From: an uncultured Eubacteriales bacterium
Lineage (GTDB): Bacteria > Bacillota > Clostridia > Oscillospirales > Oscillospiraceae
Length of the DNA: 38,205 bases
Direction: 5' to 3'
Assembly: GCA_949283375.1 (NCBI GenBank)
Contig: CASDSM010000011.1
Coordinates: 1-38,205 of the forward strand
Shown: positions 1 through 38,205 of the stretch, piece by piece
Position numbering within the stretch: the stretch's first letter is position 1
How the letters are laid out: every line of letters begins with the position of its first letter
The notes under the pieces: model-generated
What the model saw: the letters and a program-made list of their open reading frames with translations, nothing else
Told to the model about the DNA's origin: nothing
Database searches by the model: none
Program-made: the position numbers and the translations under genes

Positions 1-6
1 AAAAAA

Positions 7-69
7 GTTGTCCTATGATTTAACCCATTAGCCCCCGTTTTGGGGGTGGTTGTCCTTAATTTAACCCAT
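7..69. repeat. Two ~21-bp direct repeats flanking a G/C hairpin
   Basis: Positions 7-28 and 49-69 carry nearly the same sequence: GTTGTCCT, a short variable A/T stretch, then TTTAACCCAT, with a 42-bp period. Between them lies a small perfect hairpin, CCCCC-GTTTT-GGGGG. No ORF covers the stretch from 1 to 130. It lies beyond the rpsI terminator, so it belongs to the next locus or to a repeat family. Nothing else is recognisable here. Confidence 0.45.
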
Positions 70-130
70 AAAAAATGGTTCAAAACGGGTCAGACTATGC
101 CAAAACAGGGCAAACAATCTGAAAAGGAAA

Positions 131-162
131 AACCCCGAAAACCGCATGGTTTCGGGGTTTTT
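131..162 (-). terminator. Intrinsic terminator of rplM-rpsI
   Basis: The stem pairs CCCCGAAAACC (133-143) with GGTTTCGGGG (148-157) and has one bulged base. It is flanked by A runs on the left and T runs on the right, so it could terminate in both directions. It lies 20 bases past the rpsI stop codon. Confidence 0.8.
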
Positions 163-181
163 GAGCTGTTTTGAATTGAAA

Positions 182-586
182 TCAGCGCTTGCTGAACTGC
201 GGAGCGCGACGGGCAGCCTTGAGGCCGTACTTCTTGCGCTCCTTCATGCGCGGATCGCGGGTGAGGTAGCCGGCCTTCTTGAGCGCCGGACGGAACTCGG
301 GGTCGAGCTGGAGCAGGGCGCGGGCGATGCCGTGACGCAGGGCGCCGGCCTGGCCGGTGACGCCGCCGCCGGTGACAGTGGCGATGATGTCCACCTTGCC
401 CATGGTGTCGGTCGCAGCCAGGGGCTGACGGGTGATCAGCTTCAGGGTGTCGAGGCCAAAGTACTCGTCGATATCGCGACCGTTGATGGTGATAGTGCCG
501 GTGCCGTTCTCATAGACGCGCACGCGGGCGACAGAGGACTTGCGGCGGCCAGTGCCGTAGACATAAGGCTTCTTGCTCTTGTACAT
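182..586 (-). CDS. rpsI: 30S ribosomal protein S9
   Basis: S9 is a small-subunit protein whose C-terminal tail reaches the P-site tRNA. The 134-residue product has the family's N-terminal [12 protein letters not shown] block, the central [21 protein letters not shown] stretch (two overlapping family signatures), and the basic tail ending in APQFSKR. The start at 586 is chosen because AGGAGG lies seven to eight bases upstream; a longer in-frame extension would run into rplM. It is the second gene of the rplM-rpsI pair, 16 bases downstream of rplM, and shares its promoter. Length and composition are normal. Confidence 0.97.
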
Positions 587-602
587 GGTGGTTTTCCTCC
601 TC

Positions 603-1028
603 TTATTCCACGACGATCGGCTTCTGCGCCTCGTGACCGTGCTCAGAGCCCTGATAGACGCGCAGACGGCGCAGGCAGGCGGCGCCGATGCTGTTCTTGG
701 GCAGCATGCCCTTGACCGCCAGCTCCATCGCAAACTCCGGACGCTTGGCCATCAGGTTCTTGTACTGGATCTCCTTCAGACCGCCGGTCCAGCCGGAGTG
801 ATGACGGTAATACTTCTGCTCCAGCTTCTTGCCGGTCAGAACCGCCTTCTCAGCGTTGATGATAATAACGAAATCACCGGTGTCAACATGCGGGGTGAAA
901 TCGGTCTTTCCCTTGCCGCGCAGCAGATCGGCGGCAGCCACCGCGGTCTTGCCCATCGGCTTGCCAGCGGCGTCCAGGACGTACCACTTGCGGACGACGT
1001 CCTCTTTCTTTGCCATAAAGGTGGACAT
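603..1028 (-). CDS. rplM: 50S ribosomal protein L13
   Basis: L13 is an early-assembly large-subunit protein. The 141-residue product contains [13 protein letters not shown] near the N-terminus, [29 protein letters not shown] and VKGMLPKN, all typical of L13. The ATG at 1028 has GGAGG seven bases upstream. A second ATG four codons in (before AKKEDV) is possible but less well placed. The gene is first in the rplM-rpsI operon and is read from a strong promoter at 1126-1154. About 90 bases of untranslated leader separate promoter and start; I could not match this leader to a known L13 autoregulatory structure. Confidence 0.97.
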
Positions 1029-1125
1029 ATCAGAACCTCCAGACGTTCTTGCGAATCAAAATCAGCCAATACCTTCCTCATCGCCGTTTGTGAGTGGGAA
1101 AGGGGCACAAAACAGCGCAGGTATA

Positions 1126-1154
1126 TTTATAGCACAGTTTATTTTTACTGTCAA
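1126..1154 (-). promoter_or_regulatory. Sigma-A promoter of rplM-rpsI
   Basis: On the minus strand TTGACA (1154-1149) is followed after exactly 17 bases by TATAAA (1131-1126). It is a near-consensus housekeeping promoter, as expected for ribosomal proteins, and places the transcript start near 1119. Confidence 0.85.
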
Positions 1155-1177
1155 CAGCCATTTTAATTTAGCGCGGT

Positions 1178-1227
1178 GATATCTCTCAAATTCTCTCGAT
1201 ATCTCTTGATATCTCTTGAATTCTCAT
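1178..1227. repeat. Five 10-bp tandem units behind the rplM promoter
   Basis: Five consecutive decamers can be read: GATATCTCTC, AAATTCTCTC, GATATCTCTT, GATATCTCTT and GAATTCTCAT. The period equals roughly one helical turn, and the array begins 24 bases upstream of the rplM -35 element. It could be a phased protein-binding or bent-DNA element, or simply a small variable-number repeat between bofA and rplM. Confidence 0.65.
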
Positions 1228-1264
1228 TTTCAATTTTCAAAAGGCGCTTCCCGGGCGCAAACCG

Positions 1265-1519
1265 TCACCTCAGCGCCCATTGCAGCAGGAGCAGCAGGCC
1301 GAATCCCGGCGCACCCAGCAGGCCGATCACCAGCGCGTTGAAGAGGTTGACGCCCAGCGCGACGCCTGTCCAGCCGCCCAGCGCCGCTGTCGCCGCCAGC
1401 ACCAGCGCGCCCGCCATCGTGCGCACGCCCAGCATCAGCAGCGCCCGGAACGCGCGGCGGAAGACCAGCAGGCCGAGCAGTGCAATGAGCGCCGCGAGGC
1501 CGATGAGCTGCATGGACAT
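1265..1519 (-). CDS. bofA: BofA-family membrane protein (pro-sigma-K processing inhibitor family)
   Basis: The product is an 84-residue, almost wholly hydrophobic protein with two or three membrane segments and the C-terminal pattern GVNLFNALVIGLLGAPGFGLLLLLQW. The G-N-x-x-N-A-x-x-x-G-x-L-G-x-P-G series is the hallmark of BofA. In Bacillus, BofA sits in the forespore outer membrane and holds the SpoIVFB protease inactive until the sigma-K checkpoint. The role here is inferred from family membership. The ATG at 1519 has GGAGG nine bases upstream; an ATG two codons later is an alternative. In many Firmicutes bofA follows recR; here it stands alone. It supports a spore-forming host. Confidence 0.8.
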   Translation of the reverse strand: MSMQLIGLAALIALLGLLVFRRAFRALLMLGVRTMAGALVLAATAALGGWTGVALGVNLFNALVIGLLGAPGFGLLLLLQWALR

Positions 1520-1786
1520 GAGACGCCACCTCCTTCTGATCAGATTGGATGCGCGCGCCAGAGAAAATATACCTGCCGTCGTACCGTATCATCCGCCGGT
1601 ACAGGGGCATACTGTAACGGACAGCCGGCGGACAGACCGCCGCGGCAGAGGCCGCAGGCAAAGCCGGCCCGACAGACGGACGGGGCGCAGCACCCGGTTC
1701 GCCGCCGGGCCAGACTGCCCCCGACTGTGAAATAGACCTTCCCGAACGCATCGGGGACGATGCGGAGATGCCGGCAGGGAAGGCCC

Positions 1787-2165
1787 GGGGCGGCGCTCAT
1801 TTGAGCGCCGCCCCAGCGTGTCAGAAAAGTCTTTTTGCCACGCTGGGCCCGTTTTTGAAACTTCTTCGCAGTTCCAAAAACGGTTTTGACTGCACGCGAA
1901 GGGGGCACTTTGCCCCCTCCTCCGCACCCCCGCGGCTCTATCGCGGAAGTCTCAGCGTCGTTTTTCGACAGTCTGGGGCGGCGCTCATTTGAGCGCCGCC
2001 CTCAGCGTGTCAAAAGGTCCTTTTGCCATGTTGAGTCCGTTTCTGAAACATTTTGAAAGTCCCAGAAACGGCGCTGACTGCCCGAAAGGGAGCCCTTTGT
2101 CCCTCCCGGGAATCCCCAATACTCTGCCGCAGAGGTCTCAGCGTCGTTTTGCGACAATCTGGGGC
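1787..2165. repeat. Tandem duplication of a ~187-bp hairpin-rich noncoding unit
   Basis: Unit one runs from 1787 to 1974 and unit two from 1975 to about 2160; the first bases of a third copy (GGGGC) follow. Each unit opens with an inverted repeat (GGGCGGCGCTC, ATTT spacer, GAGCGCCGCCC in outline). It continues with AGCGTGTCA, a CTTTTTGCCA/CTTTTGCCA block, GTTTTTGAAAC/GTTTCTGAAAC and a purine-rich hairpin, and closes with GTCTCAGCGTCGTTTT and GACA(A/G)TCTGGGG. The copies differ at many positions but stay collinear. Frames are not conserved between copies, so this is not coding. The gene-free stretch as a whole spans about 1520-2506. Confidence 0.75.
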
Positions 2166-2286
2166 AGCGCGCCATACCGACGCGAATCAAGAGTAAGATT
2201 TTTTGCCGTCGGGCGGTCCTTTGCGGCTTTGAAAGCCGGGGGAGTGCGCCTGCGCGGTCAAATCTGTCTTCTGTTCCAACTCCTGC

Positions 2287-2315
2287 TTGACAAAATCTCC
2301 CTGCGACCGCATAAT
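2287..2315 (+). promoter_or_regulatory. Promoter of the decarboxylase beta-subunit operon
   Basis: TTGACA (2287-2292), a 17-base spacer and CATAAT (2310-2315) form a good sigma-A promoter. It leaves an untranslated leader of about 185 bases before the start at 2507. The leader has GC-rich self-complementary stretches around 2375-2450 but no riboswitch class I can name. Confidence 0.7.
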
Positions 2316-2506
2316 AGGAATGTCTATGCAAAAGGGCGCAGACTGCAAATCTGGGTGGTGAGGGCGCGTGGCATCCGGCATGCTGCGCAGGATTTCTGCC
2401 GCCTGACGTGCGCTGTACAGTGCCGCAGGGCGGGCAGGGGTCTTCTTTTGCCGCATCGAGCTCACTGCTCTGTGCCCAGTCAATCAGAGAGAGGAGTCAC
2501 AAATCT

Positions 2507-3628
2507 ATGCTGGAACTCTTTAGCAACGTCTTTGAGCTGCAATGGCAACAGGTCGTCATGTGGATCATCGGCGCTCTGCTGATCTACCTGGCCATTGCCA
2601 AGGAGATGGAGCCGTCGCTGCTGCTGCCCATCGGCTTTGGAGCCATCCTGGTCAACCTCCCGTTCTCCGGCGCGGTGACGCAGGTCATCGACGGCACCAC
2701 TGAGGTGGGTGTGCTCAACGTCCTGTTCGACGCGGGCATCTCCAACGAGCTGTTCCCCCTGCTGCTGTTTGTCGGCATCGGCGCGATGATCGACTTCACC
2801 CCCCTGCTGTCCAACCCGAGGCTGATGATCTTCGGCGCGGCGGCCCAGTTCGGCATCTTCTTCACCCTCTGTGTGGCCAAGCTGCTCGGCTTTGAGATCG
2901 CCGACGCCGCCTCCATCGCCATCATCGGCGCGGCGGACGGCCCCACCTCTATCTTTGTGGCCAACTTCTTCCACTCCCAGTATATCGGCGCGATCGTGGT
3001 GGTCGCCTACTCCTACATGGCGCTGGTGCCCATCATCCAGCCGCCGGTCATCCGCCTGATCACCAGCAAGGAGGAGCGCCGCATCCGGATGCGCTATGCC
3101 GACCACAGCGTGTCCCGGATGACCAAGATCCTCTTTCCCATCTGCATCACCGCCGTCGCCGGTCTGGTCGCCCCGCGCAGCGTGGCCCTCGTCGGCTTCC
3201 TGATGTTCGGCAACCTGATCCGCGAGTGCGGCGTGCTCGACAGCCTCTCTGACACCGCGCAGAAGGCCCTGGCCAACCTCATCACCCTCTTCCTCGGCAT
3301 CACCGTGGCCTCCAAGATGACGGCGGAGCAGTTCCTGAATCCGCAGACCCTGATGATCCTCCTGCTCGGCCTGTTCGCCTTCGTGTTTGACACCGTGGGC
3401 GGCGTGATGGTGGCCAAGCTCCTCAACCTCTTCTCCAAGGAGAAGATCAACCCGATGATCGGCGCGGCCGGCATCTCCGCCTTCCCCATGTCCTCCCGCG
3501 TGGTGCACAAGATGGGCCTGGAGGAGGACCCGCAGAACTTCCTGCTGATGCACGCGGCCGGCGTCAACGTCTCCGGTCAGATCGCCTCCGTCATCGCCGG
3601 CGGCCTGATCCTGACCCTGTTCGGTTAA
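2507..3628 (+). CDS. Sodium-translocating decarboxylase, beta subunit (OadB/GcdB/MmdB family)
   Basis: This is the integral-membrane carboxybiotin decarboxylase subunit, which couples CO2 release from carboxybiotin to Na+ export. The 373-residue, highly hydrophobic product contains LLPIGFGAILVNLP near the N-terminus, the FVGIGAMIDFTPLLSNP stretch, the conserved core IIGAADGPTSIFVAN, and the end MHAAGVNVSGQIASVIAGG. The core and end carry residues the family uses for Na+ and carboxybiotin handling. The ATG at 2507 follows GAGAGGAG; earlier in-frame codons are in the leader. It is followed 21 bases later by a tiny OadG-like gene. No carboxytransferase alpha subunit or biotin carrier lies in the window, so the substrate (oxaloacetate, glutaconyl-CoA or methylmalonyl-CoA) cannot be told. 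Confidence 0.93.
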   Translation: MLELFSNVFELQWQQVVMWIIGALLIYLAIAKEMEPSLLLPIGFGAILVNLPFSGAVTQVIDGTTEVGVLNVLFDAGISNELFPLLLFVGIGAMIDFTPLLSNPRLMIFGAAAQFGIFFTLCVAKLLGFEIADAASIAIIGAADGPTSIFVANFFHSQYIGAIVVVAYSYMALVPIIQPPVIRLITSKEERRIRMRYADHSVSRMTKILFPICITAVAGLVAPRSVALVGFLMFGNLIRECGVLDSLSDTAQKALANLITLFLGITVASKMTAEQFLNPQTLMILLLGLFAFVFDTVGGVMVAKLLNLFSKEKINPMIGAAGISAFPMSSRVVHKMGLEEDPQNFLLMHAAGVNVSGQIASVIAGGLILTLFG

Positions 3629-3649
3629 TCGCAGAAAGGAGCGCGGAAC

Positions 3650-3766
3650 ATGGAATTCACCGAAGTGCTGATCAAGTGCCTGCAGGGCTGGCTGGGCGTC
3701 TTCATCGTCACCATCGTCATCATCCTGCTCATCACCCTGCTCAACTACCTCACCCGCGAGGACTGA
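3650..3766 (+). CDS. OadG-like 38-residue single-pass subunit
   Basis: The start has an AGAAAGGAG site ten bases upstream. The product begins MEFTEVLIKCLQGWLG, has one membrane helix (VFIVTIVIILLITLL), and ends NYLTRED. OadG/gamma subunits of sodium-pump decarboxylases are small one-TM proteins that hold the complex together, normally 70-130 residues with a charged or proline-rich cytosolic tail. Here almost only the helix remains. Its position 21 bases behind the beta subunit and just before the operon terminator supports a gamma-type role, by inference. Confidence 0.72.
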   Translation: MEFTEVLIKCLQGWLGVFIVTIVIILLITLLNYLTRED

Positions 3767-3792
3767 GGCAGAGAGGCTCGATTCTGTAATTC

Positions 3793-3827
3793 AAATCCCC
3801 CCGGCCAACTGGCTGGGGGGATTTTTG
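3793..3827 (+). terminator. Terminator of the beta/OadG-like operon
   Basis: The stem pairs AAATCCCCCCGGCC with GGCTGGGGGGATTT around an AACT loop and ends in a T run (ATTTTTG). It lies about 27 bases past the small OadG-like gene. Confidence 0.88.
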
Positions 3828-3832
3828 TCGGG

Positions 3833-3887
3833 AAAAGCACACCCGGTCCATTGCCTGCTGCGGACTTGGACCGGGGTGTGCTTTTTG
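3833..3887 (-). terminator. Terminator of the lacI-yesL arm
   Basis: AAAAGCACACCCGGTCCA pairs with TGGACCGGGGTGTGCTTTTT across a loop of roughly 16 bases. On the minus strand it follows the YesL-like stop codon at 3891 directly and ends in TTTTC. A/T tracts on both sides make it usable from either direction. Confidence 0.82.
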
Positions 3888-3890
3888 GTT

Positions 3891-4682
3891 TTATCCATTT
3901 TCCTCTTCGGGGATCTCCACCTGCGGGACCAGCCCCGCCTCGCGGTAGCGCCGGTCGATCTCCAGCTCCCGGTCCAGCGGCGGGTAGAGGAGAAGAAGGG
4001 TGAGAAAGAGAATGAACCACAGCCCGGTCACCGGGAGGAGGAGCAGGGTCCAGGGGGCGAAGAGGACGAAGACCGCCCAATAGAGCACGGAGACCGCCCC
4101 AGCCCCCAGGGCCCGCCAGAGGTACTTGGCGCAAAAGAGGAGGATATTTTGCAGCCGGGCGAGGGCGGTCTGCTGGAAGAGGACGAGCTGGGCCCAGTAG
4201 AGCAGGCCCACCACCGTCAGCACCAGCCCGGAGAGCAGCCAGAGCAGCACCGTCCCCGCCCCGGGCGGCGTCTCTGCCACCCAGAAGAGCATTGCCATAA
4301 AGCAGTAGACGCCCAGCAGCAGACCGGTCAGCGCCCCGGGGAGGAGGCTGGCGCGGGTATTCTGCCGCCAGCTCTTTTTCCAGCTCTGGAGCCAGGGGGC
4401 GGGGTCGTCCCGCATCCCCCGGAGGAGGGCGTCAAAGAGCCCGGCCAGAAAGGGGCCAAAGATCATCCCGCCCGCCAGCGAGGCGGGGAGGAGAACGAGC
4501 AGGCTGGAGGAGAGGATGGCATAGCCGATCCCTGCCGCGAGCGGCAGTCCTCCCGCCAGGGTGAGCAGACCCGCCTTCCACCAGCCGCCCCCGTAGAGGG
4601 AGAGAAGCTGGCGGTAGCGGTAAAAGCCGGTCTGTCGCACGCTGAGGTCATAGCTGGGGTCTTCCGGAAAAAACAGGGCCAT
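3891..4682 (-). CDS. YesL/DUF624-like multi-pass membrane protein
   Basis: The product is 263 residues with about five or six membrane segments. It starts MALFFPEDPSYDLSVRQTGF, followed by helices around residues 35-75. A loop reads GPFLAGLFDALLRGMRDDP and SWKKSWRQNTRAS, and three or four further helices follow. The G-P-x-x-A-G-L...R...W..SWKKNWRQ-type loop is what I associate with DUF624 (YesL). Members often sit in LacI- and ABC-permease-linked sugar loci; their molecular role is unclear. The start at 4682 has AGGAGG upstream; the open frame extends upstream only through the lipoprotein gene. It is the last gene of the lacI arm, 14 bases after the lipoprotein. Confidence 0.62.
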   Translation of the reverse strand: MALFFPEDPSYDLSVRQTGFYRYRQLLSLYGGGWWKAGLLTLAGGLPLAAGIGYAILSSSLLVLLPASLAGGMIFGPFLAGLFDALLRGMRDDPAPWLQSWKKSWRQNTRASLLPGALTGLLLGVYCFMAMLFWVAETPPGAGTVLLWLLSGLVLTVVGLLYWAQLVLFQQTALARLQNILLFCAKYLWRALGAGAVSVLYWAVFVLFAPWTLLLLPVTGLWFILFLTLLLLYPPLDRELEIDRRYREAGLVPQVEIPEEENG

Positions 4683-4696
4683 ACATCTTCCTCCTC

Positions 4697-5287
4697 TCAG
4701 CCTTCCTCCGGGGTGAATGTCAGCCCCCGGAGGAAGGTCTGCAATCTCTCTGCCTCGTCGCCGGGGTAGTCCGCCCGGCAGGCCAGCTCTGCGCAGAGCG
4801 CCTGGTCCTCCCACACGCCGAAGGCGGAGATGCCCCGGGCATAGGGGTTGTCCTCATTCGCTACGGTGTAGGTGATGAGGGTCCAGACCGTCCCGCCGGT
4901 CTCCAGCGTGGACGTCTCCGACACCTCATAGCGCTCCTCCTCCCGGGTCTGCCAATCCCGGCAGGTCTGGGCGGCCTCCTCCTGCCCTTCGCAGTCCTGG
5001 AGGAGGAGGTAGAGCTGGGCGTCGTAGAACACCGTCTCCTCTCCGTCCCCGTTTACGCCTTCCTCTCCCTCGCCCCAGGACCAGGCGGCGTAATAGGTCC
5101 CGGAGAGGGCGAGGGCGTCGCTGTAGTCCAGGAGGGAAAAGCCCTCCCCCGGCGCCTCCACCGTCAGCCGGGGACTGATCTGTAACTGACCGCTCTCATC
5201 CACCGGCGGCGTGTCCGAGGGGATGCAGCCGGTCAGCAGGGTCAGGCAGGCCAGCAGGGCCGCCAGAATGGGTAAGAACTTCTTCAT
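4697..5287 (-). CDS. Predicted lipoprotein, function unknown
   Basis: The product is 196 residues. A signal peptide (MKKFLPILAALLACLTLLTGC) ends in the lipobox LTGC, so the mature protein is tethered to the outer face of the membrane. The rest is acidic, with no enzyme motif I know. A G-V-N-G-D-G-E stretch near the middle recalls the loop seen in the neighbouring protein. The conserved-looking end (ERLQTFLRGLTFTPEEG) resembles generic small surface lipoproteins. Its start overlaps the preceding gene by four bases (ATGA), so the two are translationally coupled and probably work together. Confidence 0.7.
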   Translation of the reverse strand: MKKFLPILAALLACLTLLTGCIPSDTPPVDESGQLQISPRLTVEAPGEGFSLLDYSDALALSGTYYAAWSWGEGEEGVNGDGEETVFYDAQLYLLLQDCEGQEEAAQTCRDWQTREEERYEVSETSTLETGGTVWTLITYTVANEDNPYARGISAFGVWEDQALCAELACRADYPGDEAERLQTFLRGLTFTPEEG

Positions 5288-6003
5288 GCGCCCGCTCCTT
5301 CCGTCAGTGCGCTCCACAGCCGGTCCCAGGCACCGGCGTGGTCCTCCTGCTCCGCCCGGGGGCTTCTCCGGGCCAGGTACAGGTCGGAGAGCAGGGCCTG
5401 ACTGTCTCCGGAGACCGTCTCCGCCCCCACCTGATAGGAAAAACCGCCCAGCTCCAGACCGGAGAGCACAGGGCAGTCCGTCCAGGCGAGGGCATAGGCT
5501 GTCCATTCCTCGCCGGGGGAGAGGGGAGACCCGTCCAACCGGCAGAGGACCTCATAGCTGTCCTGAAAATCCTCCGGGTCCTCCAGCAGGAAGATGATGC
5601 TCTCGCAGGCCTCCAGGTCCGCCATCAGGGTCATCTGGGCGGCGGCTTTGTACTCCCCGTCCTCGCCCTCCTGATAGATGGGATAGGAACGGACGGAGAC
5701 CAGCACCTGCCCGTCCCCGTTCACGTCCTCCCCCAGGGCGGCGAGGGCCTCGGACAGGGCGGCGGCGGTGTCCTCCGGCAGGTCGTATTCCCCCACACAG
5801 GCGATCTGATAGTCCGGCTGGTTCTGCCGGGCGGTCCACATGCTCCAGGCCAGGTCCAGAACAATGGCGAGCAGGACGGCCCCGATCACAATATGCCACT
5901 TGTGATAGTACCACCAGTTCGCCCGGCGCTCCTTCGATGTGAGGGGGCGCTTTTCTTCCGGGCGGATGTTGCGGAATTTCCGCTCCCAATATGCGCTGGC
6001 CAC
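5284..6003 (-). CDS. Single-pass membrane protein with DxNxDG loop, function unknown
   Basis: The product is 239 residues. A basic cytosolic N-terminus of about 35 residues (rich in K/R, with SKERRANWWYYHKWH) leads into one helix (IVIGAVLLAIVLDLAWSMW). An acidic extracytoplasmic domain follows. Residues near 92-100 read EDVNGDGQV, matching the D-x-N-x-D-G calcium loop of EF-hand/dockerin-type sites. No catalytic motif is seen. The start is GTG at 6003 with AAGGGG about seven bases upstream, only four bases after the lacI stop. Its end overlaps the lipoprotein start. I do not recognise a named family; the tight coupling to lacI, a lipoprotein and a YesL-like protein suggests an envelope module tied to sugar sensing. 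Confidence 0.65.
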   Translation of the reverse strand: MASAYWERKFRNIRPEEKRPLTSKERRANWWYYHKWHIVIGAVLLAIVLDLAWSMWTARQNQPDYQIACVGEYDLPEDTAAALSEALAALGEDVNGDGQVLVSVRSYPIYQEGEDGEYKAAAQMTLMADLEACESIIFLLEDPEDFQDSYEVLCRLDGSPLSPGEEWTAYALAWTDCPVLSGLELGGFSYQVGAETVSGDSQALLSDLYLARRSPRAEQEDHAGAWDRLWSALTEGAGA

Positions 6004-6007
6004 GATG

Positions 6008-7012
6008 TCACCCCTTCTCTGGAGGTTCCCGGGTCGTGCCGCCGGGGAGATAGGTCACCGGCAGGCAGACCATCGCGGGCAGCTGGTTCCGGTCCTCCTT
6101 CAGGAGAATGTCCACCGTGGTCTCCGCGATCTTGCGCACCGGCTGGGCGATGGTGGAGCAGTAGAGGTCGGCGTCCCCGAATTTGCGCATGCCGTCATAG
6201 CCGATGAGCTGCACGTCCTCCGGCACCCGGAGGCCCATCTGCTCCAGGAGCTTCTGGATCTCATAGGCGAGCCGGTCGGTGGAGCAGAAGATGCCGTCGA
6301 TCGTCAGCCTGCTCTCCTCCAGATGCTCGCGCAGGAACCGGGCGAAGGGCTCCATCCCGTCCTCGTCGTTCAGGCGGAGGGACTCCACCTCCACCCCGCG
6401 GCTGCGGCAGTAGACCTCAAAGCCATCGCCGCGCTTGTCCACCTCGCCGGGGACCGGGGAGCCGGTGCGGAGGAAGGCCAGACGGCGGCAGCCCCGCTCC
6501 AGCAGCTTCTCCGCCGCGAGCTGTCCGCCGCCGAAGTTGTCCGAGGCGACGCAGGGGACGGTGGCGCTGAAATAGCGGTCGATGGTGACGAAGGGGAGCT
6601 CCGGGTCCACCTCCAGATTGGGGTTGTAGGTCAGCCCGATCGCCCCGTCCACCTTGTTCTGCCGGATCATGCGGATGCACTCCTGCTCCGCCTGCGGGTC
6701 AAAGTCGGTGACAAAGGGGATCATCCGGTAGCCCCGGGCGGTGAGCGCCTGACAGACCTCATGCGCCAGGGCGGAGAAGAAGGGATGGGAGAGGGAGGGG
6801 ATGATGAGGGCCGCCGTACACGTCCGGTTGGTCTTGAGGCCGCGGGCGTAGTTGTTCACCTGATAGCCCAGCTTTTCCGCCGCCCGCTGGACCCGGCGGC
6901 GGTAATCCTCCCCGACGGGGATGCCGTTCATCACCTTGGAGACGGTGCCCAGCGCCACCCCCGCCTCCCGCGCCACATCCTTCATGGTGGGCGCAGAGCC
7001 GTTTTTCGCCAT
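6008..7012 (-). CDS. LacI-family transcriptional regulator of the fructan/sucrose locus
   Basis: The product is 334 residues. The N-terminal helix-turn-helix with hinge (residues 8-32, TMKDVAREAGVALGTVSKVMNG) is followed by YQVNNYARGLKTNRT and a periplasmic-binding-protein-like effector domain. The C-terminal part has the usual IFCSTDRLAYEIQ and VQLIGYDG motifs. LacI regulators of this type bind a sugar or sugar phosphate and release operators. The start at 7012 has AGAGGTG eight bases upstream. The gene diverges from the transporter operon, and matched operators lie near both transcript starts (7030-7043 and 7267-7280), so autoregulation and control of the plus arm are likely. The ligand is inferred to be sucrose, fructose or a fructo-oligosaccharide. 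Confidence 0.92.
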   Translation of the reverse strand: MAKNGSAPTMKDVAREAGVALGTVSKVMNGIPVGEDYRRRVQRAAEKLGYQVNNYARGLKTNRTCTAALIIPSLSHPFFSALAHEVCQALTARGYRMIPFVTDFDPQAEQECIRMIRQNKVDGAIGLTYNPNLEVDPELPFVTIDRYFSATVPCVASDNFGGGQLAAEKLLERGCRRLAFLRTGSPVPGEVDKRGDGFEVYCRSRGVEVESLRLNDEDGMEPFARFLREHLEESRLTIDGIFCSTDRLAYEIQKLLEQMGLRVPEDVQLIGYDGMRKFGDADLYCSTIAQPVRKIAETTVDILLKEDRNQLPAMVCLPVTYLPGGTTREPPEKG

Positions 7013-7029
7013 GTGATTTCACCTCTTAT

Positions 7030-7043
7030 ATGAATCGTTTCAT
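7030..7043. promoter_or_regulatory. LacI-type operator O1 in the lacI leader
   Basis: ATGAATCGTTTCAT is a 14-bp near-perfect palindrome with a central CpG, the LacI-family signature. It lies about 37-50 bases into the lacI transcript, just before the ribosome site, where a bound repressor would act as a roadblock. Its half-sites match the second operator. Confidence 0.7.
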
Positions 7044-7056
7044 GTACTTTGCTGAA

Positions 7057-7080
7057 AAACAGGACGCTTTCCCGTCCTGC
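7057..7080 (-). terminator. 5'-leader hairpin with U tract ahead of lacI
   Basis: CAGGACG and CGTCCTG form a perfect 7-bp stem around a 6-base loop. On the minus strand the stem is followed by GTTTTTCAG. It begins almost exactly at the predicted transcript start, so it is either a 5' stabilising hairpin or a promoter-proximal attenuator. The stem is short for a full terminator. Confidence 0.45.
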
Positions 7081-7085
7081 CAGTC

Positions 7086-7114
7086 ATTATAGCAGCCCTC
7101 TCACGCCCTGTAAA
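7086..7114 (-). promoter_or_regulatory. Promoter of the lacI arm
   Basis: On the minus strand TTTACA (7114-7109), a 17-base spacer and TATAAT (7091-7086) match the sigma-A consensus closely. The transcript start is expected near 7079. Confidence 0.82.
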
Positions 7115-7224
7115 GATGAAATCACCATTTATTTCATGAAATTTCATTCTTTGGCATTTCTGACAAATGGATTTCCCAATCTTTGTCGAAAACTCCGAAA
7201 GTGAATTCCCTCTGTAATAGCCGG

Positions 7225-7253
7225 TTGACAACGGTGTTTCAAGGTATTATTAT
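7225..7253 (+). promoter_or_regulatory. Promoter of the transporter/GH32/kinase operon
   Basis: TTGACA (7225-7230), a 17-base spacer and TATTAT (7248-7253) form a strong sigma-A promoter. Start is expected near 7260, directly followed by operator O2. About 140 bases of leader precede the first permease gene. Confidence 0.82.
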
Positions 7254-7266
7254 GAACGCATAGAGA

Positions 7267-7280
7267 ATGTAACGTTTCAT
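7267..7280. promoter_or_regulatory. LacI-type operator O2 at the transporter promoter
   Basis: ATGTAACGTTTCAT differs from a perfect ATGAAAC/GTTTCAT palindrome at one base and shares the half-site of O1. It covers about +7 to +20 of the predicted transcript, a classical repressor position. The TG-to-CA distance is 12 bp rather than the 14 bp of a CcpA cre site, so it fits the local LacI protein better than CcpA. Confidence 0.75.
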
Positions 7281-7401
7281 GGAAATGGAGGACAATCCTC
7301 TGCCGCGAAGCGCCGCGTTCCACAGGAGATCTCCGTCTCAGAGGAGGTGAGCCCTCATCCGCCCCACAAAAAATGGAAGAGAAAGGAAATGAAGTGATGA
7401 A

Positions 7402-8343
7402 ATGAAAACAAAAGCGCTCGCGAAGGAGCCGCCCGTCCGGGTGGGCCATCGCAAACCCCTGAAGCAGCTGGTGGCTGAACACTGGCAGATGTATCTGCTC
7501 CTGCTCATCCCCGTTGTTCTGACCTTTGTCTATAAGTACATCCCCATGTACGGCATCCAGATCGCCTTCCGGGATTACAAGGCCAGCGACGGCATGTTCG
7601 GCAGCGAGTGGGTGGGCCTGGAGTGGTTCGAGCGGTTCTTCACCGCCCCCACCTGCGGTCGCATGATCCAGAACACCATCCTGCTGAGCCTCTACAGCCT
7701 GCTGTGGAGCTTCCCCGTCCCCATCATCCTCTCCCTGTGCATCAATCAGCTCCGCTTCAACCGCTATAAGCGGGTGGTGCAGACGGTGCTCTACGCCCCC
7801 CACTTTATCTCCATCATGGTCATCTGCGGCATGATCCGCATCTTCCTGAGCCCCTCGGGCGGCCTCATCAACCTGCTGCTCGGCACCAGCGTGGACTTCC
7901 TGAGCGAGGCCTCCGCCTTCCGGACGATCTACATCGCCTCCGGCATCTGGCAGGACGCCGGATGGGGGTGCATCATCTACCTGGCCACCCTCTCCAACGT
8001 GGACACCAGCCTCTATGAGGCGGCCAAGGTGGACGGCGCCTCCGTCTTCCAGCGGATCATGAATGTGGACGTGCCCGCCCTGCTGCCGATGGCCATCCTC
8101 CAGCTCATCATGAGCGCCGGCTCCCTGATGAACGTGGGCTTTGAGAAGGTCTGGCTGCTCCAGACCGACCTGAACAAGGCCACCTCGGACGTGATCGCCG
8201 TCTACGTCTACCAGCAGGGCATCGAGAACGCCAAGTACAGCTACTCCACGGCGGTGGGCCTCTTCAACACGGCGGTGAACCTGATCCTGCTCTTTGTGGT
8301 GAACAAGATCGCGTCCAAGACCTCCGACGTGGACTTTGTCTGA
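7402..8343 (+). CDS. Carbohydrate ABC transporter permease, LplB type
   Basis: The product is 313 residues with six membrane segments, the inner-membrane channel half of a CUT1-type importer. The N-terminal MYLLLLIPVVLTFVYKYIPMYGIQIAFRDYK pattern (in part) is typical of LplB-like permeases that pair with large (~500-residue) binding lipoproteins. The ATPase-contact EAA loop is clear (YEAAKVDGASVFQRIMNVDVPAL). The ATG at 7402 follows GAAAGGA. It is the first gene of the plus arm, 16 bases before the second permease. No ATP-binding subunit is encoded here; a shared MsmK-like ATPase elsewhere is presumably used. Confidence 0.92.
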   Translation: MKTKALAKEPPVRVGHRKPLKQLVAEHWQMYLLLLIPVVLTFVYKYIPMYGIQIAFRDYKASDGMFGSEWVGLEWFERFFTAPTCGRMIQNTILLSLYSLLWSFPVPIILSLCINQLRFNRYKRVVQTVLYAPHFISIMVICGMIRIFLSPSGGLINLLLGTSVDFLSEASAFRTIYIASGIWQDAGWGCIIYLATLSNVDTSLYEAAKVDGASVFQRIMNVDVPALLPMAILQLIMSAGSLMNVGFEKVWLLQTDLNKATSDVIAVYVYQQGIENAKYSYSTAVGLFNTAVNLILLFVVNKIASKTSDVDFV

Positions 8344-8359
8344 GAGGGGGAGAAGTGCA

Positions 8360-9256
8360 ATGAAACAGAAGAAAGCCTCTCACGGCCTCTCGGACAAGGC
8401 CAGCGACATCATCCTGGTGCTCATCACCGGCTTCGTCGTCCTGCTGGTGGCCTACCCGCTGTACTATGTGCTGGTGGCCTCCTTCTCCAACCCCTATGAC
8501 GTCTACGCCGGAAAGACCTTCCTGCTGCCCAGCGACTTCAGCCTGCAGGGCTACACGGCGGTCTTTGCCGACCCCAACATCCTCAGCGGCTACCTCAACT
8601 CCATCAAGTACACGGTGATCGGCACCATCTTCTCGGTGGTCCTGCTCTACATCACCGCCTACCCCCTGGCCCAGCCGGATCTGCCCGGGCGGAAGTTCTG
8701 GAGCGTGTTCTTCATCGTCACCATGTACTTCGGCGGCGGCCTGATCCCCACCTACCTGGTGGTGCGCGACACCGGCCTGCTGTATAACATGTGGGCCCTC
8801 TTCCTCCCCGGCGGCGTGGCGGTGGGCAATATGATCATCGTCCGCAATTACTTCCAGCACTCCATCCCCCACGAGCTGGTGGAGGCGGCGGAGATCGACG
8901 GCTGCTCCAAGCTGCGCACCTTCCTGCACATCATCATCCCCCTCTCCAAGCCCATTATGGCGGTGATGGTGGTCTTCAGCATGGTGGCCTACTGGAACGA
9001 CTGGTTTACCGCCCTGATCTACCTCCCCTCCGACATGGCCCCGCTGCCGCTGGTGCTGCGCAACGTGCTCATCCGCAGCTCCGCGAGCGCCAGCCAGGCC
9101 AGCACCATCTCCGGCGGCTACGCCGAGCTGAACAAGGTCACCGAGATGATCAAGTTCTCCTCCATCGTGGTGGCGGCCGCGCCCATGATGGTGGTCTACC
9201 CCTTCGTGCAGAAATACTTTGAAAAGGGCTTTATGGCCGGCGCCGTCAAGGGCTGA
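8360..9256 (+). CDS. Carbohydrate ABC transporter permease, YtcP type
   Basis: The product is 298 residues with six membrane segments and forms the second half of the heterodimeric channel. Markers are the N-terminal VLLVAYPLYYVLVASFSNP region, the FFIVTMYFGGGLIPTYLV segment, and the EAA loop VEAAEIDGCSKLRTFLHIIIPL that docks the ATPase. The protein ends YFEKGFMAGAVKG, the usual YtcP ending. The ATG at 8360 follows GAGGGGGAG; an upstream in-frame ATG would overlap the first permease and lacks a ribosome site. Confidence 0.92.
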   Translation: MKQKKASHGLSDKASDIILVLITGFVVLLVAYPLYYVLVASFSNPYDVYAGKTFLLPSDFSLQGYTAVFADPNILSGYLNSIKYTVIGTIFSVVLLYITAYPLAQPDLPGRKFWSVFFIVTMYFGGGLIPTYLVVRDTGLLYNMWALFLPGGVAVGNMIIVRNYFQHSIPHELVEAAEIDGCSKLRTFLHIIIPLSKPIMAVMVVFSMVAYWNDWFTALIYLPSDMAPLPLVLRNVLIRSSASASQASTISGGYAELNKVTEMIKFSSIVVAAAPMMVVYPFVQKYFEKGFMAGAVKG

Positions 9257-9288
9257 GCCGTACCGCCACTCAGAAAGGAGAACCATCT

Positions 9289-10929
9289 ATGAAGAGAATC
9301 CTGTCCCTGCTGCTGGCAAGCGCCATGCTGCTCGCCCTGTGCGCCTGCGGCGGCTCCGGCTCCTCCGCCTCGACGGAGCCCACCTTTGAGACCGGGCAGA
9401 CCAGCTTTGACATCATGGGCGGCCAGTCCGCCCTCTCCCCCGGCTATCAGGACAACACCGTCCTCAACGCCATGGCGGAGGAGGCCGGCGTCTCCATCAC
9501 CTGGGAGACCATGAGCGACTCCCTCTCCGAGCAGGTAAACATCCGCATCGCCGGCAACCAGCTCCCCGACGCCTTCATCGGGGTGGGCTTTTCCAACTAT
9601 GACATCGCCACCTACGGCGACGACGGCACCTTCATCGACCTGACCCCCTACATCACCGAGGAGTATATGCCCAACCTGACCGCCATCCTGGAAGAGCACC
9701 CCGAGATCCGCTCCGCCATCACCATGGCCGACGGCAAGATCTACGGCCTCCCCTCCGGGGAGCAGATGGGCACCTCCGGCATCGGCGCGGAGGAGGACTA
9801 CTCCATCTACACCATCCCCCAGTTCTCCATGATCAACAAGGCCTGGCTGGATGAGCTCGGTCTGGAGGTCCCCACCACCCTGGACGAGCTGCACACCGCC
9901 CTGGTCGCCTTCCAGGAGAACGACATGTCCCACACCTATTATGGCAACGACCCGGGCTCCACCATCCCGATGTCCACCGGCTTTGACCAGTGGTGCTGGG
10001 GGCAGAACATCTTCTATGCCGGCTTCGGCTTCACCAACTGGCCCAACGACATCATCAACGACCTCGTCCTCCAGCCGGACGGCACGGTGAACTTCGTCTG
10101 CGACGACGAGGGCTACCGCGAGGCCCTGACCTACTTCCACGACTGGTACGCCGAGGGGCTGATGGACATCGAGATGTTCTCCCAGTCGGACACCCAGCTG
10201 ATGGCCAAGTGCCAGCAGGGCTATGTGGGCGTCTCTACCTGGTGGTACATTGAGGAGCTGATGGGCGACTACGCCGATGACTATGTGTTCCTCCCCGTCC
10301 TCGCCGGCCCCGATGGCACGAGCAATGTCACCGTCCGCACCGGCGGCGGCATCAACTCCGGCAACCTGAACATCACCTCCGCCTGTGAGAGCCCGGTGAA
10401 CCTGCTGAAGTTCTTTGACCAGTGGTATGCCGGCGAGAACGTGATGCAGCTCCAGTACGGCCCGATCGGCGTCTACTTCACCGAGCAGGACGAGAGCGGC
10501 AAGTGGATCTCCATCACCGACGAGGAGGCCCAGGCCCAGTACGGCAAGAGCGCCGGCGAGCTCAAGGGCGAGAACGAGGTCTACGGCCCCAAGCTGATCC
10601 TCTCGAACTACTATAACGACTACTTCTATATGGAGGACCGCGCCATCGAGCGGCTCACCGACCTCTATGACTTCTGGATGCCCCAGGTGCAGGACGCCAC
10701 CACCTACCCCGTGGACTGCGTCTTCACCCAGGACGAGCTGGACACCATCGACCGCTACCGCACCGACTTTGAGAACGCCGTCTCCGAGCAGGAGGGCCTG
10801 TGGATCCGCGACGGCGGCCCCACCGACGACGAGTGGGCGGCCTACGTCTCCAACCTGGAGGCCTGCGGCATGAACGAGCTGCTGGAGGTCTACCAGGCGG
10901 CCTATGACCGCTACGCCGAGGCCCAGTAA
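9289..10929 (+). CDS. Extracellular sugar-binding lipoprotein of the ABC importer
   Basis: The product is 546 residues. A lipoprotein signal (MKRILSLLLASAMLLALCAC) ends in a lipobox with Cys20, followed by a Ser/Gly linker. The mature part is a large family-1-type solute-binding protein of the class that accompanies LplB/YtcP permeases, with aromatic-rich segments (FDQWCWGQNIFYAGFGF) suited to carbohydrate stacking. The start follows AGAAAGGAG. The gene lies 32 bases behind the second permease. Given the GH32 enzyme and fructokinase downstream, the ligand is probably sucrose or short fructo-oligosaccharides; this is inferred from context only. Confidence 0.9.
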   Translation: MKRILSLLLASAMLLALCACGGSGSSASTEPTFETGQTSFDIMGGQSALSPGYQDNTVLNAMAEEAGVSITWETMSDSLSEQVNIRIAGNQLPDAFIGVGFSNYDIATYGDDGTFIDLTPYITEEYMPNLTAILEEHPEIRSAITMADGKIYGLPSGEQMGTSGIGAEEDYSIYTIPQFSMINKAWLDELGLEVPTTLDELHTALVAFQENDMSHTYYGNDPGSTIPMSTGFDQWCWGQNIFYAGFGFTNWPNDIINDLVLQPDGTVNFVCDDEGYREALTYFHDWYAEGLMDIEMFSQSDTQLMAKCQQGYVGVSTWWYIEELMGDYADDYVFLPVLAGPDGTSNVTVRTGGGINSGNLNITSACESPVNLLKFFDQWYAGENVMQLQYGPIGVYFTEQDESGKWISITDEEAQAQYGKSAGELKGENEVYGPKLILSNYYNDYFYMEDRAIERLTDLYDFWMPQVQDATTYPVDCVFTQDELDTIDRYRTDFENAVSEQEGLWIRDGGPTDDEWAAYVSNLEACGMNELLEVYQAAYDRYAEAQ

Positions 10930-10945
10930 ACCGAGCGACACAGCG

Positions 10946-10972
10946 CCCCGCCCGTCCGATGGACGGGCGGGG
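10946..10972 (+). other. 12-bp perfect intercistronic hairpin
   Basis: CCCCGCCCGTCC (10946-10957) and GGACGGGCGGGG (10961-10972) form a 12-bp GC stem with a three-base loop. It sits between the binding-protein stop and the GH32 ribosome site. There is no T tract, so it is probably not a terminator. Such hairpins often protect the 3' end of the abundant binding-protein message, giving more of it than of downstream enzymes. Confidence 0.75.
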
Positions 10973-10990
10973 CCGGACAGGAGTGAAGAC

Positions 10991-12505
10991 ATGCTGAGCG
11001 AGAAATTGCAGCAGGCCCGCGCCTTTGAGGCGCAGTATATGCCCTTCCTCGCCCCGGAGGACCGGCCCGCCTTCCATGTGACCGGCGGGATCGGCTGGAT
11101 CAACGACCCCAACGGCTTCTCCTGCTATCAGGGGGAGTATCATCTCTTCTATCAGTATCACCCCTACTCCACCAACTGGGGGCCGATGCACTGGGGCCAC
11201 GTCAAGACGCGAGACTTTCTCCACTGGGAGCGCCTGCCTATCGCCCTGGCCCCGGACGAGGCCTATGACGCGGACGGCTGCTTCTCCGGCAGCGCGGCGG
11301 AGCTGCCCGACGGGCGTCAGCTTCTGATGTACACCGGTGTCCACCGCGTCCGGCAGGAGGACGGCTCCATCCACGAGTATCAGGCCCAGTGCCTCGCCGT
11401 GGGAGACGGGGTGGATTATGAGAAGGTGGAGGCCAATCCCGTCCTCTCCGACCGGGACCTCCCCGCGGGGGGCAGCCCCCTCGACTTCCGCGACCCCAAA
11501 ATCTGGCGGGAGGAGGACGGCAGCTTCTGCGCGGTGGTGGGCAACCGCACCCCGGACGGCAGCGGGGCGGTCCTGCTCTTTGAGAGCGGGGACGGCTTTC
11601 ACTGGCGCTATGCCGCCACCCTGGACGCGAGCTGCAACCGGTATGGCCGGATGTGGGAGTGCCCCGACTTCTTCCCCCTGGACGGCAGGCAGGTGCTCAT
11701 CGTCAGTCCCCAGGAGATGACGCCGGTGGGGTTGGAATTTCACGCGGGCAACGGCACCGTCTGCCTGCTGGGGCGCTATGACCGCGCGCAGCGGCGCTTC
11801 ACCCGCGAGCAGGTGCAGGCGGTGGACTACGGCGTGGACTTCTACGCCCCCCAGACCCTGGAGACCCCGGACGGCCGCCGGGTGATGATCGCCTGGATGC
11901 AGAACTGGGACACCTCCGCCTGCAAGCCCCAGGGAGCGCGCTGGTTCGGACAGATGACCCTCCCCCGGGAGTTGACCGTCCGGGAGGGGCGGCTGATCCA
12001 GAACCCGGTCCGGGAGCTGGAGGCCATCCGGGCCAACCCGGTATCCTATCGGAATGTGATGCTCCACGGGGAGAGCAATCTCCAGGGGGTGAGCGGACGG
12101 ATGCTCGACCTGACGGTGACGGTGCGCCCCGCCAGCCCCCACAGCCTCTACCACTGGTTCAAGCTCCACCTCGCCCGGGACGGGGAGCACGAGACGGTCA
12201 TCCGCTACAAGCCGGAGTGCAGCACCGTCCGGGTGGACCGGACACGCGGCGGCTTCCCCCACGACATTGTCCACGTCCGGGACTTCCTCGCCGCGCCGCG
12301 GCAGGGGGAGATCAAGCTGCGGGTCATTCTGGACCGGTACAGCCTGGAGCTCTTTGTCAACGACGGGGAGCAGGCGGCCTCCTTCGTCCTCTACACCCCC
12401 CTCAGCGCGAGCTCCATCAGCTTCGAGGCGGACGGGAGCGTGCTGCTGGACGTGGAGAAATACGACCTGCTCGCCTATGAGGGGTGTGACGGAGATGGAA
12501 GATAG
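10991..12505 (+). CDS. GH32 beta-fructosidase / sucrose-6-phosphate hydrolase type
   Basis: The product is 504 residues with no signal peptide, so it is cytosolic. All three GH32 active-site blocks are visible: WINDPNG at 36-42 (nucleophile Asp39), FRDP at 166-169 (transition-state Asp168) and WECPD at 222-226 (acid/base Glu223). The N-terminal half is the five-bladed propeller; the C-terminal ~150 residues form the beta-sandwich (LRVILDRYSLELFVNDGE). GH32 enzymes cleave terminal fructosyl units from sucrose, sucrose-6-P, levan or inulin. With an ABC importer and no PTS, unphosphorylated sucrose or fructo-oligosaccharides are the likely substrates. The ATG at 10991 follows AGGAGTG, and the 3' end overlaps the kinase start by 11 bases. 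Confidence 0.95.
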   Translation: MLSEKLQQARAFEAQYMPFLAPEDRPAFHVTGGIGWINDPNGFSCYQGEYHLFYQYHPYSTNWGPMHWGHVKTRDFLHWERLPIALAPDEAYDADGCFSGSAAELPDGRQLLMYTGVHRVRQEDGSIHEYQAQCLAVGDGVDYEKVEANPVLSDRDLPAGGSPLDFRDPKIWREEDGSFCAVVGNRTPDGSGAVLLFESGDGFHWRYAATLDASCNRYGRMWECPDFFPLDGRQVLIVSPQEMTPVGLEFHAGNGTVCLLGRYDRAQRRFTREQVQAVDYGVDFYAPQTLETPDGRRVMIAWMQNWDTSACKPQGARWFGQMTLPRELTVREGRLIQNPVRELEAIRANPVSYRNVMLHGESNLQGVSGRMLDLTVTVRPASPHSLYHWFKLHLARDGEHETVIRYKPECSTVRVDRTRGGFPHDIVHVRDFLAAPRQGEIKLRVILDRYSLELFVNDGEQAASFVLYTPLSASSISFEADGSVLLDVEKYDLLAYEGCDGDGR

Positions 12506-13475
12506 ACAATTTGACGTCCTCGCGCTCGGCGAGCTGCTGATCGACTTCACCGACAGCGGCCGGAGCGCACAGGGCAACCCCATGTTTGAGGCCAACCCCG
12601 GCGGCGCGCCCTGCAACGTGCTGGCCATGCTGCGCAAGCTGGGCAGGACCTGCGCCTTTATCGGCAAGGTGGGGGAGGATATCTTTGGCCGCCAGCTGCT
12701 GGAGACGGTGCGCGAGAGCGGCATTGACACCGAAAGCCTCATCGTAGCCCCGGAGGTGCGCACCACCCTGGCCATTGTGAAAAACCAGCCCAACGGGGAC
12801 CGGGACTTCTCCTTCTACCGCCACCCCGGGGCGGATATGATGCTCCGGACGGAGGAGCTGCCGGTGGAGCGGCTGCGCCGCGCCCGTATCTTCCACTTCG
12901 GCACCCTCTCCATGACCCATCCCGGCGTCCGGGAGGCCACCCGGCAGGCGGTGAGCCTCGCCGCCTCCGGGCGCGCCCTGATCTCCTTCGATCCCAACCT
13001 CCGCCCGCCCCTCTGGGACAGCCTGGAGGAGGCCCGGCGTCAGATGGAGTGGGGCCTGGCCGCCAGCGATATTGTCAAGATCTCGGACAATGAGGTGGAG
13101 TTCCTGACCGGGGAGACCGACTATGGCCGGGGGGCGGCCCTTCTGCTGGAGCGCTATCCCAATCTCCGCCTGCTCACCGTCACCGCCGGGGCGAACGGCA
13201 GCTATGCCTATGCCGGAGGAGCAGAGGCCTTTGTCCCCTCCTTCCTCCTGGGCGGCACCATCGAGACCACCGGCGCAGGGGATACCTTCTGCGCCTGCGT
13301 GCTGGGCTATCTCCTGGAGCACGGCCTGGCGGGGCTGGACCAGACCGGGCTCACCGAAATGCTCCGCTTTGCCAACGCCGCCGCCTATCTGGTCACCACC
13401 AAGAAGGGGGCTATCCGCTCCATGCCAGAGCGGGCCCAGGTGGAGGGGCTGCTGAGAGAGGCAGAGCTGAACTGA
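12495..13475 (+). CDS. PfkB-family fructokinase
   Basis: The product is 326 residues. It opens DVLALGELLIDFTDSG, carries the NPGGAPCNVLAMLRKLG sugar-binding block (PfkB signature 1), and has ETTGAGDTFCA (signature 2) with catalytic base Asp263. It converts fructose to fructose-6-phosphate with ATP, feeding glycolysis with the product of the GH32 enzyme. The ATG at 12495 lies inside the GH32 end (11-base overlap), giving translational coupling; a GTG three codons upstream is less likely. It is the last gene of the operon, followed by a terminator. Confidence 0.93.
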   Translation: MEDRQFDVLALGELLIDFTDSGRSAQGNPMFEANPGGAPCNVLAMLRKLGRTCAFIGKVGEDIFGRQLLETVRESGIDTESLIVAPEVRTTLAIVKNQPNGDRDFSFYRHPGADMMLRTEELPVERLRRARIFHFGTLSMTHPGVREATRQAVSLAASGRALISFDPNLRPPLWDSLEEARRQMEWGLAASDIVKISDNEVEFLTGETDYGRGAALLLERYPNLRLLTVTAGANGSYAYAGGAEAFVPSFLLGGTIETTGAGDTFCACVLGYLLEHGLAGLDQTGLTEMLRFANAAAYLVTTKKGAIRSMPERAQVEGLLREAELN

Positions 13476-13484
13476 ATACGTTGG

Positions 13485-13533
13485 AAAAGGGACTGATAAG
13501 CGCCGGACAGGCACTTCTCAGTCCCTTTTGTTC
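13485..13533. terminator. Bidirectional terminator between fructokinase and XRE gene
   Basis: AAAAGGGACTGA (13485-13496) pairs with TCAGTCCCTTTT (13518-13529), leaving a 21-base loop. The A and T ends suit termination of both convergent genes. Confidence 0.85.
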
Positions 13534-14051
13534 TATTTGCGGCCCTCTGCCGTCCGCCGCAGACGGGAGAGGAGGCGCCGCTTCCCCGCGCGCAGCCGTG
13601 CGGCGTAAGCGCTGGTCATCACGGCGCCCACCGCCAGCATTCCAGTCATGAAGCCCAGACAGAGCTCGCCGGCAAAATGGTCCGCGTGGCCGGCGAGGTC
13701 CAGGGCGGCATAGACGAGGGCAGCCAGCAGGCCTGCCAGAAAGAGCCGGTGGAGCCGCCGCGCCCATCTGCGCCTCTCCTCGCCGCTGTAACCGGCGACC
13801 CTGACGGCGGTCTCGCGCGCTGACCGGTCCGCCTCACCGCCCTCCTCCTCGCCGTCAAGCAGCGCGCGCAGGCCGACGCCGAAGTAGTCAGACAGCACGA
13901 TCAGCATGTCGAGGTCAGGCAGATTCCGCCCAGTCTCCCACCGGGAGACTGTCCGGCGGGAGACGTTGAGCTGTTCGGCGAGCTGCTCCTGCGTCACCCC
14001 CTTGCGCTTGCGCAGCGTCTGGAGAAATTGTCCGATTTTGATCTGGTCCAT
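13533..14051 (-). CDS. XRE-family regulator with two membrane segments
   Basis: The product is 172 residues. Residues 4-60 are a Cro/C1-type helix-turn-helix (IGQFLQTLRKRKGVTQEQLAEQLNVS, then RRTVSRWETGRNLPDLDML) ending in a typical SDYFGVGLRALLDGE. After a charged linker come two hydrophobic segments (LFLAGLLAALVYAALDLAG; LGFMTGMLAVGAVMTSAYAA) and a basic tail. The layout suggests a membrane-tethered DNA-binding protein that may sense envelope state. The ATG at 14051 has AAAGGAGG upstream. It diverges from the helicase gene. Target and signal are unknown. Confidence 0.85.
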   Translation of the reverse strand: MDQIKIGQFLQTLRKRKGVTQEQLAEQLNVSRRTVSRWETGRNLPDLDMLIVLSDYFGVGLRALLDGEEEGGEADRSARETAVRVAGYSGEERRRWARRLHRLFLAGLLAALVYAALDLAGHADHFAGELCLGFMTGMLAVGAVMTSAYAARLRAGKRRLLSRLRRTAEGRK

Positions 14052-14130
14052 ATTCTGCAACCTCCTTTCTGCTCTCGTGGTAGCACCTCCTGCCGCGCAG
14101 GAACAGGACGCGAAGCGGGCGCGCCGCGGA

Positions 14131-14149
14131 TGGGACACGGGATGTCTCA
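14131..14149. promoter_or_regulatory. Possible operator between XRE regulator and helicase gene
   Basis: TGGGACA and TGTCTCA are inverted around a five-base spacer (six of seven positions pair). The position between the divergent genes would suit autoregulation by the XRE protein. No second copy was seen, so this is weak. Confidence 0.25.
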
Positions 14150-14169
14150 CGGTTTGTGCCGCTTTGCCC

Positions 14170-14198
14170 TTGTGCTGTGGGGCGATCGCTGGTATAAT
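14170..14198 (+). promoter_or_regulatory. Promoter of the UvrD/PcrA helicase gene
   Basis: TTGTGC (14170-14175), a 17-base spacer and a perfect TATAAT (14193-14198). The start is expected near 14205, inside the LexA-like box. Confidence 0.75.
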
Positions 14199-14203
14199 CA
14201 AGG

Positions 14204-14215
14204 GAACAAATGTTC
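14204..14215. promoter_or_regulatory. LexA (SOS) box candidate
   Basis: GAACAAATGTTC is a 12-bp palindrome. It fits the Gram-positive LexA/DinR core GAAC-RNRY-GTTC exactly; the two outermost bases of the 14-bp consensus differ. It overlaps the predicted transcript start of the helicase gene, an ideal repressor position. Confidence 0.65.
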
Positions 14216-14236
14216 CAGAAGAAGGGGGAGAGCGCC

Positions 14237-16390
14237 ATGCCGGACCTGCTGCGGGGACTCAACGACGCCCAGCGCGCGGCGGTCACCACGACGGAGGGCT
14301 ATGTGCGCGTGATCGCCGGGGCGGGCTCGGGCAAGACGCGGGCCCTCGCGCGGCGGTACGCCTATCTGGTCAACGAGCTGGGCATCCTGCCGGAGCACAT
14401 CCTCTGCGTGACCTTTACCAACAAATCCGCCGCCGAGATGCGCCAGCGCATCCACAATCTGACCGGGGACAACGACACCGGCTATATCAACACCTTCCAC
14501 GGCTTCTGCGTCTCCATCCTGCAGGAGGACGGCCACGCCCTGCACTATCCCAGGCACTTCCTCGTGCTCGACAACGCCGACATCGACGCGATGCTCCAGC
14601 TCATCTACGAGGAGCGCGGGCTGACGCTGCGCGATATGACCTTCTCCCACGCCCGCGACATGATCGAGATGCGCAAGCAGGTGCGGGAGCCGGACTACTA
14701 TGAGAACCTGATCCAGTTCTCCCTCGAAGAGCTCCACCAGCGCTATCTGGAGGCGGAGCGGACGGAGGACATCATCTTCTACGGCTACCTCTATCAGCAG
14801 AAGAAGTGCTTCGGCGTGGACTACAACGACCTGATCGTCTTCTCCCTCTATCTGTTTCAGACCGATAGCTCCATCCAGCGCAAGTGGCAGGAGCGGCTGG
14901 AGTACATCATGATCGACGAGTTTCAGGACATCGACCCGCCGCAGTACCGCCTGATGCGCGCCCTGTGCGGCTATCACGGCAACCTCTTCCTCGTCGGCGA
15001 CCCGGACCAGACCATCTACACCTGGCGCGGGGCGGACGTGCGCTATCTGCTGGACTTTGACAAGGCCTTCCCCGGCACGCAGACCATCCTGATGATGGAC
15101 AATTACCGCTCCACACCGGAGATCCTCGCCGCCGCGAACGCCCTGGTGGCCAAAAACACCGCACGCATCAAAAAAGACCTCTTGCCCACCCGCCCCGACG
15201 GCGCGGCGGTGCTCTGCCACGGCGCGTCCTCTCCCCAGGCGGAGGCGGAGTGGATCGCCGGCGAGATCGGCGCGCTGCGCGCGCAGGGCGTTCCGTTGCG
15301 GGAGATCGCCGTGCTCTACCGGGCGCACTATGTCACCCGAGCAGTGGAGGAGGTCTTCCTCGCCCGGCAGATCCCGTATACCATCTACAGCGGGGTGCAG
15401 TTCTTCGCCCGGATGGAGGTGAAGGATGCGCTGAGCTACCTGCGCATGATCGTCTACCGGGACGACCTGTCCTTCCTGCGCGTGGCCAACGTGCCGCGGC
15501 GCAATCTCGGCAAGCGGCGGATGTCCTTCCTGCGCGAGCGGGCGGCGGAGACGGGGCGCACCCTGTATCAGACGCTGACCGAGTCGCTGGAGGACCCCCT
15601 CTTCCGTGGGACGGGGGCGCGGAGCTTCTGCGCGCTGATCGAGCGCTTTGCTGCCGAGGCCGCCGGGCGGCCGGTCTCCGAGGTGCTCGCAGCCCTCCTC
15701 GACGAGAGCGGCTATGAGACCATGCTGCGCACCGAGGGGGCGCAGGACCGGCTGGACAACCTCGCCGAACTCAAGCAGTCGGTCTATGAGTATGAGACCA
15801 CCTGCGGCGAGGAGAGCACGCTGGAGCACTATCTCTCCCACGTCGCCCTCTTCTCCAACCAGGATGCCGCCGAGCCGGGGGACAAGGTGAAGCTGATGAC
15901 GGTCCACGCCGCCAAGGGGCTGGAATTTCCCAACGTCTTTCTGTGCGGCATGAACGAGGGCATCTTCCCCTCGCGCAAGGTGCGCACCCTGCCCGGCATG
16001 GAGGAGGAGCGGCGGCTCGCCTTTGTCGCCCTCACCCGCGCCCGCGACCGCCTCTATCTCTCCGAGGCGGACGGGGAGAACTTTGACGGCTCTCCCCGCT
16101 ATCCCTCCCGCTTCCTGCTGGAGATCGGACCGGACTGCCTCACCTGGACCCGGCCGCCGCAGGAGGGGCTGATCCGCGCCGCCCGGGACGCCATCGCCGC
16201 CAGCGAGCGGCGGATGTCCCTCGCGTCGGGGGAGACCTTCGCGCCCGGCCGGCGGGTCCGCCATGAGGTCTTCGGCCCCGGCGTCATCCTGGAGGTGGAC
16301 GCCGCCCGGTCCGCCCATGTCGTCCAGTTTGACCGGATGAAGACGCCGCGCCGCGTCTCCTTCCGGGCAAAGCTGGAGCCAGCCGAATAG
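14237..16390 (+). CDS. pcrA: UvrD/PcrA-type ATP-dependent DNA helicase
   Basis: The product is 717 residues, a superfamily 1A 3'-5' helicase. Walker A is at 27-34 (AGAGSGKT), motif Ia reads VTFTNKSAAEM, Walker B is DEFQDID near 226, and motif III is GDPDQTIYTWRGA. Further on are TVHAAKGLEFPNVFL and motif VI, VALTRARDRLYL, near 597. The last ~50 residues (GRRVRHEVFGPGVILEVD...) form the Tudor-like domain that in PcrA/UvrD contacts RNA polymerase. Such enzymes act in nucleotide-excision and mismatch repair, replication restart and transcription-coupled repair. The ATG at 14237 follows AGGGGGAG; the ATG at 14210 lies in the LexA-like box and has no ribosome site. The gene is monocistronic, without pcrB or ligA. 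It could be a second UvrD-like paralogue. Confidence 0.92.
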   Translation: MPDLLRGLNDAQRAAVTTTEGYVRVIAGAGSGKTRALARRYAYLVNELGILPEHILCVTFTNKSAAEMRQRIHNLTGDNDTGYINTFHGFCVSILQEDGHALHYPRHFLVLDNADIDAMLQLIYEERGLTLRDMTFSHARDMIEMRKQVREPDYYENLIQFSLEELHQRYLEAERTEDIIFYGYLYQQKKCFGVDYNDLIVFSLYLFQTDSSIQRKWQERLEYIMIDEFQDIDPPQYRLMRALCGYHGNLFLVGDPDQTIYTWRGADVRYLLDFDKAFPGTQTILMMDNYRSTPEILAAANALVAKNTARIKKDLLPTRPDGAAVLCHGASSPQAEAEWIAGEIGALRAQGVPLREIAVLYRAHYVTRAVEEVFLARQIPYTIYSGVQFFARMEVKDALSYLRMIVYRDDLSFLRVANVPRRNLGKRRMSFLRERAAETGRTLYQTLTESLEDPLFRGTGARSFCALIERFAAEAAGRPVSEVLAALLDESGYETMLRTEGAQDRLDNLAELKQSVYEYETTCGEESTLEHYLSHVALFSNQDAAEPGDKVKLMTVHAAKGLEFPNVFLCGMNEGIFPSRKVRTLPGMEEERRLAFVALTRARDRLYLSEADGENFDGSPRYPSRFLLEIGPDCLTWTRPPQEGLIRAARDAIAASERRMSLASGETFAPGRRVRHEVFGPGVILEVDAARSAHVVQFDRMKTPRRVSFRAKLEPAE

Positions 16391-16396
16391 CCACAG

Positions 16397-16440
16397 AAAA
16401 CGGGAATACTCCACAGCATGTCGTGGAGTATTCCCGTTTC
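16397..16440 (+). terminator. Terminator of the helicase gene
   Basis: AAACGGGAATACTCCAC pairs perfectly with GTGGAGTATTCCCGTTT around an eight-base loop. The T tract is short (GTTTC), but the 17-bp stem directly after the stop codon makes termination likely. Confidence 0.75.
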
Positions 16441-16741
16441 AATCTGTCGAAAAAGCATGTTCGGCGTGATAAAAGCAAGGCAAAAGTTCAGGAAGCCCTC
16501 CGCAGGAGTTTTGTTGCGGAGCAACAAAATAAAGTGCGATCTAGTTTTTGGGACGGGCGCCCCGCAGGGGCCTCCTTTTGCCCCTGCGGGGCAATTCACC
16601 TTGTTGTACCGGCCCAAAAACACAGGGAGGCCGGGAGTGTGCCCCGAAGGGGCGCGCGCCCGAGCCGCCAACGGCGGCGACAAAGTGCCCTTGGGGTGCG
16701 GGTCAGCCGCATGTTTCGAACAAAATTGCAGATTTTGTTCG
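16441..16741. other. Gene-free hairpin-rich intergenic stretch
   Basis: About 300 bases without a convincing gene. Four self-complementary blocks stand out: GTTTTGTTGC/GCAACAAAAT near 16509-16530; GCCCCGCAGGGG/CCCCTGCGGGGC near 16559-16591; GCCCCGAAGGGGC near 16641-16653; and CGAACAAAAT/ATTTTGTTCG at 16717-16741. The last could end the minus-strand ireB transcript. The style (stacked hairpins, ACTTTG/CAAAGTGCCC words) resembles the duplicated unit at 1.8-2.2 kb, though no long alignment is visible. Confidence 0.5.
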
Positions 16742-16745
16742 AGCT

Positions 16746-16991
16746 TCAGACGCCGAGATAATACCGCAGCAGCTCCTGGAGCAGCTCATCCCGGTCCAGC
16801 TTGCGGATCAGGGTGCGGGCGTTGTTGTAGTTGGTGATATAGGTGGGGTCCTCCGAGAGGATGTACCCGACGATCTGATTGATGGAGTTGTACCCCTTCT
16901 CCTGCAGGGCGCGATACACCTCTGTGAGAATCGCACGGGTATCCCATTCCTCGTCTTTTGTGACATCAAAACGTCGTGTGAAGTCAGACAT
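16746..16991 (-). CDS. ireB: IreB-family regulatory phosphoprotein (UPF0297/DUF965)
   Basis: The product is 81 residues, close to the usual size. The core [26 protein letters not shown], then [30 protein letters not shown], is characteristic; I quote it in two parts. In Enterococcus, IreB is a substrate of the Ser/Thr kinase IreK and dampens cephalosporin resistance; the N-terminal threonine region (here [12 protein letters not shown]) is where phosphorylation occurs. I chose the ATG at 16991, ten bases behind GGAGG. The GTG at 17000 would add three residues but lies almost on the ribosome site. In many Firmicutes the gene is followed by ruvX; here it is alone. Confidence 0.9.
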
Positions 16992-17042
16992 GTCTCTCAC
17001 ACCTCCGTCAGTCTGTGGAGTACATTTGTGAAGCTGTTTTAT

Positions 17043-17071
17043 ATTTTACCCCAGAATTGCCATCCTGTAAA
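17043..17071 (-). promoter_or_regulatory. Promoter of ireB
   Basis: On the minus strand TTTACA (17071-17066), a 17-base spacer and TAAAAT (17048-17043). It gives a leader of about 45 bases. Confidence 0.75.
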
Positions 17072-17126
17072 GGGGTTCAGCAAGAAAATTTGCCCATTTC
17101 GGTGATTATGTGAACTAAATGCAACC

Positions 17127-17170
17127 AAAAAGGCTTCCGGCCGGGCGGTATGGGCCGTCCCGGCCGGAAG
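17127..17170 (-). terminator. Terminator of pheST
   Basis: CTTCCGGCCGGG (17134-17145) pairs perfectly with CCCGGCCGGAAG (17159-17170). On the minus strand a CTTTTTGG tract follows. It sits 30 bases past the pheT stop codon. Confidence 0.9.
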
Positions 17171-17199
17171 TTGGGTGTCTCAGATGCGTTCCGCCGCGC

Positions 17200-19887
17200 T
17201 CAGCGCAGCACCGCGCCGCACTCGCGCGCGAGCAGGTCGAGGATGGAGCGGATGTCCCCCTCCGCCTCCGCGTCGGTGAGGGTGTGGTCCTCCGCGCGCA
17301 GGCGCAGGGAGAAGGCGACCGACTTCTTGCCCTCCGGGATGGGCTTGCCGGTGTAGATGTCAAAGAGACGGACCTCCTGGACCAGCCCCTTGCCGCCGCG
17401 GGAGATGCAGTCCTCCAGCTGGGCGACCGGCACATCCGCGTCGCAGACCACGGCGATATCGCGCTCCACGGCGGGGAACCTGGGCAGCGGGCGGTAGACG
17501 ATCTCCGTCCGGCGGGCGGCCAGCATCGGCTCCAGGGCGAGCTCGGCGGCAAACACCGGCTGGTCCATGTCGTAGTTCTTGCCCACGAGGGGGTGGAGCT
17601 GGCCGAAGACGCCGATCTCCTGCCCGCCGATGCTCACTCTGGCGCAGCGGCCGGGGTGGTAGGAGGGGTTGTCGCGGCAGGCCTCATAGCGGACGCCGTG
17701 GATGCCGAGGGCGTCAAACACTGTCTCGATCGCGCCCTTGAAGGTGAAGAAGTCCAGGCCGCCGCCGTAGCCGCCCATGCTGAGCATCTGGCGCTCGTCC
17801 GCGAGCGGGCCGGTCTCGTCCGGCAGATAGATGCGGCAGAGCTCATAGAGCCGCGCGGAGGGGTTGTGGTGGCTGTCGTTGCGCGCGAGCGTCTCGAGCA
17901 GGGAGGGCAGGGAGGTGGTGCGCATGATGGAGGTGTCCTCTCCCAGCGGGTTGAGGATGGTGACCGACTGGCGGCGGGGGTCGTCCTCCGGCATGCGGAT
18001 CTTGTTGTAGTAATTCGGGGAGATGAAGGAGTAGGTGAGGATCTCGCTGTAGCCCAGGCCGCGGCAGATCTCCCCCAGCTCCTTCTCCGCCTTCTGCTTG
18101 CCGGAGAGGCCGCCGCGCGTCGTCTCGCCGCGCATGAGGGTGATGGGCAGGTTGTCATAGCCGTAGAAGCGGGCGACCTCCTCGGCGAGGTCGGAGTAGT
18201 GCTCCACGTCGGAGCGCCACGAGGGGACATAGACGGTGTCCCCCTCCAGGGTGAAGCCGAGGGAGAGGAGGATCTCGCGCATCGTCTGCTCAGAGATCTC
18301 GGTGCCGAGCAGGCGGTTGATCTTCTCCGGCTCCAGGCGCAGGGCGGTGGGGGAGAACTCCTGGGCGACCACGTCGATCACGCCGGCGGCCACCTCGCCG
18401 CAGCCGAGCAGCTCGACCAGCTCGCAGGCGCGCTGCACGGCGGGCAGGGTGTTCATCGGGTCCAGCCCCTTCTCATAGCGGCCGGAGGCCTCAGTGCGCA
18501 TCCCGAGGGCGAGGGCGGTCTTGCGGATGGAGACGCCGTTGAAGTTGGCGGACTCGAAGAAGACGTCCCGGGTCTCCCCGGTGATCTCGCTGTTCATGCC
18601 GCCCATCACGCCGGCCACGCCGACCGGCTTGTGCTCGTCGGCGATGACCAGCATGGACTCGGTGAGGGCGCGGGCGTTGCCGTCCAGGGTCTGGATCTCC
18701 TCGCCGGGGAGGGCGCGGCGGACGATGATGCGGTGTCCGTCCACGCAGGAGAAGTCAAAGGAGTGCATCGGCTGGCCGTACTCGAGCATGACATAGTTGG
18801 TGATGTCCACGATGTTGTTGATCGGGCGGACGCCGGAGGCGCGCAGGCGCTCGCGCATCCACTTGGGGGAGGGGCCGATCTTTACATTGCGCACCAGACG
18901 GCCGGTGTAGCGCGGGCAGAGGTCGCCGTCCTCGATCTCCACGTCGGCGTCCTCCAGAATGGAGGGGCCGTCGCCGCGGACCTCCGGCGCGTGCAGGCGC
19001 AGGGGCTGGCGGAAGGTGGCGGAGGCCTCGCGGGCCAGGCCGATCACCGAGAGGCAGTCGGGGCGGTTGGGGGTGATCTCAAACTCCACCACATGGTCGT
19101 CCAGGCCGAGCACGGCGGGGAGATCATCGCCCGGCTTGCAGTCCTCGTTGAGGATGAAGATGCCGTCCGGGATGCAGTTGGGGAACTCCGCCTGCTGGGC
19201 GTGCAGGTCGTCCAGGCCGAGCACCGCGCCCGTCCCGGTGTGGTAGCAGATCAGGTCGCCCACATGGAGGTTGGGGCAGCGGGTCTCCGTCTCCGCCTCG
19301 CCCGCGCCGGTATCCAGCCGGAGGCGGTAGGTGGAGTAGGCCACTGTCTCGCAGGCGGTCACGCGCGCGGCGATCACCTTGCCGTAGACCTTGTCGCCCG
19401 GGGCGATGTCGGGGGAGATGGAGGGCTTCTCGCCGGGCAGCACATGGTAGTCGCCCAGAATGGCGGCCGGGCGGATGACGGCGTAGGGGAAGTCGCGCAC
19501 CTCCAGCCCCAGCTCGCTCAGCCCGCAGAGCATGCCGTTGGAGACCACGCCGCGCAGCTTGCCGCGGGTGATCTTCACCCCGCCGGGGAGAGTGCTCTTG
19601 TGCCTGGCCACCGGGACGAGGTCGCCCACATGGACGTTCCACGCGCCGGTGCAGATCTGGACCGGCTCTGCCTCGCCCACGTCCACCTGGAGGACCCACA
19701 TGTGGTCGGAGTTGGGGTGGCGCTCCTCGGAGAGCACACGGCCGACTACGACGTTATGGAACGCGGCGCCAAGATCGGTGATGACCTCCACCTTGGAGCC
19801 GGAGATGGTCATCGCCTCGGCGAAGGTCTTATCGCTGACCGAACTGCAGTCCACAAACTCGTTCAGCCATTTCCGGGAAAGTTTCAT
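17200..19887 (-). CDS. pheT: Phenylalanyl-tRNA synthetase beta subunit with an inserted segment
   Basis: With PheS this forms the (alpha-beta)2 enzyme that charges tRNA-Phe; the beta subunit binds tRNA and edits mischarged tyrosine. It starts MKLSRKWLNEFVD. The EMAP-like tRNA-binding fold covers about 40-130. The B3/B4 editing and B5 domains follow (ITPNRPDCLSVIG; GVMGGMNSEITGETRDVFFESANF in part; GMRTEASGRYEKGLDP), then the catalytic-like domain (PLGEDTSIMRTTSLPSLL). The C-terminal anticodon-binding FDX domain has FPAVERDIAVV and a SVAFSLRLRAEDHTLTDAE-type ending. The product is 895 residues against about 800 usually: roughly 100 extra residues (about 133-238) split the GLSELGLE and DGIFILNED blocks. 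The ATG at 19887 has AGGAGC upstream and lies 37 bases after pheS. Confidence 0.96.
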   Translation of the reverse strand: MKLSRKWLNEFVDCSSVSDKTFAEAMTISGSKVEVITDLGAAFHNVVVGRVLSEERHPNSDHMWVLQVDVGEAEPVQICTGAWNVHVGDLVPVARHKSTLPGGVKITRGKLRGVVSNGMLCGLSELGLEVRDFPYAVIRPAAILGDYHVLPGEKPSISPDIAPGDKVYGKVIAARVTACETVAYSTYRLRLDTGAGEAETETRCPNLHVGDLICYHTGTGAVLGLDDLHAQQAEFPNCIPDGIFILNEDCKPGDDLPAVLGLDDHVVEFEITPNRPDCLSVIGLAREASATFRQPLRLHAPEVRGDGPSILEDADVEIEDGDLCPRYTGRLVRNVKIGPSPKWMRERLRASGVRPINNIVDITNYVMLEYGQPMHSFDFSCVDGHRIIVRRALPGEEIQTLDGNARALTESMLVIADEHKPVGVAGVMGGMNSEITGETRDVFFESANFNGVSIRKTALALGMRTEASGRYEKGLDPMNTLPAVQRACELVELLGCGEVAAGVIDVVAQEFSPTALRLEPEKINRLLGTEISEQTMREILLSLGFTLEGDTVYVPSWRSDVEHYSDLAEEVARFYGYDNLPITLMRGETTRGGLSGKQKAEKELGEICRGLGYSEILTYSFISPNYYNKIRMPEDDPRRQSVTILNPLGEDTSIMRTTSLPSLLETLARNDSHHNPSARLYELCRIYLPDETGPLADERQMLSMGGYGGGLDFFTFKGAIETVFDALGIHGVRYEACRDNPSYHPGRCARVSIGGQEIGVFGQLHPLVGKNYDMDQPVFAAELALEPMLAARRTEIVYRPLPRFPAVERDIAVVCDADVPVAQLEDCISRGGKGLVQEVRLFDIYTGKPIPEGKKSVAFSLRLRAEDHTLTDAEAEGDIRSILDLLARECGAVLR

Positions 19888-19924
19888 ATCGCATTGCTCC
19901 TATCTGTCAAGATGTCGGGGGAGA

Positions 19925-20968
19925 TCAGAACTGCTCGAGGAAGCGGACGTCGTTTTCAAAGATGAGCCGCAGGTCCTTGATGCCAAAGCGCCGCATCGCC
20001 AGGCGCTCCACGCCCATGCCGAAGGCCCAGCCGGAATACACCTCGGTGTCGATGCCGCAGCCCTCGAGCACCTTGGGGTGGACCATGCCGGCGCCCAGGA
20101 TCTCAATCCAGCCCTCGCCCTTGCAGACGCTGCAGCCCTTGCCGCCGCACTCGACGCACTGCACGTCCACCTCGCAGGAGGGCTCGGTGAAGGGGAAGTG
20201 GTGCGGGCGGAAGCGGGTCTTGGAGTCCGGGCCGTACAGGGCGCGGATGACCTCGTTGAGCGTCCCCTTCAGGTCGGCCATCGTGATGCCCTTGTCCACC
20301 ACGAGCCCCTCGATCTGGTGGAACATGGGGGAGTGGGTGGCGTCCGCCTCGTCCTTGCGGAAGACGCGGCCGGGGGCGATGATGCGGATGGGGGGCTTTT
20401 GCTGCTCCATCACCCGCACCTGCATGGGGGAGGTCTGCGAGCGCAGCAGGACGGCGTCGTTTTTCGGGTCATCGCCGCCGGCGGAGATATAGAATGTGTC
20501 CGTCCACTCGCGGCCGGGGTGGCCCTCCTCCGTGTTCAGCTTGGTAAAGTTGTACTCCGCCAGCTCGATCTCGGGTCCCTCGGCGACCTGGAAGCCCATG
20601 CCGGTAAAGATGTCGGTGATCTCGTCGATCACGATGGACAGCGGATGCTTGTGGCCCAGCGCCGTGCGCTGGCCGGGGATGGTCACGTCTACCGTCTCGG
20701 CGGCCAGCTTCAGGTTCAGGGCGGTCTCCGCGAGCGCCTTGCTCTGCTCCGCGATGGCGTTGGTGAGGGCCTCGCGGACCTCGTTGGCCAGCTGGCCGAT
20801 CACCGGGCGCTCCTCCGCGGGGAGCTTGCCCATCTGCTTGAGGACGGCGGTCAGCTTCCCCTTTTTGCCCAGATACTGGACGCGAACCTGGTCCAGCACG
20901 GCGGCGGCGTCGGCAGAGCGGATGGCGGCAAGCGCCTCCTGCCGGATGTTCGCCAATTGTTCTTTCAT
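19925..20968 (-). CDS. pheS: Phenylalanyl-tRNA synthetase alpha subunit
   Basis: The product is the 347-residue catalytic subunit. The N-terminal ~80 residues form the tRNA-binding coiled coil (with VQYLGKKGKLTAVLKQM). Then come motif 1 (HPLSIVIDEITDIFTGMGF), motif 2 (RIIAPGRVFRKDEADATHSPMFHQIEG in part) and motif 3 (GWAFGMGVERLAMRRFGIKDLR in part). A cysteine cluster (CVECGGKGCSVCKGEGW) is the metal-site-like insert present in many bacterial PheS. The ATG at 20968 lies behind AAGGAGC. It is the first structural gene of pheST and is controlled by the Phe T-box upstream. Confidence 0.97.
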   Translation of the reverse strand: MKEQLANIRQEALAAIRSADAAAVLDQVRVQYLGKKGKLTAVLKQMGKLPAEERPVIGQLANEVREALTNAIAEQSKALAETALNLKLAAETVDVTIPGQRTALGHKHPLSIVIDEITDIFTGMGFQVAEGPEIELAEYNFTKLNTEEGHPGREWTDTFYISAGGDDPKNDAVLLRSQTSPMQVRVMEQQKPPIRIIAPGRVFRKDEADATHSPMFHQIEGLVVDKGITMADLKGTLNEVIRALYGPDSKTRFRPHHFPFTEPSCEVDVQCVECGGKGCSVCKGEGWIEILGAGMVHPKVLEGCGIDTEVYSGWAFGMGVERLAMRRFGIKDLRLIFENDVRFLEQF

Positions 20969-21023
20969 GTGTGACAGCTCCTTATTCCAGTGAGATCGGG
21001 AACGCGCAGTTCCCGGAGAAAGG

Positions 21024-21160
21024 GCAAAAACTTCATGCGCCGGGCGCGCACCACAGACGCAGGCAAAAGCCGGAGCGCATGAAGTTTTTGCGCATGTGGG
21101 CCGTCCCGGCCCACGCGCTTATGATGTTGTGACCGTGCCGCGGAAAAACGGCACATGGTA
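21024..21160 (-). repeat. Stacked inverted repeats between T-box terminator and pheS
   Basis: GCAAAAACTTCATGCGC (21024-21040) and GCGCATGAAGTTTTTGC (21075-21091) are a perfect 17-bp inverted repeat with a 34-base loop. Next to it lies GTGGGCC-GTCCC-GGCCCAC (21097-21115), and then GTGCCGCGGAAAAACGGCAC (about 21135-21154). All would be in the readthrough mRNA leader of about 215 bases between the T-box terminator and pheS. Confidence 0.75.
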
Positions 21161-21184
21161 AATCTTGCTGTGCATTTGCATAGC

Positions 21185-21432
21185 AAAAAGCCGCCCCTCC
21201 TCCCATAACGGGACGAAAGACGACTTCCGTGGTACCACCCGAATTCACCGGACGCCGCTGAACGCGCCGGTGCGCTCCTGGCCGGATAACGACGGCAAGA
21301 CGGCCCGGCCTTTCCTCCGGGCGGCTCCGGGGCGAACCAAGCGGGGCCTGCCTGCCTCTGCTCTCAGCCGGTGACAGAGGCTCTCTGACGGCGGTCATAT
21401 CCGCTATTTTCCCTTTCAACGCCTTTGAAACA
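21185..21432 (-). ncRNA. Phe-specific T-box leader RNA of pheST
   Basis: The minus strand shows the conserved antiterminator T-box word GGGTGGTACCACGG (about 21231-21244). It is followed by a terminator stem (with several G-U pairs) around CGTCCCGTTATGGGAGG and a CTTTTTGC tract ending at 21185. Upstream are the Stem I features GAGAGCC...GGCTGAGAGC. A specifier loop, GGTTCGCCCCGGAG, presents the codon UUC (21336-21334) for phenylalanine. Uncharged tRNA-Phe should pair with it and favour readthrough into pheS. Confidence 0.93.
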
Positions 21433-21438
21433 CACTTA

Positions 21439-21467
21439 TATATATCACACTGCGCGGAAAAATGCAA
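21439..21467 (-). promoter_or_regulatory. Promoter of the pheST T-box transcript
   Basis: TTGCAT (21467-21462), a 17-base spacer and TATATA (21444-21439) on the minus strand. The implied start near 21432 leaves a leader of normal T-box length. Confidence 0.65.
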
Positions 21468-21555
21468 GCGGAAATTCATCTGCGGCGCGCCGGGGCGGTT
21501 GGGAAGGAAGACGGAGACGGCGGCGGACGTCCTGCGTCTTTTGGCGCAATGCCGG

Positions 21556-21585
21556 TTGCGGGGAAGCGGGGCGGTGTGTTACAAT
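21556..21585 (+). promoter_or_regulatory. Probable promoter of purF
   Basis: TTGCGG (21556-21561), an 18-base spacer and TACAAT (21580-21585). The match is moderate. I see no PurR box pair or purine riboswitch in the ~55-base leader. Confidence 0.5.
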
Positions 21586-21639
21586 GAAGGCGAAATCACA
21601 CGCAAAATCAGCGACCAGAGGAAAAAGGAGGAATCTCAT

Positions 21640-23061
21640 TTGAGTCTCCATGAAGAATGCGGCGTCTTCGGCGTCTGGGACCCGGAGGGGGGCTGTGCCC
21701 GCACCGCCTACTATGGCCTCTACGCCCTCCAGCACCGCGGCCAGGAGGCCTGCGGCATCGCCACCACAAACGACCGCGAGCTGTCCTATTATAAGGATGT
21801 CGGCCTGGTGGGGGACGTCTTTGACGAGCAGCGCCTGGAGGAGCTGAACGGCACGATGGCGGTCGGCCACGTCCGCTACGCCACCACCGGCGCGGGCAAG
21901 CGGGAGAACGCCCAGCCGCTCACCCTGAAATACGTCAAGGGCACCCTCGCCGTGGTCCACAACGGCAATCTGGTCAACCACGACCAGCTCCGCCGGGAGT
22001 ATGAGTACAACGGCGCCATCTTCCAGACCACCTCGGACACCGAGGTGATCGCCTACGCCATCGCCCGCGAGCGCCTGCACTGCCCCAGCGTGGAGGAGGC
22101 GGTCTGCCGCGCCGTCCGCCAGCTCAAGGGGGCCTTCTCCCTCATCGTGATGAGCCCGCGCAAGCTGATCGCCGCCCGCGACCCGTGGGGCTTCCGCCCG
22201 CTGTGCATGGGGCGCAAGGGGGAGGCGGTGTACTTCGCCAGCGAGTCCTGCGCCCTGGACGGGGTGGAGGCGGAGTTTGTGCGCGAGATCGAGCCGGGCG
22301 AGATCGTCGTGGTGGAACCGCCGGACAAGAAGAACGCGAACACCGCCTGCTCCATCCGCTCCATCCGCACCAACTGCCGCGGCATGAGCCACATGTGCAT
22401 CTTTGAGTACATCTACTTCGCCCGCTCCGACAGCGTGATCTGCGGCCAGTCGGTCCACGAGGCGCGGCGCAACGCCGGGCGCATCCTCTCGCAGGAGTCG
22501 CCGGTGGAGGCCGACCTGGTGATCGGTGTGCCCGACTCCGGTCTGGACGCCGCGATGGGCTATGCCGAGGCCTCCGGCATCCCCTACGGCGAGGGCTTTG
22601 TGAAGAACCGCTACATCGGCCGCACCTTCATCACCCCAGACCAGCGCAGCCGCGAGCAGGCGGTGCGCATCAAGCTGGGCGCCCTGCGCAGCCAGGTGGC
22701 GGGCAAGCGGGTGGTCATGATCGACGACTCCATCGTCCGCGGCACCACCAGCCGGGCGATCATCTCCCTCCTGCGCCAGGCGGGGGCGAGGGAGGTTCAT
22801 GTGCGCGTCTCCTCCCCCGAGTTTATCGCCCCGTGCTATTTCGGCACCGATATCCCGGACAAGGAGAAGCTGATCGCCTGCCACCACACCTGTGAGAAGA
22901 TCTGCGCGCTGACGGGCGCCGACTCGCTGGCCTTCCTCAGCCTGGAGGGGCTGCGGCGGATCGCGCCGGAGGCCCGGTGCGGCTTCTGTGAGGGCTGCTT
23001 CACGGAGCATTACCCCATCCCACGCCAGGAGATCGGCCAGGCCGCGCCGGGGTGCAAATGA
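21640..23061 (+). CDS. purF: Amidophosphoribosyltransferase (PurF, Fe-S type)
   Basis: This is the first committed step of purine synthesis: PRPP + glutamine gives 5-phosphoribosylamine. The product is 473 residues. The short propeptide MSLHEE precedes catalytic Cys7 of the Ntn glutaminase domain (CGVFGVWD), with GHVRYATTGAG and HNGNLVN following. The C-terminal phosphoribosyltransferase domain has the PRPP loop VVMIDDSIVRGTTSR. Cysteines in HMCIFEYIYFARSDS, APCYFGTD and RCGFCEGCF match the [4Fe-4S] ligands of the Bacillus-type enzyme. The start is TTG at 21640, eight bases behind AGGAGG, and it gives exactly the family's N-terminus. The stop overlaps the trmO start (ATGA). Confidence 0.96.
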   Translation: MSLHEECGVFGVWDPEGGCARTAYYGLYALQHRGQEACGIATTNDRELSYYKDVGLVGDVFDEQRLEELNGTMAVGHVRYATTGAGKRENAQPLTLKYVKGTLAVVHNGNLVNHDQLRREYEYNGAIFQTTSDTEVIAYAIARERLHCPSVEEAVCRAVRQLKGAFSLIVMSPRKLIAARDPWGFRPLCMGRKGEAVYFASESCALDGVEAEFVREIEPGEIVVVEPPDKKNANTACSIRSIRTNCRGMSHMCIFEYIYFARSDSVICGQSVHEARRNAGRILSQESPVEADLVIGVPDSGLDAAMGYAEASGIPYGEGFVKNRYIGRTFITPDQRSREQAVRIKLGALRSQVAGKRVVMIDDSIVRGTTSRAIISLLRQAGAREVHVRVSSPEFIAPCYFGTDIPDKEKLIACHHTCEKICALTGADSLAFLSLEGLRRIAPEARCGFCEGCFTEHYPIPRQEIGQAAPGCK

Positions 23062-23786
23062 CCGGCCGGTGGGACGCAGCGCCCGCGCCGGTCACCATGA
23101 CCCCCGTCGCGCGCATCCGTACCGACTTTGACGGCAAATTCGGCATCCCGCGCCAGAGCGGCCTTGTCTCCGCGCTGCGGGGCGAGATCGTCTTCGAGCC
23201 GGAGTACCGCAATCCGGACGCCCTGCGCGGCATCGAGGGCTATTCCCACCTCTGGCTGATCTGGCTCTTTGACGCCAACCGCCCGCAGCGGCGCTGGCAG
23301 CCCACCGTCCGCCCGCCCCGCCTGGGCGGCAACGCGTCGGTGGGGGTGTTTGCCAGCCGGTCGCCCTACCGGCCCAACCCCATCGGCCTCTCCTGCGTCC
23401 GGCTGGAGGGGGTGGAGCGCCGGGCGGACTGCGGCGCGGTCCTCCTCGTCTCCGGGGCGGACCTGCTGGATGGGACCCCGATTCTGGACATCAAGCCCTA
23501 CCTCCCCTATGCAGACGCCCATCCGGAGGCCTCCGGCGGCTTCACCGACCGGACGCCGCGGCGGGAGCTGGAGGTGGACTTCCCGGAAGCGCTGCTCACC
23601 CGGCTCCCACCGGAGAAGCGGGCGGCGCTGCGCGGCGTGCTGGCGCAGGACCCCCGGCCGGCCTATCAGGACGACCCCGCGCGCCGCTATGGGCTGACCT
23701 TCGCCGGGTGGGATGTCCGCTTCACCGTCGCGGACGGGACGCTCACCGTCCGCGAGGTGGTCCCGGCGGGGGAGGGGGAACGGTGA
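23058..23786 (+). CDS. trmO: TrmO-family tRNA methyltransferase (TsaA domain)
   Basis: The product is 242 residues. The TsaA/YaeB fold is clear in the first ~150 residues: PVARIRTDFDGKFGIPRQ, EGYSHLWLIWLFD, GVFASRSPYRPNPIGLS and TPILDIKPYLPYAD. In E. coli, TrmO N6-methylates the t6A37 base of certain tRNAs using SAM. The C-terminal ~90 residues are the extra domain found in bacterial members. The ATG at 23058 overlaps the purF stop by four bases; a GTG at 23052 is possible. Coupling to purF has no evident metabolic reason. Confidence 0.88.
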   Translation: MTGRWDAAPAPVTMTPVARIRTDFDGKFGIPRQSGLVSALRGEIVFEPEYRNPDALRGIEGYSHLWLIWLFDANRPQRRWQPTVRPPRLGGNASVGVFASRSPYRPNPIGLSCVRLEGVERRADCGAVLLVSGADLLDGTPILDIKPYLPYADAHPEASGGFTDRTPRRELEVDFPEALLTRLPPEKRAALRGVLAQDPRPAYQDDPARRYGLTFAGWDVRFTVADGTLTVREVVPAGEGER

Positions 23787-24265
23787 AGCTCACCTTACAG
23801 CCCTGCCCGCCGGAGGAGAAGCGGCGGTGGATGCCCCTGCTCCTGCTCGCGGACGAGCAGGAGAGCATGGTGGAGCGCTACCTCGACCGGGGCGAGCTGT
23901 TCCTGCTCCGGGACGGGGAACGGGTGCGCGGCGAGTGCGTCCTCACGCGGGAGGGGGACGGAGTCTATGAGGTGAAAAACCTCGCCATCTGTCCCGACAG
24001 CCAGCGCCGGGGCTATGGGCGCGCCCTGCTCGACCTGCTGCGCGCGCAGGTTCCGGACTGCCGCACCCTCTATGTCGGCACGGGGGACAGCCCTCTGACG
24101 CTCCCCTTTTATCGTGCCTGCGGCTTTCGGGAATCTCACCGGGTGAGGGATTTCTTTCTGAAGCACTACGACCATCCTATCTGGGAGGGCGGGCGGCGGC
24201 TGACCGACATGGTCTGCCTCCGCTGGGACCGGCCAGAGACCGATGGAGATAACAAAGGACCCTGA
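23783..24265 (+). CDS. GNAT-family N-acetyltransferase
   Basis: The product is 160 residues. The acetyl-CoA pyrophosphate loop (SQRRGYGRALLDLL) follows a beta strand (YEVKNLAICP), and the family's later YRACGFRESHRV motif is present. The substrate is unknown. The start is GTG at 23783, behind GGGGAGGGGG and overlapping the trmO stop by four bases (GTGA). It closes the purF-trmO-GNAT unit, with a strong terminator 3'-overlapping its end. Confidence 0.88.
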   Translation: MKLTLQPCPPEEKRRWMPLLLLADEQESMVERYLDRGELFLLRDGERVRGECVLTREGDGVYEVKNLAICPDSQRRGYGRALLDLLRAQVPDCRTLYVGTGDSPLTLPFYRACGFRESHRVRDFFLKHYDHPIWEGGRRLTDMVCLRWDRPETDGDNKGP

Positions 24266-24290
24266 CATTTGAACGTCAGGGTCCTTTTTT
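24255..24290 (+). terminator. Terminator of purF-trmO-GNAT
   Basis: AAGGACCCTGAC pairs perfectly with GTCAGGGTCCTT around an eight-base loop, followed by TTTTTT. The left arm includes the last codons of the acetyltransferase gene. It may also stop the convergent purL unit. Confidence 0.93.
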
Positions 24291-24306
24291 GCTCTTTTTG
24301 GGCGTG

Positions 24307-24933
24307 TCACTGCGCCTCCGGGAGGGTGAGCAGTTCGTCAAAGCGGCGGATGGAGGGCAGAGGGGCCTCCACCCGGCCCAGACCGTAGGAGGCGAAGATC
24401 ATGGGGATGCCCGCCGCCTGGCAGGCCTCCCAGTCCCCCTGCGTGTCGCCGACGTAGATGGGGCGCTCCATCCGGTGGCGCGCGATGAGCAGCTTCAGAT
24501 TCTCGCCCTTGGGCAGGCCGGTGTCGTCAAAGCAGATCCAGCCGGAGAAGCAGTCCCGCAGGCCGCTGTGACGGAGCACCAGCTCGATATATCCCGCCTG
24601 ACAGTTGGAGGCGATGAAGATCCGCTGCCGCCGGGCGAGTTGCGGGATGGTCTCCAGCACGCCGGGGTAGAAGTCCCCCGGCGTGCGCTCGAGCGCCTCA
24701 TTTTCCGCGCGGAAGCATGCCCAGGCCAGCGCGTCGCGCTCCTGCGCCGGCAGCGTGGGGAAGAGGGCCTGGGCGATGTCGGTCATCGTCTTGCCGAAGA
24801 GATGGCCGACGCTTTGGCGGGTGTGGCCCGGATGGCGTCCGGTCCGCGCCAGCGTGACCTCGTTCCAGGCGTCCGCAACCACTTGGCGGGAATCCCAGAG
24901 GGTGCCGTCGATATCCAGAATGATCTCTCGCAT
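24307..24933 (-). CDS. HAD-superfamily phosphatase (phosphoglycolate phosphatase-like)
   Basis: The product is 208 residues. Motif I (DIDGTLWDS, nucleophile Asp7, acid/base Asp9) is at the N-terminus. Motif II is IASN, motif III is the lysine of GLPKGEN, and motif IV is GDTQGDWEAC. A helical cap lies between motifs I and II. The layout fits Gph/PGP-like small-molecule phosphatases; the substrate is not predictable. It is 21 bases behind purL and ends the minus-strand unit. Confidence 0.87.
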   Translation of the reverse strand: MREIILDIDGTLWDSRQVVADAWNEVTLARTGRHPGHTRQSVGHLFGKTMTDIAQALFPTLPAQERDALAWACFRAENEALERTPGDFYPGVLETIPQLARRQRIFIASNCQAGYIELVLRHSGLRDCFSGWICFDDTGLPKGENLKLLIARHRMERPIYVGDTQGDWEACQAAGIPMIFASYGLGRVEAPLPSIRRFDELLTLPEAQ

Positions 24934-24954
24934 TGCGTCTTCCTCGCTGCGGCG

Positions 24955-27900
24955 TTATTTGAAGTAGTATGCGCCCGACTCAAAGAGCGGCATCCACTTC
25001 TCGCCCAGGATGTTGACTGCCACGCCGGGGTTCCAGCGCTCGCTGTGGCCCATCTTGCCGTAGACCCGTCCGTCGGGGGAGAAGATGCCCTCCACCGCGT
25101 ACATCGAGCCGTTCGGGTTGGCGGAGATGTCCATCGACGGGAAGCCGCCGCCATCGACATACTGGGTGGCGATCTGCCCGTTGGCGGCGAGCTGGTCGAG
25201 CACCGCCTGCGGGGCGACAAAGCGGCCCTCGCCGTGGGAGACGGGCACGGTGTAGAGGTCTCCCACCCGGCTCTTGAGCATCCAGGGCGACTGGACGGAG
25301 GCCACACGGATGTCGCAGTAGCGGCTCTGGTGGCGGCCGATCAGGTTAAAGGTCAGCGTCGGGCAGTTCTCGTCCAGGTCGCGGATCTCGCCGAAGGGGA
25401 CCAGGCCCAGCTTAATGAGCGCCTGGAAACCGTTGCAGATGCCGAGCATCAGCCCGTCGCGCGCGCGCAGCAGCTCGTGGACCGCGTCGCGGATGCGCGG
25501 GTTGCGGAAGAAGGAGGCGATGAACTTGCCCGAGCCCTCCGGCTCATCGCCGCCGGAGAAGCCGCCGGGGAGGATGACCATCTGCGCATCGCGGATCGCC
25601 TGCTCCAGCTCCCGCTCCGAGTCGAGGAGTTGCTGGACGCTCAGGTTACGCACGACGTGGATCTCCGGCTGGATGCCGGCGCGCAGGCAGGCGTTGGCGG
25701 TATCGTACTCGCAGTTGGTGCCGGGGAAGACGGGGATGACCGCCTTCGGCCGGGCGACCGGCGCGCCGGAGCGCCGCGCGGTGCGCACCGTGTGCGAGAG
25801 CAGGGGAGCGGGACCTTCTGCCGCGGCGCGGGTGGGGTAGACGTCCTCCAGCGTGCCCTCCCAGAGGCGGCGCAGCTCCTCCAGGGCCAGGCGCTCGCCG
25901 CAGACGGAGAGCACCGGCTCGGCGACAGTCTGGCCGATCCGCTCGCCAAGGCCCTCGGGCAGCTCGCCCTCCACCTCGGCGACGATGGAGCCGTAGGACT
26001 TGACAAAGAGGTCCTCCGCGCGCAGACCGGGCACGGCCTCAAAGCCGATGGCGTTGCCGAGGGACATCTTGAGCAGTCCCTCTGCGAGGCCGCCGGAGGA
26101 GAGGGCCCAGGCGGCGCGCACCTTGCCCTCGAGCACAAGGGCGCGGAACTGACGCCAGAGCGCACGGGTCCCGGCATAGTCCCCGGCAGGGGCGCGGAAG
26201 AGGTAGACCGGATGGTCGGGGTCCTTGAACTCCGGGGAGAGGATGCGCTCCGCCCGCTCCGGCGCGATGGCGAAGGAGACCAGGGTGGGCGGCACATCCA
26301 GGTCGAGGAAGGAGCCGGACATGGAGTCCTTGCCGCCGATGGCCGCGCAGCCGAGGGCAATCTGCGCCCGGTAGGCGCCCAGCAGGGCGGCAAACGGCTT
26401 GCCCCAGCGCTCAGGCACGTCACGCAGGCGCTCAAAGTATTCCTGGAGAGTGAGGTAGGCCTTCTCCGGGTCGGCGCCGGCGGCGGCCAGCTTGGCCACG
26501 CTCTCCACCACGGCGGACTGCGCGCCCACGAAGGGGTCCCGTGCCATCAGCTCGGGGTCGAAGCCCCAGGCCATCACGGAGCAGGTGGCCGTCTTGTGGC
26601 CCGGCCCCACCGGCAGCAGGGCGGCCATCGCCTGCGCGGGGGTGAGCTGCTCTTTCCCGCCGTAGGGGAAGAGGACGGAGGCCGCGCCGATGGAGGCGTC
26701 AAACCGCTCGCCCAGGCCGCGCTGGGAGGCGAGGTTGGGGTTCTGCGCCAGCGCGCGGAAGGCCGCTCCCACGTCCGGCACGGCGGGGGCCGTCTCCCGG
26801 CCGGGCAGGACGGGGACGTGGACGGCGGTGTATTTCGGCGCGCCGTTGGAGTTGAGGAAGTCGCGCGAGAGGTCGGCGATGGTCTGGCCGCGCCAGCGCA
26901 TCACCATCCGGGCCTGCTCGGTGACCACGGCGACCGGATAGGCCTCCAGATTCTCCGCCGTGGCGAAGGAGATGAAAGCGCCGGCGTCCTCCGGGGCGAC
27001 GACGACCGCCATGCGCTCCTGGGACTCGGAAATGGCCAGCTCCGTGCCGTCCAGGCCGTCATACTTTTTGCGCACCGCGTCCAGGTCGATCTCCAGCCCG
27101 TCGGCCAGCTCGCCGATGGCGACGGAGACGCCGCCCGCGCCGAAGTCGTTGCAGCGCTTGATGAGGCGTGTGACCTCCGGGTTGCGGAAGAGACGCTGGA
27201 TCTTCCGCTCCTCCGGCGCGTTGCCCTTCTGCACCTCGGCGGCCATGGTGGTCAGGGAGGAGAGGTTGTGCGTCTTGGAAGAGCCGGTGGCCCCGCCGAT
27301 GCCGTCGCGGCCGGTCCGCCCGCCGAGCAGGATGACCACATCCCCCGGCTCCGGGCGCACGCGCACCACCTGGGCGGAGGGCACAGCGCCCACCACCGCG
27401 CCGAGCTCCATGTGCTTGGCGACGTAGCCGGGGTGATAGAACTCGCTGACCACGCCGGTGGCCAGGCCGATCTGATTGCCGTAGGAGGAGTAGCCCGCCG
27501 CCGAGGTGGTGGCCAGCTTGCGCTGCGGCAGGCGTCCGGCCAGCGTGTCCTTCAGCGGGGTGCGCGGGTCGCCGCAGCCGGTCAGGCGCATCGCCTGATA
27601 GACATAGGCGCGCCCGGCCAGCGGGTCGCGGATCGCCCCGCCGATGCAGGTGGCCGCCCCGCCGAAGGGCTCGATCTCGGTGGGGTGGTTGTGGGTCTCG
27701 TTCTTGAACTGGAGCAGCCAGTCCTCTTCCACGCCGTCCACGTCCACCGGGATGTGGATGGAGCAGGCGTTGATCTCCTCGCTCTCGTCCAGATTGGGCA
27801 GCTCTCCGCGCTTTTTCAGCACCTTGGTCCCGGCAGTGGCGATGTCCATCAGCGTCCGGGGCCGCGCGGCGGCCTTCTCCGGGCCGTAGACCTCCTCCCG

Positions 27901-28671
27901 CCCGGCGAGGTACGCCTCATAGGCGGCGCGCACGCCGTCATCCTCAATCTCGGCGGACTGGATGCGGGTGCCGAAGGTGGTGTGGCGGCAGTGGTCGGAC
28001 CAGTAGGTGTCCACCACGCGCAGCTCGGTGAGGGTGGGGTCGCGGCCCTCCTGGTCGCGGAAGTAGGCCTGCAAAAAGGCGAGGTCGTCCAGGTCCATCG
28101 CGAGGCTGTAGCGCTCCAGCGTGGCGGCCAGGCCGTCGCGGTCCTGGCTGCGGAAGCCCTCCAGTGTGGGTACGGAGGTGGGCACGGCATAGGTCCGCTC
28201 CAGCGTCTCCGGCTTCTCCGTCCCCGCCCGGCGGGTCTCCACCGGGTTGATGAGATAGCGGGCGATCTGCTCCGTCTGCTCCCTGCTCAGCGCGCCGAGC
28301 AGGACATAGACGGTGGCGGCGCTCACCAGCGGCCGGTCGCAGCCGGCCAGAAGCTGGATGCACTGCGCGCAGGAGTCCGCCCGCTGGTCAAACTGACCGG
28401 GCAGGGCCTCCACGGCGAGGACGGTGTGCTCCCCCTCAACGGTGGGCATCTGCTCCTCATAGTAGTTGTCGCACATCGGCTCGGAGAAGACGGTGCGGGC
28501 CGCCTGCTCAAAGACGGCGCGCTCGATCCGGTCAACATCGTAGCGATAGAGGATGCGCACGCCGGTCAGCGTCTCAATGCCGAGCTGCTCGCGCAGCTCC
28601 CGATACACCTTCCTGGCCTCCACGTCAAAGCCGGGACGCTTTTCTGCATAGCAGCGGTACACGTTGTTCAT
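24955..28671 (-). CDS. purL: Phosphoribosylformylglycinamidine synthase, single-chain (PurL with fused glutaminase)
   Basis: This catalyses the fourth step of purine synthesis, FGAR + glutamine + ATP to FGAM. The product is 1238 residues, the long PurL type. It has an N-terminal PurS-like region and two AIR-synthetase-like halves (YWSDHCRHTTFGT; KNETHNHPTEIEPFGGAATC, the ATP/FGAR loop; later GGKDSMSGSF). The C-terminal class I glutaminase starts near residue 985 (FPGTNCEYD), with nucleophile Cys near 1079 (MLGICNGFQAL). Separate PurS/PurQ are therefore not needed. The start at 28671 follows AGGGAG. It lies 25 bases behind the binding-lipoprotein gene and ahead of the HAD gene. purF is 1.9 kb away on the opposite strand. 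Confidence 0.96.
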   Translation of the reverse strand: MNNVYRCYAEKRPGFDVEARKVYRELREQLGIETLTGVRILYRYDVDRIERAVFEQAARTVFSEPMCDNYYEEQMPTVEGEHTVLAVEALPGQFDQRADSCAQCIQLLAGCDRPLVSAATVYVLLGALSREQTEQIARYLINPVETRRAGTEKPETLERTYAVPTSVPTLEGFRSQDRDGLAATLERYSLAMDLDDLAFLQAYFRDQEGRDPTLTELRVVDTYWSDHCRHTTFGTRIQSAEIEDDGVRAAYEAYLAGREEVYGPEKAAARPRTLMDIATAGTKVLKKRGELPNLDESEEINACSIHIPVDVDGVEEDWLLQFKNETHNHPTEIEPFGGAATCIGGAIRDPLAGRAYVYQAMRLTGCGDPRTPLKDTLAGRLPQRKLATTSAAGYSSYGNQIGLATGVVSEFYHPGYVAKHMELGAVVGAVPSAQVVRVRPEPGDVVILLGGRTGRDGIGGATGSSKTHNLSSLTTMAAEVQKGNAPEERKIQRLFRNPEVTRLIKRCNDFGAGGVSVAIGELADGLEIDLDAVRKKYDGLDGTELAISESQERMAVVVAPEDAGAFISFATAENLEAYPVAVVTEQARMVMRWRGQTIADLSRDFLNSNGAPKYTAVHVPVLPGRETAPAVPDVGAAFRALAQNPNLASQRGLGERFDASIGAASVLFPYGGKEQLTPAQAMAALLPVGPGHKTATCSVMAWGFDPELMARDPFVGAQSAVVESVAKLAAAGADPEKAYLTLQEYFERLRDVPERWGKPFAALLGAYRAQIALGCAAIGGKDSMSGSFLDLDVPPTLVSFAIAPERAERILSPEFKDPDHPVYLFRAPAGDYAGTRALWRQFRALVLEGKVRAAWALSSGGLAEGLLKMSLGNAIGFEAVPGLRAEDLFVKSYGSIVAEVEGELPEGLGERIGQTVAEPVLSVCGERLALEELRRLWEGTLEDVYPTRAAAEGPAPLLSHTVRTARRSGAPVARPKAVIPVFPGTNCEYDTANACLRAGIQPEIHVVRNLSVQQLLDSERELEQAIRDAQMVILPGGFSGGDEPEGSGKFIASFFRNPRIRDAVHELLRARDGLMLGICNGFQALIKLGLVPFGEIRDLDENCPTLTFNLIGRHQSRYCDIRVASVQSPWMLKSRVGDLYTVPVSHGEGRFVAPQAVLDQLAANGQIATQYVDGGGFPSMDISANPNGSMYAVEGIFSPDGRVYGKMGHSERWNPGVAVNILGEKWMPLFESGAYYFK

Positions 28672-28696
28672 GGCGCAGTTCTCCCTTCTGAAGTCA

Positions 28697-30226
28697 TCAG
28701 GAGATCCGGTTGCCCAGATCCCATTGTGTGAAGTGGTAAAACAGGTTGGACTGGGTGGCGGTGTACGCCTTCAGCCCGCCCCAGTTGCTGAGAATGGAGT
28801 GCCTCTCAAAGCAGAGGGGGAGGATGGGGCTCTCCCGGCAGACGGCCAGAGAGAGCGCTGCGGCGGCATCCGCGCGCCCCTGCGCGCCGGAGGCGAGGTA
28901 GGCCTCCAGCGCGGAGGAGACCGCCTCCGACCGGTAGCCGGAGAAATTCAGGCTGCCGTCCTCTGCCAGCAGGCAGGAGAGGTCAAAGTTGGGCTCCAGC
29001 CGCACCTCGCCGAGGTAGAGGTCGTATTCCCCCGCCTCCAGCGCCGCCTGAAAGGCGGGCCAGGAGAGGGATTGCACGGTGACCGTCAGTCCGGCGTCCG
29101 CCAGCGTGGCGGCGGCGTATTCCGCCAGCGTGACCTTGAAGGAGGCGTCGGCGTTGACCAGCAGACGGACCTCCGTCCTGGCCCAGCCCTCCAGCGCCGA
29201 GGGGTCGGGCGCGGCATAGGGCTCCGCCAGCGATGCGTCATAGAGGGCGGAGGCGGGGTGGAAGGGGAGGGGGCTGGCGTCCGCGTGCCCGGAGAGCAGG
29301 CTCTCCGCCATCGTCTCCCGGTTCAGCGCGGACTGGAGGGCTGCACGGAACGCCGTCTCAGCGCACGGCCCCTCCGCCGTGTTGCAGCCGAGATAGAGCA
29401 GGTGACTGGTGGGATAGTCCCAGGTCTCATAGTGGCCGAAGTAGCCCAGGCTGTCCGGGGCGGTGAGGTCGCTTGTGACCAGCGTGACTGCCCCGCGCTC
29501 AAAGTGATAGATCAGCATGTCACTGTCCGGCGCGGGATAGAGGGCGATCTCCCCGAGCGGCAGCGCGTCCGCCTCCGGCCAGGCAGCGTGGACGGTGAGG
29601 GCGGAGAGCCCGTCCTCATCCGTCACCGGCTGATAGGGGCCGGTGCCTACCGGCACAGCGTCCCGCGCGCTGCCGGACTGGACGATGGGGATCTCCAGCA
29701 GACTCTCCAGCTCGCCGTGCGGCCCGTCCCAGGAGAAGGCGACGGCGTCTCCCTCCAGGGAGAGATCGGACATCGGCGCGAGGCGGCTCTCATAGATGCT
29801 CCCCTCCGCCGCGGCCTGGGTGAGGGAGTAGACCACGTCCTGCGCGGTGAGGGGCGAGCCGTCCCAGAAGACGGCCTCCTCTGAGAGGGTGAGGGTCCAG
29901 CGTCCCGTCCCGTCCGGTGTGCAGGCGCGGGCGAGCACCGGGGAGACGGAGAAATCCGGCCCGACCTCAAAGAGCGGCTCATAGAGCAGGCGGATCACCG
30001 CCTGGTTGGTGGTGTTGGAGCAGGTATAGGGATTCAGGCCCAGGGCGCTGTAATAGCCCAGGGTGAAGGGGGCGTCCGCCTCCGGCGTCTCCTCCTCCGG
30101 GACCCCGTCCGCGGCGTCCTCCGCCGGGGGAGAATCTGTGTCCGGGGCGGTGTCCGCCTGACCGGCGCAGGCGGACAGGGTGAGCAGGAGGGCGAGCAGG
30201 AGGGCGAGCGGGGCGTTGCGGTTCAA
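28697..30226 (-). CDS. Orphan peptide-type (family 5) ABC substrate-binding lipoprotein
   Basis: The product is 509 residues. A signal peptide ends in the lipobox LSAC, followed by an acidic Asp/Glu/Pro linker. The domain matches the oligopeptide/nickel-binding family (SBP_bac_5): LGLNPYTCSNTTNQAVIRLLYEPLF in part, and TLSEEAVFWDGSPLTAQDVVYSL in part. The start is TTG at 30226, with GAGGTGA upstream; the frame stays open much further 5' but lacks a signal there. No permease or ATPase genes are near. It might share another importer or act as a sensor or scavenger. It immediately follows a terminator and precedes purL. Confidence 0.87.
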   Translation of the reverse strand: MNRNAPLALLLALLLTLSACAGQADTAPDTDSPPAEDAADGVPEEETPEADAPFTLGYYSALGLNPYTCSNTTNQAVIRLLYEPLFEVGPDFSVSPVLARACTPDGTGRWTLTLSEEAVFWDGSPLTAQDVVYSLTQAAAEGSIYESRLAPMSDLSLEGDAVAFSWDGPHGELESLLEIPIVQSGSARDAVPVGTGPYQPVTDEDGLSALTVHAAWPEADALPLGEIALYPAPDSDMLIYHFERGAVTLVTSDLTAPDSLGYFGHYETWDYPTSHLLYLGCNTAEGPCAETAFRAALQSALNRETMAESLLSGHADASPLPFHPASALYDASLAEPYAAPDPSALEGWARTEVRLLVNADASFKVTLAEYAAATLADAGLTVTVQSLSWPAFQAALEAGEYDLYLGEVRLEPNFDLSCLLAEDGSLNFSGYRSEAVSSALEAYLASGAQGRADAAAALSLAVCRESPILPLCFERHSILSNWGGLKAYTATQSNLFYHFTQWDLGNRIS

Positions 30227-30253
30227 GAGATCACCTCGATGCGGGGAAGAAAA

Positions 30254-30287
30254 CCGGCAAGGGGACCGCTTCCAGCCTCCTTGCCGG
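30254..30287 (-). terminator. Terminator behind pgeF
   Basis: On the minus strand CCGGCAAGG and CCTTGCCGG form a 9-bp stem followed by TTTTCTT. It begins two bases after the pgeF stop and lies ahead of the binding-lipoprotein gene. It splits secA-pgeF from the purL unit or attenuates readthrough. Confidence 0.75.
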
Positions 30288-30288
30288 G

Positions 30289-31101
30289 TCAAAGTAGTGC
30301 GATCAGCGCCGCCATCGAGCCGCGCGCCGGGCCGGTGCGGCGGTGGCTCCAATAGCGCTCCGGGCGGCAGTGGGTGCACTCGGAGGAGACGTCGATCTCC
30401 CGCACCCCCGCCTCGCGCAGCCAGTGCCGGTTGAGGCCCTTGAGGTCCACCTGCCAGCGCCCCGGCGCGCCCGGGAGGGGGAAGAGACAGGGCTCCGCAG
30501 CGCCGCCCAGTGCGCGGCGCATCGCCTCGGGCACGTCGCCGTCGGTGACAAAGCAACAGCGGGAGATCCCCGGGCCGACCGCGGCGCGCAGGTCCTCTGG
30601 CCGGGTGCCGTAGACCTCGCCCATCCGGCGCACCGCGCGGGCGGCGATGCCGAGGGCGGTCCCCCGCCAGCCGGCGTGGACGGCGGCCACCGCGCGCCGG
30701 ACGGGGTCGTAGAGCAGAATGGGGATGCAGTCGGCGGTGAAGACGGCGAGGGTCAGCCCCACCTCATCTGTCATCAGCCCGTCCGCCTCAAAGTCGCGCT
30801 CGCGGTCCAGCCCCTTCCCGGCGTCGGCGGCGGTGCAGACGCGCAGGGCGTCGCCGTGTACCTGACGGGCGAGCACCAGCCGGTCCGCTCCGGGCAGTCC
30901 GGCGGCGGAGAGGAGGCGGCGATAGTTCTCCCGGACGTCCTCCATCCGGTCGCCGCGCGTGTGCCCGAGGTTGAGCGAGGCAAAGCAGCTCCCGCTCACC
31001 CCGCCGAGCCGGGTGGAGAAGGCGTGCGCCGCGCCGCCGGGCGCGGCGAGCAGCCCGCTCGCCAGCCAGACCGGTGCGCCGGGGGCCTCATGCAGGCGCA
31101 C
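30289..31101 (-). CDS. pgeF: Peptidoglycan editing factor PgeF (YfiH/YlmD, laccase-domain family)
   Basis: The product is 270 residues. The DUF152 family signature is complete: HAFSTRLGGVS, ARQVHG (His82), FTADCIPILLYD (Cys125) and AAVHAGWRGT (His142). These two His and one Cys are the metal ligands. The C-terminal FxSHRR-type motif appears as YWSHRRTG. In E. coli the homologue removes wrongly incorporated serine from muropeptides; purine-nucleosidase activity has also been reported for relatives. The start is probably GTG at 31101, five bases after the secA stop with only a weak GGATGA site, implying coupling to secA. Confidence 0.88.
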   Translation of the reverse strand: MRLHEAPGAPVWLASGLLAAPGGAAHAFSTRLGGVSGSCFASLNLGHTRGDRMEDVRENYRRLLSAAGLPGADRLVLARQVHGDALRVCTAADAGKGLDRERDFEADGLMTDEVGLTLAVFTADCIPILLYDPVRRAVAAVHAGWRGTALGIAARAVRRMGEVYGTRPEDLRAAVGPGISRCCFVTDGDVPEAMRRALGGAAEPCLFPLPGAPGRWQVDLKGLNRHWLREAGVREIDVSSECTHCRPERYWSHRRTGPARGSMAALIALL

Positions 31102-31106
31102 GGCGG

Positions 31107-33866
31107 TCAGTCATCCATGCCGCGGTTGCGCCCGCAGCACTTCTTGTACTTCTTGCCCGAGCCGCAGGGGCAGGGATCATTCGGGCCGATCTTCTTGGCC
31201 TTGCGGATGGGCACACGGCGGGGCTTCTCCTTTTCGCCGCCGCCGGCGGACTCGCCGGTGACCTTGGCCACCGCCTTGCGCTCGATCTTCTCCGTGCGCA
31301 CCCGCGCCAGGTAGATGCGGCGCACCGTCTCGTGCTGGATGGAGCGGTTCATCTGCTCGAACATCTCGTAGCCCTCGCGCTTGAAGGCAACGACGGGGTC
31401 CTGCTGGCCGTAGGCCTGCAGGCGAATGCCCTGGCGCAGGTCGTCCATCGCGTCGATGTGGTCCATCCAGTATTCGTCCACCACGCGCAGGAGCATGACG
31501 CGCTCGAGCTCACGCATGACGGGCTCGGTGAGGATCTCTTCCTTCTTCTGGTAGATGTCGTGCGCCCGCTCCTTGATCTGGTCGGCCACCTGCTGCGGGG
31601 TGAGCTTTTTCAGCTCCTCATCGGAGCAGGTGAACTCATCCGGGGTGAGGAAGACGTTGCGGTAGTCGGCGGTCACGTCGCGCAGGTCGGCGGCGGAGAG
31701 GTGCTTTTTCTCCCCGGCGATGCCGAGCACCGCCTGGTCGATCATGTGGTCGATCATGCTGCGGATATACGGCTTGAGGTCCTCTCCGTCGAGCACGCGG
31801 CGGCGCTCGCCGTAGATCACCTCACGCTGGGTGTTCATCACGTCGTCGTAGTCCAGCACGGTCTTGCGGATCTGGAAGTTGCGCGACTCCACCTTCTTCT
31901 GGGCGTTCTCGATCGCGCCGGAGAGCATCTTGGCGTCAATCGGGGTGTCCTCGTCGATCTTGAGGGTGTCCATCAGGTGGGAGATGCGCTCCGAGCCGAA
32001 CAGGCGGAGAATATCGTCCTCCAGGGAGAGGTAGAAGCGGCTCTCGCCCGGGTCGCCCTGACGGCCGGAGCGGCCGCGGAGCTGGTTGTCGATCCGCCGC
32101 GCCTCATGCCGCTCGGTGCCGAGGATATACAGGCCGCCCGCCTGGCGGACCTGTTCCGCCTCGGCAGCGATGGCCTGCTTATACTCCTCCATCTTCTGGG
32201 CGAAGAGGGCGCGGGCCTCCAAAATCTCCTCGTTGTCGGTGTCGGCGTAGCCGGTCGCCTCGGCGATCACCTCGTCGTCATAGCCCTTGCGGCGCAGGTC
32301 CGCCTTGGCCAGATACTCCGCGTTGCCGCCGAGCATGATGTCGGTGCCGCGGCCGGCCATGTTGGTCGCCACGGTGACCGCTCCCAGCTTGCCGGCCTGG
32401 GCGATGATCTCCGCCTCGCGCTCGTGGTTCTTCGCGTTGAGGACGTTGTGCGTGATGCCGCGCGCGCGCAGCATCCGGCTGAGCTTCTCCGACTTCTCAA
32501 TGGAGACGGTGCCCACCAGGACGGGCTGCCCCTTTGCGTGGCAGGCGATGATCTGCTCGACGATGGCGCGGTACTTGCCCGCCTCCGTCTTGTAGACGCA
32601 GTCTGGCTGGTCGATGCGCGCGACCGGGCGGTTGGTGGGGATCTCCACAATGTCGAGGTGGTAGATGGAGCCGAACTCCGTCTCCTCCGTCATCGCGGTG
32701 CCCGTCATGCCGGAGAGCTTGCGGTAGAGGCGGAAGAGGTTCTGGAAGGTGATGGTGGCCAGCGTCTTGGACTCGTTGGCGACCTGCAGGCCCTCCTTGG
32801 CCTCGATGGCCTGGTGCAGGCCCTCGTTGTAGCGGCGGCCGTACATCAGGCGGCCGGTGAACTCGTCGACGATGATGACCTGATTGTCCTTCACGACGTA
32901 GTCCACATCCCGCTTCATGACGCCGCGGGCGCGGATAGCCTGGTTAATGTGGTGGTTGAGGGTGGTGTTCTCCTCGTCGGCCAGGTTCTCCAGGTTGAAG
33001 TAGGCCTCTGCCCTGGCGATGCCGCGGGCGGTGAGGGTGGCGTGCCGGCGCTTTTCCTCCACGACGTAGTCGTAGTTCTGGTTGATCTCCTCGTCGATCT
33101 CCTTGTCGTCGCTCTCGGCGATGGTGAAGCGGCGCAGGGTGGAGACGAACTGATCGGCCATCTGGTAGAGCTGTGTGGACTCCTCCCCCTTGCCGGAGAT
33201 GATGAGGGGGGTGCGCGCCTCGTCGATGAGTATGGAGTCCACCTCGTCCACGATGGCAAAGTTCTGGCCCCGCTGGACCAGGTCGCGGTCGTAGATGGCC
33301 ATATTGTCGCGCAGGTAGTCAAAGCCGATCTCGTTGTTCGTGCCGTAGGTGATGTCGGCGGCATAGGCCTTCCGGCGCTCGTTGCGGGTCAGGCCGTGGA
33401 CGATCAGGCCGACCTCCAGGCCGAGATAGCGGTAGACCTTGCCCATCCACTCCGAGTCGCGCTTGGCGAGGTAGTCGTTCACGGTGACGATGTGGACGCC
33501 CTCGCCGGAGAGCGCGTTCAGGTAGGCCGGCAGGGTGGCCACCAGCGTCTTGCCCTCGCCGGTTTTCATCTCGGCGATGCGGCCCTGATGGAGGATGATT
33601 CCGCCGATGAGCTGCACCCGGTACGGGCGCAGGCCGAGCACGCGGTCCGCCGCCTCGCGCACGGTGGCAAACGCCTCCGGCAGCAGGTCGTCCAGCGTCT
33701 CGCCGGCGGCCAGACGCTCCTTGAACTGCGCGGTCTTGCCCTTGAGCTGCTCGTCGGAGAGGGCCTTATACTCATCGCTGAGGGCTTCGATTTTATTGAC
33801 AAGGGGGGTGATCTTCTTCACCTCACGGGAAGAGGAGGTGCCGAAGATGGCTTGCAGAAATCCCAC
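31107..33866 (-). CDS. secA: Preprotein translocase ATPase SecA
   Basis: This is the motor that drives unfolded preproteins through SecYEG. The product is 919 residues. Walker A is MKTGEGKT at 100-107, and NBD1 continues with [17 protein letters not shown]. The [19 protein letters not shown] block, [19 protein letters not shown] and [12 protein letters not shown] (NBD2) follow. The C-terminal zinc-binding tail reads [14 protein letters not shown]. The start is GTG at 33866 behind AAAGGA. It heads the minus-strand secA-pgeF unit. Length is slightly above Bacillus SecA, normal for Clostridia. Confidence 0.97.
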
Positions 33867-33931
33867 TGTGATGCTTCCTTTCCAGTCTGAGTCGCTGCCG
33901 TCCGCACGGATGGGGACGGGCAGTTACCGGT

Positions 33932-33937
33932 ATTATA
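33932..33937 (-). promoter_or_regulatory. Possible -10 element of secA
   Basis: TATAAT on the minus strand about 66 bases before the secA start. The matching -35 position reads TTTCAA, a weak match, so only the -10 is convincing. Confidence 0.45.
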
Positions 33938-34037
33938 TCATAGCTTTTCCACGGTTGAAAGTGGAAGATGGAATTATATTTCTCTCATCTGCGCATGAAA
34001 TTCTGTCTATCCCGCCTGCAGCCTTTCAGAACGGGAC

Positions 34038-34052
34038 GGAATGTGCTATAAT
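34038..34052 (+). promoter_or_regulatory. Extended -10 promoter of rlmD
   Basis: TGCTATAAT (34044-34052) is an extended -10 element 50 bases before the rlmD start. No good -35 is seen, which is usual for extended -10 promoters. Confidence 0.55.
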
Positions 34053-34101
34053 CGCCTCATCAACAGTGGTTCCGCGCGGCGGGACCGGGGGAGAGGTCAG
34101 G

Positions 34102-35778
34102 ATGGAGCTTCCACGCAAAAACAGTGAGCATACAGTCACGATCACCGGCTACTCCAGCGCGGGGGAGGGGGTCGGACATCTGGAGTGCGGCCTGACCGTC
34201 TTTGTCCGGGGCGCGCTGCGCGGCGAGCGGTGCCGCATCTCCGTGCTCAAGGTGTCCAAACGCTGCGCCTGGGGGCGGCTGCTGGCGGTGGAGGAGGCCT
34301 CGCCCGCGCGCGTTGCGCCCGACTGCCCGTACTATCCCAGGTGCGGCGGCTGCCAGCTCCGGCACATGCGCTATGAGGAGGAGCTGTCCTTCAAGCTGGG
34401 GCGGGTGAACGACGCGCTGGAGCGCATCGGCGGGCTCGCCCTGCGCGCGGAGGTCATCCACCCCGCGCCCGAGCGGACGGCCTACCGCAACAAGGTGCAG
34501 TACCCGGTCAGTGCGGGGACGGATGGGCGCGTCAAGATGGGCTTTTACCGCCAGAGGAGCCATGACGTCATCAACGTGGAGCGCTGCCTGCTCCAGCCGG
34601 AGGGCTGCAACCGGTCGGGCTGGGAGGTGCGGGACTGGATGGAGGTGTTCGCCGTCCCTCCCTATGATGAGAAGACCCATACCGGGCTGATCCGCCATGT
34701 CTTCTGTCGCCAGAACAGCGCGGGAGAGCTCCTGATCTGTCTGGTGGCAAACGGCGGCCGCCTGCCTCACGAGGCGGAGCTGGTGCACAGCCTGCGCAGG
34801 TCCTTCCCGCAACTGGCCGGGGTGGTGCTCAACCGCAATACGGAGCGGACCAACGTCATTCTGGGGCCGGATTACCGCGTGCTGTGGGGGAAAGACCATC
34901 TCTGCGATACCCTCTGCGGCCTCACTTTCCGGCTGTCCGTGCCCTCCTTTTTTCAGGTCAACCGGGTCCAGGCGGAGGTGCTCTATCAGAGGGCCCTGGA
35001 CTTTGCCGGACTCACCGGACAGGAGACGGTGCTCGACCTCTACTGCGGCACCGGCACGATCAGCCTGGTGATGGCGCAGCGCGCCCGGCGGGTGATCGGC
35101 GCGGAGATCGTCCCGGAGGCGATCGAGGACGCCAGGGCAAACGCCCGCCGCAACGGCATGACCAATGCCGGATTCATCTGCGCCGACGCGGGACAGGCCG
35201 CCGGCGAGCTCGCCCGGCAGGGCATCCGTCCGGACGTCATCTCGGTCGACCCGCCGCGCAAGGGCCTCTCCGGCGAGGTGATCGGGGCGATCTGCCAGAT
35301 AGCGCCCGCGCGGGTGGTCTACGTCTCCTGCGACCCGGGCACGCTCGCCCGGGACCTGGCCCTGTTCGGGGAGCGGGGATACCGCGCGGAGAAAGCGGAG
35401 GCAGTGGATATGTTCCCGGGGACGGGGCATGTTGAGACGGTAGTTCTTTTGTCCCACAAAAAGCCAGACAGTTATATCCACATTGATGTGGAATTTGGCG
35501 AGGGCGAAGGCAAGATTCCAGTGGATAAAATTGTCCAGAGAGCAGAGAAATATAAGCCAAAAGAACGTGTTACTTACAAAAGAATCAAGGAATATGTTCT
35601 TGAAAAGTATGGCTTTAAGGTTCATACCGCTTATATTGCAGAGGTAAAGCGAAGTTTAGGGCTTCCTATGTATGATGCTCCCAATGCAGTTGAAGAATTG
35701 AAACAGCCCAGAAAGCATCCTACGCCAGAGAAAGTAGAAGCCATAAAGGATGCACTCCATTATTTTGCGGTAATATAG
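34102..35778 (+). CDS. rlmD: Chimeric RlmD-type 23S rRNA uracil-5-methyltransferase with an element-encoded C-terminal extension
   Basis: Residues 1-450 are a complete TrmA/RlmD-type enzyme, which methylates a 23S rRNA uridine with SAM. It has an N-terminal TRAM domain (about 6-63) and [4Fe-4S] cysteines C75, C81, C84 and C162. The SAM motif LDLYCGTGTISL is at 311-322, then SVDPPRKGL, nucleophile Cys410 in YVSCDPGTLARDL, and the usual terminal block MFPGTGHVETVVLL. Native proteins normally stop within a few residues of that block. Here the frame continues for 108 residues (451-558) in A/T-rich DNA with different codon use (AAA, TAT, AGA). The extension contains VTYKRIKEYVLEKYGFKVHT, which looks like a winged-helix-type fold, and a conserved-looking end, KVEAIKDALHYFAVI. 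I infer integration of an ICE into the 3' end of rlmD. Confidence 0.88.
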   Translation: MELPRKNSEHTVTITGYSSAGEGVGHLECGLTVFVRGALRGERCRISVLKVSKRCAWGRLLAVEEASPARVAPDCPYYPRCGGCQLRHMRYEEELSFKLGRVNDALERIGGLALRAEVIHPAPERTAYRNKVQYPVSAGTDGRVKMGFYRQRSHDVINVERCLLQPEGCNRSGWEVRDWMEVFAVPPYDEKTHTGLIRHVFCRQNSAGELLICLVANGGRLPHEAELVHSLRRSFPQLAGVVLNRNTERTNVILGPDYRVLWGKDHLCDTLCGLTFRLSVPSFFQVNRVQAEVLYQRALDFAGLTGQETVLDLYCGTGTISLVMAQRARRVIGAEIVPEAIEDARANARRNGMTNAGFICADAGQAAGELARQGIRPDVISVDPPRKGLSGEVIGAICQIAPARVVYVSCDPGTLARDLALFGERGYRAEKAEAVDMFPGTGHVETVVLLSHKKPDSYIHIDVEFGEGEGKIPVDKIVQRAEKYKPKERVTYKRIKEYVLEKYGFKVHTAYIAEVKRSLGLPMYDAPNAVEELKQPRKHPTPEKVEAIKDALHYFAVI

Positions 35779-35803
35779 TCTTTACATAAAATTAAATATC
35801 GTG

Positions 35804-35864
35804 CTTACATAGCCGTTTGTTCTTAACTTTAGAGCAAGCGGCTTTTTTTATTCCCTTACATAGC
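35804..35864. repeat. Direct repeats CTTACATAGC flanking the terminator
   Basis: CTTACATAGC occurs at 35804-35813 and again at 35855-35864, followed by C/T-GT in both. A related TTTACATA lies at 35781-35788. They bracket the terminator behind the rlmD chimera. They could be binding sites for element excision or replication proteins or a partition site for ParB. Confidence 0.5.
35812..35849 (+). terminator. Terminator behind the rlmD chimera
   Basis: GCCGTTTGTTCT pairs with AGAGCAAGCGGC (two G-U pairs) and is followed by seven T residues. It separates rlmD transcription from the element's parA-parB unit. Confidence 0.87.
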
Positions 35865-35913
35865 TGTCCGTCTATTCGACCAGCAGCTTATTTTTGAGAA
35901 AGGAGGATTTCTC

Positions 35914-36735
35914 TTGAACACGCAAATCATCGCCGTCGCCAACCAGAAGGGCGGTGTCGGCAAGACAACGACCTGTGCCAACTTAGGCATCGGGCTGGCC
36001 CAGGCCGGAAAGAAGGTCCTGCTGGTGGATGCTGACCCACAGGCCAGCCTGACCATCAGCCTGGGCAACCCGCAGCCGGACAAGCTGCCCTTTACGTTGT
36101 CGGACGCGATGGGCCGCATCCTGATGGACGAGCCACTGCGCCCCGGCGAGGGTATCCTGCATCACCCGGAGGGCGTGGATCTCATGCCCGCTGACATCCA
36201 GCTGTCCGGCATGGAGGTGTCGCTGGTGAACGCTATGAGCCGCGAGACCATTCTGCGGCAGTATCTGGACACCGTGAAGGGACAGTATTCCCATATCCTG
36301 ATCGACTGCCAGCCATCCCTGGGGATGCTCACGGTCAATGCTCTGGCCGCCGCCAACCGGATCATAGTCCCCGTCCAGGCAGAGTATCTGCCCGCCAAGG
36401 GCCTGGAGCAGCTGCTGTCTACCATCAACAAGGTCAAGCGACAGCTGAACCCGAAGCTCCAGATTGACGGCATCTTGCTGACGATGGTGGACAACCGTAC
36501 CAACTTTGCCAGAGAGATTGCCGCCCTGCTGCGGGAGACCTATGGCAGCAAAATCAAGGTGTTCGGAACCGAGATACCCCACTCGGTCCGGGCCAAGGAG
36601 ACCAGCGCCGAGGGCAAGAGCATTTATGCTCACGACCCCGGCGGCAAGGTGGCCGAGGGGTACAAAAATCTGACGAAGGAGGTGTTGAAACTTGAAAAGC
36701 AGCGCGAAAAAAGTAGAGCTGGCATCGGTCGATGA
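35914..36735 (+). CDS. parA: ParA/Soj-type partition ATPase of the element
   Basis: The product is 273 residues. The deviant Walker A is NQKGGVGKTTT at 10-20 (signature Lys12, P-loop Lys17), motif A' is VLLVDADPQAS, and Walker B is HILIDCQPSLG. ParA proteins cooperate with ParB and a centromere-like site to segregate DNA; ICE-borne copies help maintain the excised circle. The start is TTG at 35914, seven bases behind AAGGAGG. The 3' end overlaps parB by 44 bases. GC returns to near host level, unlike the preceding segment. Confidence 0.93.
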   Translation: MNTQIIAVANQKGGVGKTTTCANLGIGLAQAGKKVLLVDADPQASLTISLGNPQPDKLPFTLSDAMGRILMDEPLRPGEGILHHPEGVDLMPADIQLSGMEVSLVNAMSRETILRQYLDTVKGQYSHILIDCQPSLGMLTVNALAAANRIIVPVQAEYLPAKGLEQLLSTINKVKRQLNPKLQIDGILLTMVDNRTNFAREIAALLRETYGSKIKVFGTEIPHSVRAKETSAEGKSIYAHDPGGKVAEGYKNLTKEVLKLEKQREKSRAGIGR

Positions 36736-37627
36736 CTTGTTTTCCACCGAGGAAAGCCGTGCCGACGCCCAACGGGAAAAGGTTATGGAGATACCGCTGT
36801 CTGAATTGCACCCGTTCAAGGACCATCCCTTCAAAGTCAAGGATGACGATGCCATGATGGAGACCGCAGACAGCATCCGGCAGTATGGCGTTCTGGTCCC
36901 CGCCATTGCACGGCCAGACCCTAACGGCGGCTATGAGCTGGTAGCCGGACACCGGCGGCACCGGGCCAGCGAACTCGCGGGCAAAGAGACCATGCCGGTG
37001 ATTATCCGGGACCTGGACGACGATCAGGCCACAATCATCATGGTAGACAGCAATCTTCAGAGAGAAAGCCTTCTTCCCAGTGAGAGGGCTTTTGCTTATA
37101 AGATGAAGCTGGAGGCTATGCGCCATCAGGGAGAACGCATGGATTTAACTTCCGCCCAAGTTGGGCGGAAGTTGGGCGGAAAAGAATCGAGGGAAATTCT
37201 TGCTGAACAAGTCGGACAGAGCCGTAACCAGATTTCACGCTATATCCGCCTCACCGAGCTGATTCCTGAACTACTGGACATGGTGGATGAGAAAAAAATC
37301 GCCGTCAATCCGGCCTATGAGCTATCCTTCCTCAAAAAAGAGGAACAGATGCAGCTTCTGGACGCGATGGATAGTGAGCAGGCCACCCCTTCTCTCTCCC
37401 AGGCCCAGCGGCTGAAAAAGTTCAGTCAGGAAGGGCGCCTCAACATCGACGTGATGCGGGCCATTATGAGTGAGGAAAAGAAAAGCGACCTGGATAAAGT
37501 CACCTTCACCAGCGACACCCTGCGGAAGTATTTCCCCAAGAGCTACACGCCAGCCAGGATGCAGGAGACCATCATTAAATTGCTGGAGCAGTGGCAGCGC
37601 CGACGCCAGCAACAGCACGACCGCTGA
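36692..37627 (+). CDS. parB: ParB-family partition protein of the element
   Basis: The product is 311 residues. The N-terminal ParB/sulfiredoxin nucleotide-binding fold (about 30-125) carries ELVAGHRRHRAS at 83-93, the CTP-binding arginine-rich box of ParB, and ATIIMVDSNLQRESLLPSE. A KorB-type helix-turn-helix follows (EILAEQVGQSRNQISRYIRLTELIPELL in part), then a C-terminal tail. The start is TTG at 36692, behind AAGGAGG and inside parA. A perfect 27-base inverted repeat lies in the coding sequence between the two domains. Partner of parA; DNA site unknown. Confidence 0.93.
   Translation: MKSSAKKVELASVDDLFSTEESRADAQREKVMEIPLSELHPFKDHPFKVKDDDAMMETADSIRQYGVLVPAIARPDPNGGYELVAGHRRHRASELAGKETMPVIIRDLDDDQATIIMVDSNLQRESLLPSERAFAYKMKLEAMRHQGERMDLTSAQVGRKLGGKESREILAEQVGQSRNQISRYIRLTELIPELLDMVDEKKIAVNPAYELSFLKKEEQMQLLDAMDSEQATPSLSQAQRLKKFSQEGRLNIDVMRAIMSEEKKSDLDKVTFTSDTLRKYFPKSYTPARMQETIIKLLEQWQRRRQQQHDR
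37147..37181. repeat. 27-bp perfect palindrome plus a third half-site inside parB
   Basis: AACTTCCGCCCAA (37147-37159), a single G, and TTGGGCGGAAGTT (37161-37173) form a perfect inverted repeat. TTGGGCGGAA then recurs directly at 37172-37181. Three half-sites in 35 bases inside a coding region are unlikely to be accidental. Possible roles are a parS-like centromere, an autoregulatory ParB site or an mRNA hairpin. Confidence 0.75.
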
Positions 37628-37641
37628 GAAAGGAGTTGCCT

Positions 37642-37920
37642 ATGAGGGATATTTCAGCCAGGGAGCTGAAAGGACATAACATTCTCGCCGTTGAGCGATT
37701 TCGGGATGAGACCCGCTGGATGATTGAGTTCTCCGTCCGCTCTCCCCGTGCCGCCTATGGCAGCCCCGGCGATGAGATGCGCCTGTTTTTGACCGAGGAT
37801 GGGTATCAGGCCGCTCTTTTGAGCCAGCAGCGCCGGGAAATCAAAATCAAGCGGTACGCCCGCATTATCGAGGGGCATATCCTCGATTTCAAACCGAAAA
37901 AACACCGCCGTCACTCGTAA
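37642..37920 (+). CDS. Small ICE protein of unknown function (92 aa)
   Basis: The ATG at 37642 has AGAAAGGAG six bases upstream and lies 14 bases behind parB. The product (MRDISARELKGHNILAVERF at its start) is mixed alpha/beta. It has a VRSPRAAYGSPGDEMRLFLTED-like middle and a very basic C-terminus (KIKRYARII...FKPKKHRRHS), suggesting nucleic-acid contact. I do not recognise a named family. Its place in the parAB unit suggests an accessory to maintenance or transfer. Confidence 0.72.
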   Translation: MRDISARELKGHNILAVERFRDETRWMIEFSVRSPRAAYGSPGDEMRLFLTEDGYQAALLSQQRREIKIKRYARIIEGHILDFKPKKHRRHS

Positions 37921-37949
37921 ACAAACACCCAGGAAAGAAAGGAATGAAT

Positions 37950-38135
37950 ATGTGTACAGTAAAAAGCATCCAGGATGCCATCCGGGAGTGCTGCCAGTCC
38001 CAGCACGATATGGAGCCTATTGAAATTGACCAGATTGTTGAAAACCTTCCGTTTTTCAAGGAGAAAAGCCTGTTTGATACGCCGCCGCTGCCCAAGCCGC
38101 CTTATGGTCGTAGAAAGCGGCCCCACAGCAACTGA
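37950..38135 (+). CDS. Small ICE protein of unknown function (61 aa)
   Basis: The product starts MCTVKSIQDAIRECCQSQHD, has an acidic middle (IEIDQIVENLPFFKEKSLFD) and a proline/basic tail (PPLPKPPYGRRKRPHSN). I prefer the ATG at 37950, six bases behind AAAGGA as in the neighbouring genes. The in-frame ATG at 37944 abuts the ribosome site. It has no recognisable domain. It is followed by a terminator, so it closes the parAB unit. Confidence 0.6.
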   Translation: MCTVKSIQDAIRECCQSQHDMEPIEIDQIVENLPFFKEKSLFDTPPLPKPPYGRRKRPHSN

Positions 38136-38138
38136 CCC

Positions 38139-38169
38139 GCCGCAATTCGTTTTGGATTGCGGCTTTTTT
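38139..38169 (+). terminator. Terminator of the parA-parB unit
   Basis: GCCGCAAT (38139-38146) pairs with ATTGCGGC (38156-38163), followed by six T residues. Confidence 0.88.
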
Positions 38170-38200
38170 CATGCCCTGAGAACAGGAAGGAGTGAAGCAA

Positions 38201-38205
38201 ATGGC
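38201..38205 (+). CDS. Start of the next element gene (truncated by the window edge)
   Basis: Only ATGGC is present. An AGGAAGGAG ribosome site nine to ten bases upstream (about 38184-38192) supports a real start. Confidence 0.5.

What the first reader, a model, noticed from the sequence alone, without database searches (positions are those of the whole stretch)
35430..35778. ICE integration swaps the end of rlmD for a 108-residue element-encoded domain
The rRNA methyltransferase frame passes through its native terminal block (HVETVVLL) into A/T-rich DNA and stays open for 108 codons. It ends just before a terminator and the element's parAB genes. Random foreign DNA would rarely stay open so long, and the extension looks like a folded domain (KYGFKVHTAYIAEVKR, then EKVEAIKDALHYFAVI). 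The element may therefore carry a promoterless domain designed to be fused to the host enzyme. That could keep the methyltransferase active, or give it a new RNA- or DNA-binding function linked to the element. From memory, similar tails occur on RumA-like proteins in other clostridial genomes; I could not search.
Basis: partly seen in the sequence, partly recalled or inferred. Interest (0 to 1): 0.75.

Follow-up and report, generated by a model that had tools for sequence, protein, structure and literature searches.

The report
Recombinase tail swapped onto host methyltransferase
A mobile element that inserts at the end of a ribosomal-RNA methylating gene has most likely left the end piece of its own DNA-cutting enzyme attached to the host protein, because its insertion site lies inside that enzyme's gene; such a swap was reported in streptococci, but here the piece is a conserved, portable domain that small defence-like gene cassettes also carry.

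Summary
rlmD (34102-35778) runs in frame through the att core (GTTGAGAC, 35431-35438) into a 108-residue AT-rich tail (40% GC against 68%), followed by a terminator-like hairpin and parAB. The tail is not a native RlmD domain and probably not a host-directed gadget. It is the C-terminal domain (CTD) of a large serine recombinase (LSR). Of 44 LSRs parsed, 28 end in a homologous CTD without the core and 16 read through the core into it. In integrated relatives the LSR lacks the tail; one element (26,749 bp, Blautia) shows both ends on one contig. The tail is under strong purifying selection (omega about 0.06). It moves independently of host RlmD (Spearman 0.04) and of core-bearing LSR bodies (0.12, against 0.60 for core-less LSRs). 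LSR-less cassettes with defence-like genes each start with a tail and stack beside rlmD. Reciprocal exchange of rumA and integrase 3' ends is published for streptococcal ICEs (PMC4701971); my searches found no account of the domain's identity, its in-frame portability or the cassettes. What the trade does is inferred. The window's own right end is not in the assembly.

The parts
34102..35451 (+). rlmD body, 23S rRNA (uracil-1939-C5)-methyltransferase, residues 1-450
   Evidence: TIGR00479 E 4.6e-126, residues 19-445
35407..35430 (+). host half of the att site: GATATGTTC, 12 bases, then CATGTTGAGAC; encodes DMFPGTGH
   Evidence: sequence; similar motif and spacing at right ends of some LSR-less cassettes. 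That this is a recombinase half-site is inference
35431..35438 (+). shared att core GTTGAGAC (codons of VET in HVETVVLL)
   Evidence: in the RlmD rows the left side follows rlmD and the right side follows the tail; 8-bp repeat at both ends of the G449 element
35452..35778 (+). element-encoded tail of 108 aa plus stop = C-terminal domain of a large serine recombinase, here fused to RlmD
35811..35843 (+). terminator-like hairpin and T run between tail and parA
   Evidence: 1 found, shuffles 0.8
35914..36735 (+). parA of the element
   Evidence: 91-93% identical to parA downstream of the tail in L066, L145 and L146
36692..37627 (+). parB of the element
   Evidence: TIGR00180 E 1.3e-31

Best explanation
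The tail is the C-terminal domain of the mobile element's own large serine recombinase (LSR). The element's attP core lies inside the recombinase gene, just upstream of the codons for that domain, and is read in the same frame as the matching codons (HVETV) at the end of host rlmD. In the excised circle, or when another tail-bearing unit lies next to it, the recombinase is read through the core into the tail (about 650-670 aa). Integration exchanges the 3' ends of the two genes in frame: RlmD receives the 108-residue tail (the window), and the recombinase is left with RlmD's short native end. Shown by comparison: both fused forms, the tail-less LSRs, the swap at both ends of one element, exchangeability of the domain, and purifying selection on it. 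Inferred: that the circle carries the full-length form; that the shortened LSR differs in activity or direction from the full-length one, so that the trade acts as an integration-state switch; that RlmD keeps working because its methyltransferase domain is complete before the core; and that the window's own missing right end carries such an LSR.
For: (1) 6 of 97 tail places in the genome-contig loci and 59 of 83 in the viral loci lie directly behind an LSR body. Of 44 distinct LSRs parsed from these 65 places, 28 carry the domain without the att core and 16 with it. The 7 scanned all have Resolvase, Recombinase and Zn-ribbon domains. (2) The window's left end (tail, parA, parB; 2.6 kb) is 79% identical to L066, where the tail is on RlmD, and to L145, where it is on an LSR. 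(3) Of 12 LSR-query matches in 20 tail-bearing genomes, 10 (L222-L231) lack the tail and end 8-34 residues after a VE core. Five of these 10 lie on the same contig as the genome's RlmD-tail, 27-53 kb away (contig lengths). The DNA after the core of L225, L227 and L229 matches the native rlmD end of tail-less congeners of the window, L012 or L015 (71-85% over 53-141 bp). (4) G449 has both ends on one contig, 26,749 bp apart, and joined flanks give an uninterrupted RlmD end; a closed tail-less RlmD with an end of that type exists (L270). (5) Median omega 0.045-0.065 in the type A groups of more than 50 pairs, no pair at 1 or above. (6) RlmD body versus tail identity over 1225 pairs: Spearman 0.04. 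(7) LSR body versus CTD: 0.12 with 13 of 120 pairs discordant when the core is in the gene; 0.60 with 0 of 378 when it is not; no-core subsets of equal size gave 0.36-0.80.
Against: The window's own recombinase and attR are not in the assembly; the only LSR-like gene found in the genome is unrelated (29% identity, mid-contig). Of the 10 tail-less LSRs, 5 are not on the contig of that genome's RlmD-tail or lie far from it (L224 about 645 kb away); L223, L224 and L230 have ends that resemble each other and other loci and were not shown to be rlmD ends. Many tails (73 of 221 places) have neither RlmD nor LSR upstream, and 18 of 18 tail-to-tail gaps hold no LSR, so LSR function alone does not explain why such cassettes keep a tail. 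The core/no-core label rests on an expression, with L085 set by hand.
Confidence: 0.88

Rival explanations
1. One reading: the tail is selected for what it does on RlmD (keeping the methyltransferase active, or giving it a new nucleic-acid-binding role that serves the element).
For: Tails on RlmD are conserved (omega 0.065); 63 of 68 RlmD-adjacent tails are in frame to their end (59 by script, 4 more by eye); LSR-less cassettes keep tails.
Against: Native RlmD in the 41 closed tail-less loci has only 7-21 residues after HVE; the same domain is a regular part of LSRs with no core and is conserved about equally in LSR-fused and silent contexts.
Confidence: 0.1
2. The tail DNA is kept only as an attachment-site arm; the protein reading is incidental.
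For: The junction lies at the core.
Against: Synonymous sites change freely while the protein is kept (type A median dS about 0.8-1.0, dN about 0.04-0.06); the domain is also kept in LSRs without the core.
Confidence: 0.02
3. Assembly chimera in this draft genome.
For: The contig ends 2.4 kb after the tail, and contigs of relatives often end near the tail.
Against: The same in-frame junction occurs in many independent genomes, cultured strains included.
Confidence: 0.02

Closest known systems
Streptococcal ICEs with a single serine integrase in rumA (Ambroset et al. 2016, PMC4701971; passages, section 23 and part 1 of section 31 read)
   Same: Insertion in rumA/rlmD; direct repeats in rumA and in the integrase gene; reciprocal exchange of the 3' parts of both genes; the authors expect the two integrase forms to differ in function.
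   Different: They state that the exchange changes the reading frame of both proteins; here the frame is kept and the exchanged part is a conserved domain. In what I read they describe neither that domain nor LSR-less tail-bearing cassettes.
Prophage Mx8 of Myxococcus (as cited in PMC4701971; original not seen)
   Same: attP inside the integrase gene; integration replaces a 112-residue integrase C-terminus by 13 residues and lowers activity.
   Different: Tyrosine integrase; the fate of the displaced end was not looked up.
SCC/ECC cassette chromosomes at rlmH (PMC6222049, passages read)
   Same: Large serine recombinases; insertion at the 3' region of an RNA methyltransferase gene; variable cargo. 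The LSRs here are CcrB-like outside the tail.
   Different: Different target gene and recombinases (scores far below the Ccr cut-offs); no domain trade described in the passages read.
Integration-dependent immunity of mycobacteriophage BPs (PMC4557955, abstract and outline)
   Same: attP inside a coding gene; integration changes the C-terminus of the product and so its activity.
   Different: The gene is a repressor and the lost part holds a degradation tag.
Engineered integrase-RDF fusions (PMC5737554, abstract and outline)
   Same: A domain fused to a serine integrase changes recombination direction; this shows the kind of effect the natural tail could have.
   Different: Synthetic; the tail is not shown to be an RDF.

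Membership tests
rumA/rlmD-targeting serine-integrase ICEs | insertion near the 3' end of rumA/rlmD | tested here: met
rumA/rlmD-targeting serine-integrase ICEs | direct repeat in rumA and in the integrase gene, with reciprocal exchange of 3' ends | tested here: inconclusive
   met in relatives; the window's right end is off-contig
rumA/rlmD-targeting serine-integrase ICEs | exchange shifts the reading frame of both proteins (as stated for streptococci) | tested here: not met
   in frame here and in 63 of 68 RlmD-adjacent places (4 by eye); the other 5 break later, inside the tail
rumA/rlmD-targeting serine-integrase ICEs | conjugation module (relaxase, coupling protein, VirB4) | not testable with these tools
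   only 2.4 kb of the element lies on the contig
Large serine recombinase C-terminal domain | homologous domain at the C-terminus of proteins with Resolvase + Recombinase + Zn ribbon domains | tested here: met
   7 of 7 LSRs scanned
SCC/ECC cassette chromosome | insertion in rlmH with ccrAB | tested here: not met
   target is rlmD; CcrB model scores 202 and 231 bits against a cut-off of 900 for the two relatives' LSRs scanned
Native RlmD domain | present in orthologues in general | tested here: not met
   41 closed tail-less ends, 9 tails, 8 cut by contig ends and 1 without a frame among 59 loci read

The most novel reading that the evidence does not exclude
The tail is a shared, portable recombination-control domain of a whole community of elements at rlmD. 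ICEs, phages and LSR-less defence cassettes each carry one at their left end. A recombinase parked without its domain regains one from whichever cassette sits next to it (as in L085/G216). Cassettes thus supply the missing domain and borrow the recombinase, and RlmD-tail is the parking form that may act in trans at attL. This would be an integron-like array built on a naturally split serine integrase.
Probability: 0.22. Interest if true: 0.85.

Novelty: new variant of a known kind. Interest (0 to 1): 0.6.

Why it matters
It explains a common annotation oddity: RlmD proteins with an unexplained 100-residue tail, and orphan 'hypothetical proteins' such as WP_002294510.1 beside lsa(E)-lnu(B). It offers natural pairs of long and short serine integrases for asking how C-terminal domains set recombination direction. 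It gives a sequence tag for finding cassette arrays with defence-like cargo at rlmD in gut Firmicutes, and perhaps a reason why draft contigs often end at this locus.

Tried and rejected
Tail as a Pfam, NCBIfam or solved-structure family: none (the best PDB profile match, E 0.046, was not pursued). PHROG 27283 (unknown function) matches the tail at E 7.5e-10. Near-identical DNA in plasmids: none at megablast level. The own genome's only LSR-like gene (C16) was read and rejected as the element's recombinase (its neighbourhood L220 was fetched but not read). My first intactness script overran stops and was redone; that expression also misjudges rows, so I make no intactness comparison. The core expression gave false positives (for example L172, L177, L210-L213); that (0.14 against 0.61) missed the second LSR of L169, so the test was repeated with L085 set to 'core' by hand. 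One search's expression missed most rows and was replaced; one search's lengths were wrong in places and were replaced. The call of L024 as tail-less and four 'not in frame' rows (L024, L055, L059, L138) were corrected by eye. Pairs with dS below 0.15 or saturated were dropped from the omega medians. PADLOC is not specific enough alone: all 10 cassette proteins tested hit, but so did 3 of 6 control proteins. PMC12904643 and PMC10044541 (passages) concern other insertion sites or rumA insertions without the domain.

Full report
Observation. Window 34102-35778 encodes a 558-aa RlmD whose family match ends at residue 445. After HVETVVLL the frame stays open for 108 residues of AT-rich DNA (0.404 against 0.682 GC), ending before a terminator-like hairpin and parAB. 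The chance of 108 open codons at that composition is 0.00043. The tail has no ATG before its residue 73, though GTG or TTG codons occur at residues 13 and 24. The finding is real and its coordinates are right.

The tail is widespread and is not a native RlmD domain. It comes in two alignable types. I read 59 RlmD loci: the 29 after the window's own and the 30 best, so a sample. Of these, 41 end natively 7-21 residues after HVE, 9 carry a tail (one, L024, missed by the script), 8 are cut by contig ends and 1 gave no frame. Two native ends (L018, L027) begin like a tail and may be scars.

Where the tail comes from. Across 221 tail places in 193 loci, 68 sit directly behind RlmD, 65 directly behind a large serine recombinase, 9 near one, 73 behind neither, and 6 at contig edges. 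The loci were chosen by tail similarity, so these proportions are not those of nature. From the 65 LSR-adjacent places I parsed 44 distinct LSRs: 28 continue into the tail-like domain with no att core, and 16 do so through a VETVVLL-like core, among them L073, L085, L105, L132 and L145. Seven LSRs scanned all carry Resolvase, Recombinase and Zn-ribbon domains. The window's element is seen in two states in close relatives: L066 (RlmD-tail-parAB) and L145 (LSR-tail-parAB) match the window's left end at 79% over 2.6 kb. A third, L146, has neither RlmD nor LSR upstream. Whether L145 is a circle, a tandem or something else is not known.

The reciprocal product. In 20 genomes that hold a tail (20 of the 79 loci, picked by hand), an LSR query matched in 12. 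Ten (L222-L231) have no tail and end 8-34 residues after a VE core, for example VETVCLLSRKDK. L221 is the LSR of L085, which carries a tail because a cassette follows it. L232 is another protein. DNA after the core of L225, L227 and L229 matches the native rlmD end of tail-less congeners of the window (L012, L015; 71-85% over 53-141 bp). The ends of L223, L224 and L230 resemble each other and other loci, and I did not show them to be rlmD ends. In G449, the genome of L104 (Blautia massiliensis), the two cores lie 26,749 bp apart and share GTTGAGAC, and joining the host flanks gives an uninterrupted RlmD end, SNRKPDTTVKLSVDMDDYYRI. A closed tail-less RlmD with an end of that type occurs in G170 (L270), and similar ends stand behind the last core-like junction in L141 and L119.

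Selection and exchange. Type A tails (92 of 132 intact tails) give a median omega of 0.045-0.065 in all context groups of more than 50 pairs, with no pair at 1 or above. Type B (40) gives 0.16-0.22, with most pairs saturated. The sequences were found by protein similarity, which biases dN downward, but hardly to this degree. In 50 RlmD fusions, body and tail identity are unrelated (1225 pairs, Spearman 0.04, p 0.17). The window and its congener G010 share 79% of RlmD but 39% of tail; the window and L066 share 32% of RlmD but 89% of tail. The model predicts that LSR bodies and tails are shuffled only when the core lies in the gene. This holds: Spearman 0.12 (16 LSRs, 13 of 120 pairs discordant) against 0.60 (28 LSRs, 0 of 378); 200 no-core subsets of 16 gave 0.36-0.80.

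Cassette arrays. Of the 79 genome loci, 17 hold more than one tail. The 18 gaps between neighbouring tails are 1.3-6.4 kb, and none contains an LSR match. Cargo in the arrays examined includes AbiEi/AbiEii, an AriA/PtuA-like ATPase, a PD-T4-6-like kinase, HEC-06/SspE-like proteins, a type II methyltransferase and PDC-S02/S05 candidates. All 10 proteins tested matched PADLOC, but 3 of 6 control proteins did too, so 'defence-like' rests on the near-full-length AbiE, methyltransferase and PDC matches and the kinase domain. Downstream of 33 RlmD-fused tails with at least 2.5 kb of flank, 9 have a parA within 4.5 kb, as in the window. In G216, contig C2 reads RlmD-tail, then LSR-tail, then tail, on one strand, so there an LSR has a tail supplied by its neighbour.

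Prior art. PMC4701971 (passages, section 23 and part 1 of section 31) reports reciprocal exchange of the 3' parts of rumA and serine integrase genes in streptococcal ICEs and expects functional differences between the two integrase forms. It says the exchange changes the frame of both proteins, which is not so here. PMC5357655 and PMC7168690 (passages) report more rumA insertions, and the latter tandem accretion of elements. PMC12785378 (passages) reports rlmD as a prophage site in Erysipelothrix. My seven paper searches returned no description that I saw of the tail as a conserved LSR domain or of LSR-less tail cassettes. Only listings and the parts named were read, and most subscription journals are not held.

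Judgement. That the tail is an LSR C-terminal domain traded through an attP in the recombinase gene is well supported. What the trade achieves is inferred; the nearest tested analogues are Mx8 (as cited in PMC4701971), the BPs repressor and engineered integrase-RDF fusions. The window's own right end remains unseen.

Noticed in passing
L121, L141, L085, L077, L106, L097: Stacked 2-4 kb units, each starting with a tail and carrying defence-like genes but no recombinase, lie between rlmD (or an LSR) and the next tail.
   Followed up: partly
L085, L097, L105, L106, L117, L120, L121, L141, just upstream of silent tails: The right ends of some LSR-less cassettes resemble the rlmD end (GATATGTTC, about 12 bases, CA[TC]GT, GAGAC). 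GATATGT[TC] occurs within 120 bases upstream in 16 of 39 genome-contig places with neither RlmD nor LSR upstream, against 0.01 expected per window.
   Followed up: partly
L002:6001-6282 (Enterococcus plasmid pY13): A tail-like ORF (WP_002294510.1, 'hypothetical protein') sits among the resistance genes of an lsa(E)-lnu(B) cluster, as if the cluster once travelled through an rlmD element. 97 plasmid records hold a tail match; only this one was opened.
   Followed up: no
L003, L004 (Streptococcus suis phages YS162, YS387): Phages carry type B tails: fused to rum in YS162; in YS387 the tail stands alone behind resistance genes.
   Followed up: no
L169, L174, L176: Two LSRs in tandem: the first has the tail domain without a core, the second has a core-like motif before it.
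   Followed up: no
L018, L027 (same genus): Native-length RlmD ends that begin like a tail (SQQ..., SKGEIDS*), possible scars of lost elements.
   Followed up: no
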